A DNA stretch of 64,000 bases from Peptococcaceae bacterium BICA1-7. Its GTDB lineage: Bacteria > Bacillota > Desulfotomaculia > Desulfotomaculales > Desulfocucumaceae. A program made the position numbers and the translations under genes. Of the stretch, positions 1 to 64,000 are shown one piece after another. Below the pieces are notes generated by a model that was given only the letters and a program-made list of their open reading frames with translations, did not search any database and was not told the origin of the DNA. The DNA lies in assembly GCA_000802095.1 (NCBI GenBank), contig JUEB01000029.1, forward strand, positions 62,001 to 126,000, in the 5' to 3' direction. Position 1 is the first letter of the stretch. Every line of letters starts with the position of its first letter.

Positions 1-1076
1 CCACATTTAAAGTAGCGGCGGTATATGTGGGGACTGTTGTCGGTGCGGGATTCGCATCGGGGCAGGAAATACTTCAGTTCTTCAGTTTTTTCGGTATAAA
101 GGGACTATTTGCCCTTCTGGTGGCTACAGCGCTTTTTGTATTTTTCGGAATGATTATACTTGATCTGGGGAGGAAGTTGGGGGCCGACTCCCACCGGGAG
201 ATAATTCAATATGCCGGCGGCCGCTGGGTGGGCACAGCGGTGGACGGCGTCATTACCTTTTTTCTTTTTGGCGCACTTACTGCCATGACAGCCGGGGCTG
301 GCGCAATATTCAGGGAGCAGTTCGGTCTTCCACATATTGCGGGCAGCCTGGTCCTGGTGGCGGCCACCATGCTAACCGTGCTGGTTGGCATATCCGGTGT
401 AATATCAGCCATTAGCTATGTTGTCCCGGTGCTGCTTCTGGCGGTTTTTGGAATAGCTGCCGCAACTCTGGCAGCAGGCCCCATTGATCCCGGCGCCGTT
501 GCCCTCTGGGCCGGGTCCTCACGCCCGGCAGTGCCTTTTTGGCCGCTTTCGGCGGTGGTATATGTTTCCTACAACCTTGTGCTGGGGGTTTCAGTTCTGG
601 GGCCGCTGGGGAGGCATGTGCAAGACCGTCACACAATAAGAAAGGGAGCTCTGTACGGGGGAATTGGTCTGGGTCTGGGAGCCCTGGCCATAAACCTTTC
701 ACTTCTGGCCAGAGTTCCGGCGATTTCAGGGTTTGAGGTGCCCATGGTTTATATTGCCGCTGGTATTTCACCAGTGGCTCAGGTGGCCTACAGCATAGTT
801 CTCCTGGCTGAGGTATATACCACTGCGGTAGGAAGTCTTTACGGGTTTGCCGAAAGGATTACAGACCAGGGAAAGCCCCTCTTCAGGTGGATTGTCGCGG
901 GTACCGGGGTGGCGGCCTTTGGAGCGGGCCAACTGGGTTTTTCCACTCTGGTGCGGGTACTCTATCCGGCCGTTGGCTACGCTGGCCTGCTTATGCTGGC
1001 AGGGCTGCTATACGGTTATGTCAGGGAGAGGGTGGTTCCCCGGCCCGCTTATAAGCCAGGGGATAAAAAGGAGTAA
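1..1076 (+). CDS. YkvI-like integral membrane protein (5' partial)
   Basis: The reading frame is open from the first bases of the window (frame beginning at base 3), so the true start lies to the left; the GTG at 27 is internal. About 355 residues are visible, with roughly ten hydrophobic segments. The early motif GAGFASGQE and the overall pattern resemble the YkvI family of uncharacterised membrane proteins, which are distantly related to APC-type transporters. Substrate is unknown. It ends 21 bp before the YueI-like gene, which has its own ribosome binding site, so the two may be cotranscribed. Family assignment is from remembered similarity and is moderately sure; transport function is inference. 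Confidence 0.7.
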   Translation, partial: TFKVAAVYVGTVVGAGFASGQEILQFFSFFGIKGLFALLVATALFVFFGMIILDLGRKLGADSHREIIQYAGGRWVGTAVDGVITFFLFGALTAMTAGAGAIFREQFGLPHIAGSLVLVAATMLTVLVGISGVISAISYVVPVLLLAVFGIAAATLAAGPIDPGAVALWAGSSRPAVPFWPLSAVVYVSYNLVLGVSVLGPLGRHVQDRHTIRKGALYGGIGLGLGALAINLSLLARVPAISGFEVPMVYIAAGISPVAQVAYSIVLLAEVYTTAVGSLYGFAERITDQGKPLFRWIVAGTGVAAFGAGQLGFSTLVRVLYPAVGYAGLLMLAGLLYGYVRERVVPRPAYKPGDKKE

Positions 1077-1097
1077 GCTTAAAAGGAGACTAAAAGA

Positions 1098-1685
1098 GTG
1101 CAATCCGACTCAGATGTTAATGTAAAAAGTTCCTGGGCCGACAAAAGCAATTTGGAGAAAGCTCTCCTGGTGGGAATGCACGGTCCGCCTGAGCTAAAGC
1201 GGGAAGAAAAAGCACTCTTTCTGGGAGAATTCAGGGAAAGGGTTATAAGGTCTTTAACCAAGGATCAGGTTAAAGATCCGGGTATTTATCCCGAAATAGT
1301 TGAAGCGCTAAAGGATAGCAGGACAGTGGGCATGCTTATAAGCGGGGACATTGATTGGCACTTTTCAGGTAAATATCAGAAATTGGCCTCAGAAATGGGG
1401 AAGAAAAGTTCCATAATGCATGACCCGGAATTAAAAGGAGACATTGGGCTGGTAGTTGTGAGCGGTGTTGCTGAAGATGTCGAGGATGTAATGGTGGAGA
1501 ACAGGGAGGCAAGGTTGAAAAGACTGGGCTTACCCCTGAAATTGATTAATTCCGCAGGGAAAAAGGTTTGTGACAGGTGTTATGACAAAATTACCGGGGC
1601 TGATCCCGGCGAGATTATAAATTACGGGAAGTTAACCCTTTCAGACAGGTTTTGGGGCGAAAAGTGTAATTCATGCCAGATTTAA
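1098..1685 (+). CDS. YueI family protein (DUF1694)
   Basis: This 195-residue cytoplasmic protein starts with GTG, preceded by AGGAG at a good distance. The N-terminal block with MHGPPELKREEK and LGEFRERV is the hallmark of the YueI/DUF1694 family found across Firmicutes, whose function is not known. The middle part (GMLISGDIDWHFSGKYQKLA) fits the same family. The C-terminus carries two cysteine pairs, CDRC near residue 159 and CNSC at the extreme end, which could bind a metal; I am not sure this is general in the family. No membrane segment or signal peptide. It follows the YkvI-like gene closely. Confidence 0.8.
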   Translation: MQSDSDVNVKSSWADKSNLEKALLVGMHGPPELKREEKALFLGEFRERVIRSLTKDQVKDPGIYPEIVEALKDSRTVGMLISGDIDWHFSGKYQKLASEMGKKSSIMHDPELKGDIGLVVVSGVAEDVEDVMVENREARLKRLGLPLKLINSAGKKVCDRCYDKITGADPGEIINYGKLTLSDRFWGEKCNSCQI

Positions 1686-1772
1686 TAGCCTTTTTTAGCT
1701 TGATAAGTGGATGATTTTTTGCCATAATTTTGATGAGGCTTTTATATCAAAAAATTGATGGGGGGTAGGGCA

Positions 1773-2069
1773 ATGTTCTGTCCGGTGTGCAGGGATACAG
1801 AAATGCATGAAGTTACCAAGGAGGGTGTGCTTATTGATGTGTGCCCAAGATGCAGGGGGGTCTGGCTCGACAGAGGGGAACTGGAAAAGATTATTAATAC
1901 CGGTCGGGCTGCTCACCGGGACTATGATGATATATACGGCGGCAGGGAGAACACTCAGCCAAAGGAGGTATATCCCCGGGAGAGCTACCAAAAGCATGAC
2001 CATGACCAATATAAGCACCACAAGAAAAAGAAGCCCTTTTATAAAGTTCTGGAGGATATATTTGATTAA
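1773..2069 (+). CDS. TFIIB-type zinc-ribbon small protein
   Basis: A 98-residue protein starting MFCPVC. Two CxxC knuckles (CPVC at the N-terminus and CPRC about 22 residues later) followed by GVWLDRGELEKI form the zf-TFIIB domain, a zinc-binding fold common in small bacterial proteins of unknown role. The C-terminal half is charged and rich in His and Lys with a basic KHHKKKK stretch. I chose ATG 1773 because the G-rich ribosome binding site at 1760-1766 sits just upstream; TTG 1755 and ATG 1758 are in-frame alternatives. A strong hairpin follows immediately. Confidence 0.8.
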   Translation: MFCPVCRDTEMHEVTKEGVLIDVCPRCRGVWLDRGELEKIINTGRAAHRDYDDIYGGRENTQPKEVYPRESYQKHDHDQYKHHKKKKPFYKVLEDIFD

Positions 2070-2074
2070 ATTTT

Positions 2075-2108
2075 AAAAGGCTTCCGGATTTTAATCCGGA
2101 AGCCTTTT
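2075..2108. terminator. Bidirectional intrinsic terminator
   Basis: A perfect 16-bp inverted repeat (arms 2075-2090 and 2093-2108) with A-run and T-run flanks. It sits between convergent genes, the zinc-ribbon gene on plus and the DUF1540 gene on minus, and can serve both. Confidence 0.9.
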
Positions 2109-2118
2109 AAAAAACTGA

Positions 2119-2280
2119 TTAACCCTGCATGCCTTTGGGTGTGAAGGTGTTGCAGCAGCTTCCCTCTGATGACTCAACCTTCATATCGCCTACTGAGCTT
2201 ACCTCTATGCCGTCAGCGTGGCATTCGAAATTCTTATTGTAGTGGCACTCCTCGCACATGCACTTGGAAACCTTGGACAC
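2119..2280 (-). CDS. DUF1540 small Cys-rich protein
   Basis: A 53-residue protein on the minus strand, starting with GTG at 2280 behind AGGAGGT. It begins MSKVSKCMCEECHYN and contains six cysteines, CxCxxC early, one Cys at residue 20, and a CC pair near residue 43. This arrangement matches DUF1540, short Cys-rich proteins of Clostridia and relatives that probably bind a metal; function is unknown. It ends just before the bidirectional terminator. Family call is by pattern and fairly sure. Confidence 0.8.
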   Translation of the reverse strand: MSKVSKCMCEECHYNKNFECHADGIEVSSVGDMKVESSEGSCCNTFTPKGMQG

Positions 2281-2355
2281 TGTTAATGCACCTCCTGTAT
2301 TGGTATTAGGAATATATATCCTGCATCTGACCTGCCGGTAAGATCCATTCCTACT

Positions 2356-2730
2356 TTATTGGGTTGTATAATTTATATAGGTGGGATGGAATTGTGTGGT
2401 GGGCCTTGCTGATCTTATACTCTGCAGTGCACCGGTCATTTCACCTATATTTTGCTGAATTCTGCTCATAACATAATAGGCCATGTCTATACGCTCATTT
2501 AGAACGGTATTCACATGCCGGGTTGACTGGGCTACCTGCATAGCCATATTTCTGGCGTTTTGCGCGGACACTCCAGCGCCTTGCAGGTTGCCGGAATTAA
2601 GTGAGACCAGGATGTCATCACAGGCTGAAACCAGGTTTTGCGAAAGGGCGGCCGACCTGCCGGATTCCCCCAGCAGTGCTTGTCCGTGCTGCAGTGCGTG
2701 CTGAATAAAGGGATTGGAGAGCTGGTGCAT
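2356..2730 (-). CDS. Hypothetical helical protein
   Basis: A 124-residue protein of no family I recognise. The start at 2730 is chosen because AAAGGAGGTGAG lies directly upstream; a longer in-frame reading starting at 2790 lacks such a site. The sequence is Gln-, Ser- and Ala-rich, likely mostly alpha-helical, with no membrane segment, signal peptide or cysteine cluster (one Cys only). It lies between the DUF1540 gene (same strand) and the divergent chemoreceptor gene. Its size and composition are compatible with a spore or small structural protein, but nothing in the sequence proves that. Confidence 0.65.
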   Translation of the reverse strand: MHQLSNPFIQHALQHGQALLGESGRSAALSQNLVSACDDILVSLNSGNLQGAGVSAQNARNMAMQVAQSTRHVNTVLNERIDMAYYVMSRIQQNIGEMTGALQSIRSARPTTQFHPTYINYTTQ

Positions 2731-2946
2731 TATCTCACCTCCTTTATAATGTTCAGGATTATTATGTATATTCTGCGGCCAATTATACATTTCCGTTTAT
2801 CTGCGGTATTCTCACCCCGAAATAATTCCATTCATCTTCGCAGTACTGTTTTTCCAATAAAAAATTTAAAAAAAGTGAATTTTAAAAAGGATTCTGAAAA
2901 TTATGTCGAATATTGTTATAACTTTACTGAAGGAGTATGATTTTAA

Positions 2947-3780
2947 ATGGAGCATATTAAGGCAGAATCTTTGATGCAATGGCTTCCGTTTATTCATGAG
3001 CTTATTGGCACCCAAAGCGCCCTGGCGCTATCGGACAGAGAAAATTTCATAGGTTATTTTGACGGTTCAGAAATACACCTGCCGATAAAGGTGGGTGATC
3101 CAGTAAAGGAGAAATCAATCTCAGGGACGGCCATAAGGGCGGGTTATAAGGTAACCAAGAAAATAGGCCGTGAAGTATATGGGGTTCCCTATATGGGTGT
3201 GGGAATACCCTTAAAAAACCAGAGCGGACAGGTTATCGGCGCTTTGGCGGCAGGCATACCCCTAACCCTTCAGGATGACATCAACAACCTCACTGTCAGG
3301 ATAAATAAAGAGCTGGAGACGCTGGAGTTCTCCACCTCAAATATTGCGGCCTCCTCGGAGGAGTTTGCCGCAACCGTCACCACGCTGGCTTCTAATGCTG
3401 AAGACATTAGGGTCAAAATGCAAGTAATGGACTCTATCACCAAGCTTATCCGTGAGATTTCCGATCAGACAAACCTGCTGGGGCTGAACGCAGCTATCGA
3501 ATCTGCCAGGGCCGGTGAACACGGGCGAGGCTTTTCGGTGGTTGCTGAAGAAATAAGAAAACTGGCCACCAGGACCAAGGATTCCGTCAAGCAAATAAAC
3601 GAGGAAATGAAGAAAATATCTGATTCGGTGGGAGAGATAGCCTTAAATATACAGCAAATAGCCGCTGCCTCTGAGGAGCAGGCCGCCATAAGCGGAGAGG
3701 TGGGAGAGGCTACCCACGGGCTGAAGGAGGATTCTCAGGAGATACTGGTTTTGATTAAGAAGCTTATGGAGAAGATATAG
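2947..3780 (+). CDS. Soluble methyl-accepting chemotaxis protein
   Basis: A 277-residue chemoreceptor without membrane segments or HAMP domain. Residues 1-110 form a small sensory domain with a [15 protein letters not shown] strand pattern typical of PAS/GAF-like folds; residues 130-277 are the methyl-accepting signalling coiled coil. The conserved hairpin tip that contacts CheA/CheW is clear at residues 169-196 ([16 protein letters not shown] followed by [11 protein letters not shown]). The signalling domain is short compared with transmembrane receptors. It should signal to a CheA kinase in the cytoplasm; no che genes lie in this window, so it is an orphan here. Ligand unknown. Confidence 0.88.
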
Positions 3781-3816
3781 CAGGCGGGACGAGGGTTCCG
3801 CTGTCTGCCAGTATTA

Positions 3817-3853
3817 AAAGGCTTCCCTGGATATATATCTTAGGAGGCCTTTT
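3817..3853. terminator. Imperfect hairpin terminator
   Basis: Arms AAAAGGCTTCC and GGAGGCCTTTT (one G-U pair) flank a 15-base loop and end in a T-run. It follows the chemoreceptor gene and overlaps the 3' end of the small minus-strand gene at 3840-3977. Confidence 0.6.
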
Positions 3854-3977
3854 CCCATGCAATGGCGGCCATGGCTTTTTTATGTTTTTCAAAAACGTAC
3901 AGCTCATACATGATATCTTCAAGAGTGGCGGTTTCCGGCAATCTGTTGATAAGGCTGATAACCTCTTGTTTTACCAT
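3840..3977 (-). CDS. Small antitoxin-like protein
   Basis: A 45-residue minus-strand protein, start ATG at 3977 with AGGTG six bases upstream. The core LPETATLEDIMYELYV resembles a widespread short family with the pattern LPE-T-EDIMYELYV that often accompanies RelE/ParE-type toxins. No toxin gene is seen next to it, so it may be a solitary antitoxin, a remnant, or have another role. Its C-terminal codons lie inside the terminator hairpin of the chemoreceptor gene. Gene reality is supported by the start signal and family resemblance, both moderate. Confidence 0.6.
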   Translation of the reverse strand: MVKQEVISLINRLPETATLEDIMYELYVFEKHKKAMAAIAWEKAS

Positions 3978-4198
3978 CGATTCATCACCTCAAAAATATT
4001 GTACCACAAATTGGTCTCGGAAACTTAAAACCATAGAGAGGGCGTAACCCCCCCCGGTGGTATGTCTGAGGAATTTTTCTTCTGCTGCGGGATGAGGAAG
4101 GTTTTCTGCTAATTAACGGCAATTTTCGACAATTTCCAATAAATTAGGCTTTTCAGATAGCCCTGTGTGGCGTTATAAATTTATGTCCGGGGTATTCC

Positions 4199-4456
4199 CT
4201 ATATTATGTCGGAAAGCGTTAAAAATAGTGCCTCACTAATCCTGCATCCGGTATCGGCCAGCACGAGCAGCAGGGCAAAGTCCCGTATTCCGTCCCAGGT
4301 CTTAAGGTAGGGCTGCTTCAGTAGTTTTAAAGCCTGGGTGTGAGTAAAGCTGGGGAATTCTTTCTGAGCTACACTCTGTTTTTTTATTCCGGCGGTGGGG
4401 TTATCCGCATACCTGCGGTTAGAGGATTCAGCCGATCGTTGTTTTACCATTTTCAC
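4199..4456 (-). pseudogene. Truncated tyrosine recombinase (integrase) remnant
   Basis: An 85-residue open frame whose C-terminal part (RDFALLLVLADTGCRISEAL, then LTLSDI) matches the beginning of the tyrosine recombinase catalytic domain, including the first catalytic arginine in TGCRISE. The frame then stops; the box II HxxR and the catalytic tyrosine are absent, and a normal integrase needs about 200 more residues. It lies downstream of the 3' end of tRNA-Leu on the same strand, the classic place for an integrase of an element inserted in a tRNA gene. I read it as the relic of a decayed genomic island. Confidence 0.6.
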
Positions 4457-4655
4457 CAGTGACCTCCCGTTTTTTCAAAAGTTATCTTTAGCTGGGGAGG
4501 ACTGTTTTTTTCTATGTAAATATAGGCAAAAATAAAGTACGGATGGAGCGTTCTGATATGACACGTGGGACTTCGAAAACTCCGTCAGAAATCAGTCCCT
4601 GGCGTGAAAAAAAGCTTCCAGGATTTTGAACTCCCTGAAAGCCTTCAGTTTCTTA

Positions 4656-4743
4656 TGGTGCCGGAGACCGGACTTGAACCGGTACGTCCAAAAAGGACGA
4701 GGGATTTTAAGTCCCTTGCGTCTGCCTGTTCCGCCACTCCGGC
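4656..4743 (-). tRNA. tRNA-Leu (anticodon TAA)
   Basis: Read on the minus strand, the 7-bp acceptor stem GCCGGAG/CTCCGGC, a GGTTCAAGTCC T-arm, a long class II variable arm and an anticodon loop ACTTAAAA with anticodon TAA define a leucine tRNA. The 3' CCA is encoded. Length is 88 nt, normal for class II tRNA. Confidence 0.95.
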
Positions 4744-4876
4744 ATGTTTTTTATACACCTGCAGTTGGTGCAAATAAGATTGTAACACAGCCCTATGCCG
4801 GGCGTCAACCGTAAAACACGGCAGGATCTGAGACAATTAATGTCAGTCGGGGCGGTCTTGCCGCAAACCATTGGTA

Positions 4877-4905
4877 TTGACAAGCGGGGCAAAAGGTATT
4901 AGTAT
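4877..4905 (+). promoter_or_regulatory. Candidate SigA promoter for the NifX-like gene
   Basis: TTGACA (4877-4882), a 17-bp spacer and TAGTAT (4900-4905), about 90 bp before the start codon. The -35 is perfect, the -10 matches at four of six positions. Confidence 0.5.
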
Positions 4906-4997
4906 CAAATATGAAATATCGTTCATAACCAAATGGGGGCGGCAAAAGTATTTCTGTCAAAAAAAACAAAAATAAGGATGATCAGGGAGTGGTAAGC

Positions 4998-5408
4998 ATG
5001 AAGATAGCCATACCGGTAGAAAATGGACAGGTTAATCAGCACTTCGGCAGGAGCAGGGAATTCGCCATCCTTGAGGTGGAAAACAATAAGGTGTCAGGCC
5101 AGAAGGTGGTATCAGCTGAAACCCTCCAGCACAACCATGAGGGGCTGGCCGACCTGCTGCACAGGGAGAGCGTCGAGGCCGTGGTGCTGGGAGGCATAGG
5201 TCCCTATGCCCTGCAGGCGCTGGAGCAAAAGGGGCTGAAGGTGATCACGGGAGCCTCGGGAGATATAGTGTCCATAGCTGAACAGTACTCCAAAGGAGAG
5301 CTTGTATCCAAAAATACAGTTTGTAACCACCATCACCATGAGCACGGGCATGACCACCAGCACGGCCATGGCGGCGGAGGCTGCGGAGGTCACGGCTGTA
5401 GCCATTAA
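4998..5408 (+). CDS. NifX/NifB-type dinitrogenase cofactor-like protein, His-rich tail
   Basis: A 136-residue cytoplasmic protein. Residues 1-105 form the NifX/NafY/NifB C-terminal fold that binds iron-molybdenum cofactor precursors in nitrogenase systems (MKIAIPVENGQVNQHFGRS is the typical opening); many such proteins occur in non-nitrogenase anaerobes with unknown metal-cluster roles. The tail after residue 110 is a His/Gly/Cys-rich stretch (HHHHEHGHDHQHGHG then GGCGGHGCSH), suggesting metal storage or delivery. ATG 4998 is preferred over GTG 4989 because GGGAG lies eight bases before it. It has its own promoter and terminator, so it is monocistronic. No nif genes lie nearby. Confidence 0.85.
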   Translation: MKIAIPVENGQVNQHFGRSREFAILEVENNKVSGQKVVSAETLQHNHEGLADLLHRESVEAVVLGGIGPYALQALEQKGLKVITGASGDIVSIAEQYSKGELVSKNTVCNHHHHEHGHDHQHGHGGGGCGGHGCSH

Positions 5409-5413
5409 AGACT

Positions 5414-5438
5414 AAAAACACCCTGAGGGGTGTTTTTT
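5414..5438 (+). terminator. Intrinsic terminator of NifX-like gene
   Basis: Short GC stem ACACCC/GGGTGT with flanking A-run and T-run directly after the stop codon. Confidence 0.85.
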
Positions 5439-5452
5439 AAATTTTAAAAGTT

Positions 5453-5668
5453 TCAGGTGGCGATCATAGCAACACTCATTCCCAGTATAATTGAGCCAAG
5501 GCCGTAGGCCCCGAGCCTAGCCCATCTTTTAATATCCGGGGGCCAGTCCCTGGGGGCCCTAAACCGGACTTTTTCCCCGCCGGCTATAATTATATAGGTA
5601 ACCATTACCCCGGCGGCGGCGATCAGCGACATTCCCGCCAGCATGAATAAAAGGCTTAAAAAAAGCAT
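5453..5668 (-). CDS. Small two-helix membrane protein
   Basis: A 71-residue protein with two hydrophobic segments, one at the N-terminus (MLFLSLLFMLAGMSLIAAAG) and one at the C-terminus (GLGSIILGMSVAMI), joined by a basic loop (RFRAPRDWPPDIKRWAR). ATG 5668 is chosen since GGGGCGCAGGA precedes it; a longer reading starting at 5728 has no clear ribosome binding site. I do not recognise the family. It is convergent with the NifX-like gene and stands alone. Confidence 0.6.
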   Translation of the reverse strand: MLFLSLLFMLAGMSLIAAAGVMVTYIIIAGGEKVRFRAPRDWPPDIKRWARLGAYGLGSIILGMSVAMIAT

Positions 5669-5845
5669 TCCTGCGCCCCTTTTTTTTATTACTACTATAA
5701 TATTAACCCAGTCGTTCCCGGCGGGCAAGCAGTATTAGGGGCTACTTACAGGTATTTCATCAGGCTTTCCCGGAAGGATGGAGGAATGCGCTCCCAGGCC
5801 GGCTTCCAAGGTTATATTTGAGTTTTGAAGCTAATAACAGGCCCA

Positions 5846-5871
5846 GCCGCCGTGTGATAACGGCGGCTTTT
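5846..5871 (+). terminator. Orphan intrinsic terminator
   Basis: GCCGCCG stem, 8-base loop, CGGCGGC, then TTTT, on the plus strand. No plus-strand gene ends here, so it may close an unrecognised small transcript from the 5730-5845 interval. The rest of 5669-6057 shows only the promoter listed separately. Confidence 0.55.
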
Positions 5872-5941
5872 AGCCTTAGGGGGCCGGGGGAGTGGGTAAA
5901 AAAGGCATAGTCTGGATATTTATTTAAAGACCATGTTGTAA

Positions 5942-5970
5942 TTGCATATGCAGGGCCCCTTTGTTATAAT
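5942..5970 (+). promoter_or_regulatory. Candidate promoter for the 6058 gene
   Basis: TTGCAT (5942-5947), 17-bp spacer, perfect TATAAT (5965-5970), 88 bp before the chosen start codon. Confidence 0.6.
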
Positions 5971-6057
5971 TCATAAGATAGTCGCAGCGCATGCCGGTAT
6001 GACAAACTGCCCGGACCTGCACCGGAGTGTACCAGTTTGAATTATAGAGGTATGATT

Positions 6058-6468
6058 ATGAGCGAATGGAAGGAAATAATAGCTAAGTATACTGACAGCG
6101 CCGAAGTGGTGCTGCCCGGTGAAAGTGTGCCGGGAGATCCCTTCTGGGTTCTTATGGAGATAAAGGAAGGGCTTAATACCGGCAATTATCACAGCATAGG
6201 GAAAAGGGACAGCCGCACCATGATCATGCTTTTCCCCCAGAGAGAAATGGCCGACTGGGCAGCGGAGAGGCTTGAGGAGCATTCCGGGGGTTTTAAGGTG
6301 AGAGGGCTTAGCGCCCGGCACCTGGAGGTGCTGCTGAGGCTGTGCGAGGATGGATATCCCATTGAGCTTGTGGTGGCCGCCTCTGGACTGGATCATAAAG
6401 GGGATCTCTGCGGGGCGGTTATGTCTCCCTTTCAGATAAGAAAGGCCCTGAACTTTGAGACACATTAA
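6058..6468 (+). CDS. Hypothetical protein
   Basis: A 136-residue soluble protein that I cannot place in a family. It starts MSEWKEIIAKY; AGAGG sits seven bases before ATG 6058, whereas in-frame upstream starts (TTG 6037, ATG 6052) are less well served. It contains two tryptophan-bearing amphipathic stretches and ends ALNFETH. There are only two cysteines and no membrane segment. It is followed 54 bp later by the YkgJ-type gene on the same strand, so the two are likely one transcript from the promoter at 5942-5970. Confidence 0.65.
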   Translation: MSEWKEIIAKYTDSAEVVLPGESVPGDPFWVLMEIKEGLNTGNYHSIGKRDSRTMIMLFPQREMADWAAERLEEHSGGFKVRGLSARHLEVLLRLCEDGYPIELVVAASGLDHKGDLCGAVMSPFQIRKALNFETH

Positions 6469-6522
6469 ATAGGGGGACGGCACACTGCCTGGTAAGCCTG
6501 CCCCCGGTGAGGAGTGAAAAAT

Positions 6523-7260
6523 GTGCTATCACTTGACAAATTGTATCCACAGCTGAGCAGCGCTGAAAAAATGGGCCTGCTTGATAATCTTAATACTATA
6601 TATGACAGCCTGCCTCAGACAAGCTGCGAACAGTGCGGCACCTGCTGCACCGTTCCTCCCCCGGCCTATATAGTGGAATACCTGAACATGTTCAGGTATA
6701 TGAAGGAAAACCTCGGGGATCGTATTCCGGAAATAGTGGAAAAGGCCATCAGGTTTTACTTTTTGGAGCTGGTGGACATAAACCTCATGTGTCCGTTCCT
6801 GGGTGAGGACAGGCTGTGTATGGTTTATCCGGCGCGTCCGCTTAGCTGCAGAGGATACGGTCTTTCCAGAAATAACAGCGTATTTCTTCACCCCAGAACA
6901 GAGATGGAGGAACTGGCCCGCAGGTACAAGGAGCAGCACGGCATAACGCTGCCTGAGGAAGTTGTGAAATTTAACCTTCCTGAATGCGGCAATGTTAAAA
7001 TAACCGGCGAAAAGAAGGTTTCCACCGACCACCTGGAACTGGCCATTTCCTACGTGGCCAGGCTGGAGAGTCAGCTTTTCCCTGTTGATCTGGTGGATAA
7101 AGAGCTTACCTTCGTTCCCTACGTTACCCACCTGGCCCTTACAGTTATAAGCGAGGGGGCCAGGGTAAGGAGACTTAGGGTAATGAGAGAGTACCTGGAA
7201 AAAGGAAGCAGCGATATGCTGGAAGGTTTTGTTGAGAAAGCCAGGACTGTAAATCTGTAA
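6523..7260 (+). CDS. YkgJ family cysteine-cluster protein
   Basis: A 245-residue protein with the CxxCGxCC cluster near residue 36-42 (CEQCGTCCTVP) and downstream cysteines in MCPFL, LCMVYPARPLSCRGY, the signature of the YkgJ/Fe-S oxidoreductase-like family (CxxCxxCC), thought to bind zinc or an Fe-S cluster. Function is not established. GTG 6523 is chosen because GAGGAG lies eight bases upstream; GTG 6514 overlaps that site. It closes a likely two-gene operon, with a strong terminator 21 bp after its stop. Confidence 0.8.
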   Translation: MLSLDKLYPQLSSAEKMGLLDNLNTIYDSLPQTSCEQCGTCCTVPPPAYIVEYLNMFRYMKENLGDRIPEIVEKAIRFYFLELVDINLMCPFLGEDRLCMVYPARPLSCRGYGLSRNNSVFLHPRTEMEELARRYKEQHGITLPEEVVKFNLPECGNVKITGEKKVSTDHLELAISYVARLESQLFPVDLVDKELTFVPYVTHLALTVISEGARVRRLRVMREYLEKGSSDMLEGFVEKARTVNL

Positions 7261-7280
7261 AATACAATTATTAAGCATCA

Positions 7281-7314
7281 GAAATAAGCCGGGGAGCAGT
7301 CCCCGGCTTATTTC
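7281..7314. terminator. Strong hairpin terminator
   Basis: Perfect 15-bp stem (7281-7295 with 7300-7314), GCAG loop, T-rich right side. Ends the 6058-7260 operon. Confidence 0.85.
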
Positions 7315-7329
7315 TGAATAGCGTCAGGC

Positions 7330-7393
7330 ATCAGCTGTCAGTTATAAGCCATCTGAAAAATCATATTATGCTGTCGGAATGCTGACAGCTGAT
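7330..7393. repeat. CAGCTGACAG-type inverted repeat
   Basis: Perfect 12-bp arms ATCAGCTGTCAG (7330-7341) and CTGACAGCTGAT (7382-7393) enclosing 40 bp. It looks like a short dispersed intergenic palindrome of the kind that is repeated in clostridial genomes; only one copy is seen in this window. Confidence 0.6.
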
Positions 7394-7773
7394 AGCTAAT
7401 CGCCCTCAAGGGCAATTATTTGTGCAGTGCCTTTCGGCGGTATACGGTCGGTTTTTAACTCCCAACGGCTGATAAGTTAAGGTATACGGAAAATATTTTA
7501 ATTTTTCGGCATCTGTTTGAAGGGAATTTTTATTCTTACTCGAAGTATAATACTGAATACAAGCCTGCCCTAATCACCGTAAAGCCTACTGCCAGTACCA
7601 ACAAACAAAACCTGTCAGGAAGGGTATATCGGTTTTTTTTGTATTTCCAGGCCGCCACGGCAAGTGTATCCGCATAAACAGGGCGGCTGTCAGCCCCTAG
7701 GGGAAATGGGGAACATCGGACCTGGGTAAATCAGGTCTTAATTAATGGCAAGTAATACTCGGGGGGGAAAAAT
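7394..7773. other. Intergenic leader of the AprA-like gene
   Basis: 380 bp without a gene. A TATAAT-like hexamer occurs at about 7549 but no convincing -35 at the right distance. The part nearest the gene is GC-rich with small inverted repeats; I recognise no riboswitch. Confidence 0.4.
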
Positions 7774-9552
7774 GTGGCTGAGAGGGTATATATTGATGCC
7801 GATGTCCTGATACTGGGTGGAGGCACCTCGGGATGCATTGCCGCCTGGGAAGCCAGGCAGGCTGGCGGGGATGACCTTAAAATAGTAATCCTGGAGAAAG
7901 CTTTCATCCGCCACAGCGGCTGTCTCTCCGCAGGTATGAACGCTCTGAATATGTATATAAATCAGGGCACCCCGGAGGATTACGTGTCCTATGTCAGGTA
8001 TGACATATGCGGCGCCCCCATTCGTGAGGACATAATACTGTCTGTTGCCGGGGAGGTAAACGACACCGTTAAGTTAATGGAGTCCGCCGGCCTGCCCATG
8101 AAGAAGAAGGAGGACGGGCGGTACCTTAACCGGGGCAAGTGGAATATAGAGGTTAACGGGTCGCTCTTAAAGCCCGTTACCGCCAGCAAAGCTTTTGAAG
8201 CCGGAGCAGAAATATACAACAGAGTTTACATTACCGAGTTGATTATAAAAGACGGGGCCTGTGTGGGAGCTGTAGGGTTTGGTGTCCGGGACGGGAAATT
8301 CTATATCTGCCGTGGGAAGGTCACCCTGCTGTGCACCGGCGGGGCCGCCGGTCTCTGGAGGCCCAATAACCGCAGGGATGCTCACCACAGGATATGGTAC
8401 TTCCCCTTTAACTGTGGCTCTGCCTATGCCATGTGCAAACGGGCCGGCGCTGAGATGACCTCCTTTGAAATGCGCCTGGTTCCCATTAGGACCAAGGATA
8501 CCTTTTCACCCACCGGGACAATGTCCATCGGCATGGGGGCTCCTATGGTGAATGCCCTTGGTGAGGAGTTCATGGAAAAAGACCCTTATTACGTTTCCTG
8601 GGGCGGGCACACTGCGCCGACCCCCATTCGGATGCTTGCCTTTCAGCGGGAGACCCTGGCCCACCGCGGGCCTATTTATCTTGACACCACAAAGGGAGAC
8701 CCCGCCAAGGTTACCGGCCTCAAAGGCCAGTACCTGGATATGAGCCCCTGCATAGTGCTTTACTGGGGCTGCAATGACATTGATCCCTCCAAGGAGCCAA
8801 TAGAGATAGACGGAGGGGACCCTTATCTGGTAGGGGCCCATGCCGGCATGTCCGGCGCATGGACCAAAGGTATTACCCGGGAAACCACCGTGCAGAGGCT
8901 GTATGTGTCCGGAGACGCTCTGGGGGCGGCTCCCAGCAGGTTTATCTCCGGATCCTGGACCTGCGGCAGGATTGCCGCCCGCCACATGGTGAAGGCACTT
9001 AAGGAAAATAACTACCAATTTGCCGATATAGAGGATGACCTTTGTGACACCCTTGAAGATCGCACCTTCGGCCCCCTCAAAAGGTATCAGGAAAAGTCAG
9101 CCGAGGGTTTATGGTCTGACGGGACTCTCATGTCTGGCATCACCCATAAGGACATGGAGTCCAGGATGCAGAAGATAATGGAAGAGTACTGCGGTGGCAG
9201 GACCCACTGGTATTTTGTAAATGAAACCTACCTCGGCATTGCCAGGAAGCAGATCAGTCGCATGAGGCAGGATCAGCTTCAGTACCTGTGCGCCAGGGAC
9301 CTGCATGAGCTGCAGCTGTCCTGGGATGTTATCAACCGCCTGGATGTCTGCCAGCTGGTTATAGAGCATATGAGCTACAGAAAGGAAACACGGTTCCCTG
9401 GGTATGTCAACAGAACCGATTATCCTGAGCCGGACCCGGAATTTGACTGCTTTGTAAACTCGGTGTGGGACCGGAAAACCGATGAGGTAAGATGCTTTAA
9501 GGTGCCATATGAACAGGTTGTACCCGGAGACAGGAAGAAGCAGAGCATATAA
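7774..9552 (+). CDS. AprA-like flavoprotein, divergent APS-reductase alpha paralogue
   Basis: A 592-residue FAD protein of the AprA branch of the succinate dehydrogenase/fumarate reductase family. The Rossmann motif LGGGTSG is at residues 14-20, and His356 in GAHAGMSGAW matches the catalytic-region His of AprA. Against the true AprA of this window (16858 end) it conserves Trp208 and Arg239 but replaces the adenine-clamping WFLL stretch with MSIG (residues 250-253) and a Glu with Arg120. It starts with GTG behind a G-run. The AprB-like and QmoAB-like genes follow, so it likely forms a two-subunit reductase fed by that protein. Substrate unknown; APS, another nucleotide or an unrelated acceptor are possible. 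Fold sure, reaction not. Confidence 0.85.
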   Translation: MAERVYIDADVLILGGGTSGCIAAWEARQAGGDDLKIVILEKAFIRHSGCLSAGMNALNMYINQGTPEDYVSYVRYDICGAPIREDIILSVAGEVNDTVKLMESAGLPMKKKEDGRYLNRGKWNIEVNGSLLKPVTASKAFEAGAEIYNRVYITELIIKDGACVGAVGFGVRDGKFYICRGKVTLLCTGGAAGLWRPNNRRDAHHRIWYFPFNCGSAYAMCKRAGAEMTSFEMRLVPIRTKDTFSPTGTMSIGMGAPMVNALGEEFMEKDPYYVSWGGHTAPTPIRMLAFQRETLAHRGPIYLDTTKGDPAKVTGLKGQYLDMSPCIVLYWGCNDIDPSKEPIEIDGGDPYLVGAHAGMSGAWTKGITRETTVQRLYVSGDALGAAPSRFISGSWTCGRIAARHMVKALKENNYQFADIEDDLCDTLEDRTFGPLKRYQEKSAEGLWSDGTLMSGITHKDMESRMQKIMEEYCGGRTHWYFVNETYLGIARKQISRMRQDQLQYLCARDLHELQLSWDVINRLDVCQLVIEHMSYRKETRFPGYVNRTDYPEPDPEFDCFVNSVWDRKTDEVRCFKVPYEQVVPGDRKKQSI

Positions 9553-9580
9553 CTTCCTTATCCTGATGGTATTAAAGGTC

Positions 9581-9702
9581 GGAATACAGAACTCAGAATC
9601 CAGAATCCAGAATGGCTTGGGTATTCCTCTTCCGCTTCTTTTAAGCGGCTGCTGGTTATGCAAGCAAAACTTCTGAATTCTGAATTCTGTATTCTGAATT
9701 CC
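9581..9702. repeat. CAGAAT-type intergenic inverted repeat
   Basis: Left arm 9581-9612 is built of CAGAATC units, right arm 9671-9702 of TTCTGAATTC units, about 32 bp each, imperfectly complementary, with a small nested hairpin (CCGCTT/AAGCGG) in the loop. It separates the AprA-like and AprB-like genes and could affect their relative expression. Confidence 0.65.
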
Positions 9703-9737
9703 TCAGCTCATTAGCTTGGCCAAGGAGGAATTAAAGT

Positions 9738-10082
9738 ATGCCCCCCAAAGTAGATCCCACCAAGTGCGACGGCTGTCAGGGTGAGAGTGAGCCTCTTTGT
9801 GAGCAGGTGTGCCCCGGCAATCTGATGACTCTGCATAAGGAAACCATGAAGGCCATCATACGGGACAAGTCGGACTGCTGGGACTGTATGACCTGCACCA
9901 AGGCATGTCCCCGCCAGGCCATACAGACTGTACTGCAGTACCAACTGGCCTATTTTCCCGGCAAGCTTATACCTCTGGTGGGCACCAACAGCGTTACATG
10001 GACTTCCATCGATTGTCACGGCAGGGTAGAGAGATTTGTTATGAAGACCCTGGTCAGCGGCGATGATGAAGATGAGGATTAG
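9738..10082 (+). CDS. AprB-like ferredoxin, divergent APS-reductase beta paralogue
   Basis: A 114-residue two-cluster ferredoxin clearly related to AprB: CDGCQG with CEQVCP near the N-terminus and CWDCMTCTKACP at residues 52-63 supply eight cysteines for two [4Fe-4S] clusters. The aligned canonical AprB in this window is 146 residues; this one lacks the last 30 or so and ends in an acidic GDDEDED tail. In AprBA the C-terminal arm of AprB wraps around AprA, so the shorter tail suggests an altered subunit interface (inference). AGGAGG precedes the ATG. It is 17 bp upstream of the QmoAB-like gene, certainly in the same transcript. Confidence 0.87.
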   Translation: MPPKVDPTKCDGCQGESEPLCEQVCPGNLMTLHKETMKAIIRDKSDCWDCMTCTKACPRQAIQTVLQYQLAYFPGKLIPLVGTNSVTWTSIDCHGRVERFVMKTLVSGDDEDED

Positions 10083-10099
10083 GCAAAGGAAGCTTTTTA

Positions 10100-12481
10100 G
10101 TGGCAAATAGCATTGGTATTTTTGTGTGCGGCTGCCGGGGACTGGTATCGGACTCCATTGACCTGACACTGATGGAGGCAGAGCTGGCCAAGCTTAAAAA
10201 ATCTGTCGGCGCCAGGGTGGTGCACCCGTGGCTCTGCGGTGACCAGGGCTGTGAAACAATCAGAGAAAATATAGCGGACAGGGGCCTTGACTGCGTAATA
10301 CTGGCCGGCTGTCCCGAAAATGTCCACGGCCCGCTGTTTGACGGGCTGGCCACCGGGGCCGGACTGGCCTCAGAAATGCTGCTCAGGCTGGATATAAGAG
10401 AAGGTTGCGCCTATCCTCAGCGGGGTAGCCCTGATCACTCTTTTAGAAAGGCCGCCAACCTTATCAGGATGTGGACGGCCAGGGCCAGGCTGATGAAGCC
10501 TTTCGAGGAGATAAAACTGCCCGGCTACCGCGCCGCCGTAGTGGCAGGAGGGGGTCTGGCAGGGCTGACAGCAGCTTTGGAGCTGGCCGAGGCCGGTATA
10601 AATGTTACCCTTATAGAAAAGGAATCATTTATAGGTGGTAATGTGGCCCGCCTGAACAAGGTTTTTCCACGCATGTGCGACTCCAACTGCGGGCTGACGT
10701 ACCTTTATAGCAGGATAAAAGACACCGGCAGGGCCAGGCTTATGACCCTTTCAGAGATAGTATCCCTCAGGGGAAAGGCCGGCAGATACGAGGCCGGGGT
10801 GGTTACCCGCCCGAGGTATATAAAGGAAGGGATCTGTAATGGCTGCGGACAGTGTGTAAAGGCCTGTCCGGTGGAGGTGCCCGACAGGTTCAATTGCGGG
10901 CTGGGCAGCCACAGGGCTGTGCAGGCGCCGTATCCTATGGATCTTGCCGGGGCTTATCTAATAAACAGAGAGTACTGCCCCGAAGGCTGCGAGGCCTGCA
11001 GCAGGGCTTGCCCGGCAGGAGCCATTGATTTGACGCAAAAGGCCGGGGAAACAAGGATAAATTTCGGGACCATGGTGGTAGCGTCCGGCTGGAGCCCTTA
11101 TCCGGTGGAAAGGGTGGAAAGGTTAGGCTTTGGTGTTTTTCCCGATGTGATTACCAATATGCAGATGGAGCGGCTGGCCGCTGAAAACGGACCCACCGGA
11201 GGCGGTATAATATGTCCCGGAAGTGGCCGCAAGGCCCGCCGGGTGGTTTTTATACAGTGTGCCGGGAGCAGGGATGTGTGGCACCAGGGCTGGTGCTCGT
11301 CGGTATGCTGCACTGCTTCCATAAAGCAGGCCCTTTACCTCAGGGAGAGGGATCCGGGGTGCCGGGTTTATATTTTCTACAATGATATAAGAACCCCGGG
11401 GGATTATGAAGACCTTTACGTCAGAGCCCAGGAGGCCGGAGTGTTATTTGTAAGGACAAACCCGGCCGAGGTTTTGGCTGACCCGTCGGGGGGGCTCAAA
11501 ATAATCGCCGAGGATACCCTCACCGGACGTGTTATAGAGACTACGGCCGATCTGGTGGTTCTTGCGGCTGGTATGACTCCGGCAGGTGATTTAATGAAGG
11601 TTATTGAAGAGGAAGTAGTGGACAGGAAAAGCCTGTTAAAATATGGGTTAGTGGGGTATTCAGGCTATCACACCGGCCATAGGCAGTGCTTCCCCATGGA
11701 AACAGCCGCTCAGGGAATATATTTTGCCGGGTGCGCCCAGGGCCCTATGGATATGGGGGGGACCGCTTTAAGCGCCCTGGCGGCCTCGGCAAAAGCGCTT
11801 AAGGCTGCGGGCAGGGAAGTTATAGTTTCTCCGCATATAGCGGTGGTTGATAAAACGGGATGCGATAAATGTAAAAGGTGCCTTGAGGAGTGTCCCTACG
11901 GGGTGTTTCATCTGGATGAAGAAGGCTTTCCGGTTCCCGACGGGCTGTTCTGCCGGGGCTGCCATGTTTGCGTGGGGTCCTGTCCCCGCCAGTGCATAGT
12001 AACCCAGGGCTTTGGCCTGAAGCAGCAGGCCGCCATGGTTTCTTCCAGAATAAAGGAAATAGCCCCGGGTGAGCCCGTGGTAATCGCCTTTATGTGTGAG
12101 AATGATGCTTACCCGGCTGTTCTGGAGGCCGGCAGGAGAGGTCTCCGGTACCCTCCGAACATTCACAGTATCCCTGTCCGGTGTATTGGCTCGGTGAATA
12201 TGGCCGTTATTAAGGAAGGTATTTCAGCAGGCGTAGACGGCTTCCTGCTGGCCGGTTGCCGGTCAGGGGAGTGCCATTATCTAAGCGGGTCCGACCGGGC
12301 CCGGGAACGTCTGGATAATTTGAGGGAAACACTGAATGATATGATGATAGAGCCCGCACGGGTAAAATTTTTATCACTGGGCATAGATGACGCCAGTGTT
12401 TTTGTCAGGGAGGCCTGTGAAATAGTGGAAAACCTTAGGGCGATAGGCCCCAGCCCTTTTAAAAATGCGATTGTGATTTAA
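10100..12481 (+). CDS. HdrA-family protein combining QmoA and QmoB features
   Basis: A 793-residue cytoplasmic flavo-iron-sulfur protein. In order: N-terminal Cys domain like QmoB/HdrA (CGCRG at 10-14, C46, C51, C65, C71); FAD site GGGLAG at 150-155; CDSNCGL at 193-199 as in QmoA; an inserted pair of [4Fe-4S] motifs at 246-256 and 293-304 as in QmoA; CAGSRD at 387; CSSVCC at 399-404; a C-terminal two-cluster ferredoxin at 588-632; and an MvhD-like domain from about 660 (C666, C695, C720, C725) as in QmoB. QmoA and QmoB elsewhere in this window split these features. It likely passes electrons to the AprAB-like pair, possibly by flavin-based bifurcation (inference). GTG start with AAGGAAG upstream. 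Confidence 0.88.
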   Translation: MANSIGIFVCGCRGLVSDSIDLTLMEAELAKLKKSVGARVVHPWLCGDQGCETIRENIADRGLDCVILAGCPENVHGPLFDGLATGAGLASEMLLRLDIREGCAYPQRGSPDHSFRKAANLIRMWTARARLMKPFEEIKLPGYRAAVVAGGGLAGLTAALELAEAGINVTLIEKESFIGGNVARLNKVFPRMCDSNCGLTYLYSRIKDTGRARLMTLSEIVSLRGKAGRYEAGVVTRPRYIKEGICNGCGQCVKACPVEVPDRFNCGLGSHRAVQAPYPMDLAGAYLINREYCPEGCEACSRACPAGAIDLTQKAGETRINFGTMVVASGWSPYPVERVERLGFGVFPDVITNMQMERLAAENGPTGGGIICPGSGRKARRVVFIQCAGSRDVWHQGWCSSVCCTASIKQALYLRERDPGCRVYIFYNDIRTPGDYEDLYVRAQEAGVLFVRTNPAEVLADPSGGLKIIAEDTLTGRVIETTADLVVLAAGMTPAGDLMKVIEEEVVDRKSLLKYGLVGYSGYHTGHRQCFPMETAAQGIYFAGCAQGPMDMGGTALSALAASAKALKAAGREVIVSPHIAVVDKTGCDKCKRCLEECPYGVFHLDEEGFPVPDGLFCRGCHVCVGSCPRQCIVTQGFGLKQQAAMVSSRIKEIAPGEPVVIAFMCENDAYPAVLEAGRRGLRYPPNIHSIPVRCIGSVNMAVIKEGISAGVDGFLLAGCRSGECHYLSGSDRARERLDNLRETLNDMMIEPARVKFLSLGIDDASVFVREACEIVENLRAIGPSPFKNAIVI

Positions 12482-12542
12482 AGTTAAATTCTTTTTTACC
12501 AGCCATACAGGCATAAGAAAGGGTTGTCCCGAATATTTTTGG

Positions 12543-12649
12543 TTGTGAAATTATTTTTTGTGATTTTTTTATTAAATTTGATGGGATAAAAAAAGAGGAT
12601 GTTCACATACCTGTGTCGAAGAGTTTTATTGTGAAAGGTAAATTCACAA
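12543..12649. promoter_or_regulatory. TTGTGAA half-site cluster in the sat leader
   Basis: TTGTGAA at 12543-12549, TTGTGA again near 12558, TTCACA at 12602-12607, and an inverted pair TTGTGAA (12629-12635) and TTCACAA (12643-12649) separated by 7 bp. The half-site resembles Rex and CRP/FNR-type operators, but the 7-bp gap is not the usual spacing. The remaining leader to 12878 carries a GGCGG/CCGCC hairpin at about 12790 and no gene. Confidence 0.4.
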
Positions 12650-12878
12650 GGTTGTATGGTTAAATTTTAATACTTAACGGTTGGCCGCGGCCGTTCTGCA
12701 GCACTACGGCCCTTTAGCCGTCTGATTAAGTTTATCTGAAGCTGTCTCTGTGTGAATAGCAGGTAGGCGACAAAAAGAAAAAAAATTTGGCGGAAACCGC
12801 CTTATTGTCAATCTTCGGTATTAAGGGAGATTGGGTTACACACATAATTAAAACCATTAAAAAGAGGAGGCCTGTTGA

Positions 12879-14054
12879 ATGTCCAAATTAGTACCCCCCC
12901 ATGGTGGGAAATTGACCCCTGTGCTGGCTCCCAAAGAGAAGAGAGCAGAACTGAAAGCCAAAGCTGAATCCCTGCCGGTTATCCGCATGAGCTCCCGGGA
13001 AACCTCCGACTGCTTGATGCTCGGCATGGGTGCATTCTCCCCGCTCACCGGCTTTATGAAAAAAGCCGACTATGAAGGCGTAGTTAATGGTAATCACCTG
13101 GCTAATGGCTTGGCCTGGCCCCTGCCTGTAACCCTGGCAGCAACCAAGGATCAGGCTGCGGCCATCTCCGTCGGGGCTGAAATGGCTCTGGTGGACGATG
13201 AGTCCGGCGAATACGTCGGCATCATCAAAATTGCTGACAAGTACGAATACGACAAGGTAAAAGAGTGCAAAAGCGCTTTCTTTACTGATGACGCAGATCA
13301 CCCCGGCGTTCAGAAAGTTATGTCCCAGGGCGAAGTATATATTGGCGGCGACATCGTAACCTTCTCCGAGCTGGGTTATGATGAGAAATATGCCGGCTAC
13401 TATGCTCATCCTGCACAAACCCGTGAACTGTTTGAGTCCAAAGGCTGGAGCACAGTTTGCGCATTCCAGACCCGTAACCCCCTGCACCGCTCCCACGAGT
13501 TCCTGTGCAAGATCGGTAACGAGGTTTGTGACGGACTGTTCCTGCATCCCATCGTAGGCAAACTGAAGAAGGGTGATATCCCTGCTGAAGTGCGCTTCGA
13601 GTGCTACAAGGCCCACATGGAAAATTATTTCAACCCCAAAACCATTGAAATGCGCGTATATCCGATGGAAATGCGCTATGCAGGCCCGAAAGAGGCAATC
13701 CTGCACGCCATATTCCGTCAAAACTTCGGCTGCAGCCACCTTCTGGTTGGCCGTGACCACGCCGGAGTAGGCAGCTATTATACTGCTTACCAGGCTCAGG
13801 AAATATTTGACGAGTTCAAGCCCGGTGAAATTCTTTGCCAGCCCATTAAAGTTACCTCTTCATACTACTGCAAGAGGTGCGACGGCATGGCCACCGATAA
13901 GACCTGCGCTCACGACCCTTCAGAGCGCGTAAACATCAGCGGCACCAAGGTTCGCGAAATGTTCGGCAGGGGCGAGCTTCCCCCGCTGGAGTTTGGCCGC
14001 AAGGAAGTTCTGGAAATACTGACCCGCTACTACCAGAGTCTCGACAATAAATAA
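12879..14054 (+). CDS. sat: Sulfate adenylyltransferase (dissimilatory)
   Basis: A 391-residue homo-oligomeric ATP sulfurylase that makes APS and pyrophosphate from sulfate and ATP, the first step of sulfate reduction. The catalytic QTRNPLHRSHE is at residues 197-207 and GRDHAGVG at 291-298. A CKRC...C cysteine set near residues 334-346 matches the zinc site of prokaryotic dissimilatory enzymes. AGGAGG lies directly upstream of ATG 12879. Arginine codons are mostly CGC/CGT, unlike most neighbours, pointing to high expression. It is separated from aprBA by about 420 bp with hairpins and a strong promoter. Confidence 0.97.
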   Translation: MSKLVPPHGGKLTPVLAPKEKRAELKAKAESLPVIRMSSRETSDCLMLGMGAFSPLTGFMKKADYEGVVNGNHLANGLAWPLPVTLAATKDQAAAISVGAEMALVDDESGEYVGIIKIADKYEYDKVKECKSAFFTDDADHPGVQKVMSQGEVYIGGDIVTFSELGYDEKYAGYYAHPAQTRELFESKGWSTVCAFQTRNPLHRSHEFLCKIGNEVCDGLFLHPIVGKLKKGDIPAEVRFECYKAHMENYFNPKTIEMRVYPMEMRYAGPKEAILHAIFRQNFGCSHLLVGRDHAGVGSYYTAYQAQEIFDEFKPGEILCQPIKVTSSYYCKRCDGMATDKTCAHDPSERVNISGTKVREMFGRGELPPLEFGRKEVLEILTRYYQSLDNK

Positions 14055-14066
14055 AGCTAGTAAACA

Positions 14067-14163
14067 GGCTGCCATGATCCTGAAATATGGATCACGGTAG
14101 CCGGGTTTAACATTGCTTCCTTTTGGCGGCGGCAGGTGCTTCACCATGTTGCCGCCGGATTTT
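14067..14163 (+). terminator. Tandem hairpins after sat
   Basis: First hairpin 14067-14102 (14-bp imperfect stem); second hairpin 14125-14157 (GGCGGC/GCCGCC with extension) followed by TTTT. Together they likely end or attenuate sat transcription. The remainder of 14164-14377 shows no gene. Confidence 0.6.
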
Positions 14164-14377
14164 CACACTCCGCTCGCCTGTGGTGGAAATATACAGATAT
14201 AGAATCATTAGCCCGGGCGGGTAAAAGCAATTACCAACTGGTCAGGGAGGTGGTATCTAAAAGGGGGAGGTAACACTTACTGGTAGCATATGGACAGAAG
14301 TTGAATGCTGAATAAGGAAAAGACGGTTTTTCGGACAGACCGGGAAACCGGGAGACCGCTTCAGTTATAATACAGCC

Positions 14378-14406
14378 TTGACATATGTCCTTTCAGGCTA
14401 TATTAT
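14378..14406 (+). promoter_or_regulatory. Strong SigA-type promoter of aprBA
   Basis: Perfect TTGACA (14378-14383), 17-bp spacer, TATTAT (14401-14406), 69 bp before the aprB start. The -35 overlaps a GACATATGTC palindrome. Confidence 0.75.
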
Positions 14407-14474
14407 CTCAAGGGTGTATAAGGAGCCAGTCTCAAGAGCCCTAAATTTCAAATTTGGAATAGGAGGTATAATTA

Positions 14475-14915
14475 ATGCCAACTTTTGTAATGGCCGAAAA
14501 ATGCGATGGCTGCAAAGGTCAAGACAAAACCGCTTGCATGTACGCATGCCCCAACGATCTGATGGTGTTGGACAAGGAAAAAATGAAAGCTTACAACCGT
14601 GACCCCTGGGCCTGCTGGGAATGCCTCTGCTGTGCCAAGGCCTGCCCGCAGCAAGCCATGGACCTGAGCGGTTACAAGGATTTCGTTCCCCTGGGAGCAA
14701 GCTGCACCCCGCTGAGAGGCTCGGAAGACATTATGTGGACCATTAAGTTCCGTAACGGAATGGTCAAGCGCTTCAAGTTCCCCATCCGTACCACTGAAGA
14801 AGGTTCCGCAGTGCCCGATGGCGGATTTGGCGCAGGCAGCGATGACCTCAATTCAGTTGATCTGTACACCGAACCCGCATCTCTGGGATCCGCTGTATGG
14901 TCCTTTAAGAAGTAA
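14475..14915 (+). CDS. aprB: Adenylylsulfate reductase beta subunit
   Basis: A 146-residue iron-sulfur subunit of dissimilatory APS reductase. It begins MPTFVMAEKCDGCKGQ; cysteines in CDGCKG, CMYACP and CWECLCCAKACP bind two [4Fe-4S] clusters that carry electrons to the FAD of AprA. The C-terminal half forms the arm that embraces AprA. AGGAGG precedes the ATG. It is followed 53 bp later by aprA with its own GGAGGAGG, one operon from the promoter at 14378-14406. CGT/CGC arginine usage suggests high expression. Confidence 0.97.
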   Translation: MPTFVMAEKCDGCKGQDKTACMYACPNDLMVLDKEKMKAYNRDPWACWECLCCAKACPQQAMDLSGYKDFVPLGASCTPLRGSEDIMWTIKFRNGMVKRFKFPIRTTEEGSAVPDGGFGAGSDDLNSVDLYTEPASLGSAVWSFKK

Positions 14916-14968
14916 TTGATTGATCAGCCACTAGAGAATTAAACAAATTACGGAGGAGGTTAATATAA

Positions 14969-16858
14969 ATGCCGATGAACTTTGAAACTGTAGAAGTAAC
15001 TACAGATTTTCTTATCATAGGTGGCGGCATGGCCGCCTGCGGCGCTGCCGTAGAAGCTGCTTACTGGGGAAAGAAACACGGAGTTAAGGTAACTCTGGTT
15101 GACAAGGCTTCCATGGTCCGTTCCGGTGCCGTGGGCATGGGTCTTTCAGCTATCAACCAATACATTGGTGTGTCCAAGGGCAAAAACACCATTGAAGACT
15201 ATATCAAGTACGTTAAATACGACCTGATGGGCGTAGCCCGTGACGACCTCGTCGCCAACATCGCCCGCCACGTTGACAGCACCGTTCACCTCTTCGACAA
15301 ATGGGGCCTGCCCTTCTGGAGAGACGAGAATGGCGACTATGTAAATGAAGGCCGCTGGCAGCTCATGATCAACGGTGAGTCCTACAAGGTTGTTGTTGCA
15401 GAAGCTGCAAAGAACGCCCTGGGAATGGACAACATTTACGAGCGCGTATTCATCATCGAGCCCCTGATGGATGGCGACAAAATTGCCGGCGCTGTAGGTT
15501 TCAGCGTTCGCGAAAACAAATTCTATGTGTTCAAGGCCAAAGCAGTTATGGCTGCCATGGGCGGCGCGGTTGGCGTGTTCAAGCCCCGCTCCACTGGTGA
15601 AGGTCTTGGCCGTTCCTGGTATCCCCCCTTCAGCACCGGTTCATCCGCATACTTTACCATCAAGGCCGGCGCAGAAATGACTTGCCAGGAAGTCCGCTTT
15701 GTTCCCATCCGCTTTAAGGATGCATACGGCCCGGTGGGCGCATGGTTCCTGCTGTTCAAATCCCGCGCCACCAACGCTTTCGGCGAAGAGTACATGGTTA
15801 CCCGCCGTGCAGAGCTGGCCAACTGGGGCAAATATGGCGCTGTGAAGCCGATTCCGGCCAACCTGCGTAACTACCTCGGCATGCTGGACCTGTTCGAAGG
15901 CAAAGGACCCATCTACATGAGAACTGATGAGGCCATTGCCAATATCGCCAAGAAGTACGAAGGCGACGAAAAAGCATTCAAGAAGAAAATGAAAGAACTG
16001 GAAGCCGAAGCTTGGGAAGACTTCCTCGACATGACCATTTCACAGGCTCTGCTGTGGGCAGCTACCAACGTTGAGCCCGAAAAGGGACCTTCCGAGATTG
16101 CTGCTACCGAGCCGTACTTCATCGGTTCACACTCCGGCGCTTCCGGCGCATGGGTATCCGGTCCTGAGGACCTGGCAGGCGGCACCGAGTATTTCTGGGG
16201 CTATGCCAACATGACCACCGTTAAGGGTCTGTTTGCAGCCGGCGATGCTTCCGGCGCATCCAGCCACAAGTTCTCCTCCGGTTCACACGCAGAAGGCCGT
16301 ATTGCTGCCAAGGCTGCCATCAAGTACTGCCTTGACAACCCTGCACAGCCTAACGTTGATGCTGCAACCGTAGAAGCTCTTAAGGCAAAAACCTATGAGC
16401 CGCTGGCAATATACGAGCAGTTCAAAGACTTCACCACCGACCCCGAAGTAAACCCGAACTACATCTATCCCAAGATGTTCATGTTCAGGCTCCAGAAGAT
16501 TATGGACGAGTATGTTGGCGGCGTGTCAGCTAACTTCTCAACCAACGCATCTTCACTGGACCGCGCCACTGTTCTGATGGGCTTCCTGAAAGAAGACTCA
16601 GAGAAACTGGCCGCCAGGAACCTGCACGAGCTGATGAGGGTTTGGGAAAACAAACACAGAATCTGGCAGGCTGAGTCACACATCAGGACAGTTATGTTCC
16701 GTGAAGAGACCAGGTGGCCTGGCTACTACTTCAGGGCTGACTTCCCGAAAATGGACGAAGAGAACTGGCTGTGCTTTGTTAACACCAAGTATGATCCCAA
16801 AACTAACGAGTGGTCCGTATTCAAGCGGCCCGTTCTGAACCTGTTCAACGTTGACTAA
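14969..16858 (+). CDS. aprA: Adenylylsulfate reductase alpha subunit
   Basis: The 629-residue FAD subunit that reduces APS to sulfite and AMP in the cytoplasm. FAD motif IIGGGMAACG at residues 16-25; substrate-channel residues recognisable by comparison with the Archaeoglobus enzyme are Trp217, Arg248, Phe260/Leu261 in GAWFLLF, and His388 in GSHSGASGAW. Length is normal for bacterial AprA. It ends before a strong hairpin, so aprBA is its own unit separate from qmoAB. Arginine codons are nearly all CGC/CGT in the first half, in contrast to the paralogue at 7774-9552. Confidence 0.98.
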   Translation: MPMNFETVEVTTDFLIIGGGMAACGAAVEAAYWGKKHGVKVTLVDKASMVRSGAVGMGLSAINQYIGVSKGKNTIEDYIKYVKYDLMGVARDDLVANIARHVDSTVHLFDKWGLPFWRDENGDYVNEGRWQLMINGESYKVVVAEAAKNALGMDNIYERVFIIEPLMDGDKIAGAVGFSVRENKFYVFKAKAVMAAMGGAVGVFKPRSTGEGLGRSWYPPFSTGSSAYFTIKAGAEMTCQEVRFVPIRFKDAYGPVGAWFLLFKSRATNAFGEEYMVTRRAELANWGKYGAVKPIPANLRNYLGMLDLFEGKGPIYMRTDEAIANIAKKYEGDEKAFKKKMKELEAEAWEDFLDMTISQALLWAATNVEPEKGPSEIAATEPYFIGSHSGASGAWVSGPEDLAGGTEYFWGYANMTTVKGLFAAGDASGASSHKFSSGSHAEGRIAAKAAIKYCLDNPAQPNVDAATVEALKAKTYEPLAIYEQFKDFTTDPEVNPNYIYPKMFMFRLQKIMDEYVGGVSANFSTNASSLDRATVLMGFLKEDSEKLAARNLHELMRVWENKHRIWQAESHIRTVMFREETRWPGYYFRADFPKMDEENWLCFVNTKYDPKTNEWSVFKRPVLNLFNVD

Positions 16859-16916
16859 TTAGTCTCACCCATACCCCGGGCGAGATTAGGTAGAACATGT
16901 GCCATCTACGGCGCTG

Positions 16917-16947
16917 GAGATCCCGTGGCCGTTGGCCACGGGATCTC
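16917..16947 (+). terminator. Perfect hairpin after aprA
   Basis: 14-bp perfect stem (GAGATCCCGTGGCC and its complement at 16934-16947) with a 3-base loop. There is no U-tract, so it may be an mRNA 3'-protecting structure rather than a terminator by itself. Confidence 0.6.
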
Positions 16948-17038
16948 TAAACGTCTGTTGCCGGGAGCAAGTCCCGGCTGATGGCGATAGAACGCCTGTG
17001 GGGACTGGCGGTAATAATCTTCTTACAAACCAGTTTTT

Positions 17039-17074
17039 CCAGGCGTCCTTTGGACCGCCTGGAGTTGTTTTTTT
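17039..17074 (+). terminator. Intrinsic terminator between aprBA and qmoAB
   Basis: CCAGGCGTCC pairs with GGACCGCCTGG (one bulge) around a TTT loop and is followed by a long T-run. Confidence 0.85.
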
Positions 17075-17157
17075 AAAAGGCCAGTTGAATAAAAAGGTAT
17101 GGCTTACAATGGTTGTCTAACGCTCTAACTTCATATATGAATGGAGATATCTTGAAT

Positions 17158-18405
17158 ATGGTTAATAAAAGTATTCTGGTAGTTGGCGGAGGAATAAGCG
17201 GTTTGACTGCTGCCATCGAGGCTGCCGAGGTAGGGTTTGATGTATTCATAGTTGAAAAGAACCCTTACCTGGGTGGTAAGGTGACCCAGATAAATCAGTA
17301 CTTCCCCAAGCTTTGCCCGCCTAACTGCGGCCTGGAGATAAACTTCAGAAGAATAAGAAGCAACCCTGCTGTAAAATTCTTCACCATGGCCGAGGTTGAA
17401 AGTGTTTCCGGGCAGGAGGGGAATTTTGACGTAACGGTAAAAATAAATCCCCGCTATGTAAATGAAAACTGCACTGGCTGCGGGAAATGTGCCGAGGTCT
17501 GCCCCGCTCAAAGGGCTAATGACTTTAACTACGGGCTGGACAAAACAAAGGCGGCTTACCTGCCCCACCAGTTTGCCTTCCCGGTGAAGTATGTCATTGA
17601 CGCCGGCGCCTGTCAGGATGGGTGCAGCAAGTGTGTTGAGGCCTGTCAGTATAATGCTATTGAAAAAGATATGCAGCCAAAGACAATGAAGCTGAATGTC
17701 GGTTCCATCGTCTGGGCAACCGGCTGGAAGCCCTATGATGCCGAAAAACTAAGCTATTATGGCTTTGGCAGATACCCCAATGTTATAACCAACGTTATTA
17801 TGGAGAGGCTGGCGGCCATAAACGGCCCCACCGGGGGTAAGATTGTCCGTCCTTCCGACGGAAAAGAAATTAAGAGCATTGCCTTTGTGCAGTGTGCCGG
17901 ATCCAGGGATGAAAACCACCTGCACGCGTGCTCCAGTGTCTGCTGCATGGCTTCACTGAAGCAGGCCACCTATGTCAGGGAGCAGTATCCTGACGCCAAA
18001 ATCTGTATCTATTATATTGACATCAGGGCACGCGGAAAGCATGAAGACTTCTTTGTCAAGGTGCAGAATGAAGCCAATATCACCCTAATCAAGGGCAAGG
18101 CCGGTGAAATTCAGGAAGACTCTGCCACCGGGCAGCTTGTCATAGTGGCTGAGGACCAGCTTAACCAGGCACTGTCCGAAGAAAAATTCGACATGGTAGT
18201 CCTGGCCACCGGTATGCAGCCTGCCACCGCCGAAACAAAGGTGCCCGCTGAGATGACCTACGATGAGGATGGCTATGTGGCTGCCGGTACACCGGGAATT
18301 TGCGCCGCAGGCTGCACCAAGAAGCCCCAGGATGTAGCCGCCGCGGTTGCTGACGCTACAGCCGCAGCGCTCAGGGCAATTCAATCAGTAAGGGGGCAGA
18401 GCTAA
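17158..18405 (+). CDS. qmoA: Quinone-interacting oxidoreductase subunit QmoA
   Basis: A 415-residue HdrA-like FAD protein with the N-terminal Rossmann motif VVGGGISGL, CPPNCGLE, two [4Fe-4S] motifs in an inserted segment (CTGCGKCAEVCP and CQDGCSKCVEAC), and CAGSRD. QmoA works with QmoB and, in Gram-negative sulfate reducers, membrane QmoC to pass electrons to AprBA. ATG 17158 is chosen because the protein then begins next to the FAD strand; TTG 17152 and TTG 17113 are alternatives. The stop overlaps the qmoB start (TAATG). An earlier terminator at 17039 implies its own promoter, which I could not pick out. Confidence 0.93.
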   Translation: MVNKSILVVGGGISGLTAAIEAAEVGFDVFIVEKNPYLGGKVTQINQYFPKLCPPNCGLEINFRRIRSNPAVKFFTMAEVESVSGQEGNFDVTVKINPRYVNENCTGCGKCAEVCPAQRANDFNYGLDKTKAAYLPHQFAFPVKYVIDAGACQDGCSKCVEACQYNAIEKDMQPKTMKLNVGSIVWATGWKPYDAEKLSYYGFGRYPNVITNVIMERLAAINGPTGGKIVRPSDGKEIKSIAFVQCAGSRDENHLHACSSVCCMASLKQATYVREQYPDAKICIYYIDIRARGKHEDFFVKVQNEANITLIKGKAGEIQEDSATGQLVIVAEDQLNQALSEEKFDMVVLATGMQPATAETKVPAEMTYDEDGYVAAGTPGICAAGCTKKPQDVAAAVADATAAALRAIQSVRGQS

Positions 18406-20633
18406 TGGCTAAGAAAATTGGTGTTTATATTTGTTCGGGGTGCGGCATTGGTGATGCCCTGGACATTGATGCCCTCGCCAAGGTAGCCACAAAGGAGTAC
18501 AAGGTTCCGGTCTGCCAGAAAAACGCCTTTTTCTGTGGTAAGGAAGGCGTGGAAGTAATTAAAAAAGACATCGCGGAGAACGAAGTAACCTATGTTGTAA
18601 TAGCGGGTTGCTCGGGCCGTGTAAACTATGACGTTTTTAATTTCGGCCCCTCGGTGGTGCTGGAAAGGGTCAACCTGCGTGAGCGTGTGGTCTGGACCCA
18701 GGAGCCCGATGATGAGGATACTCAGATGATGGCCGAAGACTATCTGCGCATTACTCTGGCCAAACTTAAAAACCTTGAGCTGCCTGAGGCCTATGTGATT
18801 GAAAACTGCAACAAGAGGGTCATGGTGGTGGGCGGTGGCCTGGCCGGCATGACTTCAGCTGTGGAAGTGGCCAAGGCCGGCTATGAGGTAGTGCTGGTGG
18901 AGAAAGAGGACTCCCTGGGTGGCTGGCTTAAAAGGTCATACAAGATAGCCCCCTTAAACTCCCCCTATACCGATCCCGAAGACACCGGGCTGGAAGCCAG
19001 GGTTAAGGAAATAGAAGGTAATTCCAATATTAAGGTATACACTTCCACAACTATTGAAAAGACAGCCGGGGCTCCCGGAATGTTTGATGTTACTTTAAAG
19101 CAGGGCGGAGGCACTCTTGAGGAGAAGGTGGGGGCCATCATCCTGGCCACCGGCGCCGTTCCCTACGAGCCCTCCAAGCTGGGACATCTGGGCTACGGGG
19201 CGTCCCCCAACGTGGTCACCCAGGCGCAGTTTGAGGAACTGGCCGCCAAGGGCACAATCGCCCGCCCCTCGGACGGCAAGGCTGTACAGAAGGTTGGCTT
19301 TATACAGTGCGCCGGGTCCAGGGATCAGGAGCACCTGCCGTACTGTTCGGCGGCCTGCTGCGTGGAGTCCATCAAACAGGCGCTCTATGTAAAGGGTCAG
19401 AACTCCGAGGCTGCAGTTTACGTTTTCTACAAGGACATTCGCTCCTCCGGCCAGTATGAGCACTTCTACAAGAAGGCCCAGAGCGAGGGAGTAATGTTCA
19501 TTAAGGCTGATGTCACCGGTGTGACCGATGATGGGGGCAATCTCACCATCGAGGCCAATGACCTGCTTATGGGATCTCCCACCATGGCTGATGAATTGGA
19601 CATGGTGGTGCTGGCCAACGGTATGGTTCCCACCACAGCCTTTGAAGATCCGGCATACGGAACCGAGGCCCAGGAAGAGGCCGCCTGCGCGGCAGCAGAT
19701 GCTGCTCCCGTGCCCGCGCCCATCATCAAGTCCAATATTCTTAACCTGGAATACAGGCAGGGTCCGGAGCTGCCCTCTCTCAAGTACGGCTTCCCGGATT
19801 CCCACTTCATCTGCTTCCCTTACGAGACCCGCCGTACCGGCATCTATGCGGCCGGCAGCGTAAGAAGGCCCATGGATATGTCCCAGGCTGTGGGAGACGC
19901 CACCGGCGCCGCCCTGAAGGCCGTCCAGTGCATAGAGATGACAGATAAGGGCGGGGCAGTTCATCCTCGTTCCGGAGATATCTCGTTCCCCGATTTCCAG
20001 CTGAACCGTTGCACCCAGTGCAAGCGCTGCACTGAGGAGTGCCCCTTCGGCGCCATCAACGAGGACGAGAAGGGCAATCCGCTGCCCAACCCCACACGCT
20101 GCAGAAGGTGCGGGACCTGTATGGGAGCCTGCCCGGAGCGTATCATCTCCTTTAAGAACTACTCTGTGCCTATGCTGGGCAATATGCTCAAGTCCATTGA
20201 GGTTCCCGAAGAGGACGAGGAGAAGCCGAGAGTTCTTATATTCGCCTGCGAGAACGACGCCATTCCGGCACTGGACATGGCGGGCATAAACAGGCTTCAG
20301 TACAGTAAGTGGGTCCGCATTATTCCGGTCCGCTGCCTTGGCTCCCTTAACCTTGTATGGATCAATGACGCCATGTCCAAAGGATTTGACGGAGTGCTCC
20401 TAATGGGCTGTAAGCACGGGGACGACTACCAGTGCCACTTCATGAAAGGCAGTGAGCTGGCCGGCATAAGACTGTCCAAGGTTTCCGAGACTCTTGACAG
20501 GCTTGGTCTGGAGTCCGAGAGGGTCTACATGACTGAGGTCAATGTAATGGACTATGACAGGATACCCAAGATAATAAATGAATTCGTGGAGAAGATCGAC
20601 AAGTTCGGTCCCAACCCCATGAAGGGATTCTAG
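18405..20633 (+). CDS. qmoB: Quinone-interacting oxidoreductase subunit QmoB
   Basis: A 742-residue protein: N-terminal HdrA Cys domain (CSGCG, CGKEG, AGCSG), FAD motif VVGGGLAGM near residue 141-149, CAGSRD and CSAACC, a C-terminal two-cluster ferredoxin (CTQCKRCTEECP and CRRCGTCMGACP), then an MvhD-like domain (ACENDA, RCLG, GCKHGD). It partners QmoA and relays electrons between AprBA and the HdrBC module that replaces QmoC here. An Ala/Glu-rich insertion (residues 418-437) lies in the FAD domain region. It overlaps qmoA by one base and is followed by a hairpin before hdrC. Confidence 0.94.
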   Translation: MAKKIGVYICSGCGIGDALDIDALAKVATKEYKVPVCQKNAFFCGKEGVEVIKKDIAENEVTYVVIAGCSGRVNYDVFNFGPSVVLERVNLRERVVWTQEPDDEDTQMMAEDYLRITLAKLKNLELPEAYVIENCNKRVMVVGGGLAGMTSAVEVAKAGYEVVLVEKEDSLGGWLKRSYKIAPLNSPYTDPEDTGLEARVKEIEGNSNIKVYTSTTIEKTAGAPGMFDVTLKQGGGTLEEKVGAIILATGAVPYEPSKLGHLGYGASPNVVTQAQFEELAAKGTIARPSDGKAVQKVGFIQCAGSRDQEHLPYCSAACCVESIKQALYVKGQNSEAAVYVFYKDIRSSGQYEHFYKKAQSEGVMFIKADVTGVTDDGGNLTIEANDLLMGSPTMADELDMVVLANGMVPTTAFEDPAYGTEAQEEAACAAADAAPVPAPIIKSNILNLEYRQGPELPSLKYGFPDSHFICFPYETRRTGIYAAGSVRRPMDMSQAVGDATGAALKAVQCIEMTDKGGAVHPRSGDISFPDFQLNRCTQCKRCTEECPFGAINEDEKGNPLPNPTRCRRCGTCMGACPERIISFKNYSVPMLGNMLKSIEVPEEDEEKPRVLIFACENDAIPALDMAGINRLQYSKWVRIIPVRCLGSLNLVWINDAMSKGFDGVLLMGCKHGDDYQCHFMKGSELAGIRLSKVSETLDRLGLESERVYMTEVNVMDYDRIPKIINEFVEKIDKFGPNPMKGF

Positions 20634-20665
20634 TGTTAGCAATATAAAATAGGATATGGGATGAG

Positions 20666-20696
20666 GGACGGCCTAGCGGCCGTCCTGACTCCTTTT
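20666..20696 (+). terminator. Hairpin between qmoB and hdrC
   Basis: GGACGGCC and GGCCGTCC around a TAGC loop, then CCTTTTT ten bases later. Weak or leaky terminator; it may lower hdrCB expression relative to qmoAB. Confidence 0.55.
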
Positions 20697-20789
20697 TGGA
20701 ATAATGAACGGACGTTCAGCGATGGCCAGACATTAAAATAATGTAAAAGAGAGTTTAAAAAAACATTTTGGCCAAAGGAGCATGAAAAT

Positions 20790-21392
20790 ATGACGGGTTT
20801 TAATGTTTCCTCTGGGCCGTTGAAGTACGATACCGAATTCGCCAGGGAGATCTACTCCCTGGAAAACGGCCACCATATTAAAAAATGCATGCAGTGCGGG
20901 ATGTGCGAGGTGTCCTGCGCCACCAGAAAAGAGATGGACTACTCCCCCCGCAAGATGTTTCTCCTTTTGAGGACCGGGCAGAGAGAAGAGTTCTTCAAGT
21001 CAAATACCATGTGGATGTGCAGCACATGCCTGATGTGCAAGGTCCGCTGCCCCAGGGGAGTACCTATTGTAGACGTTATGCACGACCTGAAGTGCTACGC
21101 CATCAGCAAAGGCTACACTGAAAGGGCCCAGGCCGCTTTCTACCAGTCTTTCTGGAAGGAAATATGGAGCCGGGGCAAGCAGTTCGAGGGCGGTCTTATG
21201 GCCAGGTATTACCTTAAGCGGGGCTGGAAAGATATCAGGAAAGATGCCTTTAGAATGAAAGACATGGGTTTGACAATGTTGAAGCATGGACGGATGCCCT
21301 TAATGCCTCCCAAGAGCGTCAAGGGTCTGAAGGACGTGCAGAAGCTGGTGGAAGTGGCCAAGGCCCAGCTGCAGAAAGGGGCGGATAGGTAA
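20790..21392 (+). CDS. hdrC: Heterodisulfide-reductase-type subunit C
   Basis: A 200-residue soluble iron-sulfur protein. CMQCGMCEVSC at residues 33-43 and CSTCLMCKVRCP near 76-87 bind two [4Fe-4S] clusters, as in methanogen HdrC. In Gram-positive sulfate reducers hdrBC stand in place of qmoC after qmoAB, which is exactly the order here. It should connect QmoAB with HdrB. Ribosome binding site AAAGGAG precedes ATG 20790. Its stop overlaps the hdrB start by the ATGA-type junction at 21392. Confidence 0.92.
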   Translation: MTGFNVSSGPLKYDTEFAREIYSLENGHHIKKCMQCGMCEVSCATRKEMDYSPRKMFLLLRTGQREEFFKSNTMWMCSTCLMCKVRCPRGVPIVDVMHDLKCYAISKGYTERAQAAFYQSFWKEIWSRGKQFEGGLMARYYLKRGWKDIRKDAFRMKDMGLTMLKHGRMPLMPPKSVKGLKDVQKLVEVAKAQLQKGADR

Positions 21393-22273
21393 TGAAGTAC
21401 AGCTTTTATCCCGGCTGTTCCATGGAAGCAACGGCTGTCCCGTACCTAAAATCCTTTGAGGCCGTTGCTCATGCACTGGGTATAGAATTGAAAGAGATTC
21501 CCGACTGGAACTGTTGCGGGGCCACTGTTGCCTCAGGAGTAATAGGGGACTATCCGGCCCAGGTAATGACTTCCCGTAATCTGGCTCTGGCTGAGCCTCA
21601 TGGCGCGGACATTGTTGTGCCCTGCAGCTCATGTTACATGAACCTGGCCATTACCAACCGCAAGTTTAAGGAAGACGGGCATTTCCGCCAGATGGCCGAT
21701 GAGGCTCTGGCCTCGGTGGGAATGAAGTACGGCGGCTCTCTTAATGTAAGGCAGATTATTGATGTCATGGTCAACGATGTGGGTCTTGACACAATTAAGT
21801 CCAAGGTCAAAAAGCCTCTTACCGGGCTTAGGGTGGCAGGCTATGTGGGCTGCCAGACCCCAAGGGTTTTCCCCTGGGAATTTGACGACCCGGAACAGCC
21901 TGTATTTTTTGACAAAATTATTGAGGCACTGGGCGCCACCCCGGTGAAGTTCCCCGTGAAGGCCCGCTGCTGCGGCAGCTCTCACTCGGTGGCCCAGCCT
22001 GAAATAACAGCTGACTCGTGCTATAACATCATAACCTCGGCCCAGGACGACCAGGCTCATTTAATAGCCGCGGTATGCCCCATGTGTCAGCTTAATCTGG
22101 ATGCCTATCAGGACCTGGTAAAGGAGCGCCATAAATTAAAAACCTCTATGCCGGTGCTGTTCTTTACCCAGCTTATGGCCATTGCCATGGACCTGCCGCC
22201 GGACGCCTGGGCGCTGAAACATAATATAGTGTCGCCCTTCACGGCTCTGGCAAAATTTGGGGTAGGTAAATAA
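21392..22273 (+). CDS. hdrB: Heterodisulfide-reductase-type subunit B
   Basis: A 293-residue protein with two complete CCG domains: the first has Cys9, NCCG near residue 41 and CSSC near 79; the second has CQTP, CCGS and CPMC. In HdrB each CCG domain binds an unusual non-cubane [4Fe-4S] cluster and acts on a heterodisulfide; here the partner thiol/disulfide or quinone is unknown. All ligand motifs are intact. It is the last gene of the hdrCB pair and is followed by hairpins at 22303-22339 and 22391-22415. Confidence 0.92.
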   Translation: MKYSFYPGCSMEATAVPYLKSFEAVAHALGIELKEIPDWNCCGATVASGVIGDYPAQVMTSRNLALAEPHGADIVVPCSSCYMNLAITNRKFKEDGHFRQMADEALASVGMKYGGSLNVRQIIDVMVNDVGLDTIKSKVKKPLTGLRVAGYVGCQTPRVFPWEFDDPEQPVFFDKIIEALGATPVKFPVKARCCGSSHSVAQPEITADSCYNIITSAQDDQAHLIAAVCPMCQLNLDAYQDLVKERHKLKTSMPVLFFTQLMAIAMDLPPDAWALKHNIVSPFTALAKFGVGK

Positions 22274-22302
22274 ATATAATTTGATGTGCTTGTTTTGACG
22301 AG

Positions 22303-22339
22303 CCGGTACGTTTTCCGCTTGTCTAAGAAAACGTACCGG
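22303..22339 (+). terminator. Long hairpin after hdrB
   Basis: 13-bp perfect arms CCGGTACGTTTTC and its complement with an 11-base loop, no T-run. Possibly a 3' stabilising structure. Confidence 0.5.
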
Positions 22340-22390
22340 GAACAGGGGGGTAAACTTTAACAAATTTTTAAAGAGTATTTATAAAGATAA

Positions 22391-22415
22391 AAAATCAGGA
22401 TCTTTTCCTGATTTT
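22391..22415. terminator. Bidirectional terminator hdrB / ylbF-like
   Basis: AAAATCAGGA and TCCTGATTTT around a 5-base loop, flanked by A and T runs, between convergent genes. Confidence 0.85.
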
Positions 22416-22468
22416 TTATGTTCATAGAGGTTTTCAAATTTATATGTAGTTTAAAAAAATGGTTTTTG

Positions 22469-22816
22469 CTATGCTGAGTGAACTTTTATGCCTTCGCGTA
22501 TTTTCTTGCTTATTTCCTTCATCAGATCCTGGAAATTGGCATTGGCCATGTGGGAAGCCCTGACAACAGGGTGCTGAATGGCAGTCTGCTCGGTGGCAAA
22601 CATTTTCTTTTTATCCTCTTCAGTAAGCTCCATTCCGGCCATCTGTTTTTTGAGCTGGTCCTGCTGCAGCAATTGCAAGTCCTCCACCAGCTTTCTGGCT
22701 TCGGCGTCGTGCAGAAGGCCGTGCTCAGCCTCTTTTACCGCCTTGAACTCATCGGTCTGGGCAAGAATTTTTCCCAGCTCAATACATTTTTCCAAGGCCT
22801 CTTCAATTTTAGTCAT
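22469..22816 (-). CDS. YlbF/YmcA family protein
   Basis: A 115-residue all-helical cytoplasmic protein (Com_YlbF family). The pattern of an N-terminal helix (IEEALEKCIELGKILAQTDEF), a central EAxKLVEDLQxLQ stretch and a C-terminal helix is typical. In Bacillus, YlbF and YmcA with YaaT form the Y-complex that affects RNase Y specificity and thereby sporulation and competence. Whether this copy does so is unknown; Clostridia often have several paralogues. Start ATG 22816 follows GGGGGGTGAG. It is convergent with hdrB. Confidence 0.8.
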   Translation of the reverse strand: MTKIEEALEKCIELGKILAQTDEFKAVKEAEHGLLHDAEARKLVEDLQLLQQDQLKKQMAGMELTEEDKKKMFATEQTAIQHPVVRASHMANANFQDLMKEISKKIREGIKVHSA

Positions 22817-22909
22817 CTACTCACCCCCCGACCTTATTTTCTCCAGCAAAGCAAAAAATCCTTCCTAATAATATTTTTATTAGAAAGAAAAGGCATGCGC
22901 CAACCACAT

Positions 22910-22936
22910 AAAAAGGCCACCCGGTAAAGGGCGGCC
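22910..22936 (-). terminator. Minus-strand terminator of the CBS/TSUP operon
   Basis: On the minus strand GGCCGCCC, 6-base loop, GGGTGGCC, then TTTTT. Located 46 bp after the CBS gene. Confidence 0.8.
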
Positions 22937-22981
22937 GGTGCGTTTGGGGCTTTGCGCGAAGTCTTTCTGTAAGTCCAGTAT

Positions 22982-23524
22982 TTACCCTGCTATTTGTTTT
23001 TCTTCATTAGCAGTATCCGTACTTTCTACATTGAAGGCATATATTTTGCCAATTATTTCATTGGCGCCTATAATGCCAACCACCCTGTCATCCTGCCATA
23101 CCGGCATAACTTCATATCCGTTTGAAACTAGAGCGTGTAATGCCTTAATCAGAGTATCATTTAAATTTAGAAAATGGCTTGCCGGTCTCATGACATCCTG
23201 CACGGCATATTCTAAAATCTCTCGGCACTTTTCTTCAAAAACACTACTCAGGAATAATGGCGGCGTCCATTCGTCAGAGACCGTCCATCCGCGATAAGTG
23301 CCCGCTTTAAAAACTGTTGGATACATCGCCTGTAGAATTTCTCTCAGTCCAAGGATACCTAACAGAGTGCTGTTTTCCGTTACTAAAAGACTGGCGCTGC
23401 CGGGGCATGATCCAGAGCTCAGAGCTTTACCAAGTATACTTAAAGCTTCTTTGACATTACTTCCAGCAGGTATAGAGGGGTACTTACCTATAGCCACCAT
23501 AGCGTCTTTGACTAATATTTCCAT
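22982..23524 (-). CDS. CBS-domain protein
   Basis: A 180-residue cytoplasmic protein made of a tandem CBS pair: the first covers residues 1-70 (KDAMVAIGKYPSI to LLGILGLREIL), the second residues 108-165 (AVQDVMRPASHFL to VVGIIGANEII). CBS pairs bind adenosine nucleotides and regulate partner enzymes or transporters. It is the last gene of a three-gene minus-strand operon with a TSUP exporter and a membrane protein, so AMP/ATP-dependent (or APS/PAPS-like) gating of that transporter is a reasonable guess. GAGGAGG precedes the start. Confidence 0.85.
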   Translation of the reverse strand: MEILVKDAMVAIGKYPSIPAGSNVKEALSILGKALSSGSCPGSASLLVTENSTLLGILGLREILQAMYPTVFKAGTYRGWTVSDEWTPPLFLSSVFEEKCREILEYAVQDVMRPASHFLNLNDTLIKALHALVSNGYEVMPVWQDDRVVGIIGANEIIGKIYAFNVESTDTANEEKQIAG

Positions 23525-23552
23525 TTAAGATTCCTCCTCTATTTTCTTTTAT

Positions 23553-24263
23553 TTACGCTTCTGATTTCTTGGCTGCCTTAGTCATGGTAATACCTAGCCC
23601 ATCATATAGGTAGTAAATCGCAAAACCGTACCATAATGTGTATATTACATAAAAGATTAGCATGAAGGTAACTATGGCGATATTGTTTCTAACATATTTA
23701 ATCTCAATGCCGTAATAGTTATAGGCAGGCTCTATGACTTTCTTTGAAAGTGTTCCAATGGCGTTTGATTCTTTAAATTTACCCTGGGTTTTTAGCTCCT
23801 TGTCAATTTTCTTATAGGCGTTGTACCATCCGTACATTACTTCCCTGGCCTCGTAGCCGTACTTGTCCTTTATCTTTTTACCATCGTTGTTATATAGGGC
23901 GTCACTATCGTTCAGAGTTTCTTTCATTATTTTACCGAGGTCTCCTTTGATAGTAACTTTGTCATTATCCACTATAACTGAGGAATCGGCTGTGGAAAAT
24001 ATTTTGCCCCATTTTTGGGCCTCAGCTGTGTCGGAAGCCTTTATTGAAACATCAATACTACTGCCTACCTGTTGTTCAGCTTTAATTGACTCCTCCTTGA
24101 TAAAATAAGCAGAGCCTTTGGAAAGTGAGTTGAACAGATCGTCGGAGTACTGTAGCCCGTTTCTGCCGTTGCCAAAGGAGGGTGACAATATATACGCGAA
24201 TAGACAGATAAAAGATACCATCATCGCTAACCCAAGTATGAATGTCTTACTATTTCTTATCAT
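23553..24263 (-). CDS. Membrane protein with extracytoplasmic domain, TSUP partner
   Basis: A 236-residue protein with one N-terminal membrane segment (FILGLAMMVSFICLFAYIL), an extracytoplasmic region of about 150 residues, and a C-terminal membrane segment (AIVTFMLIFYVIYTLWYGFA) with a short cytoplasmic tail. I do not know a named family, but the gene lies two bases after the TSUP gene and before the CBS gene, so it is probably an accessory subunit of the exporter. The outer domain is rich in Lys, Asp and Ser with no cysteines. Function is inference from context. Confidence 0.7.
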   Translation of the reverse strand: MIRNSKTFILGLAMMVSFICLFAYILSPSFGNGRNGLQYSDDLFNSLSKGSAYFIKEESIKAEQQVGSSIDVSIKASDTAEAQKWGKIFSTADSSVIVDNDKVTIKGDLGKIMKETLNDSDALYNNDGKKIKDKYGYEAREVMYGWYNAYKKIDKELKTQGKFKESNAIGTLSKKVIEPAYNYYGIEIKYVRNNIAIVTFMLIFYVIYTLWYGFAIYYLYDGLGITMTKAAKKSEA

Positions 24264-24265
24264 AA

Positions 24266-25555
24266 TTAATGTCTCACTCCCTCTTCGGCAGTCCCAGCTG
24301 ACTGCGCTCTTAAAAGTGGTATATTAGTGATAAATGTTATTATAATCCAGGCGGCGAAAATACCTACTATGGCGAAAAATATTACAGTTCCGATGTTAGC
24401 TATTAGTTTAGATGTTTCCGGGGCCATGCTAATATAATTCATCTGCTGTAGGCTATCCGGTAGGGCAAAAAGTCTGTTCACAAAGCCTGCTAAAATGGCC
24501 AATGCATAAAAGGCCCTTATTTTAATACCTGGCACAACTTTGGTTGTGACTGCTCCCAGCTGAATGCCCAGTAAGGATCCGACCAGCATGCCAATAGCCA
24601 GTGTATAAAAGACGTAGCCGTATACTGCGTACTGCGCGATTGAACCATAGCCAGCAGTGAAGATGATTTGCAAAATGTCGGTGCCGACAGTGGTAAAGGA
24701 TGATACGCCAAGGATGTAAACGAACGCCGGGAAGGTCAGGAAACCGCCTCCAACTCCCAGTATGGCAGCCATGAAGCCTACTACAGCACCGCATATAGCC
24801 ACGAATACACCGGAAACTTTTCTTCCTCCAGGGGTAATATCATTATCAAAGGTTATCATTGGAGGAATATTGACGGATTGCACCTTTACTGCCAGGTTGG
24901 TTAACCCAGTAGAGCCACCGTGGGCGTCTCCCTGATTTGCCGGGGCTTTACTCTTTGAGGCTTTAATGTAGTCATATAAGGCATAGAAGCCCAGGAAGCC
25001 AAGCATGATCACGTAGACGGAGCTTATTACCAGGTTACTTAAAACCGGACTATAATTAAACAATTCCCGGTTTACAATCCCTCCGCCGGTAACCCCCAGG
25101 CCCGAGCCCACCAAAAATGCGATGGCCAAACCCACGTGCACATTGCCGAGCTTCTTGTGTATGGTGGTTCCCATGATGGCCTTGGCAAAAATGTGAAACA
25201 TATCTGTACCCACTGCAAGGATACCTTTAACACCCAGGCTCATAAGCGCCGGGGTGATTACGAAGCCTCCTCCGGCCCCTATGCAGCCGGTTATGAGACC
25301 TGCTATAACACCAACGGCCATAGATCCATAAAATATTCCAGGGGTATAGAATGTAGGGCCGTATGAGGATTTGCTTCCTATAAAATCAGGAAGTACTCCC
25401 GCCGCGTGGGCTATGGCAGGAATAAGCACCGGCAAAAAAAGTGCCAGCAGTATTAATAATTTTTTCCGATCTTTTAATATTGTATTTGAAACTTCCATTT
25501 CCCAGCGGGCATGGGCCCTGGAAGCCTCCATCAAAGAGTTATATAGTGCTCTCAT
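24266..25555 (-). CDS. TSUP (TauE/SafE) family anion transporter
   Basis: A 429-residue polytopic membrane protein with the two-fold TSUP repeat: the first repeat has GLITGCIGAGGGFVITPAL, the second GFMAAILGVGGGFLTFPAF, each followed by a VGTD motif. A hydrophilic loop of about 50 residues joins the halves. TauE/SafE proteins move sulfite, sulfoacetate or related organosulfur anions; members in sulfate reducers are discussed as sulfate or sulfite carriers. The N-terminus has about 30 extra charged residues before the first helix. The operon continues with the two-helix partner and the CBS protein. Family sure, substrate inferred. Confidence 0.85.
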   Translation of the reverse strand: MRALYNSLMEASRAHARWEMEVSNTILKDRKKLLILLALFLPVLIPAIAHAAGVLPDFIGSKSSYGPTFYTPGIFYGSMAVGVIAGLITGCIGAGGGFVITPALMSLGVKGILAVGTDMFHIFAKAIMGTTIHKKLGNVHVGLAIAFLVGSGLGVTGGGIVNRELFNYSPVLSNLVISSVYVIMLGFLGFYALYDYIKASKSKAPANQGDAHGGSTGLTNLAVKVQSVNIPPMITFDNDITPGGRKVSGVFVAICGAVVGFMAAILGVGGGFLTFPAFVYILGVSSFTTVGTDILQIIFTAGYGSIAQYAVYGYVFYTLAIGMLVGSLLGIQLGAVTTKVVPGIKIRAFYALAILAGFVNRLFALPDSLQQMNYISMAPETSKLIANIGTVIFFAIVGIFAAWIIITFITNIPLLRAQSAGTAEEGVRH

Positions 25556-25725
25556 TTAATTTCTAACCTCCCCTAAAGAATAATAAAAATTTTATTTTGA
25601 CACTACTGTAGAGTTTTTTACCAGACCTTTTATTAAGAATTCCTTTCCTCACCCCCTTGTAAAGAGTCGTTACCGGACAGGCAACAATCACTTTTTCCGT
25701 AGTGACAACTTCTTTAAAAAAGATA

Positions 25726-25754
25726 TTGATATATCAGATTTGCCATGGTATAAT
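25726..25754 (+). promoter_or_regulatory. Near-consensus promoter facing the insertion element
   Basis: TTGATA (25726-25731), 17-bp spacer, TATAAT (25749-25754), plus strand. No plus-strand gene follows until 28134, beyond the transposase element, so the element may have separated it from its gene. The rest of 25556-25901 is AT-rich with the GTAGTGACAA repeats noted under the element. Confidence 0.5.
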
Positions 25755-25873
25755 CAACTACAAATGAATTATTTCATTTGGCCATCCGTCCTATAACGTA
25801 TTATAATTCACATATACGGCAATACAATTTCACCTTTTGAGAGTTTTATCGCCTGGTCAGGGTGGATGTAGAA

Positions 25874-28042
25874 TTGTCACTACGGTCCTTTGGGCCATTT
25901 CCTAAATTATTGTACACTGTTGATCGTCCACTCCAATGGCCTTTAATATCTCCTCCTGGATTTTAGGAATTTTGGTTATAGATTTCACCTCCCTGTCGTC
26001 AAGCTGATTGATTGACAGCTTGATGTCTTCTAATAGCAAAAGCGCCTGTCGTGGGTGAAGATTAATTCCTGCCTGGTGAAGCAGCCGTTCCATAGTCTTT
26101 ACCAATATTGCCGACAGCAGGTAAATAAAGATATTGGCTGATATATTTGCATCTAAATAGAGATGGCTTGGGCTGGCCGTGAAGATGTTGTTAATGCGAT
26201 AAGGCTCTCCCAGTTGCCTCATGCTGGTATATGATTCAATAATTTCCCTGCAGCTCAATTGGTTGGAGTTTGTTTCCAAAAGAAACATTCCGGCCTGTTG
26301 TTGTTCCAGTTTGATAACGTCGTCCTTGCGCCTGTAGTTAAACTGCCGGGATCCTTCATCGTAATGCCACTCAAAATATTTGCGGCAATAGATGTTTTTA
26401 AAAACAGGTTGGTTTTTGTAAAAGCCGGTATTGTAAAGAGTATGGCTATCATCAATAGCTTTCCTAATTGCATTTAGATCATTTTCAACTGATTTGAGGT
26501 GCTCTTCAAACAAATCATTTTTATAATTGGCGCTCTTAAGGTCGCAGCACAAAACCCTACGAACTTCATATCCATTAATTTCTTTAAACCAGAGTCCTTC
26601 ATTTAACTCGACAAAGTTTTTATTTCCCAAAAGCTGATCACGATATAATAAATCTCTGTCCTGACTGTGCCAGAGCTTACGACCGGCAAGGTATTCATAG
26701 CCATGTGCCACCAGGAGCTCCATTTTTGCATTGGCCGTTACATTTCGTTCGCCTACAAAGATACACTTTTTAAATCCGTAATTGTTATTTAGATATTCCG
26801 GTATTTCCTTGAAGTCCATTTCTACTGAGCCACTTTGGAATACCCAGTGACCAAAAGGGATCCCATCGGAGCTTGACATCAACCCAAACTCTATATTCTT
26901 ATACTCATCCGGCTCTTCCAGTATATACTTGCCATAAATGGATGAGTGTTGTTCAAAGAGAGAGGAAGGTTCATAAGAGCAGGTAGCCAGGTGACAAAAA
27001 GCAAAATCTGTTTTGATAGGAAAAAGACGTGTTAATTGCTTAAATATACTTTCTTCTATTTGATATTTATATTCTGCCAAAATGTTCAATGCACTGTAAA
27101 AATGATGGGGGCGGAGTTCGGCTTTTTCTGGCGCCGGGGGGCTCAGGTGCTGGTACCAGTCATTTATAGCCTGTTTGTCCGGAGGTTTGATTACCTGGTC
27201 AAGGGCCATTAATTCTGCCAAAAGAGGTATGTTCAAATTATTGTATTGATTTTTTATGGACGTTTCAAAGGCCCTTGTTATCCGGACCATTTCCCATATA
27301 TTATGAAGTGCCAAAACCTCTCCATAACGTAAAACTTTTTTGGCTTCGAGCTGGGTTGAATCATTGGCTACCCCACAGATTCTGGAAAGCCCCGCTATTA
27401 ATACCTGAACCTTCTCAGGCGTTAGGCTCTCAAGGTTGCCGAGATTGGCTATGACCCTCTGCTTGACTTTATTGCCTTCCCGGTAATTCTCTATAAGCTT
27501 TAAGTATGTGTATTCTTTGCCATTATTCCGGCTGATAGTTTTACGGAAGAACACGGCGACACCCCCTCGTATCTCTTTAACCCCACAGGCTTTAGTTTTC
27601 AAAAGTCACAGCTGCCGCTTATTCTGATGGTGTAGGTTATTTTCCGCGTATTGTTGTTTTTCACTACTTTTTTACTCTACATAATAGCGGGCTATCTTCG
27701 AATGTAATTATTCCGGTTTATATTTTATTACCGGGTGGCGCTTACTTTTTATTACTATATCATAGTCACTATACTTGTGCAATAATTCACACGTTAAAAG
27801 TTTAAAGTTAAAATTTTCAGACAAAATATATTGCAATCTTTTCAACATCTATAATTAAAATGGCGTAACATTGGAAAAATATGATATAACCTGGTTATTT
27901 TGTGGAATTATATGGTTTTTAAATGGGCGGCTATGGTATTGGTAGTGCAATTTATAAGTGACAAAAATAACAAGCAATGGTGTCATAATAAATAACTTTG
28001 CCAGTGAATGTATAGTTTTACTTGAATTAATGGTAGTGACAA
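25874..28042. mobile_element. IS1634-like element, probable boundaries
   Basis: TTGTCACTAC at 25874-25883 and its exact complement GTAGTGACAA at 28033-28042 form 10-bp terminal inverted repeats around the transposase ORF (2,169 bp). No target-site duplication is obvious, and 430 bp of non-coding sequence lies on the transposase 5' side, which is long for this family, so the ends are tentative. The region is clearly AT-richer than its surroundings. Confidence 0.45.
25902..27602 (-). CDS. IS1634-family transposase-like protein lacking two catalytic Asp
   Basis: A full-length 566-residue ORF. The N-terminus (RKTISRNNGKEYTYLKLIEN, then QRVIANLGNLESL) and the core (GYEYLAGRKL; RQLGEPYRINNIF; ISANIFIYLLSAIL) are those of IS1634/IS4-type DDE transposases. 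Yet where the family has FYDVTT the protein reads AFCHLATCS, and where it has ADRGM it reads VGERNV, so the first Asp is His and the second is Glu; the glutamate in LGEPYR remains. The ORF has no frameshift. It is either a dead copy or a domesticated protein. Alignment is from memory of the family. Confidence 0.8.
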   Translation of the reverse strand: MKTKACGVKEIRGGVAVFFRKTISRNNGKEYTYLKLIENYREGNKVKQRVIANLGNLESLTPEKVQVLIAGLSRICGVANDSTQLEAKKVLRYGEVLALHNIWEMVRITRAFETSIKNQYNNLNIPLLAELMALDQVIKPPDKQAINDWYQHLSPPAPEKAELRPHHFYSALNILAEYKYQIEESIFKQLTRLFPIKTDFAFCHLATCSYEPSSLFEQHSSIYGKYILEEPDEYKNIEFGLMSSSDGIPFGHWVFQSGSVEMDFKEIPEYLNNNYGFKKCIFVGERNVTANAKMELLVAHGYEYLAGRKLWHSQDRDLLYRDQLLGNKNFVELNEGLWFKEINGYEVRRVLCCDLKSANYKNDLFEEHLKSVENDLNAIRKAIDDSHTLYNTGFYKNQPVFKNIYCRKYFEWHYDEGSRQFNYRRKDDVIKLEQQQAGMFLLETNSNQLSCREIIESYTSMRQLGEPYRINNIFTASPSHLYLDANISANIFIYLLSAILVKTMERLLHQAGINLHPRQALLLLEDIKLSINQLDDREVKSITKIPKIQEEILKAIGVDDQQCTII

Positions 28043-28133
28043 ATTATAATTTAGTTAACAATGTTTGAAAATTCAAAATAAGAGAACGGTAACTGGTTAT
28101 GCTTACCAGATAATTAGAAAGGGGTGATTAATA
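27603..28133. other. AT-rich intergenic region
   Basis: About 530 bp with no credible gene. It holds the 5' region of the transposase ORF, the GTAGTGACAA element end at 28033 and, near 28120, the ribosome binding site of the next gene. Confidence 0.5.
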
Positions 28134-28574
28134 ATGTCTGTCACCTCACGCGCATATGAGCCTGGGCTGGAAGGGGAACTGTCAGCACCCTTCAAAAAGT
28201 TATTTAAATCTATTAAGGGCTTGTTTGTAAATAAAGAAATCAGTCGCTTTGCCCGTTTATACCATATGGATTTTTCTTATGGGCTGATTCCCAACACTGC
28301 TGTCAGTGACTTTGCCAATATAAGTAAAATTACTTCTTTGTACAGTGGAGACTGTTATGTTTATTTGTTCCAACAAGCTCACTATCAGGGGTGGTACCGG
28401 ATTGTGGGACCTGGTGAAAGAATAGAGACCGATCAGTGTGAGTCATTAATAGTCAGCTTAAATCCAATCTCATTGGATGAGGTGCAAAGGACGGCAAGGG
28501 CTCCAGAATTCTGTTGGGAGATGTCGGGCCCGATGTATTTGATGCATTTTTACGCAGCCTACAGGTATGCTTGA
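28134..28574 (+). CDS. Hypothetical protein with a crystallin-like motif
   Basis: A 146-residue soluble protein, ATG behind AAAGGGGTGAT. Residues 66-104 (GDCYVYLFQQAHYQGWYRI then DQCESLIVSL) resemble one beta/gamma-crystallin Greek-key motif: aromatic-x-aromatic-LF, YQG, and a late D-x-x-x-S. Only one such motif is visible. The C-terminus ends MYLMHFYAAYRYA. No signal peptide. It lies just beyond the insertion element, has its own terminator and no evident operon partner. Function unknown; the fold suggestion is weak. Confidence 0.6.
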   Translation: MSVTSRAYEPGLEGELSAPFKKLFKSIKGLFVNKEISRFARLYHMDFSYGLIPNTAVSDFANISKITSLYSGDCYVYLFQQAHYQGWYRIVGPGERIETDQCESLIVSLNPISLDEVQRTARAPEFCWEMSGPMYLMHFYAAYRYA

Positions 28575-28613
28575 TTTTATACTAATGGCAGGCTGAAAAA
28601 ATAAGTTCTATCT

Positions 28614-28642
28614 TAAACAGCTTTTTAGGGCTGTTTTTTTTT
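28614..28642 (+). terminator. Intrinsic terminator
   Basis: AAACAGC and GCTGTTT around an 8-base loop, ending in a nine-T run. Follows the 28134 gene. Confidence 0.85.
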
Positions 28643-28644
28643 GA

Positions 28645-28673
28645 TTGTACTTGAAGAGAAGGAGTGGTAAAAT
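28645..28673 (+). promoter_or_regulatory. Candidate promoter for SLC13 gene
   Basis: TTGTAC, 17-bp spacer, TAAAAT, about 125 bp before the start codon. The -35 is weak. Confidence 0.3.
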
Positions 28674-28797
28674 TCTTCACAAGAAAAAGAAAGGTACAGA
28701 CTTCGGACAAACCTCTTAGTAATTAAGAGTTATTCGAAAAGGCAGAGAATTACCAGCCAGTTGCAAAACCAAAAACGGCAGGGCAAGGGGGGAGGAC

Positions 28798-30297
28798 ATG
28801 AGCAAGAAAAAGGTCTACGAATTAAACTCGTTTAGAAAAAAAGGCGAACAAGTTATTCATGTCAGGGAAGAAGACAAGGGTAAAAATAGCCTATACAATA
28901 TATTTTGTGAGGTTATTTTTAAAAAAAAGTGGCTCTTACTGGCCTCTGCCCTGGCCGCAGTCATTTGCTTAATGCCTACACCCGGGGGTTTAACTGAAGA
29001 CGGTAAATATGCGCTGGGGTTATGGTCATTTATTATAGTTTGTTTTATTACAGAAGCTTTGCCACTGCCTATGACAGCAATGATTATAGGTTCCTATCAG
29101 ATAATGGCAGATATGGGAAACTTTCATGAAATCCCTAGAACTTTCATGGATGATGCTGTTGTGTTTATTATGGGAGTACTTATGATGGGTAACTTGCTGG
29201 TGAAGTATAATATTCATAATAAAGTTGCCCTTTATATGCTAAGGTTGTCCGGTACCAGGATTGAGAGGGTTGTCCTGGGAATAGTGGCCTTTTGCGCTAT
29301 TAGTGCCAGTTTTTTGACTGAGCATGCCACTGTTACTATTATGCTTCCTATAGGGGTGGGTATAGTTTCTTTAAGCGGTGGTGTTGCCAGGGCGCCAAGG
29401 TTGGCCAAACTAATTATGCTGGCTATATCCTACGGCGTGATCATCGGTGGGGTGGCCTCACCGTCAGGCGGTGCGCGTAATGCGCTTATGCTCAGCTATC
29501 TTAATAACCTGGGCATAAATATAGGCTATGGTAACTGGATGTTAATGGCCATGCCATTCACAATTATAATGATACCAGTTGTAACCATTTGGCTTCTAAA
29601 GCTTTACAAACCGGAGATAGCTGATCTGGCAAAAGTTATGGAAACAATTAGAAGTGAGATGGAATCCGAAGGCCCAATGACTCTGCAGGCAAAAACTGCT
29701 CTTGGAATTTTTCTTGCCGTGCTGGTAAGCTGGGTCCTTTTTAGTGAAAGATTTGGCGCGGGAAATATAGTCATGATGGGCATTATTCTGGCGGCAGTCT
29801 TTGGACTTGTTGATTGGGGTTACCTGCATAAAAAAACTCAGTGGGGTGTGGTTGTTCTGTATGCAGGGGCTATCTCGATGGGAAAAATGCTGATGGTGAC
29901 AGGAGCGGCAACCTGGTTGGCAAAGAAGCTTTTAGCCGCTGCGTCAGCTTTTGGTATTATGGACGGGCTCCCGCTATTAGCGGTGACTACCACCATTACC
30001 GCCCTGGCCACCAACACAATGGCAGACGGCCCAACAGTAGCAGTGCTTGGCCCAATTTTTCTTAAAGCTGCCGAAATGTCCGGCACTTCCCTTTATACCA
30101 TTGGGGTTGCAACCTCATTGGGTTCCGCTTTTTCTTACCTGCTGGTAATTGCCACCCCGGCAAACGCAATTGTATATGGGTCCGGTTTTTTAAAGGGGAA
30201 TGATTTTTTAAAGGCCGGCGGCCCGCTTTTCTTAATCTCACTAGCGGTTACGGTAATGCTGGCCTTCATATGGTGGGGCAGACTGAATATTTCGTAA
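28798..30297 (+). CDS. SLC13/DASS family anion:sodium symporter
   Basis: A 499-residue membrane protein with a charged N-terminal tail of about 45 residues and roughly eleven to twelve membrane segments. The two DASS substrate/ion hairpins are visible: FLTEHATVTIMLPIG in the first half with SPSGGARNALML, and LATNTMADGPTVAVLGP in the second. The first motif has TEH where sodium-dependent members have SNT, so ion coupling may differ. DASS members carry C4-dicarboxylates, citrate or sulfate; in a sulfate reducer either is plausible. GGGGGGAGG precedes ATG 28798. It appears monocistronic. Confidence 0.85.
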   Translation: MSKKKVYELNSFRKKGEQVIHVREEDKGKNSLYNIFCEVIFKKKWLLLASALAAVICLMPTPGGLTEDGKYALGLWSFIIVCFITEALPLPMTAMIIGSYQIMADMGNFHEIPRTFMDDAVVFIMGVLMMGNLLVKYNIHNKVALYMLRLSGTRIERVVLGIVAFCAISASFLTEHATVTIMLPIGVGIVSLSGGVARAPRLAKLIMLAISYGVIIGGVASPSGGARNALMLSYLNNLGINIGYGNWMLMAMPFTIIMIPVVTIWLLKLYKPEIADLAKVMETIRSEMESEGPMTLQAKTALGIFLAVLVSWVLFSERFGAGNIVMMGIILAAVFGLVDWGYLHKKTQWGVVVLYAGAISMGKMLMVTGAATWLAKKLLAAASAFGIMDGLPLLAVTTTITALATNTMADGPTVAVLGPIFLKAAEMSGTSLYTIGVATSLGSAFSYLLVIATPANAIVYGSGFLKGNDFLKAGGPLFLISLAVTVMLAFIWWGRLNIS

Positions 30298-30379
30298 TAA
30301 AAAAGAATAATTAGCCCCTTTATACCAGGGGCCAAGGGTCAGATGGCGGGAGATAACAGGGCTACAGAATAAGGGATGT

Positions 30380-31099
30380 TCAGTTGTTGTAAAGCAGCTC
30401 TCCCACTGTTACAGCCCTGTATCCTTTCTCCTTCAGCCCGTCCAGCAGAAAGGGGAGGGCCTGTATGGTTTTGGTTCTGTCAAGCCGTCCGTCGTGAAGT
30501 AGTATAATCTGACCGGGACTCACCTGGTCCAGCACTCTTTGGGCCATCTCCCGGGGGTTGAGAACCTCTCTGCTTTCGATACATATGGACCACATTACGA
30601 TCTGGCAGCCTTCTCCGAAAAGGGCCTTTCTGCCCTCAGGGCCTATTATCCCCTTTGGAGGTCTGAAATAGATATTTTTATCGCCAGTCAGTCCTTCTAT
30701 CAGCTGGTTGGTAGCCTTTACCTCATTAACCAGCTCCCCGGTGGTGACCTCATTCATATCGGGGTGGCTCCAGGTGTGGTTGGCCACTTCATGGCCCTGG
30801 CGGGTCATTTCCAGGATAATGTCCGGATGTTTGGCGGCCTGGGAGCCCACTACGAAAAAGGTGGCCCGGGCTCCTTTTTGAGCAAGAGTATGCAGTGCCG
30901 GGAGGGTGTATGACGGTTCGGGGCCGTCGTCAAAGCTTAAAGCCACAACTTTTTCGGCATGGTCAGCTCTATAAACCAGGCGGCTGCTGTCACCGGCAAA
31001 GGAGGCCTTTATGCCCGCTGTCAGGGAAAGGTGCTGATAGCCGGCCAGGAGGGCAAGGCAAAGGGTAAAGAGCACACAAACAGAAATATTCCTCCACAT
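30380..31099 (-). CDS. Polysaccharide deacetylase (NodB homology), exported
   Basis: A 239-residue protein with an N-terminal signal/anchor (ISVCVLFTLCLALLAGYQHL) and a NodB domain: SFDDGPEP (catalytic Asp and metal Asp), HTWSHPDM (metal His pair), YFRPPKG and LLHDG. Such enzymes remove acetyl groups from peptidoglycan or other extracellular glycans. All metal ligands are present. AGGAAGG lies upstream of ATG 31099. The acyl-CoA ligase gene lies downstream on the same strand? No: it lies at higher coordinates ending 82 bp before this gene's start region, so this gene follows the ligase... in reading order and could be its co-transcribed neighbour or independent. Confidence 0.85.
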   Translation of the reverse strand: MWRNISVCVLFTLCLALLAGYQHLSLTAGIKASFAGDSSRLVYRADHAEKVVALSFDDGPEPSYTLPALHTLAQKGARATFFVVGSQAAKHPDIILEMTRQGHEVANHTWSHPDMNEVTTGELVNEVKATNQLIEGLTGDKNIYFRPPKGIIGPEGRKALFGEGCQIVMWSICIESREVLNPREMAQRVLDQVSPGQIILLHDGRLDRTKTIQALPFLLDGLKEKGYRAVTVGELLYNN

Positions 31100-31180
31100 G
31101 GTGTTCCTTCCTTATACTTTTTATCTCATCCACGCCGGAGAACTGTGGTTTAAAAATAAGGGCTCACTGTGTGAGCCCGG

Positions 31181-32692
31181 TTAAATCATTTTTTGCAGTT
31201 CCTTTTTAAGAAGTTTGCCGGAGGTTGTTTTGGGGAGGTTTTCAACAAACCTTATGTGCTTAGGTATTTTGTACCTGGCCAGCTTGTTTGAGCAGAACTC
31301 CCGTATTTCCTCAGGTGTAACGTTTGATCCCTCCCTCAGGAGCACAAAGGCCAACACCTCTTCTCCCATAATAGGATCGGGAACCCCTATGACAGCTGCG
31401 TCAAATACAGACGGGTGGGAGTAAAGAACTTCTTCTATTTCCTTCGGATAAATGTTAAGTCCCCCCCTTATAATAAGGTCTTTTTTCCTGTCCACTATAA
31501 ACAGGTAGCCGTCGCTGTCAACGTAGGCCAGATCTCCGGTATGAAACCAGCCGTTTCTCATGGCCCAGTTGGTCTCCTCGGGGCGGTTGTAGTATCCTCT
31601 CATAACATTGGGGCCCCGGACAATAATTTCGCCTATCTGGTTGACCGGTACCTCCCGGTCCTCATAGTCCACTATCCTGACCTCTACACCGGGTATGGGA
31701 AGCCCAATGGACCCTGTTTTACCCGTGCCGCCCAGGGGCATTAAGGTTGTAACCGGTGATGTTTCTGTGAGGCCATATCCTTCCATAAGCCTAAAGCCCA
31801 ATTTTTCTTCAAATCTCTTGAATAGCTCGGGTGGGGTTGGAGCTGCCCCGGTAAGAGCGTATCTCCAGGATGTTAAGTCATACTTTTCTATTTCGGGGTG
31901 TTCCACCAGCAGGGCATACATGGTGGGAGGGCCGAAATAAAAGGTTATTTTATCCTTTTGCAGTGACTCCAGCAGCTGCCCCGGCCCGTTCCATCCTTCG
32001 TGGATAAACATGGTGGCCCCCGAAACGAGGGTGGAGTTCATTACACAGGTCTGGGCCGCAGCGTGGTATGCCGGCGCTATAAGAAGGGAACGGTCCGCCG
32101 GGATCATCCTGCAGCACTGGGCAAAGGCCGTTGCGTTGCTGTACAGGTTGTAGTGGGTAAGCATGGCCCCCTTGGGGGAGCCGGTGCTTCCGGCGGTATA
32201 CATCAATACTGCAATTTGGTCCCTGGCCGGCCTTCCCGGGGTGTAGTCCGGCGAGCCTGAGTCCAGTACTTTTTCAAAAGGCAGTGCGCCGGTATGCTCC
32301 GTCGGCCCGACGTTGATTATACCCTTATCAATAGGGACCTCATTCGCTATACTCTTAAAAAGTGGCACTAGCTGCCCGGTGGTGATGACTGTTTTAGGCA
32401 GGGCATTGGCCATTATCACACTGAGCTCGTTCAGGGTGTACTGCGGGTTTACCGGTACAGCTATGCCATGTGCGCTTAATATGGCATAATAAGATATAAC
32501 AAATTCCGGACAGTTTTCAAGGGCCAGCAGTACCCTGTCCCCAGGCAGGATACCAATTTTACCGAGCCCGTCGGCCAGTTTTTTGATGCTGGCATCCAGT
32601 TCCCCATAGGTAAGTCTCTGATCATCATAAATCAGGGCTTCCTTTTTAGGAAACAGTTTACTCTGCTCGGCAAGCTTCAGAGGGAGATTCAT
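31181..32692 (-). CDS. Acyl-CoA ligase, AMP-forming
   Basis: A 503-residue cytoplasmic ANL-family ligase that activates a carboxylic acid to its CoA thioester through an acyl-adenylate. P-loop YTAGSTGSPKG near residue 169; GYGLTETSP near 310; TGDLAYVDSDGYLFIVDRKK near 385-405; catalytic Lys in TTSGKLLKK at the C-terminus. Length and motifs fit medium/long-chain fatty acid or aromatic acid ligases; substrate cannot be told. AAGGAGGT precedes ATG 32692. In a sulfate reducer it may feed beta-oxidation, though no beta-oxidation genes are adjacent. Confidence 0.9.
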   Translation of the reverse strand: MNLPLKLAEQSKLFPKKEALIYDDQRLTYGELDASIKKLADGLGKIGILPGDRVLLALENCPEFVISYYAILSAHGIAVPVNPQYTLNELSVIMANALPKTVITTGQLVPLFKSIANEVPIDKGIINVGPTEHTGALPFEKVLDSGSPDYTPGRPARDQIAVLMYTAGSTGSPKGAMLTHYNLYSNATAFAQCCRMIPADRSLLIAPAYHAAAQTCVMNSTLVSGATMFIHEGWNGPGQLLESLQKDKITFYFGPPTMYALLVEHPEIEKYDLTSWRYALTGAAPTPPELFKRFEEKLGFRLMEGYGLTETSPVTTLMPLGGTGKTGSIGLPIPGVEVRIVDYEDREVPVNQIGEIIVRGPNVMRGYYNRPEETNWAMRNGWFHTGDLAYVDSDGYLFIVDRKKDLIIRGGLNIYPKEIEEVLYSHPSVFDAAVIGVPDPIMGEEVLAFVLLREGSNVTPEEIREFCSNKLARYKIPKHIRFVENLPKTTSGKLLKKELQKMI

Positions 32693-32859
32693 TTTGCCCG
32701 TACCTCCTTATGGTGCTGCTGACTTGCATTATAGACCGGATTTTTACTAACAGTATTTTTTAATCATGTAACTGTAACTGAATTATTTCTATTCAAGCGG
32801 GTAAAATCCTCTTTTTTACACCCGGTGTTTTAGGTAAGTCGGAAGGGGGGTTGGAATTT

Positions 32860-32997
32860 TTGGAGGAGAAGAATAACAGGGATGGAAAAATACACATAGG
32901 GAGGCTGGCGGTGGATGCTGTTTTTTTGGCGGTCTTCCTTTTTTTTACTATTTCCGCTCTTTCAATGATAACCTATATCATATTGTCATTAAGATAG
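32860..32997 (+). CDS. Small single-pass membrane protein
   Basis: A 45-residue candidate starting with TTG at 32860, eight bases after AAGGGGGG. It begins MEEKNNRDGKIHIGRL and then has one strong hydrophobic helix (AVFLAVFLFFTISALSMITY). It overlaps the 3' end of the convergent GlcF-type gene by 20 bp. The ribosome binding site and clean topology argue for a real gene; the lack of a known family argues for caution. Confidence 0.45.
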   Translation: MEEKNNRDGKIHIGRLAVDAVFLAVFLFFTISALSMITYIILSLR

Positions 32998-34195
32998 ACA
33001 GATTAAATTCGGGGATTGGGGATTGACCTATCAAGTAAGAACGGCTCAGCAACTGGGCGGCATGGAGCACAGGCATGTCCTGGTTTTTTAGCCCCCTGCG
33101 CAGCTGCATTATGCAGGAGGGGCAAACGGTGGCGGCGCACTGCGCTCCGGAGGACAGTATCTGTCCAGTGTATTTCTGCAGTATCCGGGAGCTGATTGAT
33201 TTCTGTTTAATAGAAAAGGAACCCCCGCCTCCGCAGCAGGAACCCCCCCCAGGTATTTCCACCAGGCTTAATCCGGGGATATTGCCCAAAATCTGGTGCA
33301 GGTGGTCCTCCAACTTTCTGCCGTGCCTTAAGTGACAGGGGTAGTGGCAGGCAACAGACTGACTTATTTCTATGGCGGGCCTGGCAGGGTTTAGCACCTT
33401 GACCAGGAATTCGCAGAATTCATAAACCGGCTGGGCATCACCGGCCAGCCCCTGCCCGGTAAGGTGGTGGCTGCAGGATGAGCAGTCGGTGATCAGAGCA
33501 TCTAGTTTATAGGCCTGGTATAACCGGCGGTTGACCTCCAGTGTTTTTTTGGCGGCGGCGGCCTCGCCTTCGGCGGCAAGAGGCAGGCCGCAGCAGGCAA
33601 AAGGCGGGGTTACTACCTCGCAGCCCAGGTGTGTAAGAACATTAACCACGCTGACGGCCACTTCGGGAAGAAGGTAATTGGTGGCACAGCCCAGGAAATA
33701 GCCCACTCTCATAAGGGGTTTCTTTTTTTGGGGGAGGGTTATTGGGCTAATCTGATGGCGGGCAGGCCTGCCGGTAAGAGGGGTCCCCCCGGCCATACCT
33801 CTGAATAGTGATGCAAATCCGGGCAGCCTGCCCAGAAGGGGCATCTGTGTAAAAAAGCTCCTGTACATAAACCTGTATGGGCTGTAGTGGCGGTAGGAGG
33901 CTGCCGCCTCCCGGGCAGCCGTAATAATGCCGTCCACCGGCAGTCCCGAGGGGCACTGGGCAGAGCAGGCCCCGCATACCAGGCACAGTGACAGTATCTC
34001 TTCTGCGCGGGGGCCTGGAGGAACCTCACCTCTGGCTATCAGCCCGGCCAGGTATACCTTTCCCCTGGGAGAGGCCGGCTCCTTCCCCAATATGTCCAGC
34101 ACAGGACAGACGGACCGGCACTGCCCGCAGCGGACGCACTTGCTCTGATATTCTCTGATTATTACATTTCCCTGCATTACAGCCATCACTTTCAA
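32978..34195 (-). CDS. GlcF-type iron-sulfur subunit of a 2-hydroxyacid dehydrogenase
   Basis: A 405-residue cytoplasmic protein with two ferredoxin-type motifs (CVRCGQCRSVCP near residue 20 and CLVCGACSAQCP near 71) and two C-terminal CCG domains (CATNYL, ACCGLP, CSSC; then CHYPCH, SCCGGGG, CPSC). This is the layout of glycolate oxidase GlcF and of lactate dehydrogenase partners. It should take electrons from the FAD subunit encoded just upstream at 34473-35873 and pass them to quinone, ETF or another Fe-S carrier. The start is uncertain by a few codons because the ribosome binding site is weak. A repeat element separates it from its partner gene. Confidence 0.88.
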   Translation of the reverse strand: MKVMAVMQGNVIIREYQSKCVRCGQCRSVCPVLDILGKEPASPRGKVYLAGLIARGEVPPGPRAEEILSLCLVCGACSAQCPSGLPVDGIITAAREAAASYRHYSPYRFMYRSFFTQMPLLGRLPGFASLFRGMAGGTPLTGRPARHQISPITLPQKKKPLMRVGYFLGCATNYLLPEVAVSVVNVLTHLGCEVVTPPFACCGLPLAAEGEAAAAKKTLEVNRRLYQAYKLDALITDCSSCSHHLTGQGLAGDAQPVYEFCEFLVKVLNPARPAIEISQSVACHYPCHLRHGRKLEDHLHQILGNIPGLSLVEIPGGGSCCGGGGSFSIKQKSISSRILQKYTGQILSSGAQCAATVCPSCIMQLRRGLKNQDMPVLHAAQLLSRSYLIGQSPIPEFNLSILMTI

Positions 34196-34267
34196 TTCAA
34201 TAATTAAGACAGATACTATGCACCACGGATAAATAAAAACTGTATGCTATTCATGAATGTTTTTTTA

Positions 34268-34442
34268 AGCCACAGAGGACACAGAGGACACAGAGTTTTT
34301 TTTAAAACTTGCTTGAATGCATATAAGGTTTTATTAAATGGATTGAAAGGGTGCCAAAAACACTCTAATTCTCTTCTCTGACTCAGACCTGAGAGTATTA
34401 CTTAAGAGTAAATTCTCTGTGATCTCTGTGTCCTCTGTGGCT
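34268..34442. repeat. CACAGAGG MITE-like element, copy 1
   Basis: 175 bp bounded by inverted ends AGCCACAGAGGACACAGAG and its complement. Inside are CTTGCTTGAATGC, ATTAAATGGATTGAAAGG and a CAGACCTGAGAGT segment shared with the copies at 40533, 51069 and 60121. It sits between the glcD-type and glcF-type genes. Confidence 0.8.
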
Positions 34443-34472
34443 AAAAAGGACAAAAGGTTTCGGCTTTTTCAG

Positions 34473-35873
34473 CTAGAATATTTTGCCGGGGTTCATTATC
34501 CCCTTGGGGTCCAGGGCGTTTTTAATATTTTTCATTACGTTCACGGCATTTCCGTGCTCAGCCGGGGAATAGGCCGACCGCACCAGGCCCACCCCGTGCT
34601 CACCGGTGGTGGTTCCTCCAAGCTCAATGGCCAGACGGTGTATTCCGTCCACCACCAGGTCCAGTCTGTCTACCTCCCCTGGGTCGTCTGGATTTATAAT
34701 AAGGGCGGTGTGGATGTTGCCGTCCCCTATATGTCCGTATGATACCGCCGTTATGCTGTGTTTTTCGGAAAGCTGCTTTATTCCCCTGAGGGACTCTGCC
34801 ACCCTGTCCAGGGGAACACATATGTCTTCACCGGCAAATACCCGTGTGCCGTCGGGCTTAAGCCTTGCTGCGGCGGCGGCCACCACGCTTCTGCCCTGCC
34901 AGAGGGCCTTAACTCTTTCCGGGTCAGTGCTCCACTCAACCCCTGAAGCGCTTTTTTTCAGCAGCGAGGCAATCTCCCGTCCCTCCCACTCAATGGAGGC
35001 AGGGTTGCCATCCAGCTCAAAAATAAGTATAGCCTCGGCCGGGGGAAGGTTTATTTCCGGGCGGTACAGGTTTACCGCCCGGATGGCGGAGTGGTCCAGT
35101 ATTTCAACGGCCGAGGGGAGAATTCCGGCCCTATACACATCCAGCACCGCTCCGGGAGCCAGGTCCAGGTCGCTGAAGCAGGCCACGGCCAGTCCCCTGG
35201 CCCGGGGCCTGGGCCATACCCGGAGCCTTATCCGGGTGATTACCCCCAGGGTTCCCTCGGACCCCACAAAAAGCTTGGTCAGGTTGATACCGCTTACATT
35301 CTTGAGAGCCCGGCAGTTTGTCCCGCCGGTGGTGACTATTTCACCACCGGGCAGCACTACCTCCAGGCCAAGTATATACTGCTCGGTGACACCATACTTG
35401 ACTGCCCTCATGCCGCTGGAGTTATTGGCCACCATGCCTCCCAGGGTGCACATCCGGGTGCTTCCCGGGTCCGGAGGGAAAAAGAGCCCATATTGCTCCA
35501 GGTGATCGTTAAGCCGGGAGTGCACTACACCGGGCCGGGCCAGCACCTGCATATTGGGAGCGTCCACCTCTTCAATGGTGTTCCACGGTGAAAGGTCCAG
35601 CACTATGCCCCCCCTTACCGGGAGACAGCCACAGGTTTCCCCGCTGCCGGCCCCCCGGGGGGTAACCGGAATACTGTTATCGGAGGCCATTTTCATGATG
35701 GCGGAAACCTCGGCGGTGGAGCGGGGGAGCGCTACAACGTCCGGGCAGAAGCGATTCCGTGAGGATAGGAAGGAGCTGTCGTAGGAATAAAGCTTTAGCT
35801 CGGTCTCCTCATGGACTGTTCTGTCACGGCCCACAATTTTAATAATGGAATTTACCAGGTCTGTTTTTTTCAT
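34473..35873 (-). CDS. GlcD-type FAD-linked oxidase
   Basis: A 466-residue flavoprotein of the GlcD/D-lactate dehydrogenase family: FAD-binding domain at residues 1-220 with VTPRGAGSGETCG, PPDPGS, and GGMVANNSSG; C-terminal domain with SYGHIGDGNIHT and GGTTTGEHGVG; final NPGKIF. It oxidises a 2-hydroxyacid such as glycolate or D-lactate to the 2-oxoacid; substrate is not deducible. Electrons go to the GlcF-type subunit at 32978-34195. AGAGGTG precedes ATG 35873. The two genes would be one operon but for the repeat element between them, which may or may not stop transcription. Confidence 0.9.
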   Translation of the reverse strand: MKKTDLVNSIIKIVGRDRTVHEETELKLYSYDSSFLSSRNRFCPDVVALPRSTAEVSAIMKMASDNSIPVTPRGAGSGETCGCLPVRGGIVLDLSPWNTIEEVDAPNMQVLARPGVVHSRLNDHLEQYGLFFPPDPGSTRMCTLGGMVANNSSGMRAVKYGVTEQYILGLEVVLPGGEIVTTGGTNCRALKNVSGINLTKLFVGSEGTLGVITRIRLRVWPRPRARGLAVACFSDLDLAPGAVLDVYRAGILPSAVEILDHSAIRAVNLYRPEINLPPAEAILIFELDGNPASIEWEGREIASLLKKSASGVEWSTDPERVKALWQGRSVVAAAAARLKPDGTRVFAGEDICVPLDRVAESLRGIKQLSEKHSITAVSYGHIGDGNIHTALIINPDDPGEVDRLDLVVDGIHRLAIELGGTTTGEHGVGLVRSAYSPAEHGNAVNVMKNIKNALDPKGIMNPGKIF

Positions 35874-35910
35874 GGGGCACCTCTTTTATGGCAAATATGC
35901 ACTGCATCCC

Positions 35911-36017
35911 GGTCGGGAAACAGGAGCCAGGAGACAGATCCTCTAAGGTTAAAAAGCAACTCAATTTTCATCTTCTCTGGTGGCTTCCTTGGTGGACCCG
36001 GTGTCTGAAACTGTTCC
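35911..36017. repeat. GGTCGGGA/CAGGAG satellite with partial second arm
   Basis: GGTCGGGAAACAGGAGCC at 35911-35928, a GGAGACAG unit, then a TTTTCATCTTC and GGCTTCCTTGGTGG segment that matches the middle layer of the nested repeat at 40473-40780. The rest of 35874-36232 has a TATAAT-like box near 36191 and no other gene. Confidence 0.55.
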
Positions 36018-36232
36018 GGCAGAATGATTTTCAGTATACGTTTGTAAGCATTATATCACGGGTTGACTATCGTATAAATTGGTGGATGAAGGCCATAGGC
36101 TCCAGTTGTAGTGCTGGTGCTGTCAGCCTCACTGTCTTAAAATGTAAAGAATAGTTAAGAATTGCGAAAGGGTATAGTAAGCCTCCCACTTTATAATTTT
36201 AGCATAGATAAAAAAGTTCGGGAGGTAATAAA

Positions 36233-36424
36233 ATGATCTGGAAGTGCAGCAATTGCGGTTATAATATTGATGGCCCCGCTCCACCGGAGCAATGCCCGTC
36301 CTGCAATGAGAAGTGTCATTTTGTTGATGTATCCTGCTATATTCCCGACTGCGGAGGTTCCGGGGGAGGAACGCAGGATGAGAGGCTTACCAGGGTGCCG
36401 GAGGATACCAGGGGCAAGCCCTGA
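36233..36424 (+). CDS. Rubredoxin-like zinc/iron-ribbon protein
   Basis: A 63-residue protein. CSNCGY near the start and CPSC at residues 21-24 form the rubredoxin-type knuckles ([22 protein letters not shown]), as in rubrerythrin tails. Three more cysteines follow (Cys28, Cys35, Cys40) in [19 protein letters not shown], outside the usual fold. It may carry an Fe(SCys)4 centre for electron transfer. GGGAGGT precedes ATG 36233. The neighbours are on the opposite strand, so it is monocistronic. Confidence 0.75.
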
Positions 36425-36441
36425 GTGATGCACAAGAAAGG

Positions 36442-37734
36442 TTAGGGGGGCCCTGCCTTTAAATATTTTTCAAAAAGCGTGCTTTTACGCATGACCAGTA
36501 TTTTGGGTTCCAGACTGCCCCTGGCGGAAAGGCGGCCGCTTCCTGCGGGGTGATAGATCTTTAGGATCAGTTCCTGGTAGGCGGATATCACCCTGCGCAG
36601 CGCCGGGGAGGGGATTTCAAGGGTCTTAAAGCCTATGGCGGAGGCGCCCCTGTGCAGGAGGGACACCCCTATGATGTATTCTGTCTCACTGAATCGGGGG
36701 TCCCTGCTGATCTGCCCGGCCAGGGCCGGAAGGGATCTTTTTAGCTCACCGGCTATCTTCACCCCTGTGGCTGCGGCCCGGGCTTCTCCCTTCAAAAGCT
36801 TTCTGATGAAATGGTTGTTAAGGTGAATCTCGCATACTTTTTCCCCATGCCTTAAAAGGCCGCCGCAGGGAAGTTCCGCACTGGGACCAGGGTAGCGCCT
36901 GGCTGCCAATCTGAATATGGTTGGGCTTTGGTCTGCACCGGTGACATTTTCAATCCGGAGCGCCATTCTGATTAAATAGTCCCAGGCCCGCCACCAAATA
37001 AGCAGCATTCGGTAAAAATAAGATTTCCTGGAATGTGTAAACTCCTTAAGAGGGGCTGTCCGATAGCCTCTTTTTTTTATTTCCTCCAGTATATCCGGCA
37101 GGGCATTCAGCATATTGCGGGGAGACCCTGCTGAGGCCCACGGCTGGGTGTCGCTGTCATGAAATACCAGAATTGATCCGTCAGATATTTTCTTCTTTAC
37201 TTTTTTTATAATTGCTTCCGGTGTTGACCCTTTGGCCCAGTCCCAGCTCATAAAGGACCACAGCACTGCTTTATAGCCCAGCGTAAGGCTGGCTGCAGGA
37301 TGGGAAAGGTTGAACAGACCCCAGGGGGGCCTAAAGGCGTTGGGGGAAAAGCCTGTAATTTCCTCTATGGCCCTAAAAGATTTTTTTATCTCCCTGATGG
37401 TGCCAAAGGGGCCCAGCAGCCAGTGGTTGCGGTGGCTGAAGCCGTGGCTGCCTACTTCATGGCCCTCAGCTATTATTCTTTTGACCAGATCGGGATATTT
37501 GCAGGCCTTTTCCCCCACCACGAAAAAGCAGGCCTTTACTCCGGCCTTATCCAGTATTTCCAGCACCCCCGGGGTGTACCGGGGGTCCGGGCCATCGTCG
37601 AAGGTCAGGCAGACTCTTTTGCCGGCCGGGAGGCGGCTTATTACCCCGAGGCTGCAAAGGCGGGCCAGGGCGGTGGGAATAACGGCATATAAGACCAGTG
37701 CCAGCGCCAGATATATTATTAAGTACCGGGACAT
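36442..37734 (-). CDS. Polysaccharide deacetylase with C-terminal YkoP-like domain
   Basis: A 430-residue protein: N-terminal membrane anchor (YLIIYLALALVLYAVIP), NodB domain at residues 40-240 with TFDDGPDP, SHGFSHRNH, FRPPWG and VFHDSD, then about 190 residues (from RKSYFYRMLLI) that resemble the YkoP region found attached to deacetylases in Bacillus, including CEIHLNNHF. The catalytic metal ligands are present. ATG 37734 is chosen because GGGGGTG lies eight bases upstream; ATG 37740 is the alternative. It is the second NodB protein in 7 kb. Substrate probably a cell-wall or exported glycan. Confidence 0.82.
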   Translation of the reverse strand: MSRYLIIYLALALVLYAVIPTALARLCSLGVISRLPAGKRVCLTFDDGPDPRYTPGVLEILDKAGVKACFFVVGEKACKYPDLVKRIIAEGHEVGSHGFSHRNHWLLGPFGTIREIKKSFRAIEEITGFSPNAFRPPWGLFNLSHPAASLTLGYKAVLWSFMSWDWAKGSTPEAIIKKVKKKISDGSILVFHDSDTQPWASAGSPRNMLNALPDILEEIKKRGYRTAPLKEFTHSRKSYFYRMLLIWWRAWDYLIRMALRIENVTGADQSPTIFRLAARRYPGPSAELPCGGLLRHGEKVCEIHLNNHFIRKLLKGEARAAATGVKIAGELKRSLPALAGQISRDPRFSETEYIIGVSLLHRGASAIGFKTLEIPSPALRRVISAYQELILKIYHPAGSGRLSARGSLEPKILVMRKSTLFEKYLKAGPP

Positions 37735-37768
37735 TGTCATGCACCCCCTTAAATTTTACCAAGAGCTT

Positions 37769-38947
37769 TTATAATAGACTATCCAGTGGAAAAACTGCGT
37801 AAAAAAGGGTCATCACCATAAGAATGCCCGCAGCCGCTATTAAAGCTGTTCCGGGGCCGGAACTGACGGCCAGGATTCCTCCCAGGGCAGGGCCAATAGT
37901 TATGCCGAGACCTTCCACAGTGGAAAATAATCCCCAGCCGGTGGCCTGTTGGTCCGGGGGAACAGCCCTGGACAGAAGGGTGTTCCAGGACGGCAGCACC
38001 GCGGCATAGGATAGGCCCATAACCAGCACCCATATTATGGCGTTGTGCCTGTTTCCGGCCAGAAGCAGGCCGGACAGGGCAGCAGAGGCGGTGAAAAAGG
38101 CGCAGGACAGCACCATTTGAGGCTTAAGACTGCTAACCAGCCTCCCCATGGGGAAAAGTGCCGCAACAGTTGCGGCGCCTCCTGCCAGGAGTAGAACTCC
38201 GTAATGCTTATGGCTCAGCCCAAGGTTATTGGTGGCAAATACAGGCAAAACCGGCAGTAGTATGCTGGCGGACAGTGTCTGTAAAAACATACCGGGCAGC
38301 AAAAAGAGGGTTAATATCCGGCCCGAAGTTACCTGCCTCAGTGCGGCCAGCACTGATTCGCGGGCATAGCTGCTTTCTCTGGAGCACGGTGGGGGAGGAC
38401 AGAACAGGGAGGCTGTCAGCGCCGCCAGAAGTGAGCAGAAGATAACGGCAAAGGCGGTGCCGTAGCCCCTGGAGATAAAAAAATTAATTCCGGCCAGACC
38501 TGCGCCGGCCCCGGAGAGCCAGGCGGTAAAAACAAGGCTCACCAGCAGAGGCCGGTTCTTTCGGTCTACCGGAGCCACTTCGGCAATTATGCTTACCCAC
38601 AGTGGAGAGAAGCCTGCCCCCATAAGGGCCGAGGCTGCTATTACCGGGAAAGGCCCCGGGAAGGAGCCGGCCACTGCCAGTGACAGCAGCCCCAGCGCGA
38701 GGCCTCCCTGCAGCACCACCCTTCCGCGCCTGTCGTAATACCAGCCCGCATGTATTTTGAGAATATTTTCCGTAAGAAAATGGGCTGAGGCGGCAATTCC
38801 TGCTGCGGCCACGGTCAGTCCCGGGAATTCCGAGGAGTACAGGGGAAGGTAGGTGAGGAAATAGGCCCCCCTGGAGAACTCGGCCAGAAAAAGGACTGCT
38901 GCCAGTGTGTAATCCCTGGCTGACAGCCCATACAGCGAATGCTTCAC
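37769..38947 (-). CDS. Major facilitator superfamily permease
   Basis: A 392-residue protein with twelve hydrophobic segments. The loop between helices 2 and 3 has GWYYDRRGRVVLQ, matching the MFS motif GxxxDRxGRR. No large hydrophilic domain. It starts with GTG behind GGAAGG. The deacetylase gene begins 35 bp after its stop on the same strand, so the two may be cotranscribed and the permease may export a glycolipid, drug or sugar; substrate is not deducible. Confidence 0.85.
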   Translation of the reverse strand: MKHSLYGLSARDYTLAAVLFLAEFSRGAYFLTYLPLYSSEFPGLTVAAAGIAASAHFLTENILKIHAGWYYDRRGRVVLQGGLALGLLSLAVAGSFPGPFPVIAASALMGAGFSPLWVSIIAEVAPVDRKNRPLLVSLVFTAWLSGAGAGLAGINFFISRGYGTAFAVIFCSLLAALTASLFCPPPPCSRESSYARESVLAALRQVTSGRILTLFLLPGMFLQTLSASILLPVLPVFATNNLGLSHKHYGVLLLAGGAATVAALFPMGRLVSSLKPQMVLSCAFFTASAALSGLLLAGNRHNAIIWVLVMGLSYAAVLPSWNTLLSRAVPPDQQATGWGLFSTVEGLGITIGPALGGILAVSSGPGTALIAAAGILMVMTLFYAVFPLDSLL

Positions 38948-39217
38948 TTGATGATTCCTTCCAGGTTATTCCCTTTTTATTAACTATTAACATTTATTAT
39001 GGCTGTGATAGGGCTTTACTATGTATCAGGACTGTAAACCACCGGCCTGGGAGCTCCGGCCCAATTTGACGGTTCTGCCCAATAATGTCCTATTGTTGCA
39101 TTTTGCCCTGTTTTGCGGCAGCTCTGGCAAAAATTAAGCGTACCCACTATTTTGATTTATTGATAATATAGTTAATGTCGAAAGTTGTAAAATTAGATAG
39201 AAATATGGGAGGTTTCA

Positions 39218-40453
39218 ATGGTTAGGAAGACAAGACTTTATATGTTCTTTTTAGCACTGTGCATAGCTTTTATATGGTCTGTACCGGTTTATGCAAGCAG
39301 TGGAAGCCAGGATGTGCTGAAAGTGGGGAGCAATGGGGGTAGGGTTTGGGAGCTGCAGGGGGAGCTGCAGAGGAAGGGCTTTTTCCCGGCCTCAACAAAG
39401 CCCACAGGGTATTTCGGATGGATTACCTACGGAGCTGTCACAGCCCTGGAAAAAAAGCATGGCCTTCCGGCGGACGGCCAGGTGGGAGAGCGGGAATGGG
39501 AAGTACTGTATGGGAAAAGCTCTCGTGTGGTGATGGGTTATTACACTGTGGACTACCCCGGGGACAAGCTTTCCCATAATTCATACATAAATCATAGCCA
39601 GCTGGTTAATCAGCTGGGGATGTTTGATTTCTTTCTTGATGAAAAGGGTAATCTTAAGGGAACTCCCTCCTCCGGTGGGATGTCCGCCGCCAGGAGCAGG
39701 GGCTCCAAAAACCTTATGGTGGTGCATAACATTTCCGGGGGCATTGATGGCCGGGCCGCTTATCTGGCTTTGACTAACTACCGAACCAAAGTAGTTGACG
39801 GTATAATCGGGCAGATAGATAAAAATGGCTATGATGGAGTCAATATAGACCTGGAGGGGATACCTCCGGCGTACAAAAATCAGTATAATATGCTCCTGGA
39901 GGACCTGAGCAAAAAGCTCAAGGCCAGAGGAAAACTTCTGACTGTGGCCATTCCCGCCAAAACCTCCGATACCAGCAGCGCGTGGAACCAGGCCTATGAT
40001 TACAGAAATATAGGGCGTCTGGCGGATTATGTGGTTATAATGTCCTATGATGAGCACTGGATCACCGGATCTCCCGGCCCGGTGGCCTCCTTGCCCTGGG
40101 TGACTGCGGTGATGGAATATGCTGTAAAGACCATTCCCTCCCACAAAGTTTTAATGGGCATAGGCTGCTACGGGTACGACTGGCCCGCAGGGAAAACGGC
40201 GAGGGCCATCCGGTGGAAGGACATGCCGGGACTGACCCGGTACGGCAGTGTGCAGTGGGATAATTATAACAGTGTTCCCAAGCTTACGTACTGGCAAAAC
40301 GGCGTCAAACACCAGGTGTGGTATGAAAATAGCTACAGCCTGAGTATTAAGCTGGGGCTGGTTGAAAAATACAATCTGGGAGGCATAGCCATATGGCGGC
40401 TTGGGTTTGAGGACAGCTCCTTCTGGGATACCGTGTCAAAGCGGCTTAAATAG
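39218..40453 (+). CDS. Secreted GH18 peptidoglycan hydrolase with PG-binding domain
   Basis: A 411-residue exported protein: signal peptide (residues 1-27, ending VYAS), PG_binding_1 repeat (residues 33-95, LKVGSNGGRVWELQGELQ to YGAVTALEKKHGL), then a GH18 catalytic domain with the DxxDxDxE-type signature as YDGVNIDLEG near residue 206-215. Related proteins (YdhD, SleL/YaaH) cleave spore cortex or cell-wall glycan. AGGAGGT-like GGGAGGT precedes ATG 39218. The 270 bp before it contain no gene. Monocistronic; a role in sporulation or germination is inferred from family. Confidence 0.88.
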   Translation: MVRKTRLYMFFLALCIAFIWSVPVYASSGSQDVLKVGSNGGRVWELQGELQRKGFFPASTKPTGYFGWITYGAVTALEKKHGLPADGQVGEREWEVLYGKSSRVVMGYYTVDYPGDKLSHNSYINHSQLVNQLGMFDFFLDEKGNLKGTPSSGGMSAARSRGSKNLMVVHNISGGIDGRAAYLALTNYRTKVVDGIIGQIDKNGYDGVNIDLEGIPPAYKNQYNMLLEDLSKKLKARGKLLTVAIPAKTSDTSSAWNQAYDYRNIGRLADYVVIMSYDEHWITGSPGPVASLPWVTAVMEYAVKTIPSHKVLMGIGCYGYDWPAGKTARAIRWKDMPGLTRYGSVQWDNYNSVPKLTYWQNGVKHQVWYENSYSLSIKLGLVEKYNLGGIAIWRLGFEDSSFWDTVSKRLK

Positions 40454-40472
40454 CTATGGGGCTGATTTCTCA

Positions 40473-40780
40473 GGTCGGAATACAGTAGCCAGGAGCCGGC
40501 CACCAAGGAGAATGAAAATAGGGTCCCTTTTTAGCCACAGAGGACACAGAGATCACAGAGAATTTGCTCTCAGGCAGTACTCTCAGGTCTGAACCCTATA
40601 TATAGAAGTTCTTTCACCCAACCCATTTTAATAAAAACCTATTAAAACATTCAAGCAGGGCTTAAAAACCTCTGTGTCCTCTGTGTCCTCTGTGGTTTAA
40701 AAAAGTACCCAATTTCATCTTCCTTGGTGGCCGTATTAGGCGTCCCGGTGGTCTGAATTCTGGCTTCTGGTTTCCCTGCC
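40473..40780. repeat. Three-layer nested inverted repeat containing MITE copy 2
   Basis: Outer layer: GGTCGGAATACAG with AGCCAGGAGCC (40473-40498) against TCTGAATTCTGG and TTCCCTGCC (to 40780). Middle layer: GGCCACCAAGGAGAATGAAA (40498-40517) against its near complement at 40712-40732. Inner layer: the CACAGAGG element at 40533-40696, in the orientation opposite to copy 1 and with the same interior. Confidence 0.75.
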
Positions 40781-40793
40781 TGTGATGCGGCTT

Positions 40794-40937
40794 TTAATCT
40801 TTTCTGGATACGGCCAGCAGGTATACCTCTCCCTTTGGGCTTTGGCTGTTCATGGTTTTTTCAGCCTGCAGCAGGTTATCCATCTGCTCTTTATCCAGCG
40901 GGGCTACTTCAAGGCCTTCAGTATTGATGTCAACCAT
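40794..40937 (-). CDS. Small hypothetical protein
   Basis: A 47-residue minus-strand protein beginning MVDINTEGLEVAPL and ending VYLLAVSRKD, with GGAGGGG ideally placed before ATG 40937. Charged, probably soluble, no cysteines. I do not recognise a family. It lies between the nested repeat and the divergent feoAB promoter. Confidence 0.6.
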   Translation of the reverse strand: MVDINTEGLEVAPLDKEQMDNLLQAEKTMNSQSPKGEVYLLAVSRKD

Positions 40938-40994
40938 TTTTTCCCCTCCTGTTTTTAGATGTTTTTTATTATTACCCCACAGCCTGATAATTTA

Positions 40995-41024
40995 TTGATT
41001 TTTAACACGGAACTGGCATATAAT
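40995..41024 (+). promoter_or_regulatory. feoAB promoter with possible Fur site
   Basis: TTGATT (40995-41000), 18-bp spacer, TATAAT (41019-41024). GATGATAACGG directly downstream resembles part of a Fur box (GATAAT units), suggesting iron control; this operator is only partial. Confidence 0.5.
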
Positions 41025-41096
41025 TAGTTGATGATAACGGTTCTCTTTTTCATATTTGATAATGCCTTCCTATTGAAACAGGCTGGAGGGTTAGTA

Positions 41097-41354
41097 ATGA
41101 CTTTAGACAGCTCAAAAAGGGGACAGGTGATCAGAATAATCTCCCTTCCCGATGAAATGATCAGGGCTCAGGCCACACGTTTCGGCATTCCTGAGGGAAC
41201 AGTGGTTACTTGCCGGGAGGTTATACCCATGGGCCCGGTGGTGATTGGCAGGAACAGGCAGGAAATAGCTATAGGAAGAAACCTGGCCAAACTTATTGGC
41301 GTGGAGCCGGTGTGGTCCGGGGAGAAGGAATGCGCAGCGGCTGATCATCGGTGA
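41097..41354 (+). CDS. feoA: Ferrous iron transport protein A
   Basis: An 85-residue SH3-like protein that supports FeoB-driven ferrous iron uptake. It begins MTLDSSKRGQVIRIISLP and has the family ending with EIAIGRNLAKLIGVEP. ATG 41097 follows GGAGGG; in-frame ATG 41028 upstream would add 23 residues not expected in FeoA. feoB begins 98 bp later on the same strand. Confidence 0.85.
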   Translation: MTLDSSKRGQVIRIISLPDEMIRAQATRFGIPEGTVVTCREVIPMGPVVIGRNRQEIAIGRNLAKLIGVEPVWSGEKECAAADHR

Positions 41355-41452
41355 CCTTTGATTTTTAAAAGGGCTACTTTTTTTGTTTCCGGGTAAATAT
41401 TAATAGATCAATATTTAATGGACAAATACCAGGCAAGGAAGGGGTACTGTAT

Positions 41453-43405
41453 TTGGACTGCCGGGAACTGGGCAAAAAGGCCGGTATGGCGGGAGATACA
41501 AGGTACATTGTGGTGGTGGGCAATCCCAATGTGGGCAAGACCGCCCTTTTTAACGCTATAACCGGTTTATACGGAGATGTCAGCAACTTTCCCGGCACAA
41601 CAGTGGAAATGTGTTATGGCCGGGTGGGGCGGGACCTGGTGGTGGACACTCCGGGGGTATACGGCATTTCTTCTTTTAGCGGGGCTGAGAAGCTGGTCCG
41701 GGACCTGGTGCTTACCGCCGACGTAATTGTAGATGTGGTGGATGCCGCCAATCTGGAAAGGGATCTTTTTCTAACCCTGCACCTGATTGACCTGGGCCTT
41801 CCGGTGGTGGTGGCCCTTAATATGTCCGATGAAACCGCCAGGCACGGACTTTGTGTAAACAGGGAGGTCCTGGAGAATATACTGGGGGTCCCTGTTGTTG
41901 CTACGGCTGCCGTAAAAAAAGAGGGCATCGAGGCTCTGGTGAGAGAGCTTTCCGCCGCCCGGAGGGGGCACCGGGACGCGCACCTGGTCAGACGACTGCC
42001 GGAAATGGCCGGTGAATTGGGTACCTCGGAGGCAATTGCCCTTCTTCTTTTGGAGGGCGATGCCTCTGCGGCCGGGACACTGGACCTTCCCCCGGGAAAT
42101 GAGAGAATGCTTTTATACGATAAAAGGCGAGCCAGAGCCAATGAGATTAGCGGCCTGGTGTATGGCCCCGGCCAAGAGGAGAAAAGTTTTTTGGATAAGC
42201 TGGGGCAGGTCATGATCAGGCCCTCAACGGGGTTTCCCATACTGATAGTGATTATGGGACTGCTTTACCTTTTGGTGGGGGTTCTTTTTGCCCAGGTGGT
42301 GGTGGAATTTACCCAGGGGCGCCTCATGGAGGGATATTATGAGCCCTTTATAAGGACAACCCTGGCTGCCCGCATGGACCTTGAGTCACCCATAGGGGTA
42401 ATACTTACCGGTCAGTTCGGTCTTCTTACCATGGCTATTACCTATCTGCTGGGGCTTCTTGCCCCGCTGGTAATTGGCTTTTTCCTGGTGCTGTCTCTTT
42501 TGGAGGATAGCGGCTACCTGCCCAGGGTGGCCATACTGATGGACAGGCTCCTGTCTGTGGTGGGCCTTAACGGAATGGCCATAATACCCATTGTGCTGGG
42601 GTTCGGCTGTGTTACCGCGGCCACCATCACCACAAGGCTATTGCCCACCGACCGGGAGAGAAGAATTGCTATATTCCTGCTTGCCCTGGCGGTGCCCTGC
42701 TCGGCCCAACTGGCCTTTGTAACGGCGATAATGTCAAGGCTGGGCGCAGCCTTTTTTATTCTCTACGTTATGATTATACTGGTTGTTATGGTGGCTGCCG
42801 GCGTGGTGCTGGCCCGGGTTCTGCCTGGCTTTTCCACGCCCCTCATGCTTAATGTGCCCCAACTGCGGCTGCCCAGGCCGGACAATGTAATTATAAAGAC
42901 CTGGATGAGGTCCTGGCAATTTTTAAAGGAGGCCTTCCCGGTATTTGTGGGGGGCGCCCTTATTTTGAGCCTTTTGAAATTAACCGGCACGCTGGATGTT
43001 ATACAGAGTTCCATGGAGCCCATTACAGTGGGCTGGCTTAATCTTCCCCGGGAGTCAGCCAGTGCCTTCATTATGGGCCTTATCCGCAGGGACTTTGGGA
43101 CGGCGGGGATACTGGGCATGCCCCTTACCATAGGGGAGCAGTTTGTGGCCATGGTAAGTCTGACACTGTTTGTGCCCTGTATAGCCTCGGTTATGATAAT
43201 ATTCAAGGAGCGGGGCTGGAAAGAGGGCCTTGTTATCTGGATTGCAGTGCTGTTTCTGGCCTTTTTTATAGGAGGGCTGGTTTCCAAGTCTCTCTGGTTC
43301 ATAACAGGACTTGTGGGGCCACAGGCCCCGGCAGTGATGATCGGTATACTGGTTCTTTTGACGGCAGGGGCCCTTGGAGTTGCATTTTTTTCTAAAAGGG
43401 TATAG
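41453..43405 (+). CDS. feoB: Ferrous iron transporter B
   Basis: A 650-residue GTP-dependent Fe(II) transporter. The N-terminal G domain has GNPNVGKT at residues 23-30, DTPG at 65-68 and NMSD at 123-126. The membrane part follows from about residue 265, with the Gate motifs including VPCSAQL and LFVPCIASV. TTG 41453 is used, with GGAAGGGG upstream. Slightly shorter than typical 660-770-residue FeoB. Works with FeoA at the cell membrane; iron demand is high in sulfate reducers. Confidence 0.95.
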   Translation: MDCRELGKKAGMAGDTRYIVVVGNPNVGKTALFNAITGLYGDVSNFPGTTVEMCYGRVGRDLVVDTPGVYGISSFSGAEKLVRDLVLTADVIVDVVDAANLERDLFLTLHLIDLGLPVVVALNMSDETARHGLCVNREVLENILGVPVVATAAVKKEGIEALVRELSAARRGHRDAHLVRRLPEMAGELGTSEAIALLLLEGDASAAGTLDLPPGNERMLLYDKRRARANEISGLVYGPGQEEKSFLDKLGQVMIRPSTGFPILIVIMGLLYLLVGVLFAQVVVEFTQGRLMEGYYEPFIRTTLAARMDLESPIGVILTGQFGLLTMAITYLLGLLAPLVIGFFLVLSLLEDSGYLPRVAILMDRLLSVVGLNGMAIIPIVLGFGCVTAATITTRLLPTDRERRIAIFLLALAVPCSAQLAFVTAIMSRLGAAFFILYVMIILVVMVAAGVVLARVLPGFSTPLMLNVPQLRLPRPDNVIIKTWMRSWQFLKEAFPVFVGGALILSLLKLTGTLDVIQSSMEPITVGWLNLPRESASAFIMGLIRRDFGTAGILGMPLTIGEQFVAMVSLTLFVPCIASVMIIFKERGWKEGLVIWIAVLFLAFFIGGLVSKSLWFITGLVGPQAPAVMIGILVLLTAGALGVAFFSKRV

Positions 43406-43488
43406 CAGTGGTTTTATAGAAGTAAAAATAATGCTGTGTTTAATTGTTTTTGGAATACAGTTGTCTACAATGACAATAGAGGGAAGGC

Positions 43489-44727
43489 ATGAAGGAAAAA
43501 AAGCAAAAAAAAGTAAAAATAATAATTCTGGCGCTTTTGATTTCATTATTCATATTTCCGGGGAGAGTGCCGGCCCAGCCGGAGCTGTCATCAGAGGCTG
43601 CGCTATTAATGGACATGGAAAACGGCCAGTTGCTCTACAGTAAAAACGCCGGCCAAATGATGTACCCGGCCAGCACCACCAAGATACTTACAGCCCTGGT
43701 GGTGATCAAAAACAGTAACCTGGAGGACAGGGTGAAAGTTTCTCTGAACGCCGCCTCAGTGGGGGGGTCCCACGTGGGGCTCCAGGAGGGAGAGATACTC
43801 AGGCTGGCAGACCTGCTCTATATACTCCTTCTATCCTCCGGCAATGACGCCGCCACTGCGCTGGCTGAGCACACCGGGGGATCTGTGGAGCATTTTGCTC
43901 AAATGATGAATGATCAGGCCAGGGCTCTGGGCGCGGTGAACAGCAATTTTACCAACCCCCACGGCCTGCACAACCCGGACCACTACACAACAGCCGGAGA
44001 CCTGGCCATCATAGCCCGGGAAGCTATGAAAAACCCGGTTTTCAGAAAAATAGCGGGGACCTATCACTTTAACACCGAAAGAACTTTGCCCAAGGCTGTA
44101 AAAGGTATTCCCCAGGTTGATTTTGTCAATCATAACAAGCTTATGCGCCCTGGATACAGTTTGGCCTTCGAGGGTGTCACCGGAGTCAAGACCGGGTATA
44201 CCGACGAGGCCGGGCAGTGCCTGGTGGCATCTGCCCAGAGGGATGGCCGGGAACTGCTGACTGTGGTGCTAAAGTCGGGAAGCCCGGGGGTATACGTTGA
44301 TACAGTAGCCCTTTTAAATCACGGTTTTTCTGATTTCAGCCCGGTGCTGCTGACCGGGGCAGGGGCTGCAGAGGGCACCGCTACTGTTAAAAGGGGTACA
44401 GAGATAAGTGTTTCTGCTGTTACCTCCCGGCAGTTTTACTTTAACCTTCCGGCCGGTGGTGATCACAATATCCAAAAGAAGGCAAGCATAGACCCTTCAC
44501 TTTCAGCTCCGGTTAAGAAGGGTCAAAAGATAGGGACCCTCAGTTTTTTAAATCAGGAAGAGGTTATCGGATCGGTTGATCTTATTGCAGACCGGAATGT
44601 GGACGAAAAGCCTTTCTTTGTCTGGTGGTATGGCCTGAGTGTGCCGCTTATTTTAATATTTTTTGCCTGGAACCGGGCCAGAGCAAGACGCCGCCGGTAT
44701 CTGATGAGAAAGAAGAGGTGGCCCTGA
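43489..44727 (+). CDS. D-alanyl-D-alanine carboxypeptidase (DacF/PBP5 type)
   Basis: A 412-residue exported serine peptidase trimming D-Ala from peptidoglycan side chains. Signal peptide at residues 8-30; SxxK is STTK at 62-65, SGN at 117-119 and KTG at 234-236, all intact. A PBP5-type C-terminal beta domain follows, then a C-terminal membrane segment (GLSVPLILIFFAWN) and a basic tail. In sporeformers such enzymes (DacF, DacB) act in vegetative wall or cortex synthesis. It lies between feoB and the Fur-family gene; no operon link is clear. Confidence 0.92.
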   Translation: MKEKKQKKVKIIILALLISLFIFPGRVPAQPELSSEAALLMDMENGQLLYSKNAGQMMYPASTTKILTALVVIKNSNLEDRVKVSLNAASVGGSHVGLQEGEILRLADLLYILLLSSGNDAATALAEHTGGSVEHFAQMMNDQARALGAVNSNFTNPHGLHNPDHYTTAGDLAIIAREAMKNPVFRKIAGTYHFNTERTLPKAVKGIPQVDFVNHNKLMRPGYSLAFEGVTGVKTGYTDEAGQCLVASAQRDGRELLTVVLKSGSPGVYVDTVALLNHGFSDFSPVLLTGAGAAEGTATVKRGTEISVSAVTSRQFYFNLPAGGDHNIQKKASIDPSLSAPVKKGQKIGTLSFLNQEEVIGSVDLIADRNVDEKPFFVWWYGLSVPLILIFFAWNRARARRRRYLMRKKRWP

Positions 44728-44765
44728 GCGTCAAGGGTGCCGTGGAATTATTTGTCAAGATTCAA

Positions 44766-44804
44766 TTGACACGGCTGAAGGGACTCTAATATACTTTAAT
44801 TAGA
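44766..44804 (+). promoter_or_regulatory. Promoter and palindromic operator of the Fur-family gene
   Basis: TTGACA (44766-44771), 18-bp spacer, TATACT (44790-44795). A TCTAAT-N8-ATTAGA inverted repeat (44785-44804) covers the -10, well placed for autorepression. Confidence 0.5.
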
Positions 44805-44823
44805 ACAGGCCGGAGTGAATTTG

Positions 44824-45264
44824 ATGAAAAAAGTGATTAATGACGTTGAGGAAAAGCTAAGGTCCAAGGAATATAAGCTAACCTCCCGGAGAGAGCACAT
44901 TTTAAGGGTGCTGCTTGAGAACAAGGACAAGCACCTCAGTGCCGAGGAGGTTTACAATCTTGTCAAGGTAAAGGCCCCTGACGTGGGACTGGCCACAGTT
45001 TACCGGACACTGGAACTTTTTTGCGAGTTTGACATAATACATGGAATGGATTTCGGCGACGGGCGGAAAAGATATGAATTCGGGGACAATGACTTCAGGG
45101 GCCATCACCATCATCACCTGATCTGCCTTAAATGCGGGATAATTTTGGAGGTGGCCGAAGATCTCCTGGAAGATTTGGAAGCCAGAGTAAATAGGGACTT
45201 CGGCTTTGATGTGCAGAATCACCAGCTGAAAATTTTTGGCTACTGCAGGGACTGTAAAGTATAA
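44824..45264 (+). CDS. Fur family metalloregulator (Fur/PerR/Zur type)
   Basis: A 146-residue DNA-binding repressor. The N-terminal winged helix contains SRREHILRVLLE and GLATVYRTLELF (recognition helix); the HHHHHLICLKCG segment and the terminal CRDC supply metal-binding His and the two CxxC structural zinc pairs. Which metal it senses (Fe, Zn, or peroxide as PerR) cannot be told. ATG 44824 is preferred over GTG 44815 because GGAG lies eight bases before it. It has its own promoter with a palindrome over the -10. feoAB nearby makes iron control plausible. Confidence 0.88.
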   Translation: MKKVINDVEEKLRSKEYKLTSRREHILRVLLENKDKHLSAEEVYNLVKVKAPDVGLATVYRTLELFCEFDIIHGMDFGDGRKRYEFGDNDFRGHHHHHLICLKCGIILEVAEDLLEDLEARVNRDFGFDVQNHQLKIFGYCRDCKV

Positions 45265-45526
45265 AAATTTTTTGATGTATATGTGAAACATGTAACATAG
45301 TATAATATATGGGCGCTATCCTTAATAGGGGCAGTAAGCACAAAAAAATTTAACGGAACTGTCTTTTCCCGATATATGTGATATTAATCACATATATCGA
45401 CATAAAGTTGCTGCCTGAAGGTAATATTCTAAGAGTTATTGGAATGTTATGGCGTTATCATTTGGTTGTAGACCGCCGCCGACCGTGCTATTATTTTTGT
45501 TGTGTTTCGCCAAATGGAAAGGGGAT

Positions 45527-46051
45527 ATGACCATGAACGAGCCCAGCCAATCCCTGCCGGCCTTTTATGATGACAATATGATAGGCTTTTTCCCTCAGGG
45601 CCCCTGCACAATTTTTGTGTACTGGGAGCTTTCCCGTGAGCTGTGGGAGGCCGTTGCCCAAATGGGAGGAGCCTTTATAAGGCTGTACAGTGTATGGGAA
45701 AACGGCAATTCGGAATATGAATACCATTTGACCAGGGAGATTAAGCCGCCGCCTTATACTGGCAACTGGTACTTTGAAGAGCTGAGCCCGGGCGCCATGT
45801 ACTGTTTTGAGGTGGGGGGAAAACTCGCCGACGGGAGTTTTTTCCCCATGCTCAAGTCCGAAACTGTAGGTACCCCTCCGGTTCCAAGGTTCCATTTTAT
45901 GCCCGGACAGGGGCCTGCTGCTGGAGAGCCTGGAAGTGTATGGGAGGTTCCGGGAGAAAAGTGCCTGGAGGAAGCCGGCCAAAATTTGGATCTGGATGAA
46001 GTTTTGGCTTCGATGCCATTTTATATGGGCTATCGGAAGCCGGCCGACTGA
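45527..46051 (+). CDS. DUF4912 domain protein
   Basis: A 174-residue soluble protein. FFPQGPCTIFVYWEL followed by an Ig-like beta pattern and WYFEELSPGAMYCFEVGG is typical of DUF4912, a domain that recurs next to GH57 branching enzymes and glycosyltransferases in Firmicutes. It probably binds glucan or the partner enzyme (inference from context). ATG 45527 follows GGAAAGGGG. The GH57-GT4 fusion starts 31 bp after its stop, clearly the same transcript. The preceding 260 bp contain a CACATATATCG-type AT-rich palindrome near 45380 and no gene. Confidence 0.75.
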   Translation: MTMNEPSQSLPAFYDDNMIGFFPQGPCTIFVYWELSRELWEAVAQMGGAFIRLYSVWENGNSEYEYHLTREIKPPPYTGNWYFEELSPGAMYCFEVGGKLADGSFFPMLKSETVGTPPVPRFHFMPGQGPAAGEPGSVWEVPGEKCLEEAGQNLDLDEVLASMPFYMGYRKPAD

Positions 46052-46082
46052 CTGGAAGGCTGGCCAATTAAGGGGGAGTGAA

Positions 46083-48875
46083 ATGAACGGATACCTTTTA
46101 TTGGTGCTGCATGCCCACCTGCCTTTCGTAAGAAGCAGTGGTGCAGGAGAGTCACTGGAAGAACGCTGGTTCTTTGAGGCCTGCACGGAATGCTACATAC
46201 CTATTCTTAACAGGCTGGAAAAACTGGATGGGGAAGGGGTGGATTTTCGTCTGGCCATCTCCCTGTCACCGACACTGCTTTCCATGATGGTGGATGAACA
46301 TCTTAAGGAAAAATACCTGGGCTACCTGGACCGGATGATTAAACTGGGCCTTTCAGAATGTGAGAGGACTTCCGGCAGCAGTGAGCTGAATATTCTTGCG
46401 CAAAAATACCTTCGGCATCTTGAAAAGACCCGGAGGTATTTTACTAAATGGGGTGGAAACCTTCCCCCTGCATTTAAGAGCCTTTCAGAAAAGGGGAGGC
46501 TGGAGCTGCTGACCACCGCTGCCACTCACAGCTTTTTGCCGCTTGTACACAGTAAAGAGTGCAGGCGGGCCCAGATTGAGGTGGGACTGGACTCTTTTGA
46601 GAGTGTTTTCGGCTACCGGCCTGCCGGTTTTTGGCTACCGGAGTGCGCCTATGAGCAGGGGGTGGATGTTTTGCTGAGGGATGCCGGGGTGAAATATTTT
46701 ATTGTGGACACCCACGGTATCCTGGCTGCTGTGCCCAGGCCCCCGCACGGTATTTACGGGCCGGTGAGGTGCCGCTCGGGGGTGACGGCCTTCGCCCGTG
46801 ACCCTGAGAGCTCAAGGCAGGTCTGGGAGAGAAGGGAAGGTTACCCCGGGCATCCGGATTACAGAGAATTCTATCGTGATATTGCTTATGACCTTAATAT
46901 TGACTATATAGAACCCTTCCTGCCCGGAGGGGACATAAGAGTGGACACCGGCTTCAAATACTACAGAATAACCGGCGGGGGAGAAGAAAAAGATTTTTAT
47001 GACCCGGCTCTTGCTGAAAAAAGGGCAGCCATGGACGCCCGGGACTTTGTGGCCAGGAGGGCGCTGCAGCTGAGGCAGGCCTCCTCCGGAATGGACAGGA
47101 TGCCGCTGGTGCTTTCTCCCTATGATGCAGAGCTGTTCGGACACTGGTGGTACGAGGGGCCTTTGTGGCTGGAGCAGGTTTTTCGACTGGCCGGCAATGG
47201 GGGGATTAAGACTATTACCCCTGGTGGTTACCTATCTCTGCACCCCTTCAGCCAGGTGGTGGAAATGCCCATGAGCAGTTGGGGCGAGGGCGGCTACGGC
47301 TATGTGTGGCTCAATCCCAAAAATGACTGGATATATAAACACCAGCATTTCGCAGAGGCAAGGATGAGCTACATAGCTGACCGGCACGGGTCGGAGGGGA
47401 AAATGGCGCAAAGAGCCCTGAAACAGGCCGGGAGGGAGCTGCTCCTGGCTCAGAGCAGTGACTGGGCCTTTATAATAAAGGAAGGAACTACTGTTGAATA
47501 TGCTGCTAATAGGGTTTCCGGGCATCTGAAGAGCTTTATGGCCCTGGCTGATATGATTGAGTCAGGATCTGTTGATGCAGACCTCTTAAGCGGCCTGGAG
47601 AGGGAGAATAATCTATTTCCGGACCTGAGTCCCGGTGTTTTTGCCCCGTACAGGGTTAGCCCGGGTATCTTTAAAGGCGCCGGGCTTAAGGTGGCTGTGC
47701 TTTCCTGGGAATACCCCCCCCGCACGGTGGGAGGGCTTGGCCGGCATGTGTTCGATCTTTCCAGCTCCCTGTCAAGGCTGGGTGTTGAGGTGCATATTTT
47801 TACCTGTCCCGCCCAGGATAGACCTCATTATGAGGTGGATGAGGCCGGGGTTCACATATACAGGGTGGATGAGAGGGACCTGAAAACCAGTAATTTCCTG
47901 GAGTGGCTGGGCGGGCTAAATGAGGGGATGGTCCGTCTGGCCCGGGAGAGGGGGCTCGGGGAGGGCTTTTTTGGCCTGGTGCACGCCCATGACTGGCTGG
48001 TTTTTAGCGCCGCCAGGGAAATAACCGAAAAAGGGGGCATTCCCCTGGTATCAACAATACACGCCACCGAGTACGGGCGCAACAGGGGGATTGTTACTGA
48101 TTTTCAAAGGAGAATTCACGGCATAGAGTCAAGGCTTGTATCCATGTCCCGCCAGGTGATATGCTGCAGCAATTACATGGCCAGAGAGGTGGGCCGGCTT
48201 TTTGGAGGTGGACTGGGTGGAATAAGGGTAATACCAAACGGGGTGAATCCAACCAATCTTGTTCCCGGTGGAAATTCCAGGCCCCAAAGTGGAGGGCCGG
48301 TTATAGCCTTTCTGGGCAGGCTGGTTCCAGAGAAGGGGGTGCAGGTGCTCATCGAGGCCCTGCCGTTAATAAGGGAAAGCCATCCCCAGGTTGAGCTGGC
48401 GGTGGCCGGAAGAGGCCCCTATGAAGAGGAGTTAAGAAGACTGGCCTCTAAAAAAGGTGTTGAGGACTGTGTAAATTTCATAGGCTTTGTGGACGATGAG
48501 GGGAGAAACAATTTGCTGGCCAGGGCGGCGGTAGCTGTATTCCCCAGTATTTACGAGCCTTTCGGCATTGTGGCTCTGGAGGCTATGGCGGCGGGAACCC
48601 CGGTGGTTGTTTCAGAGACCGGCGGCCTCTCGGAGATAATATGCCACGGCATAGATGGGCTAAAGGTGCCTCCGGGTAATTCCGGCCTTCTGGCCCGGTA
48701 TGTTGCCGACCTCCTGGCCCACCCTGACCGGGCCGTAAGACTCAGCCGGAATGCTCACAGGAAGGTTTTGGACCGCTACAGCTGGGACCAGATAGCCAGT
48801 GAAACCGCCAGGGTCTATATTGACGTAACACGGGGGGCCAGTCCTGAACACTTACGGAAGGCTGTTCTTTACTAA
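46083..48875 (+). CDS. GH57 alpha-glucan branching enzyme fused to GT4 glycosyltransferase
   Basis: A 930-residue cytoplasmic fusion. Residues 1-525 are a GH57/DUF1957 1,4-alpha-glucan branching enzyme: LLVLHAHLPFVR at the start, catalytic Glu187 in FWLPECAY, catalytic Asp348 in SPYDAELFGHWW. Residues about 533-930 are a GT4 (GT-B fold) transferase of the glycogen-synthase type: AVLSWEYPPRTVGGLGRH, IPNGV, LVPEKG and YEPFGIVALEAMAAG near residues 822-836. Both active sites look intact. It should both elongate and branch an alpha-glucan. ATG 46083 follows GGGGGAGTG; an upstream reading frame overlaps DUF4912 and is not used. Confidence 0.9.
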   Translation: MNGYLLLVLHAHLPFVRSSGAGESLEERWFFEACTECYIPILNRLEKLDGEGVDFRLAISLSPTLLSMMVDEHLKEKYLGYLDRMIKLGLSECERTSGSSELNILAQKYLRHLEKTRRYFTKWGGNLPPAFKSLSEKGRLELLTTAATHSFLPLVHSKECRRAQIEVGLDSFESVFGYRPAGFWLPECAYEQGVDVLLRDAGVKYFIVDTHGILAAVPRPPHGIYGPVRCRSGVTAFARDPESSRQVWERREGYPGHPDYREFYRDIAYDLNIDYIEPFLPGGDIRVDTGFKYYRITGGGEEKDFYDPALAEKRAAMDARDFVARRALQLRQASSGMDRMPLVLSPYDAELFGHWWYEGPLWLEQVFRLAGNGGIKTITPGGYLSLHPFSQVVEMPMSSWGEGGYGYVWLNPKNDWIYKHQHFAEARMSYIADRHGSEGKMAQRALKQAGRELLLAQSSDWAFIIKEGTTVEYAANRVSGHLKSFMALADMIESGSVDADLLSGLERENNLFPDLSPGVFAPYRVSPGIFKGAGLKVAVLSWEYPPRTVGGLGRHVFDLSSSLSRLGVEVHIFTCPAQDRPHYEVDEAGVHIYRVDERDLKTSNFLEWLGGLNEGMVRLARERGLGEGFFGLVHAHDWLVFSAAREITEKGGIPLVSTIHATEYGRNRGIVTDFQRRIHGIESRLVSMSRQVICCSNYMAREVGRLFGGGLGGIRVIPNGVNPTNLVPGGNSRPQSGGPVIAFLGRLVPEKGVQVLIEALPLIRESHPQVELAVAGRGPYEEELRRLASKKGVEDCVNFIGFVDDEGRNNLLARAAVAVFPSIYEPFGIVALEAMAAGTPVVVSETGGLSEIICHGIDGLKVPPGNSGLLARYVADLLAHPDRAVRLSRNAHRKVLDRYSWDQIASETARVYIDVTRGASPEHLRKAVLY

Positions 48876-48922
48876 GACTTTGGGGTGGGATATAATTGTC
48901 TTGCTAAATAGCGGCAATTCTG

Positions 48923-49025
48923 GGTCGGGAGACAGGAGACCTTCTTGCTATACCTTGGGGTAAAACTCTTTGTCCCTATAACTTATAAGGAAGGCCTTAA
49001 TTATTCTGTCTCCCGTCTCCTGACC
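48923..49025. repeat. CAGGAGAC-type inverted repeat
   Basis: GGTCGGGAGACAGGAGAC (48923-48940) and CTCCCGTCTCCTGACC (49010-49025) are complementary arms 70 bp apart. Same family as the repeats at 35911, 40473 and 58853. Confidence 0.7.
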
Positions 49026-49096
49026 GTAGGTACTACCCATTAGCATACTCCTGACCTGAATTATTTTCAGTATAAGCATGTAAAGGTGGTGTCGGC

Positions 49097-50173
49097 GTGA
49101 CCTTTAAACCTCAGGGCCTGGCTACTGGTATTGGAAGTTTGCCATATACCGATCCGGATCAGTGCCTTTCTCTTATTTTCAGCAATCTGCCGGAAATACC
49201 CCACTGGCCCCAGATGCCCATGTTAGGTTCCAGTGAGGGGTTTGTGTTTCAGTTCCTGACCCCCCTGGTCAAGCTGGGTATAATTAAATTTAAGGGAAAT
49301 TCGGCCTTTTTTGACACCTCCAGCGATGGCTGGGGGGCAAATCTGGCGGAGTTTTACACACTTTACCTGGCGGTGGCTGAAGGTGACCAGTCAGCCCTGG
49401 AGACCTTTTACCTTCCGGAGGGATCGGCAACCGGTTTTCATGCGTTCACAGACTATATTGAGAGAAAGGGGCCCGGCAGGGCTCTGTATTTTAAAGGACA
49501 TCTGGTGGGGCCCCTGACCGTGGGGTTTCAGCTGAAGGATGACCGGGGCAGAATAGCCTATTATGAGGACCAGCTGCGGGATGTTCTGGTAAAAACCCTT
49601 GCCCTGCATGCCCGATGGCAGGCTAAAAGTCTTGCCTCCCTGGGCCGCCCGTCAATAATATTTGTGGATGAGCCCGCCATAAGCGTGTACGGAAAATCAG
49701 ACTACATCACTGTAACCAGGGAAATGATTAAAAGTGACATGAATGAAATATTTGATCAGATTCACTCCGCCGGGGCGCTGGCAGGTGTACACACCTGCGA
49801 TTCCATAGACTGGTCGCTGCTGTATGAGTGTGAGCTTGATATAGTCAATCCGGATGTATACAGCTTCGGGGACTCCCTTATACCTTACGCCAAAGAGCTG
49901 AAAGGGTTTATTTCCAGGGGCGGGGTGCTGGCCCAGGGTATAGTGCCCACCAATGATAATGTACTGGGAGAGACCGGGGAGAGCCTTTTGGAAAGGCTTA
50001 AAAAACTTTGGGACCAACTGGGGTCCCGGGGGATTGACAAAGCTGACCTCCTAAGCCAGACACTGATCACACCCGCCTGCGGCACCGGGCTTTTGGAGCC
50101 CCAGGTTGCCGAAAGGATTTACAGCCTGAACAGGGAGGTGTCCGGCCTGCTGAGGGGGAAGGACGGCGGATGA
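49097..50173 (+). CDS. MetE/UROD-like single-barrel methyltransferase-family protein
   Basis: A 358-residue protein resembling the C-terminal barrel of cobalamin-independent methionine synthase and uroporphyrinogen decarboxylase-like proteins. TGIGSLPYTDPDQ opens the barrel; FVDEPAISVYG, GVHTCDS and TPACGTG contain the His-x-Cys and distal Cys expected to bind zinc. It is far shorter than MetE and lacks the N-terminal barrel, so it probably moves a methyl group from another donor, such as a corrinoid or methylthiol; substrate unknown. GTG 49097 follows AAAGGTGG. It overlaps the PHP phosphatase gene by four bases, implying translational coupling. Confidence 0.75.
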   Translation: MTFKPQGLATGIGSLPYTDPDQCLSLIFSNLPEIPHWPQMPMLGSSEGFVFQFLTPLVKLGIIKFKGNSAFFDTSSDGWGANLAEFYTLYLAVAEGDQSALETFYLPEGSATGFHAFTDYIERKGPGRALYFKGHLVGPLTVGFQLKDDRGRIAYYEDQLRDVLVKTLALHARWQAKSLASLGRPSIIFVDEPAISVYGKSDYITVTREMIKSDMNEIFDQIHSAGALAGVHTCDSIDWSLLYECELDIVNPDVYSFGDSLIPYAKELKGFISRGGVLAQGIVPTNDNVLGETGESLLERLKKLWDQLGSRGIDKADLLSQTLITPACGTGLLEPQVAERIYSLNREVSGLLRGKDGG

Positions 50174-50973
50174 TTCCAGACTATCATATCCACACCGGCC
50201 GCTGCGGCCATGCCTCCGGCGGGATGCGTCAGTATGCTGATGAAGCGGTTAATAAGGGCCTGGGTGAGATAGGTTTTTCAGACCACATACCCATGTACTG
50301 GCTGCCGTCTGACAGCAGGGACCCCGGCCTGGCCATGGCTGAAGAGCAATTTCCCGGCTATGTGGCGGAGGTGCTGGGCCTTAAGTCTGAGTTTTCCTCA
50401 CTTTCTATCCGGCTGGGGGTAGAGGTGGACTATATACCGGGACGGGAAACTGCCATAAAGCCTTTTCTTTTAGGGTGCCCCTTTGACTATGTTATTGGAT
50501 CGGTTCACTACATAGACGGCTGGGGATTTGACAATCCCGCTCTTCTTGAGGAGTTTGGACGGCAGAATATTGATGAAATATATGAAAAATATTTTGACCT
50601 GCTGTGCGCTGCAGCCAGCTCCCGGCTGTTTGATATTATCGCTCACCCGGACCTTATTAAAAAATTTGGCCACCGCCCGGCTGCTCCTCCGCTGGAACTG
50701 TACCGGAGGGCTGCTGTGGCCATGGCCGGGGCCGGGGTGTGTGTTGAGGTGAATACCGCCGGGCTGAGGGTGCCCGCCGAAGAGATATACCCCTCCCTGG
50801 ATTTTTTGAGGATCTGCAGGCTGGAAGGGGTTCCGGCCTCCACCGGGTCCGATGCCCACGCCCCCGGGCTGGTGGGGGCCGGATTCAGCCAGGCCGCAGA
50901 CCTGCTCCGGGAGGCGGGTTACAGGGAAGTGGCCGTGTTTAAGGGCAGGACGAGAAATATGATAAAAATATAA
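50170..50973 (+). CDS. PHP-family histidinol-phosphatase-like hydrolase
   Basis: A 267-residue PHP-domain metal-dependent phosphoesterase. Metal ligands are visible in YHIHTGRCGHASG, GFSDHIPMYW, GVEVDYIPG, GSVHYID, IAHPDLI and GSDAHAP. This is the HisK/HisJ (DUF/PHP histidinol phosphatase) subgroup used by Firmicutes for histidine synthesis, but no his genes are nearby, and the overlap with the MetE-like gene suggests it could act on another phosphoester. It starts at an ATGA overlap. A clear terminator follows 17 bp later. Confidence 0.85.
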   Translation: MIPDYHIHTGRCGHASGGMRQYADEAVNKGLGEIGFSDHIPMYWLPSDSRDPGLAMAEEQFPGYVAEVLGLKSEFSSLSIRLGVEVDYIPGRETAIKPFLLGCPFDYVIGSVHYIDGWGFDNPALLEEFGRQNIDEIYEKYFDLLCAAASSRLFDIIAHPDLIKKFGHRPAAPPLELYRRAAVAMAGAGVCVEVNTAGLRVPAEEIYPSLDFLRICRLEGVPASTGSDAHAPGLVGAGFSQAADLLREAGYREVAVFKGRTRNMIKI

Positions 50974-50989
50974 ACATGAGCTTAAGCCG

Positions 50990-51015
50990 GACCGTATTCA
51001 TGCGGTCTTTTTTTT
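50990..51015 (+). terminator. Intrinsic terminator
   Basis: GACCG, 8-base loop, CGGTC, then eight T. Ends the MetE-like/PHP operon. Confidence 0.85.
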
Positions 51016-51068
51016 GTGTAAGTATATGATGTTATAAAGCACTAAAGCAAATTTTGGGGTCCTTTTTA

Positions 51069-51246
51069 AGCCACAGAGGGCACAGAGATCACAGAGGTTT
51101 TTAAGCCCTGCTTTAATGCTATAGAATGTTTCAATTAAATAGATTTGGAAAGGGTTCGCAAAAATACTCTAATTTTCTACTCTGCCTTCAAACCTGAGAG
51201 TAATGCCGAGAGTAAATTCTCTGTGATCCCTGTGTTCTCTGGGGCC
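51069..51246. repeat. CACAGAGG MITE-like element, copy 3
   Basis: 178 bp with inverted ends AGCCACAGAGGGCACAGAG and a degenerate right end, same orientation and interior as copy 1 (AACCTGAGAGT, AAATTCTCTGTGATC). A solo right-end sequence (TCCTCTGTGCCCTCTGTGG) stands at 51347-51365. The rest of 51021-51504 shows no gene. Confidence 0.75.
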
Positions 51247-51504
51247 AATATAGACCCGGGTGATTTTCAGGATAAATCAAAATGATCAGGTATTCCTTAA
51301 TTTTTTTTTGTTGCTACTGCTTTTTAAAATTAATAATTTCTCTGTGTCCTCTGTGCCCTCTGTGGTAGAAAAAGACCCAAGGTCTTCTCTCTTTTGGCGC
51401 TGTAGGAAAAATAGCAGATATTAGGCCTAATATTTTTAAAAAAATTATAAAAAATTTTTTTACTTAAGGAAAAAAAGAAGGAAATGGGACATGGTTATAG
51501 AATA

Positions 51505-51564
51505 GAAGTGGGGAAATGTGATGTAAAGTGGATCAAAGTGGTGGATTGGTGGTTATGGGTGGGG
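51505..51564 (+). promoter_or_regulatory. MraZ operator: 10-bp-periodic GTGG repeats
   Basis: GTGG/GTGA boxes begin at 51508, 51518, 51528, 51538, 51549 and 51559, i.e. about every 10 bp. Two adjacent units read AAAGTGGATC and AAAGTGGTGG (51525-51544), matching the AAAGTG-type repeat reported for MraZ and the TGGGN-with-5-bp-spacing pattern of other bacteria. It lies 10-70 bp before mraZ, so MraZ likely represses its own operon. Confidence 0.8.
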
Positions 51565-51573
51565 TGAGAAGAA

Positions 51574-52011
51574 TTGTTTATAGGTGAATACCAACATACC
51601 ATCGATTCAAAAGGTCGTCTTTTTATTCCTGCCCGCTTCCGCGAAGGCCTGGGGGACAAATTCATCCTGACTAAGGGATTGGACGGATGCCTGTTTGTAT
51701 ACCCTCCCAAGGAATGGACAGCTCTAGAGCAAAAAATGCGGTCCCTTCCCTTTACCAGGGCGGATGCCCGGGCCTTTGTGCGGTTTTTTTTCTCGGGAGC
51801 GACGGAGTGTGAGGTGGATAAGCAGGGAAGAATACTGATTCCGGCCAGCTTAAGGGAATACAGCGGCCTTGAAAAGGAAACCATGGTTATAGGAATAGCC
51901 TCCAGGGTTGAAATATGGTCGAAGCAGCGCTGGGAGGAGTACAACAGCTCCACTTCGGCCTCAGCCGAGCAGCTGGCTGAAAAAATTGTGGAATTTGACC
52001 TGGGATTATAA
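51574..52011 (+). CDS. mraZ: Transcriptional regulator MraZ
   Basis: A 145-residue double AbrB-like (SpoVT) DNA-binding protein and first gene of the dcw cluster. Two DxKGR/DxQGR motifs ([14 protein letters not shown] and [14 protein letters not shown]) mark the two half-barrels. It forms a ring that binds tandem repeats before its own gene; those repeats are visible at 51505-51564. TTG 51574 is the start, as the protein then begins [15 protein letters not shown], standard for the family. rsmH follows 65 bp later. Confidence 0.96.
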
Positions 52012-52076
52012 TGAGACTTTCACGTACTGAGCATTTTAAGATGTAAAAATTCACAATATTCTATATGGAGTAAAAG

Positions 52077-53048
52077 ATGCCGCCTGATGCCAATAACGGG
52101 GAGTTCATTTTTACACACCGGCCCGTGCTTTTAAAAGAAGTGCTGGACGGGCTTAATATTCGGCCCAACGGCACTTATGTGGATTGTACCGTGGGTGGGG
52201 CCGGGCACAGCTATGATATATTAAGGCTCTCCTCTCCGGAGGGGAGGTTCATTGGGCTGGATCAGGACCGGGACGCCTTAAGAGTGGCGGCCTCCCGGCT
52301 GGCTGAGTTTGGTGACAGGGTAAAGCTGGTGCACAGCAATTTCACCGGCCTGCTGCCGGTGCTGGATGAACTGAACATAGACGGGGCCGACGGCATTTTG
52401 TTTGACCTGGGGGTAAGCTCCTATCAGCTTGATAACCCGGAGAGGGGATTCAGCTATATGAAAGATGCCCCCCTGGATATGCGTATGAACAGGGATGATG
52501 GGATCACGGCCGGTGACCTTGTGAATTCACTGACGGAGAAGGAGCTGGCCGGGATCATACGGCGGTACGGTGAGGACCGGTTTGCCGGCAGAATAGCCTC
52601 CTTTATTGTCAGGGAGAGGGAGTCGGAGTTAATTACTACCACCGGCAGGCTGGTTGACATTATCAGAGCGGCCATTCCGGCTAAATACAGGCGTGAGGGC
52701 CCGCACCCGGCCAAGAGGACTTTTCAGGCCTTGAGAATTGAGGTAAACAACGAGATTGATATTATAAAGGGCGCCGTTTTGGGGGCGGTAGAACGTCTGA
52801 AACCCGGAGGGCGCCTGTGTGTCATTACCTTTCACTCACTGGAGGACCGCATTGTCAAGGAGACCTTCCGGGATTTATCCGGAAAGTGTAAGTGCCCGGG
52901 GGATTTTCCCATTTGTGTGTGCGGCGCTAAAGCAATTATTAAAATGATCCGGCCTGGAGGCATCACCCCTTCAGCGGAAGAGCTGGAGGAAAACCCCAGG
53001 TCCAGGAGCGCCAGGCTCAGAACTGCTGAAAAGGTCGGCGGCGCCTGA
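52077..53048 (+). CDS. rsmH: 16S rRNA m4C1402 methyltransferase
   Basis: A 323-residue SAM-dependent methyltransferase that N4-methylates C1402 of 16S r[16 protein letters not shown], the SAM-binding [19 protein letters not shown] and [10 protein letters not shown] are family signatures. Length is normal. GGAG lies before ATG 52077. Second gene of the dcw cluster; ftsL follows 70 bp after its stop. Confidence 0.96.
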
Positions 53049-53118
53049 AAGGCCGCAGCTGGTAGAGCAGTAGCGATGGAACGTTAAAGTTCTAAAGAAG
53101 GTAGAGGGTGAATAAGCT

Positions 53119-53619
53119 TTGGTAGTAGCGCAAGAACGTTATGATCACTACAGCCTGCCCGAGGAGGAAGTCCGGATTAACCGGCGCCCCAGGCGGAGCC
53201 GTCTCCCCCTAAAAGGAAAGGTTACCCTTATGGGACTTGTCCTGCTGACCTTCTGCACCGGAATGCTAATTGCATTCTATTATTCCCAGGTGCTCATAAC
53301 CGGTTATAAAACATACAGTCTGGGCCAGGAACTGGCTGCCCTCCGCCAGGACACTGTTTCTCTTGAGCAGGAGGTTGACAGGCTTGGCTCTTTAGACAGG
53401 ATAGAGTATGTGGCTACCACCAGGCTTAAGATGGTCCAGCCCGGCAGCAAAGATATGGTGGTCGTCAGGGCGGATCTAACCGGTGGGCAAGCTGGCTCCG
53501 GGACTCACGAAAACCCGGGCGGCCCTGCTGCAGGTAACCAGGACAAGACTTCGCAGGAAACCGGCAGAAGCAGAATTGTACAGGCTTTCGCCAGCCTGAT
53601 GGGTATAAAGGGGAGTTAA
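53119..53619 (+). CDS. ftsL: Cell division protein FtsL-like
   Basis: A 166-residue bitopic membrane protein: about 40 cytoplasmic residues, one membrane segment (LMGLVLLTFCTGMLIAFYYS), then a short extracytoplasmic coiled coil (LGQELAALRQDTVSLEQEVD and RIEYVATTRLKMVQP) typical of FtsL/DivIC septum-initiation proteins. Position between rsmH and the PBP gene is the conserved place of ftsL. The C-terminal 50 residues are a Gly/Ser/Thr-rich tail. TTG 53119 with AGAGGGTG upstream. FtsL partners FtsB/DivIC in the divisome. Confidence 0.85.
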   Translation: MVVAQERYDHYSLPEEEVRINRRPRRSRLPLKGKVTLMGLVLLTFCTGMLIAFYYSQVLITGYKTYSLGQELAALRQDTVSLEQEVDRLGSLDRIEYVATTRLKMVQPGSKDMVVVRADLTGGQAGSGTHENPGGPAAGNQDKTSQETGRSRIVQAFASLMGIKGS

Positions 53620-53669
53620 GGAAAGATCCTATTCTTTCCGGGTGGGCTTAAGGTCGGAGGAGGAGTTGT

Positions 53670-55856
53670 ATGCGCACTACCGGCATACTTATCCGCAAAA
53701 GGCTCACCTGGCTTTTTTTACTTTGCGCCGCAGCCTTTGCGTGTCTGATTGTAAGGCTTGCCTGGATCCAGTTTGTCCAGGGCGACTATCTTCAGCAAAA
53801 GGCGCTGGAGGTAAGGATGAGGGACATTCCAGTGGAGGCCAAAAGAGGCGCCATTTTTGACAGAAATGGACAGGAACTGGTAACCAGTGTAAGCAGCGAC
53901 TCGGTCTACACCATCCCTCACCAGGTTAAAAATCCCGGGGAGACAGCTGATTTATTGGCCCCCCTCCTGGAGATGGACAGGGACAGGCTGTACAAAATTA
54001 TTACCCGAAAATCATCCTACGAGTGGATCAAGAGAAAGGTCGGCCCGGAGGTGGCTGCCAAGATAAGGGAATTAAAGCCTGTGGGAATACACCTGGTGGA
54101 GGAAAGCAGGCGCTTTTACCGGCATGAAACATTGGCCCCCCACCTTTTGGGATTTACCGGGGTGGATAACCAGGGTCTGATGGGCATAGAAAAGACCTAT
54201 GATGACGTTTTGCGTGGGCAGCCCGGCCGCATACTGGTTGAACATGATGCGGCGGGACGCAGCGTGCCGGATCCCATACACAGGTATTACCCGCCGGAGC
54301 AGGGCAACAGCCTGGTGCTGACCCTGGACTCCAATATTCAGTACTATGTCGAGCGGGAGCTTGACAAGGTGGTGGCCAGGTACAGTCCCAAGCTGGCGGT
54401 GGCTATAGTGATGGACCCCCGCACCGGCGAGGTTCTGGCCATGGGAAACAGGCCCACCTTTAACTCCAATAACTGGAACGATGTGCCCAGAAATGTGTGG
54501 GACCGGAATCCGTCAATATGGTACAATTACGAGCCGGGGTCCACATTTAAGATTATTACCACCTCAGCCGCCGTAAATGAAAAGGTTGTTGCTCCGGCAG
54601 ACAGGTTTTTTGATCCCGGCTTCGTCAAGGTGGCTGACCGGAGGATCAAGTGCTGGAAGGGCGGGGGCCATGGCAGCCAGAGCTTTGAGGAGGTAGTCAT
54701 GAACTCCTGTAACCCCGGATTTGTTGATGTGGGTCTGAGGGTGGGCAGGGATAATTTTTACAAGTATTTAAAAGCCTTTGGCCTGGGAGATAAAACCGGT
54801 ATAGACCTGGCCGGGGAGGCCAGGGGAATAGTAATAGATCAAAAGAGGGCCACAAACCTGAATATAGCCACCATGTCTATCGGGCAGTCCATTGCGGTAA
54901 CTCCCATTCAGCTACTTTCAGCTGCGTGCGCTGTGGCCAACGGGGGAACGCTCTATAAGCCGCAGCTGGTCAGGGAAATACGGGACAGCAAGGGGAAGGT
55001 GACAAAAACAGTTAGCCCCGAGGTTATAAGGAGCGCTTTATCCAAAGAAACCTCCGACCAGGTTAAAGCACTCCTGGAAAATGTGGTGGCCAGGGGCACC
55101 GGCATAAATGCCTTCGTGGAAGGATACAGGGTGGCCGGCAAAACCGGTACCGCCCAGGTGGTGGGGGAAAGCGGAGGCTATGTGAGCGGCAGGTATGTGG
55201 CCTCCTTTGTGGGCTTTGCCCCGGTGGAGGACCCCCAGGTGGCTGTGCTGGTGATGATCGCCGAGCCCCAGGGAGGGGTTTATTACGGCGGGGTGGTGGC
55301 TGCTCCGGTATTCCAGTCCATTATGGGGGATACCCTGCACTACCTGTCCATACCGGAAAACCCCAGTATAATAAAGCCTCCGGATCCCGCAGCGTGGTAC
55401 GAAACTCCCCGGGTCAAGGTAAAGGTTCCCAATGTGGTGAATTATCCGGTGGATGAGGCTATAAGAATTTTAAGGTCTGAGGGTTTAGCCTTTCAGACCA
55501 AGGGAAGCGGGGCCATAGTATACGGTCAGGTGCCCCGGGGAGGGTCGGATGCCATGAACGATGTATCTGTTCTCCTGGAGCTTGACCCGCCTTCCTCGGG
55601 CCAGGACAGTGAGGGGGTGACCGTTCCCAACCTCAGCGGTCTTACAGAAAAAGAGGTCCGGGATGTGCTGGAGAGCATGGGGCTTATACTGGATCTCTCC
55701 GGAACAGGACTGGTGTCATCCCAGTACCCGGGGCCCGGGGGCAAGGTGCCCAGAGGAACCGCCATAAAGGTGGAGCTCACTCCGCCGGGCAGGGAGGGCG
55801 CCGCTATACAGGAGGCAGTTCCTGGAGGGGCCTACCGTTACATGATCATGGATTAG
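53670..55856 (+). CDS. spoVD: Class B penicillin-binding protein with PASTA domains (SpoVD/FtsI type)
   Basis: A 728-residue membrane-anchored transpeptidase. N-terminal anchor at residues 10-33; dimerisation domain; catalytic motifs STFK at 291-294, SCN at 346-348 and KTGTAQ at 491-496; then two PASTA repeats (about 590-655 and 660-720). SpoVD in sporeformers makes spore cortex peptidoglycan with SpoVE; in lineages with one such gene it may also serve division. The Cys in SCN is typical of SpoVD-type enzymes. GGAGGAGGAG precedes ATG 53670. A strong hairpin separates it from murE. Confidence 0.92.
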   Translation: MRTTGILIRKRLTWLFLLCAAAFACLIVRLAWIQFVQGDYLQQKALEVRMRDIPVEAKRGAIFDRNGQELVTSVSSDSVYTIPHQVKNPGETADLLAPLLEMDRDRLYKIITRKSSYEWIKRKVGPEVAAKIRELKPVGIHLVEESRRFYRHETLAPHLLGFTGVDNQGLMGIEKTYDDVLRGQPGRILVEHDAAGRSVPDPIHRYYPPEQGNSLVLTLDSNIQYYVERELDKVVARYSPKLAVAIVMDPRTGEVLAMGNRPTFNSNNWNDVPRNVWDRNPSIWYNYEPGSTFKIITTSAAVNEKVVAPADRFFDPGFVKVADRRIKCWKGGGHGSQSFEEVVMNSCNPGFVDVGLRVGRDNFYKYLKAFGLGDKTGIDLAGEARGIVIDQKRATNLNIATMSIGQSIAVTPIQLLSAACAVANGGTLYKPQLVREIRDSKGKVTKTVSPEVIRSALSKETSDQVKALLENVVARGTGINAFVEGYRVAGKTGTAQVVGESGGYVSGRYVASFVGFAPVEDPQVAVLVMIAEPQGGVYYGGVVAAPVFQSIMGDTLHYLSIPENPSIIKPPDPAAWYETPRVKVKVPNVVNYPVDEAIRILRSEGLAFQTKGSGAIVYGQVPRGGSDAMNDVSVLLELDPPSSGQDSEGVTVPNLSGLTEKEVRDVLESMGLILDLSGTGLVSSQYPGPGGKVPRGTAIKVELTPPGREGAAIQEAVPGGAYRYMIMD

Positions 55857-55870
55857 CCTGTAGTCCGTCC

Positions 55871-55905
55871 TTTAAGCCTGCGGGCTGCCTGCCCGCAGGC
55901 TTAAA
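55871..55905. terminator. Perfect 15-bp hairpin between spoVD and murE
   Basis: TTTAAGCCTGCGGGC and its exact complement around TGCCT. It lacks a T-run on the plus strand, so it probably attenuates or processes the dcw transcript rather than ending it. Confidence 0.5.
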
Positions 55906-55948
55906 AAGATAGCGCTGATGGAAGAATATTTATAAAGGGGGCTGTCCG

Positions 55949-57436
55949 ATGCTTCTTAACGATCTGCTCAAAAGCATTACCGTGCTGAATATGGAAGGTG
56001 ATGGCAGCACCGACATCAGGGGGATTTGTTATGACTCCCGAAAGGTAAGGCCGGGGTCTCTATTTGTGGCAGTGGAAGGCTTTAAAAATGACGGTCATAA
56101 CTATGTGGGCCGGGCAGTAGAGGCCGGGGCCTCCGCAGTGCTGGCGCAGAGGATGGTAGAGGTGCCCCCCGGAGTCCCCCTGGTGATTACCAGGGATACC
56201 CGCAAAGGGCTGGCTATGGTGTCGGCAGCCTTTTACGGCAACCCTTCCCGGGAATTGCTGCTGGTGGGTGTCACCGGCACCAACGGCAAGACCACCACCA
56301 CCAGCCTTATTGCCTCCATATACCGGGCGGCCGGCAAAAAGGTGGGGCTTATCGGGACCATAGCCAATTATATAGGTGACCGGAAGCTGGAGGCAGGACA
56401 TACCACTCCGGAATCCGCCGATCTGCAGGAAATTTTGAGGGATATGGTCAGTGAGGGTGTGTCGGTGGCGGTTATGGAGGTAAGCTCCCATGCCCTGTCA
56501 CTGGAGAGGGTGGCCGGGTGTGAGTTTGATGTGGCAGTATTCACCAACCTTACCCAGGATCATCTCGACTTTCACCGGGACATGGAAGAATACCTGGAGG
56601 CCAAGGCCCATCTTTTTAGAAGTATTGGGGACGGTAAGAGGAGATTTCCCAGCTATGCCGTGGTCAACGCCGATGACCCTCACATGGCCCGTATTGCAGA
56701 GGCCTCAGGGGCGCCTGTGGTGACCTACGGCCTGTCAGAAAAGGCCGATATGAGGGCCGTGGATATAAAGGTTACCGGTAGAGGCTGCTCCTTTACCGCG
56801 GTAAGTGGTAAATACGGTTCCACCCACCTAAGTCTGAGGCTTACCGGCCTCTTTAATGTATACAATGCCCTGGCCGCCTACACCATGGCTGTGGAGGGGG
56901 GCTTTAGCCCCGATCTGGTCAAGGAAGCCCTGGAGGGGGTGCCGGGAGTGCCCGGAAGATTTGAAACGGTGGACTGCGGGCAAGACTTTACCGTGGTGGT
57001 AGACTATGCTCACACCCCCGACGGGCTGGAAAATATATTAAAGGCGGCCGGAACGGTGGCCACAGGAAGAGTAATCGCAGTTTTTGGCTGCGGGGGAGAC
57101 CGGGACCGCACCAAAAGGCCAATTATGGGAGAAATCGCCGGTAGATACAGCCAGGTGCCCATTATCACCTCGGATAATCCCAGGACTGAGGCCCCGGATG
57201 TTATTATCCGGGATATAGAAGAGGGTATCAAAAGGGTGGCTCCCAATGGCTACAGGGTTATTCCCGACCGGAGGGAGGCCATCCGTTTGGCGGTATCCGT
57301 GGCCAGGAGCGGAGACATGGTGGTCATAGCCGGAAAGGGCCACGAGGACTACCAGATCATAGGCACCCAAAAGCTGCCCTTTGATGACCGGGAAGAGGTC
57401 AAAAAAGTATTGGAAGCGCTGGTAAAGAAAAAATAG
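55949..57436 (+). CDS. murE: UDP-MurNAc-L-Ala-D-Glu:meso-DAP ligase
   Basis: A 495-residue Mur ligase adding the third stem-peptide residue. ATP loop VGVTGTNGKTTTT at residues 107-118, EVSSHAL near 177-183, and DNPR at 409-412, the motif that selects meso-diaminopimelate rather than lysine. So the peptidoglycan is of the DAP type. ATG behind AAAGGGGG. murF starts 14 bp after its stop, clearly coupled. Confidence 0.96.
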   Translation: MLLNDLLKSITVLNMEGDGSTDIRGICYDSRKVRPGSLFVAVEGFKNDGHNYVGRAVEAGASAVLAQRMVEVPPGVPLVITRDTRKGLAMVSAAFYGNPSRELLLVGVTGTNGKTTTTSLIASIYRAAGKKVGLIGTIANYIGDRKLEAGHTTPESADLQEILRDMVSEGVSVAVMEVSSHALSLERVAGCEFDVAVFTNLTQDHLDFHRDMEEYLEAKAHLFRSIGDGKRRFPSYAVVNADDPHMARIAEASGAPVVTYGLSEKADMRAVDIKVTGRGCSFTAVSGKYGSTHLSLRLTGLFNVYNALAAYTMAVEGGFSPDLVKEALEGVPGVPGRFETVDCGQDFTVVVDYAHTPDGLENILKAAGTVATGRVIAVFGCGGDRDRTKRPIMGEIAGRYSQVPIITSDNPRTEAPDVIIRDIEEGIKRVAPNGYRVIPDRREAIRLAVSVARSGDMVVIAGKGHEDYQIIGTQKLPFDDREEVKKVLEALVKKK

Positions 57437-57449
57437 ATGGAGGAGTCCG

Positions 57450-58835
57450 ATGTTTCCCTTTAGTGTGGTGGAACTGGCGGGGGTAATGAACGCTTCTGTC
57501 CTTCAGGAAGGAAATAATGGGATAACTTTTTCTTCGGTTTGTACCGACTCCAGGTCTGTGAAGGATCAGGACCTTTTTTTCGCGCTCCGGGGTGAGCGCT
57601 CCGACGGGCATCAATTTGCAGCCGGAGCGGTAAGTGCCGGGGCGGCGGGACTGGTGCTGGAACGGCCTGTGGAGGGCATACCGGCCGGTGTAACCATTTT
57701 TACAGTAAAGAATACCCTAAAGGCTCTTCAGGATCTGGCCGCGCACAACAGGCAGCGGTCCGGGGTCCCGGTGGTGGGGGTGACCGGAAGTTCAGGAAAG
57801 ACCACTACCAAGGATTTAATCTACAGTGTTCTTTCCTCCCGGTATAACACACTAAAGACCGAAGGCAATTATAATAATGAGCTGGGGCTGCCCCTTACAC
57901 TGCTAAGACTGGACGGGACCTACGGGGCTGCGGTGGTTGAAATGGCCATGCGGGGGCCGGGGGAAATAGATTTTTTGTGCCGTATTGCCTCTCCAGACGG
58001 GGCCGTGATCACAAATATTGGCGAGGCGCACTTTGAAAGGCTCGGTTCGGTTGATAATATTGCCCGGGCCAAGGGAGAAATACTTGACCATATTTCTGAT
58101 CGGGGTTTTGCCGTGCTGCATGGAGAAAGCCCCTATATTGGGAGGGAGGCCGCGCGCTGCCTGGGGAGGGTAATATTCTTCGGAGAGGATCAGGCCCTGG
58201 ATGTTTTTGCCCGGGATGTTGAGGCCGTGGATGGGGGAAACCGTTTTATAGCCAGTGTGATGGGTGTGGAAGAGCAATTTTTTGTTCCTCTTCCGGGGCG
58301 GCACAATGTGGTCAACAGCCTTTCGGCCATTGCCGTGGGGATGGAGCTGGGGCTGGATATTAAGTCGGTTAGAAAGGGCCTGTCAGGGGCCAGTCTTTCT
58401 GCCATGAGGCTGGAGATAGTGAATTTGAACGGTGTCAGTATAATAAACGACTCCTACAATGCCAACCCGTCATCGGCCAGGGCGGCGCTGCAGACACTGG
58501 CCGAGCTGAGCGGGGGAGCCAGGAAGATAGCCGTGCTGGGAGACATGCTGGAGTTGGGTGAAAAAAGCGAGCCGGGTCACCGGGAGGTGGGACGGTGGGC
58601 CTGTGAGTCAGGTGTGGATCTGCTGGCGGCGGTGGGAAATCTTGCCGAATATATAGGGGCCGGGGCCCGGGAGGCAGGTATGCCTTCTTCAAACATACAG
58701 TATTACAGTACTGCCCCGGAGGCTGCCCGGGAACTGAAAAAAGGCATAAGAGCAGGTGATTTTGTGCTGGTGAAGGGGTCCCGGGGGATGAGAATGGAGG
58801 AATTTGTAAATAGTCTCAGGGAGGATAAAGGGTAA
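57450..58835 (+). CDS. murF: UDP-MurNAc-tripeptide:D-Ala-D-Ala ligase
   Basis: A 461-residue Mur ligase that adds D-alanyl-D-alanine to the UDP-MurNAc-tripeptide in the cytoplasm. ATP loop GVTGSSGKTTTKD near residue 109-121, EMAMRGPGEI, TNIGEAHFERLGS and NDSYNANPSS are diagnostic for MurF. ATGGAGGAG precedes ATG 57450. A CAGGAGAC-type repeat fills the gap to mraY. Confidence 0.96.
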   Translation: MFPFSVVELAGVMNASVLQEGNNGITFSSVCTDSRSVKDQDLFFALRGERSDGHQFAAGAVSAGAAGLVLERPVEGIPAGVTIFTVKNTLKALQDLAAHNRQRSGVPVVGVTGSSGKTTTKDLIYSVLSSRYNTLKTEGNYNNELGLPLTLLRLDGTYGAAVVEMAMRGPGEIDFLCRIASPDGAVITNIGEAHFERLGSVDNIARAKGEILDHISDRGFAVLHGESPYIGREAARCLGRVIFFGEDQALDVFARDVEAVDGGNRFIASVMGVEEQFFVPLPGRHNVVNSLSAIAVGMELGLDIKSVRKGLSGASLSAMRLEIVNLNGVSIINDSYNANPSSARAALQTLAELSGGARKIAVLGDMLELGEKSEPGHREVGRWACESGVDLLAAVGNLAEYIGAGAREAGMPSSNIQYYSTAPEAARELKKGIRAGDFVLVKGSRGMRMEEFVNSLREDKG

Positions 58836-58852
58836 GTCCGGGAAGAAATTTA

Positions 58853-59024
58853 AGGAGACAGAATACAGGAGACAGGAGTTTTCGGGCCAGGCTCTTGGGT
58901 CTTTTACAGTATAAGCTATTGCAACATTTTCCTACTATGGCATATTTTATTAGGTAGGCCCTGAAGACCTCAAATAGTGTCATGCAAAAATATTCTGTTT
59001 CCTGTCTCCTGTTTCCTGTCTCCT
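58853..59024. repeat. CAGGAGAC-type inverted repeat between murF and mraY
   Basis: Left arm 58853-58878 has GACAGAATACAGGAGACAGG; right arm 58992-59024 is made of TTTCCTGTCTCCTG units. They enclose about 115 bp. The repeat sits inside the dcw operon, right before mraY. Confidence 0.75.
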
Positions 59025-59084
59025 GACAGTGAATTTATGCAGGATAGGTATGAAAGGGAGGTTCCGGTAAAACCGGTTATAATC

Positions 59085-60080
59085 ATGGATAACGTCTTAT
59101 ATTCAGTGCTGAAACCATTGTTTATTTCCTTTATTGTAACAGTATTGCTGGCGCCTTTTGTAATACCGTTATTAAGAAGGCTAAAATTCGGACAGAATGT
59201 TCGTAGTGACGGCCCGGCCAGCCATCTTTCCAAAAAGGGGACGCCCACTATGGGCGGGGTTATTTTTATAGCTGGAGTGCTTGCGGCGGGGCTTTTTTTT
59301 GCATCAGGCTTTCCTGAGGGAGTGCTTGTTTTGGCCACCGCCCTTGGGTTTGGCCTTATTGGCTTTATCGATGACTTTCTAAAAATAGCCCTCAAAAGGC
59401 CCATGGGACTGAGGGCCAGGGAGAAGTTAGCCGGCCAGATACTTATTGCCGCCCTGCTCTCCCTTTTGGCGGTTTCAGTTCTGGGCAGGGGCACTGACCT
59501 GGTTATTCCCTTCAGCGGTCTATTGTCCGGTGAGGTGAAAACACTTGAGCTGGGCACTGGTCTTTTTATAATTTTTGCCGTGATTGTTATTATAGGCACA
59601 GCCAATGGGGTCAATCTGACTGACGGGCTTGACGGGCTTGCTGCCGGAGTGACTGCGGTAACGTCTGCGGCCTTTGTTTTAGTGGCCCTTATAATGGGCA
59701 AAACAGGAGTGGCCCTGGTTATGGCCGGGGTAGCCGGAGGATGCCTGGGCTTTCTGGTGTTCAACCGCCACCCCGCCAGGGTTTTTATGGGTGACACCGG
59801 ATCCCTTGCGCTGGGCGGAGCCCTTGGGGCAGCCGCGGTGCTTACCAGGAGTGAACTCTTCCTATTTATAATAGGTGGCATATACGTTCTGGAAACCCTT
59901 TCGGTGATAGTTCAGGTATTTTCCTTTCAGGTGTTTCACCGCCGGGTGTTTAGGATGAGCCCCCTGCATCACCATTTCGAACTGGGTAACTGGAGCGAAA
60001 ACCGCATTGTGGTAACCTTTGTGGCCGCCACTTTTCTTTTTTCAGCATTGGGCATGGCTGGATTTTATAATATGGGCTAA
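59085..60080 (+). CDS. mraY: Phospho-MurNAc-pentapeptide transferase
   Basis: A 331-residue integral membrane enzyme with about ten helices that transfers phospho-MurNAc-pentapeptide to undecaprenyl phosphate, making lipid I. Conserved cytoplasmic motifs: KKGTPTMGG, GFIDDFLK, NGVNLTDGLDGLA, FMGDTGSLALGG and SPLHHHFE. ATG 59085 gives the N-terminus typical of Firmicute MraY (helix, then RRLKFGQ); no good Shine-Dalgarno lies at normal distance, the nearest GGGAGG being 25 bp upstream. A longer frame would run into the adjacent repeat and is rejected. Confidence 0.94.
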   Translation: MDNVLYSVLKPLFISFIVTVLLAPFVIPLLRRLKFGQNVRSDGPASHLSKKGTPTMGGVIFIAGVLAAGLFFASGFPEGVLVLATALGFGLIGFIDDFLKIALKRPMGLRAREKLAGQILIAALLSLLAVSVLGRGTDLVIPFSGLLSGEVKTLELGTGLFIIFAVIVIIGTANGVNLTDGLDGLAAGVTAVTSAAFVLVALIMGKTGVALVMAGVAGGCLGFLVFNRHPARVFMGDTGSLALGGALGAAAVLTRSELFLFIIGGIYVLETLSVIVQVFSFQVFHRRVFRMSPLHHHFELGNWSENRIVVTFVAATFLFSALGMAGFYNMG

Positions 60081-60120
60081 AGAGATTTTTAACCGCTGAA
60101 TATAAAGATAAAACTTTTTC

Positions 60121-60287
60121 AGCCACAGAGGACACAGAGATCACAGAGAATAGTTAGTTTGCAGGCATTACTCTATAGTAAGCAGCAAATATTTCGGACC
60201 CTATCAGACAGCTATACTCAATACCATAAAATCTTTTCAATCATTCAAGCAGGGCAAAAAAACTCTGTGTACTGTAGGCATTGTGGC
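60121..60287. repeat. CACAGAGG MITE-like element, copy 4
   Basis: 167 bp, left end AGCCACAGAGGACACAGAG intact, right end degenerate (CTCTGTGTACTGTAGGC). Interior shares ATTCAAGCAGGGC with copy 2 and has the same orientation. It lies between mraY and murD in the dcw cluster. Confidence 0.75.
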
Positions 60288-60324
60288 AAATTAACCTCTT
60301 TGGGTAAAAACAGGAGTTGAAGGC

Positions 60325-61686
60325 GTGGATCTGAAAGGGAAAAAGGCTCTGGTGGTGGGCGCCGGAAAAAGTGGCCAGGCGGCGGCCCGGTTTATGGTGG
60401 AAAAGGGCTGCCGGACGGTGCTTACAGACACCGGCGGGAAGGATAAATTTGGAGAGTCGCTGGACAGCCTGGCTGCCGGTGGTGTTGAGCTGGCCCTGGG
60501 GGGCTACCCCGGTGTGCGGGGGGCCGGCTTTGATATGCTTGTGCTGAGCCCCGGGGTGCCTTTAGGCATACCTCCTGTGGCTGAGGCCCGGGAGGAGGGC
60601 ATACCGGTTATCGGGGAACTGGAGCTGGCTTATAGATTCGCCCGGTCTCCCATAATTGCCATAACAGGGACCAATGGTAAGACAACCACCACCACACTGG
60701 TGGGAGAGATATTCAGGGAGGCCGGCCGGCGGACTCTGGTGGCCGGCAATATAGGCATTCCCCTGGTGGACCGGGTGGAGTCCTATGGTTCCCGGGACTT
60801 TATTGTGGCCGAGGTTTCCAGCTTTCAGCTGGAGTCAGTGGATCAATTCCGGCCCAGAGTGGGCCTTATTCTAAATATTACTCCTGATCATCTGGACAGG
60901 CATGGTGATATGGCGGGCTATGCCGCCGCCAAGGGAAAAATATCCATGAACCAGCAAAAGAGCGACTTTCTGGTGCTTAATTATGACGATCCCCTTACCA
61001 GGGAGATGAAGGGCACTGGTGATGGAGAAGTCATATATTTCAGCCGCCGGCATATTTTAGAAGAAGGGGTGTTTGTCCACAACAACACCATCACCATTCG
61101 CCGGGCCGGGGAGGAGAGGTCTGTCCTTCCTGCGGATAAACTGCTTATTCCCGGTGCCCACAATCTTGAAAACGCCCTGGCGGCAGCTGCGGCGGGCCTG
61201 GTGATGGGGGTGCCCGAAAAAATTATAGCAAGGGCCCTGGCCGGTTTTGCCGGGGTGGAGCACAGGCTGGAGACAGTGGCTGAGATTGACGGTGTTAAAT
61301 ACGTAAATGACTCCAAGGGCACCAACCCGGATGCCAGCATGAAGGCTGTAGAGGCCTTTCCCGGTCCTCTGGTGCTTATTGCCGGGGGCAGGAACAAGGG
61401 AAATGACTTTACTGAATTTACGCGGCTGGCGGCTCCTAAGACCAGGGCCATGGTAATACTGGGGGAGTGCTCAGTCGAGATGGCCGGGGCTGCCGAGATA
61501 GCCGGCATCAAAAGAATACTGAGAGCCCAAAGCTTCAGGGAGGCTGTGCTGCTGGCCAGCTCGACAGCCCGGGAAGGTGACGTGGTGCTGCTTTCTCCGG
61601 CCTGCGCCAGCTGGGACATGTTCAAAAGCTACGAGGAAAGAGGAGACCTGTTTAAACAGATAGTGATGGAACTTAAGGGTGGATAG
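60325..61686 (+). CDS. murD: UDP-MurNAc-L-Ala:D-Glu ligase
   Basis: A 453-residue Mur ligase that adds D-glutamate to UDP-MurNAc-L-Ala. ATP loop ITGTNGKTTTTT near residues 112-123, EVSSFQLE, NITPDHLDRH, and NDSKGTNPDAS are diagnostic for MurD. GTG 60325 with CAGGAG upstream. It is separated from mraY by a MITE copy and from the FtsW/SpoVE gene by a further repeat. Confidence 0.95.
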   Translation: MDLKGKKALVVGAGKSGQAAARFMVEKGCRTVLTDTGGKDKFGESLDSLAAGGVELALGGYPGVRGAGFDMLVLSPGVPLGIPPVAEAREEGIPVIGELELAYRFARSPIIAITGTNGKTTTTTLVGEIFREAGRRTLVAGNIGIPLVDRVESYGSRDFIVAEVSSFQLESVDQFRPRVGLILNITPDHLDRHGDMAGYAAAKGKISMNQQKSDFLVLNYDDPLTREMKGTGDGEVIYFSRRHILEEGVFVHNNTITIRRAGEERSVLPADKLLIPGAHNLENALAAAAAGLVMGVPEKIIARALAGFAGVEHRLETVAEIDGVKYVNDSKGTNPDASMKAVEAFPGPLVLIAGGRNKGNDFTEFTRLAAPKTRAMVILGECSVEMAGAAEIAGIKRILRAQSFREAVLLASSTAREGDVVLLSPACASWDMFKSYEERGDLFKQIVMELKGG

Positions 61687-61783
61687 TCGCCAGACGTTGG
61701 TCCCACGCAGTCGGACTGGAGGATGGAATGGCTGTGCTTTAATATCTTCTGAGCTGACGTCCGACACCTGACGACCGACGACT
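61685..61783. repeat. GTCGG/GACGTC-type inverted repeat
   Basis: AGTCGCCAGACGTTGGTC at the left and GACGTCCGACACCTGACGAC with CGACGACT at the right form imperfect complementary arms, filling the murD to ftsW gap. A repeat family different from the others; single copy in this window. Confidence 0.5.
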
Positions 61784-61801
61784 AAACTGGGGGTGGCAGA
61801 A

Positions 61802-62908
61802 ATGCCTTTAAAAAAGAAGGCGCCGGATTTTATTCTGTTCATTACGGTAATGATGCTGCTGAGTATAGGCATTATCATGGTTTTTAGCTCCAGTAGCTAT
61901 TATGCCATGTTTCCGCCATTCAACAATCCTTTCCACTTTTTAATAAGACAGCTAATCAACGCCTTAGTAGGCATTCCCATTATGATGGTTATGATGAGGT
62001 ATGATTACTGGAAGCTCAGGCGGTGGTCACTGGGGCTTTTGGTTTTGGCCTTCGTGCTACTATTACTGGTGCTGACCCCTCTGGGCAGCTCCAGGCTGGG
62101 AGCCCAGCGCTGGATAGACCTGGGCTTTCTCAGCTTTCAGCCTTCCGAGCTGGCCAAGCTGTGCGTTATAATATTTGTGGCCACCAGTCTGGCCAATAAA
62201 AAACACAAGATCCAGTCCTTCAAGGAAGGGGTTGCGCCCTACCTGGGGCTGATGGCGGTTCTGGCCGGACTGATTCTGGCCGAGCCTGACCTGGGCACCG
62301 CGATAACTACGGTGGGCACCATATTTATAATGCTTTTCTGCGCCGGATCAAAGATAACCCAGCTTGGGGCAGTGGCCGTGGCGGGTGTGGGGGCGGTAAT
62401 GGCCGCTATTATGTCGGAGGATTACAGGAGAGACAGGTTCTTTGCCTTTCTTAATCCTGAGGGCGATCCCACCGGAGCAGGCTGGCATATTCTCAACTCT
62501 CTTATGTCCATCGGATCCGGAGGACTTTTGGGTACCGGACTGGGGCAGGGCCGCCACTCCAAATTCCTATACCTGCCGGAAAGGCAGACCGACTTCATAT
62601 TTGCAGTTGTAGGAGAGGAATTGGGATTCATCGGCGGCTGCCTGGTAATACTTCTGTTTATACTTTTTATCTGGAGGGGCTTCAAGGTGGCCATTACCTC
62701 CCCCGACCCCTTCGCCAGCCTTTTAGCGGCCGGGATAGTGTCGGGAATCGCCCTTCAGGCCATTATTAATATAGGGGTGGTCACCAGCTCATTGCCCATT
62801 ACCGGGATAACACTGCCCTTTCTAAGCTTCGGGGGCACCTCTTTAGTCTTTACCCTGATGGGTGTTGGGGTGCTGCTCAATATTTCGAGATACATTACTC
62901 CAAAATAG
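61802..62908 (+). CDS. SEDS-family peptidoglycan polymerase (SpoVE/FtsW)
   Basis: A 368-residue SEDS protein with about ten membrane segments. It polymerises lipid II glycan chains together with a class B PBP, most likely the SpoVD encoded upstream. Signatures: FSSSSYYAM, LGAQRWIDLGFLSFQPSE, AEPDLGTA and GISLPF-like GITLPFLSFGGTSL. In Bacillus the gene at this dcw position is spoVE; naming as ftsW or spoVE is not decided by sequence. ATG 61802 follows GGGGGTGG; GTG 61793 is an alternative. Confidence 0.93.
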   Translation: MPLKKKAPDFILFITVMMLLSIGIIMVFSSSSYYAMFPPFNNPFHFLIRQLINALVGIPIMMVMMRYDYWKLRRWSLGLLVLAFVLLLLVLTPLGSSRLGAQRWIDLGFLSFQPSELAKLCVIIFVATSLANKKHKIQSFKEGVAPYLGLMAVLAGLILAEPDLGTAITTVGTIFIMLFCAGSKITQLGAVAVAGVGAVMAAIMSEDYRRDRFFAFLNPEGDPTGAGWHILNSLMSIGSGGLLGTGLGQGRHSKFLYLPERQTDFIFAVVGEELGFIGGCLVILLFILFIWRGFKVAITSPDPFASLLAAGIVSGIALQAIINIGVVTSSLPITGITLPFLSFGGTSLVFTLMGVGVLLNISRYITPK

Positions 62909-62932
62909 CTGTGGCGGGAGGTAGTATAGTAC

Positions 62933-64000
62933 TTGGTATTTGTTGTAAGCGGCGGCGGCACGGGAGGACATATTTACCCCGCACTGGCCATTGCCAGGGG
63001 GCTGGGGGATAGGTTCGGGGCTGAGGTTTATTATATAGGGGGCACCCGGGGCATGGAGTCGGATATTGTGCCCAGAGAGGGGCTGCCCTTCCGGTCCATC
63101 CCTCTGGCAGGTTTTAAAAGAGGCCTTTCCCTGTCTAATATAGCTGTGGGCTTTAAGGCCCTGAGCGGTATCAGGAGAGCTTGGGGCTATCTTAAGGAAA
63201 TAAAGCCGGACGCAGTAATTGGAACCGGGGGTTATGTATGCGGTCCGGTGGTTCTTGCCGCTGCACTGTCCGGAATACCCACACTTATCCATGAGCAGAA
63301 TGCCTTCCCCGGTCTGACCAACAGGATGCTGGCCAGGTTTTCCGGCTGTGTGGCGGCCACTTTTGAGGAGTCAAAAAAATTTTTTCCCGCCGGGGCCCCG
63401 GTCAGGGTAACAGGACTGCCGGTAAGAAAGCAAATATTTAAGGCCGAAAGGGATAAGGCCAGGGAAAAGTTGGGGTTGTCGACAGGCCGCCTCTTTGTTG
63501 TGTCCTTCGGGGGGAGCCAGGGGGCCCGCAGCATAAACAATGCCATGCTTTCGGTGCTGGGCCGCTTTTATGGGGATGACCGGATAAGTTTTCTGCATGT
63601 GCCGGGACCCGGCAATTATGCTGATTTTATGGAGTCCCTAAATACTAGTATAAAAATGGATGAGCATGGAAATATTACCATTACCCCCTACCTTCATGAT
63701 ATGCCCACCGCCCTTTCAGCGGCCGATCTGGTGGTGTGCAGGGCCGGTGCGGCAACGTGCGCGGAACTTGCCATCGTGGGGCTGCCGGCCATACTTGTTC
63801 CATACCCGCACGCCGCGGGAAATCACCAGGAGCATAATGCCCTGGCTTTGGAGAAAAAGGGGGCGGCGGTGGTTATAAGGGATGGTGAACTGGGAGGGAG
63901 CCTGCTGGCTGCGGAAATAGAGAGGCTGGTGGGGGGCGCCAGGGAGCTGAAGGACATGTCCCTGGCCAGCAGGAACCTGGGCAGGCCCCGGGCTCTGGAT
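62933..64000 (+). CDS. murG: Lipid II synthase MurG (3' partial)
   Basis: The frame from TTG 62933 is open to the window end (356 residues seen), so the stop lies beyond. MurG is the membrane-associated GT28 transferase that adds GlcNAc to lipid I. VSGGGTGGHIYPALAIA at the N-terminus, GTGGYVCGPV, HEQNAFPGLTNR, SFGGSQGAR, and CRAGAATCAELAIVG with PYPHAAGNHQEHNA are family motifs. GGCGGGAGG precedes the start. It continues the dcw operon 24 bp after the SEDS gene. Confidence 0.95.
   Translation, partial: MVFVVSGGGTGGHIYPALAIARGLGDRFGAEVYYIGGTRGMESDIVPREGLPFRSIPLAGFKRGLSLSNIAVGFKALSGIRRAWGYLKEIKPDAVIGTGGYVCGPVVLAAALSGIPTLIHEQNAFPGLTNRMLARFSGCVAATFEESKKFFPAGAPVRVTGLPVRKQIFKAERDKAREKLGLSTGRLFVVSFGGSQGARSINNAMLSVLGRFYGDDRISFLHVPGPGNYADFMESLNTSIKMDEHGNITITPYLHDMPTALSAADLVVCRAGAATCAELAIVGLPAILVPYPHAAGNHQEHNALALEKKGAAVVIRDGELGGSLLAAEIERLVGGARELKDMSLASRNLGRPRALD

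Follow-up and report, generated by a model that had tools for sequence, protein, structure and literature searches.

AprA is in use as a marker for dissimilatory sulfate reduction. In the enzyme of Archaeoglobus fulgidus, the adenine of the substrate is clamped between Arg317 and Leu278, the channel is lined by Phe277 and Trp144, the sulfate is contacted by Asn74, Trp234, Arg265 and His398, and Glu141 and Asp361 work via waters (PMC2211403). For another member of the family, MtPAPSR of Methanothermococcus thermolithotrophicus (PDB 8a8o), reduction of PAPS has been shown biochemically, a specificity that its authors tied to Arg121 and Ser122 (PMC10322725). AprA-like paralogues to which no function has been assigned are also known (PMC7174415; NCBIfam NF005331/PRK06854). 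In the order Desulfotomaculales, canonical AprBA usually works with the products of qmoA, qmoB, hdrC-like and hdrB-like genes, arranged as in PMC4148979.

Here we compare with these systems a locus of Peptococcaceae bacterium BICA1-7 (family Desulfocucumaceae), located in a window of 64,000 nucleotides (the whole stretch of DNA that was analysed), where a second gene of the AprA family, aprA2, lies upstream of a canonical sat-aprB-aprA-qmoA-qmoB-hdrC-hdrB run (Table 1). AprA2 scored 440.4 bits with TIGR02061, below its cut-off of 641.75 bits (911.6 for the canonical AprA of the window), and with 555.2 bits missed the cut-off of NF005331 (PRK06854; 557 bits) by 1.8. By sequence, its nearest solved relative is 8a8o_A (E 2e-134), followed by 1jnr_A. 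The AF2 model (pLDDT 89, pTM 0.91; without FAD or ligand and least sure at residues 202–211, around Trp208) gave the same order, with Z 55.9 over 554 residues for 8a8o_A (rmsd 1.9), Z 50 for 1jnr/2fja and 42 for fumarate reductases.

Table 1. Features of the aprA2 locus and its surroundings, with positions in the window. Residues in brackets without further mention are those of A. fulgidus AprA.
Feature	Position	Strand	Basis
aprA2, FAD-binding AprA-family paralogue, 592 aa, GTG start	7774–9552	+	PF00890, NF005331, TIGR02061 matches
Asn59 codon (Asn74, kept)	7948–7950	+	family alignment
RGKWN motif codons, Arg120-Gly-Lys122-Trp123-Asn124 (E141 G Q143 W144 Q145)	8131–8145	+	alignment; R120, G121, K122, W123, N124 invariant in clade
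Arg120 codon	8131–8133	+	
Trp208 codon (Trp234, kept)	8395–8397	+	alignment
Arg239 codon (Arg265, kept)	8488–8490	+	alignment
MSIG 250–253 codons (WFL(L/F) 276–279; Ile252 at clamp residue Leu278)	8521–8532	+	alignment
Arg286 codon (Arg317, adenine clamp, kept)	8629–8631	+	alignment
Gln319 codon (Asp361, acidic, near sulfate in APS reductase)	8728–8730	+	alignment; A. fulgidus role from PMC2211403
His356 codon (His398; kept here, Asn in two Desulforudis-type orthologues)	8839–8841	+	alignment
Ser388 codon (His446; Lys in MtPAPSR)	8935–8937	+	alignment
Dispersed repeat, imperfect palindrome, aprA2/aprB2 intergenic	9560–9715	.	94 matches across the genome; strong predicted RNA hairpin (fold z -5.2)
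aprB2, AprB-like subunit, two [4Fe-4S], 114 aa, without C-terminal APS-reductase_C tail, acidic end DDEDED	9738–10082	+	
hdrAx, HdrA-type flavoprotein fused to FlpD/MvhD, QmoA/QmoB-like, 793 aa	10100–12481	+	
sat, ATP sulfurylase	12879–14054	+	PF01747 match
aprB, canonical APS reductase beta subunit	14475–14915	+	
aprA, canonical APS reductase alpha subunit, comparison protein (E127, WFLL 259–262)	14969–16858	+	
qmoA, qmoB, hdrC-like, hdrB-like genes	17113–22273	+	own sequence and gene order

Orthologues of AprA2 (61–95% identity) occur in 22 genomes from five families of a single order of sulfate-reducing Firmicutes, the Desulfotomaculales, and among 398 genomes drawn evenly from the phylum no AprA2 match above 51% identity was obtained outside that order. 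The carriers named by a GTDB contig scan include Desulfocucumis, Desulfovirgula, Desulforudis and Ammonifex. In a quick tree of 82 proteins, calculated with the pocket columns included, the AprA2 sequences form a single clade with an SH-aLRT of 100; canonical AprA, the clade of MtPAPSR and two other groups, AprA3 and AprA4 (the latter with a support of 55 only), are separate from it. No paper on the AprA2 clade was found in the literature searched, in which subscription journals are mostly not covered. Like the paralogues of PMC7174415, AprA2 belongs to the AprA family and lacks AprA-typical residues, but it differs from them in being a defined clade of sulfate reducers that is linked to aprBA and sat: canonical aprBA is syntenic with aprA2 in seven genomes of the Desulfocucumaceae and in most of the Desulforudis family. 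Linkage to aprBA extends to two families and linkage to sat to one.

In the alignment of 82 AprA-type proteins, among them MtPAPSR and the A. fulgidus enzyme, the residue pairs written down in the initial annotation were all borne out: R239, W208, H356 and R120 of AprA2 correspond to R265, W234, H398 and E141 of A. fulgidus, and M250-S251-I252-G253 to W276-F277-L278-F/L279. The alignment is free of gaps between the KD..P.G and NA.GEE motifs, so MSIG truly occupies the place of WFLL, and an altered pocket that is only an alignment artefact was ruled out. The interval 8470–8880 to which the change had been assigned holds R239, MSIG and H356, but the codons of Arg120 and Trp208 lie outside it. 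As to the packing on the adenine that had been ascribed to WFLL, in A. fulgidus Leu278 is part of the clamp and Phe277 lines the channel, but Trp276 and residue 279 are not listed as contacts (PMC2211403). The remaining counterparts are R286 for Arg317, W123 for Trp144, N59 for Asn74 and Q319 for Asp361. The catalytic N74, W234, R265 and H398 are all kept in AprA2, and the set formed by these residues and R317 was not found complete in any of the non-AprA flavoprotein relatives compared (L131–L134). His398 is the residue proposed to protonate sulfite; it is replaced by Asn in two Desulforudis-type orthologues of AprA2, one of them from a closed genome.

Arg286 and Ile252 are present in 22/22 orthologues. 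The adenine clamp of AprA2, an arginine with a beta-branched aliphatic residue, is therefore conservatively changed and not lost; as to whether another loop supplies the clamp, which had also been asked, the alignment indicates that Ile252 comes from the same position. Beyond the changes listed initially we found Asp361→Gln319, His446→Ser388 and Gln145→Asn124, which are fixed in the clade, and Val273→Thr247, which is not. The channel wall V273-G274-A-W-F277-L278 thus reads T-G-T-M-S-I in AprA2 and departs from the canonical one. Across all 22 orthologues R120, K122, W123, N124, I252, G253, Q319 and S388 are fixed, and the first two letters of MSIG vary (M/L, S/A). Five of 17 compared contact positions are altered in character (E141R, F277S, D361Q, H446S, V273T). 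Identity at these positions with A. fulgidus AprA (9/17) was not significantly higher than the background of 227/571 (p 0.19), and contact-residue identity was dropped as a test of APS function. The main novelty of the pocket lies on the sulfate side, where both acidic residues are gone, and at positions 145 (Asn124) and 446 (Ser388).

The altered pocket is real and selected: because these residues are fixed in 22 orthologues and the dN/dS of aprA2 is 0.056–0.058, the changes are not noise, and aprA2 is under strong purifying selection. For aprB2 the ratio is 0.014–0.03, the lower value resting on saturated dS. These figures and the conservation rule out a pseudogene. They also largely refute the notion that AprA2B2 is a decaying or redundant duplicate with no specific role, since the genes are intact in 22 genomes of five families with a fixed pocket; although the loss of His398 in the two Desulforudis-type orthologues and the repeat element between aprA2 and aprB2 of our window would fit such a duplicate, we find it hardly credible.

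The initial annotation had taken the loss of WFLL and of the Glu as arguing for a substrate other than APS or a different binding mode. The pocket of AprA2 indeed differs, to judge from the alignment, and its binding mode is probably different from that of canonical AprA. A substrate other than APS, however, does not follow from the two changes, because MtPAPSR shares both of them, several sulfate reducers of the order have a canonical AprA with Gly in place of Glu141, the clamp is present as Arg286/Ile252 and N74, W234, R265, R317 and H398 are kept. The Gly in genuine canonical AprA means that loss of Glu141 alone proves little. The replacement of Glu by Arg and of WFLL by (M/L/I)(S/A)x-G is common to all non-canonical AprA clades; in MtPAPSR, the segment RYVARGK holds the Arg and SPTGTIAQG stands in place of the WFL segment. 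PAPS is a close analogue of APS with the same adenylyl-phosphosulfate end, and both changes are thus compatible with adenylyl-phosphosulfate reduction. On these grounds we would sooner see in AprA2 an unstudied relative whose substrate is still of the adenosine-sulfate type than take its pocket as proof of a new substrate.

With a probability of about 0.5, we consider AprA2-AprB2 a putative second AprBA-type adenylylsulfate oxidoreductase, a distinct and old subfamily that would interconvert APS (or a close adenylyl-sulfate with a 3'-hydroxyl) with AMP and sulfite. The reaction would run through an N5-FAD-sulfite adduct in AprA2, with APS/AMP as the presumed nucleotide, and the more basic sulfate side of the pocket (E141R, D361Q) may shift affinity, redox poise or preferred direction and not the substrate. 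In the family of the window, electrons would pass via HdrAx (HdrA-FlpD) instead of QmoAB, with HdrAx possibly docking on the acidic tail of AprB2. Our results support the APS/AMP reading by the fold, the catalytic set N59/W208/R239/H356, the clamp R286/I252 and the cysteines and tryptophan of AprB2; further support comes from the existence of the clade, purifying selection, linkage to aprBA and sat, the lack of PAPS-type residues and the 10/16 genomes without APS kinase discussed below. AprA2B2 resembles canonical AprBA (A. fulgidus 1jnr/2fja and that of the window) in its catalytic residues, in the pairing of R317 with a hydrophobic partner, in the two [4Fe-4S] clusters and transfer tryptophan of AprB and, here, in its place beside sat, aprBA and qmo. 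It differs in an identity of AprA2 to canonical AprA of only ~38%, in E141R, D361Q, Q145N, H446S and F277S, in an AprB2 that lacks the APS-reductase_C tail and in the adjoining HdrAx. Counting against the APS reading are the 9/17 contact identity, the five altered positions and His398→Asn in the two Desulforudis-type orthologues. Sat was found in 22/22 AprA2 genomes; APS is available in these hosts, but all appear to reduce sulfate and would carry Sat anyway.

The nearest relative by sequence and fold being MtPAPSR, AprA2B2 might be a PAPS reductase of the same kind, and the two share E141R, V273T, A275T, a small residue for F277 (Ala in MtPAPSR), L279G and a short AprB without C-terminal tail, whereas D361 is Ala in MtPAPSR. 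Arg141 and Lys143 are also common to both, but the canonical AprA of the window has Arg (R129) at position 143, so that Lys120 of MtPAPSR does not discriminate and Lys122 of AprA2 is not PAPS-specific. Besides Arg121 and Ser122, our alignment shows Gln250 and Lys376 co-varying in MtPAPSR, which goes beyond the proposal of PMC10322725. None of the corresponding PAPS-type states (W144R, Q145S, L278Q, H446K) occurs in AprA2, which has W123, N124, I252 and S388 and thereby retains Trp144 and a hydrophobic residue at 278. The two proteins fall into separate clades (support 100), and AprA2 has no APS kinase requirement and stands outside an assimilation operon. APS kinase was found in 8/8 genomes with MtPAPSR-type enzymes, its gene adjoining the reductase genes in two loci (L046, L127), but was not found in 10/16 AprA2 genomes with a completeness of 90% or more, a closed genome being among the ten; compared with the seven MtPAPSR-type genomes of at least 90% completeness this gives a Fisher p of 0.007, absences resting on completeness estimates. 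The genome of the window does encode an APS kinase, on a different contig. Of the four AprA2-genome neighbourhoods that were read, however, three have the kinase in the company of glycosyltransferase and sulfotransferase-like genes, which were identified by eye from the beginnings of their sequences. Because PAPS-type residues are absent, Trp144 is kept and ten genomes of at least 90% completeness lack APS kinase, PAPS is an unlikely substrate of AprA2, the pocket, tree and kinase distribution all arguing against it, and we regard a PAPS reductase of the MtPAPSR kind as very improbable.

A substrate other than APS, as had been suggested initially, be it another adenylylated compound or oxyanion or an unrelated anion, deserves more weight, although we still consider it rather unlikely. 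The basic sulfate side, where both acidic residues are replaced (R120, Q319) and His446 is Ser, would suit a leaving group of more negative charge; all 22 orthologues have this pocket fixed, and it is unlike every characterised one; His398 is lost in the two Desulforudis-type orthologues; and the AprA family evidently diversifies, since AprA3 adjoins a Na+:anion symporter and its genomes yielded no sulfate-activating enzymes. Yet MtPAPSR, a proven sulfonucleotide reductase, has the same sulfate-side changes (PMC10322725), AprA2 keeps the adenine clamp and catalytic set, sat and aprBA adjoin its genes in the family of the window, and no gene of the neighbourhood points to another substrate. Another adenylylated substrate of AprA2B2 is therefore possible in view of Glu141→Arg, Asp361→Gln and the Desulforudis His398→Asn, but the odds are against it. 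We are a little more doubtful still of the fuller version, in which AprA2B2 would be a putative flavin/iron-sulfur oxidoreductase of an adenylylated (or other) substrate that is neither APS nor PAPS, with its own HdrA-FlpD partner in one family. If true, there would be sulfate reducers that, in addition to reducing sulfate, carry out a second AMP-linked redox reaction which has so far gone unrecognised.

A further point against the APS reading comes from AprA3, which has the catalytic set of AprA2 although Sat, CysD and APS kinase went undetected in genomes that carry it; possession of the set is therefore no proof that APS is the substrate. The AprA3 clade (contig C33 of the genome of the window, L039:6188-10430, and 25 further rows) is marked by D145, D274, W261 and mostly Q232 and has its own AprB; HdrA/HdrC-like genes adjoin it in several genomes, and where the neighbourhood was read it also contains a Crp regulator and an anion symporter of the Na_sulph_symp type. 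Since Sat, CysD and APS kinase were not detected in six AprA3-carrying genomes (five at least 99% complete), its substrate may be neither APS nor PAPS. The pocket nearest to that of AprA2 is found in AprA4 (12/17 contact residues). AprA4, observed in seven loci of Firmicutes, has RGRWN and Tyr/Phe446. Of its genomes 6/7 have Sat but only 2/7 an APS kinase, which we count in favour of the APS reading of AprA2; AprA4 itself is a candidate for an assimilatory APS reductase with the AprA fold. The family divides into five groups or more, each with a pocket signature of its own that is fixed (canonical, MtPAPSR, AprA2, AprA3 and AprA4), which makes the switch between APS and PAPS, and possible moves to other substrates, directly testable by mutation. 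Where AprA serves as a marker, a paralogue whose pocket differs can wrongly be counted as an APS reductase.

AprB2 keeps the eight cluster cysteines and the CWDC (transfer) tryptophan; the tail (PF12139) that it lacks is present in the canonical AprB of the window. An acidic C-terminal patch (DDEDED, EEE; window 10036–10082) occurs in AprA2-type AprB only, is less acidic in one of them (L082) and was not seen in the AprB of other non-canonical clades; it is a possible docking site. The role of HdrAx as the electron partner of AprA2B2 is inferred from gene position. Its residues 144–519 are QmoA-like (41%) and its C-terminal half is QmoB-like with FlpD, so that it resembles QmoAB and methanogen HdrA (5odc) in its flavin domain and C-terminal clusters, but it is a single chain beside AprA2B2 with no HdrBC adjoining. 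HdrAx evolves faster (53–86% identity). Against this route counts that hdrAx directly follows aprB2 in the Desulfocucumaceae only and is not beside aprA2 outside that family. We gave up the idea that HdrAx has a hydrogen-linked role in every carrier, since one of them, BRH_c4a, has been described as living heterotrophically in situ (PMC5067608). Should HdrA-FlpD indeed feed AprA2B2, an APS-level redox step that bypasses Qmo would exist in some sulfate reducers.

A soluble acceptor such as HdrA-FlpD would also be plausible for a dedicated sulfite-oxidising, APS-forming isoform, serving sulfite detoxification or sulfur disproportionation and passing its electrons to HdrAx or to a different soluble acceptor. 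AprBA can run in either direction, and a reverse Sat-AprAB route has been proposed for disproportionation (PMC10504309). No residue or gene context examined separates the two directions, however, and Meyer and Kuever describe a highly conserved active-site channel for canonical AprBA, whether reductive or oxidative (PMC2211403). We consider such a dedicated isoform improbable.

Finally, in the Desulforudis and Ammonifex families, though not in the window, a conserved moeA-moeA-moaC-(mogA)-lgt run precedes aprA2-aprB2 (L062, L070, L071); we record this flanking by moeA, moaC and mogA as an observation only and not as a link to the molybdenum cofactor.

Follow-up and report, generated by a model that had tools for sequence, protein, structure and literature searches.

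A domesticated, catalytically dead IS1634-type transposase is a candidate regulator of sulfate/sulfite transport in sulfate-reducing Bacillota

Next to the sulfate-reduction genes of the window, by which we mean the whole 64,000-nucleotide stretch of Peptococcaceae bacterium BICA1-7 DNA analysed here, lies an unbroken gene of transposase ancestry whose catalytic residues have been replaced. The gene is intact, non-mobile, held in a conserved place and under purifying selection, and its standing as a domesticated transposase is strongly supported. The catalytic loss is ancient and shared, the linkage to neighbouring genes is conserved, and a short DNA element, GTAGTGACAA (motif A), accompanies the gene in cis and, in part, in trans. 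Judging from these sequence patterns, the product is probably an autoregulated regulator of sulfate/sulfite transport built on a dead DDE transposase, with motif A as its putative binding site. We infer the binding itself, together with the sign and the signal of the regulation. A first-pass annotation had offered a domesticated DNA-binding protein as one of two readings of this gene; the domestication stands, and DNA binding gains indirect support through motif A.

The ORF (25902–27602, minus strand) runs without a break over 566 codons, including an upstream extension, and matches the NCBIfam profile NF033559 (IS1634 transposase) with E = 4.3e-56 and 190.9 bits against a cut-off of 100, in agreement with the unbroken IS1634-type frame described at first pass. 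A Pfam search with the ORF protein gave no match. The IS1634 family consists of IS4-related DDE transposases. The N-termini of relatives read M/V/L-FFRK, mostly after a GGTGGTG- or GGGGGTG-type ribosome site, which makes GTG 27554 the probable start and yields a protein of 550 amino acids. The features of the gene are as follows.

25905–27554, minus strand: gene for the catalytically dead, IS1634-derived protein (550 codons, start GTG 27554)
27369–27554, minus strand: N-terminal domain (res. 1–62), the most conserved part, proposed to bind DNA, with 18 invariant residues
26991–26993, minus strand: codon of His188, replacing the first catalytic Asp (DVTT column) in the anchored alignment
26748–26750, minus strand: codon of Glu269, replacing the second catalytic Asp (ADRG column) in the anchored alignment
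26208–26210, minus strand: codon of Gly449, replacing the catalytic Glu (VERAF column) in the anchored alignment

The catalytic columns were anchored on a multi-copy IS1634 element of a relative. All three members of the D, D, E triad of active IS1634 transposases are replaced in the ORF: the His and Glu that the first-pass annotation had read in place of the two Asp residues recur as His188 and Glu269, and the alignment with active elements that it had proposed adds a third replacement, Gly449, absent from that annotation. The first Asp is found in none of 43 rows of the dead kind and in all 38 live-type IS1634 rows, the second in 22 of 43 versus 38 of 38, and the Glu in none of 43 versus 36 of 38; one of the two live-type rows without Glu has a gap and the other an Ala in a misaligned stretch. 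A shifted alignment was considered and rejected, because the live-type rows carry Asp in both columns and, in 36 of 38 cases, Glu in the third. The dead rows have no consistent replacement at the first position (His, Leu, Arg and six other residues) or at the third (Gly, Ala, Arg, Thr and others). These rows were chosen by an N-terminal pattern, and the 81 rows include 77 different sequences, some being identical. At eight of 48 loci the pattern found no dead gene; six of these diverged loci were checked, and the first Asp is gone in all six. Two diverged members, L138 and L139, seem to retain the third-position Glu.

In a tree of these sequences, the 43 dead and 38 live-type rows lie on the two sides of one branch with support 100/100, and the dead clade spans several families of one order. 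The clade supplies the orthologues with a shared catalytic loss (first Asp 0/43, Glu 0/43) that were to be sought. A single origin of the clade is likely rather than proved, owing to the selection by N-terminal pattern, the identical rows and the long branches among dead rows. Some match occurs in 67 of 100 genomes, that of the window included, and 29 loci (L005–L033) besides the window's own hold long homologues of the dead kind at 34–67% identity. With a family profile, 30 of 113 genomes of the order (again including that of the window) score above 700 bits; among 398 genomes drawn from the phylum, six exceed 730 bits, all from the same order, and the next best reaches 247 bits. Named relatives with the gene are Desulfallas sp. 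Bu1-1, Desulfoscipio geothermicus MAGs and Sporotomaculum syntrophicum; Desulfallas and Sporotomaculum belong to the Desulfallaceae (Bacillota). Many mobile copies in the genome had been named at first pass as grounds for rejecting a crippled or domesticated gene. We looked for several such copies in the genome of the window and found a single full-length one, besides partial matches at three places (E = 3.6e-22, 1.8e-7 and 7.6e-7), so the ORF is not a multi-copy mobile element here. Matches were found in 17 of 72,556 plasmid records, all below 60% identity, and the annotated ones are named IS1634 transposase.

The dead gene evolves under constraint. Its dN/dS is 0.097–0.168 in ten pairs from g11, which we take to be Desulfofundulus, 0.112 in g34, 0.075 in g51 and 0.060–0.079 in three aprA-positive pairs from g27. 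The proposed check for purifying selection thus returned 0.060–0.168 in close aprA-positive pairs, values that resemble those of neighbouring genes; an outlier is the cross-genus aprA-positive pair L019/L025, at 0.34. Among the 25 closest pairs listed, change is least in the first 62 residues. A g27 subclade of four genomes (G032, G080, G093 and G484) has no aprA over the cut-off and dsrA over the cut-off in each member. The six pairs of aprA-lacking g27 genomes give a dN/dS of 0.192–0.293 for the dead gene and of 0.05–0.25 for shared neighbours, with three exceptions at 0.29–0.41. The higher dN/dS of the dead gene in this clade is consistent with constraint having eased once sulfate activation was lost, and may represent one event.

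The neighbourhood of the gene is conserved too. In the window the dead gene is followed by a TauE gene, c6 and a CBS-domain protein gene, and a DASS symporter gene lies on the opposite side.

24266–25555, minus strand: TSUP/TauE-family transporter (PF01925, by Pfam), probable target gene
23553–24263, minus strand: c6, a 236-residue membrane-type protein adjoining TauE, without a Pfam or NCBIfam match
22982–23524, minus strand: CBS-domain protein
28798–30297, plus strand: DASS (SLC13-type) sodium-coupled anion symporter, possible target
12879–22273, plus strand: genes of dissimilatory sulfate reduction adjoining the locus (sat, aprA and HdrA/Qmo-like electron-transfer genes)

Across 41 loci, the genes within 4 kb of the dead gene include TSUP/TauE at 24, DASS at 18, an ArsB/CitMHS-type permease at 12, CBS at 23, c6 at 17 and qmo-type genes at eight. 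TSUP/TauE or DASS is present at 31 of the 41, at least one of the three transporter types at 33, and an anion transporter (TauE/TSUP, DASS or ArsB-type) or a qmo-type gene at 38; the exceptions are L050, from a genome without aprA, and L142 and L143, on contigs of 4.3 and 7.5 kb. Neighbour labels were transferred by blastp from the first loci, and a Pfam check confirmed the transporter labels in the window and in five sampled relatives (four of four weak TauE cases and one permease). At L054 and L144 the residues of the ORFs were not used, and the neighbour counts rest on position. Fifty-one genomes were assigned by hand as gene-positive, truncated or unverified members included. With relatedness ignored, TauE (E up to 1e-60) is found in 41 of these 51 versus nine of 49 gene-negative genomes, and aprA over the cut-off in 44 of 51 versus 24 of 49. 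The g14 genomes, presumably Desulforamulus, carry the dead gene–TauE–c6 unit in tandem at L058 (6894–12394) and L146 (7592–13115).

Some further details of these neighbourhoods were observed. Tandem units occur at L147 and L149 too, where the second TauE–c6 pair has no detected dead gene of its own. The c6 gene is present at 13 of the first 21 loci, usually adjoining TauE. A 146-residue ORF, c10 (28134–28574 in the window), recurs at eight of the first 21 loci and has no Pfam or NCBIfam match.

Motif A occupies the gaps on both sides of the dead gene, with inverted copies flanking it.

28033–28042, plus strand: exact copy of motif A in the upstream gap of the dead gene
27658–27667, minus strand: motif A with one mismatch, ~105 bp upstream of the start codon of the dead gene
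25874–25883, minus strand: exact copy of motif A directly downstream of the dead gene, in the upstream region of TauE
25699–25708, plus strand: motif A, exact, inverted relative to the copy at 25874, upstream of the TauE gene
25597–25606, minus strand: motif A with one mismatch, upstream of the TauE gene

The motif was first spotted by eye in flank alignments of part of the loci. De novo counting of 9-mers in 31 flank sets returned TAGTGACAA in 18 and TATTGCACA in 17, versus 11 for the best of 20 shuffles. We then scanned up to 400 bp on either side of 44 dead genes (34.8 kb), with 60 permuted motifs as control. Exact motif A has 27 sites beside 23 of the 44 genes (permuted motifs: mean 0.03, maximum 1), and with up to one mismatch it has 71 sites beside 36 of the 44 (permuted: mean 2.1, maximum 10); the reversed motif has none around the same genes. 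By clade, genes with motif A at up to one mismatch number 7/7 in g14, 5/5 in the early branches, 1/2 in f13/f14, 4/6 in f1, 10/11 in f10/f16 and 6/6 in f8. At this threshold the motif stands beside every C-terminally diverged (7/7) and every early-branching (5/5) member, and aprA-lacking genomes have it in two of four cases (exact, none of four). Its exact density in 40 of 48 loci, the eight without a pattern-detected dead gene being omitted, is, for intergenic DNA, 1.23/kb close to the gene and 0.138/kb elsewhere in the locus, and for coding DNA 0.023/kb. The 15 exact sites in nominally coding DNA are above chance and may in part reflect spurious ORFs covering gaps. In the genome of the window, exact motif A occurs nine times, as does its reversed control, which is chance level genome-wide; three of the nine sites fall in the two gaps beside the dead gene, and only this local clustering is special.

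The motif also extends in part to TauE genes that are unlinked to, or far from, the dead gene. Exact motif A precedes such genes in six of 13 regions versus one of ten from gene-negative genomes (Fisher p = 0.09, a weak result by itself), and with up to one mismatch in 11 of 13 versus three of ten (Fisher p = 0.013). Two of the ten gene-negative regions come from G021 (57% completeness) and one from G097 (86%), and genomes that share ancestry do not count as independent. Exact motif A is absent from 322 kb of apr loci in 17 gene-negative genomes, a kind of locus that differs from the dead-gene loci. Motif A was also compared with ten ends of live IS1634 elements as a possible origin; inverted copies of it flank the dead gene, but its likeness to those ends was not significant (p = 0.19).

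A second element, the palindromic motif B (TTGTGMAATATTKCACAA), lies in the same promoter region of the window.

27775–27792, palindrome without assigned strand: motif B, CRP/FNR-type, two mismatches to TTGTGMAATATTKCACAA

A scan of 100 genomes at up to one mismatch gave 19 motif B places in 17 of them, with 16 places in 14 gene-positive genomes and three more in three gene-negative ones. Thirteen of the 19 stand upstream of TauE, DASS or the dead gene itself, no more than ~340 bp away, and three places in gene-positive genomes lie elsewhere. In g14 loci it was not found with up to four mismatches, while motif A and the dead gene persist there. Motif B resembles the HcpR consensus TTGTGAnnnnnnTCACAA, which stands upstream of sat and apsAB in Desulfovibrio, as described in PMC545781. 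The resemblance points towards the HcpR regulon outlined there, HcpR being a CRP/FNR protein, but most motif B places here precede the dead gene, TauE or DASS. Rex was dropped as a reader of motif B, as the published HcpR/CRP consensus fits. From the likeness to HcpR sites, and from the absence of motif B in g14 where motif A persists, we infer that motif A would be read by the dead transposase and motif B by a CRP/FNR-type regulator.

Genes of the c20/c23 kind (a histidine kinase and/or a sigma-54 response regulator) lie near the dead gene at L053, L054, L055, L133 and L135–L137, and also at L140, L141, L143 and L145.

The most serious rival grants the domestication and assigns motif A to something else: the protein would have a structural or architectural role on DNA, or would partner the transporters, and the promoters would be controlled by another regulator, such as c20/c23 or a CRP/FNR protein at motif B. 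CBS, c6 and transporter genes do travel with the dead gene, several of the promoters bear motif B as well, and c20/c23, a histidine kinase and an NtrC-type sigma-54 regulator whose helix-turn-helix is of the Fis type, lies near the gene in some genomes and is the chief alternative candidate for reading these promoters. Against this, the protein has transposase ancestry and a near-invariant N-terminal domain, motif A follows the gene even into the g14 loci, where motif B was not found at up to four mismatches, and c20 and c23 are found at only four and three of the first 21 loci and not at the window's locus. We regard this rival as unlikely.

The body of the protein is predicted to have a Tn5-like fold. 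The full model (pLDDT 78.3) has Tn5 transposase as its best match (Foldseek E = 9.3e-6), with structural Z scores of 13.1–13.6, the highest over 316 residues at an rmsd of 5.8. The N-terminal domain (18 invariant residues among 31 sequences) was modelled separately as res. 1–66, which form a three-stranded sheet and a helix (pLDDT 86.7). A fold search with this domain gave no clear match: arm-type DNA-binding domains from P4-like integrases head the Foldseek list at a weak E of 0.12–0.15, and their Z of 3.2–3.3 is tied with unrelated folds and not significant. The family profile, run against PDB sequences, returned only two chance-level rows.

The same fold raises a reading in which the protein is a trans-dominant inhibitor of transposition that silences live IS1634 copies. 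Its model is Tn5 Inh, a non-transposing relative of a transposase that is made from the active element itself. The Tn5 inhibitor structure (PDB 1b7e) is among the best matches to the fold (Z 10.8), and G054 carries the dead gene along with 12 other IS1634 matches, of which the four that were read are all live-type. Such a role is nonetheless very unlikely, since the genome of the window has no full-length live copy, the gene sits beside sulfur transporters, the protein is mostly 21–28% identical to live-type copies, and motif A is not significantly like live ends; the dead gene is, moreover, a separate gene with a conserved place, unlike Tn5 Inh. More improbable still is that the protein has kept an enzymatic activity, whether through atypical catalytic residues or as another kind of nuclease: the model retains the RNase H-like transposase fold, the second Asp is kept in about half of the dead rows and Glu seems kept in two diverged members, but the first and third positions lack any consistent replacement. 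The other reading of the first-pass annotation, that an IS copy was crippled very recently and has not yet decayed, accords with the unbroken IS1634-type ORF and is refuted, with next to no probability left, by losses of the first Asp and the Glu that are common to a 43-row clade over several families, by a dN/dS far below 1 and by the single full-length copy in the genome.

We therefore return to the domesticated regulator and outline how it might operate. An IS1634-type transposase (DDE, Tn5-fold) would have been domesticated, probably in a single event, by an ancestor belonging to this sulfate-reducing order of Bacillota, losing its catalytic residues and keeping its conserved N-terminal domain. 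That domain would bind, as putative operators, the GTAGTGACAA elements, which form direct and inverted repeats beside the gene and recur ahead of the TauE, c6 and CBS genes and of further genes for sulfate/sulfite transport. The C-terminal, Tn5-like body would no longer cut DNA and could serve in dimerisation, looping or sensing. The protein would then be an autoregulated transcription regulator of sulfate/sulfite transport, with a CRP/FNR-type input at motif B acting alongside. Repression is the more likely sign because motif A sites bracket the gap before TauE; activation is possible instead. As to its history, we lean towards an early domestication in the order as a dedicated sulfate/sulfite transport regulator with GTAGTGACAA operators, followed by tandem duplication with the transporter operon and by decay where aprA was lost.

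Compared with the IS1634 transposases of NF033559, the protein shares full-length homology and a Tn5-like fold, but differs in its triple catalytic replacement, its separate clade, its one full-length copy in the genome and its conserved neighbourhood. TldR proteins originate from TnpB, have lost their catalytic residues and lie near transporter or flagellin genes. They are RNA-guided transcription factors that reuse a transposon-type nuclease as a regulator in bacteria (PMC13418256); the present case is alike in turning such a bacterial protein into a putative regulator, but the protein here is a DDE transposase and, in place of RNA guidance, its putative target is a repeated DNA motif. SETMAR and FHY3/FAR1 are transposase-derived DNA-binding proteins of eukaryotes (PMC8327481, PMC13306707). 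They resemble the dead gene product in the reuse of a transposase for DNA binding and gene regulation, putative here, and differ in being eukaryotic and from other transposon families; the sites of SETMAR are genomic transposon ends, whereas the putative sites here cluster beside the gene and in sulfur-transport promoters. A literature search by a few queries over titles and abstract openings, with partial coverage, returned no report of this gene or family, and within the same scope none of a bacterial DDE transposase used as a regulator. The label 'IS1634 family transposase' hides what appears to be a conserved regulator candidate and a putative operator for sulfate/sulfite transport in Gram-positive sulfate reducers. 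Sulfate reduction is a geochemically important pathway, and the proposal, if true, would provide a testable example, in bacteria, of a DDE transposase that came to act as a transcription factor within core energy metabolism.

Two other sites in the genome of the window were observed. At G000:C24:77826, exact motif A lies between ORFs of 402 and 493 residues, possibly by chance; we take the 493-residue product to resemble a sulfate-exporter-type membrane protein. At G000:C16:20110–20142 (in L177), the only other site in this genome where motifs A and B (two mismatches) stand side by side, the pair occupies the gap upstream of a 705-residue ORF of unknown function.
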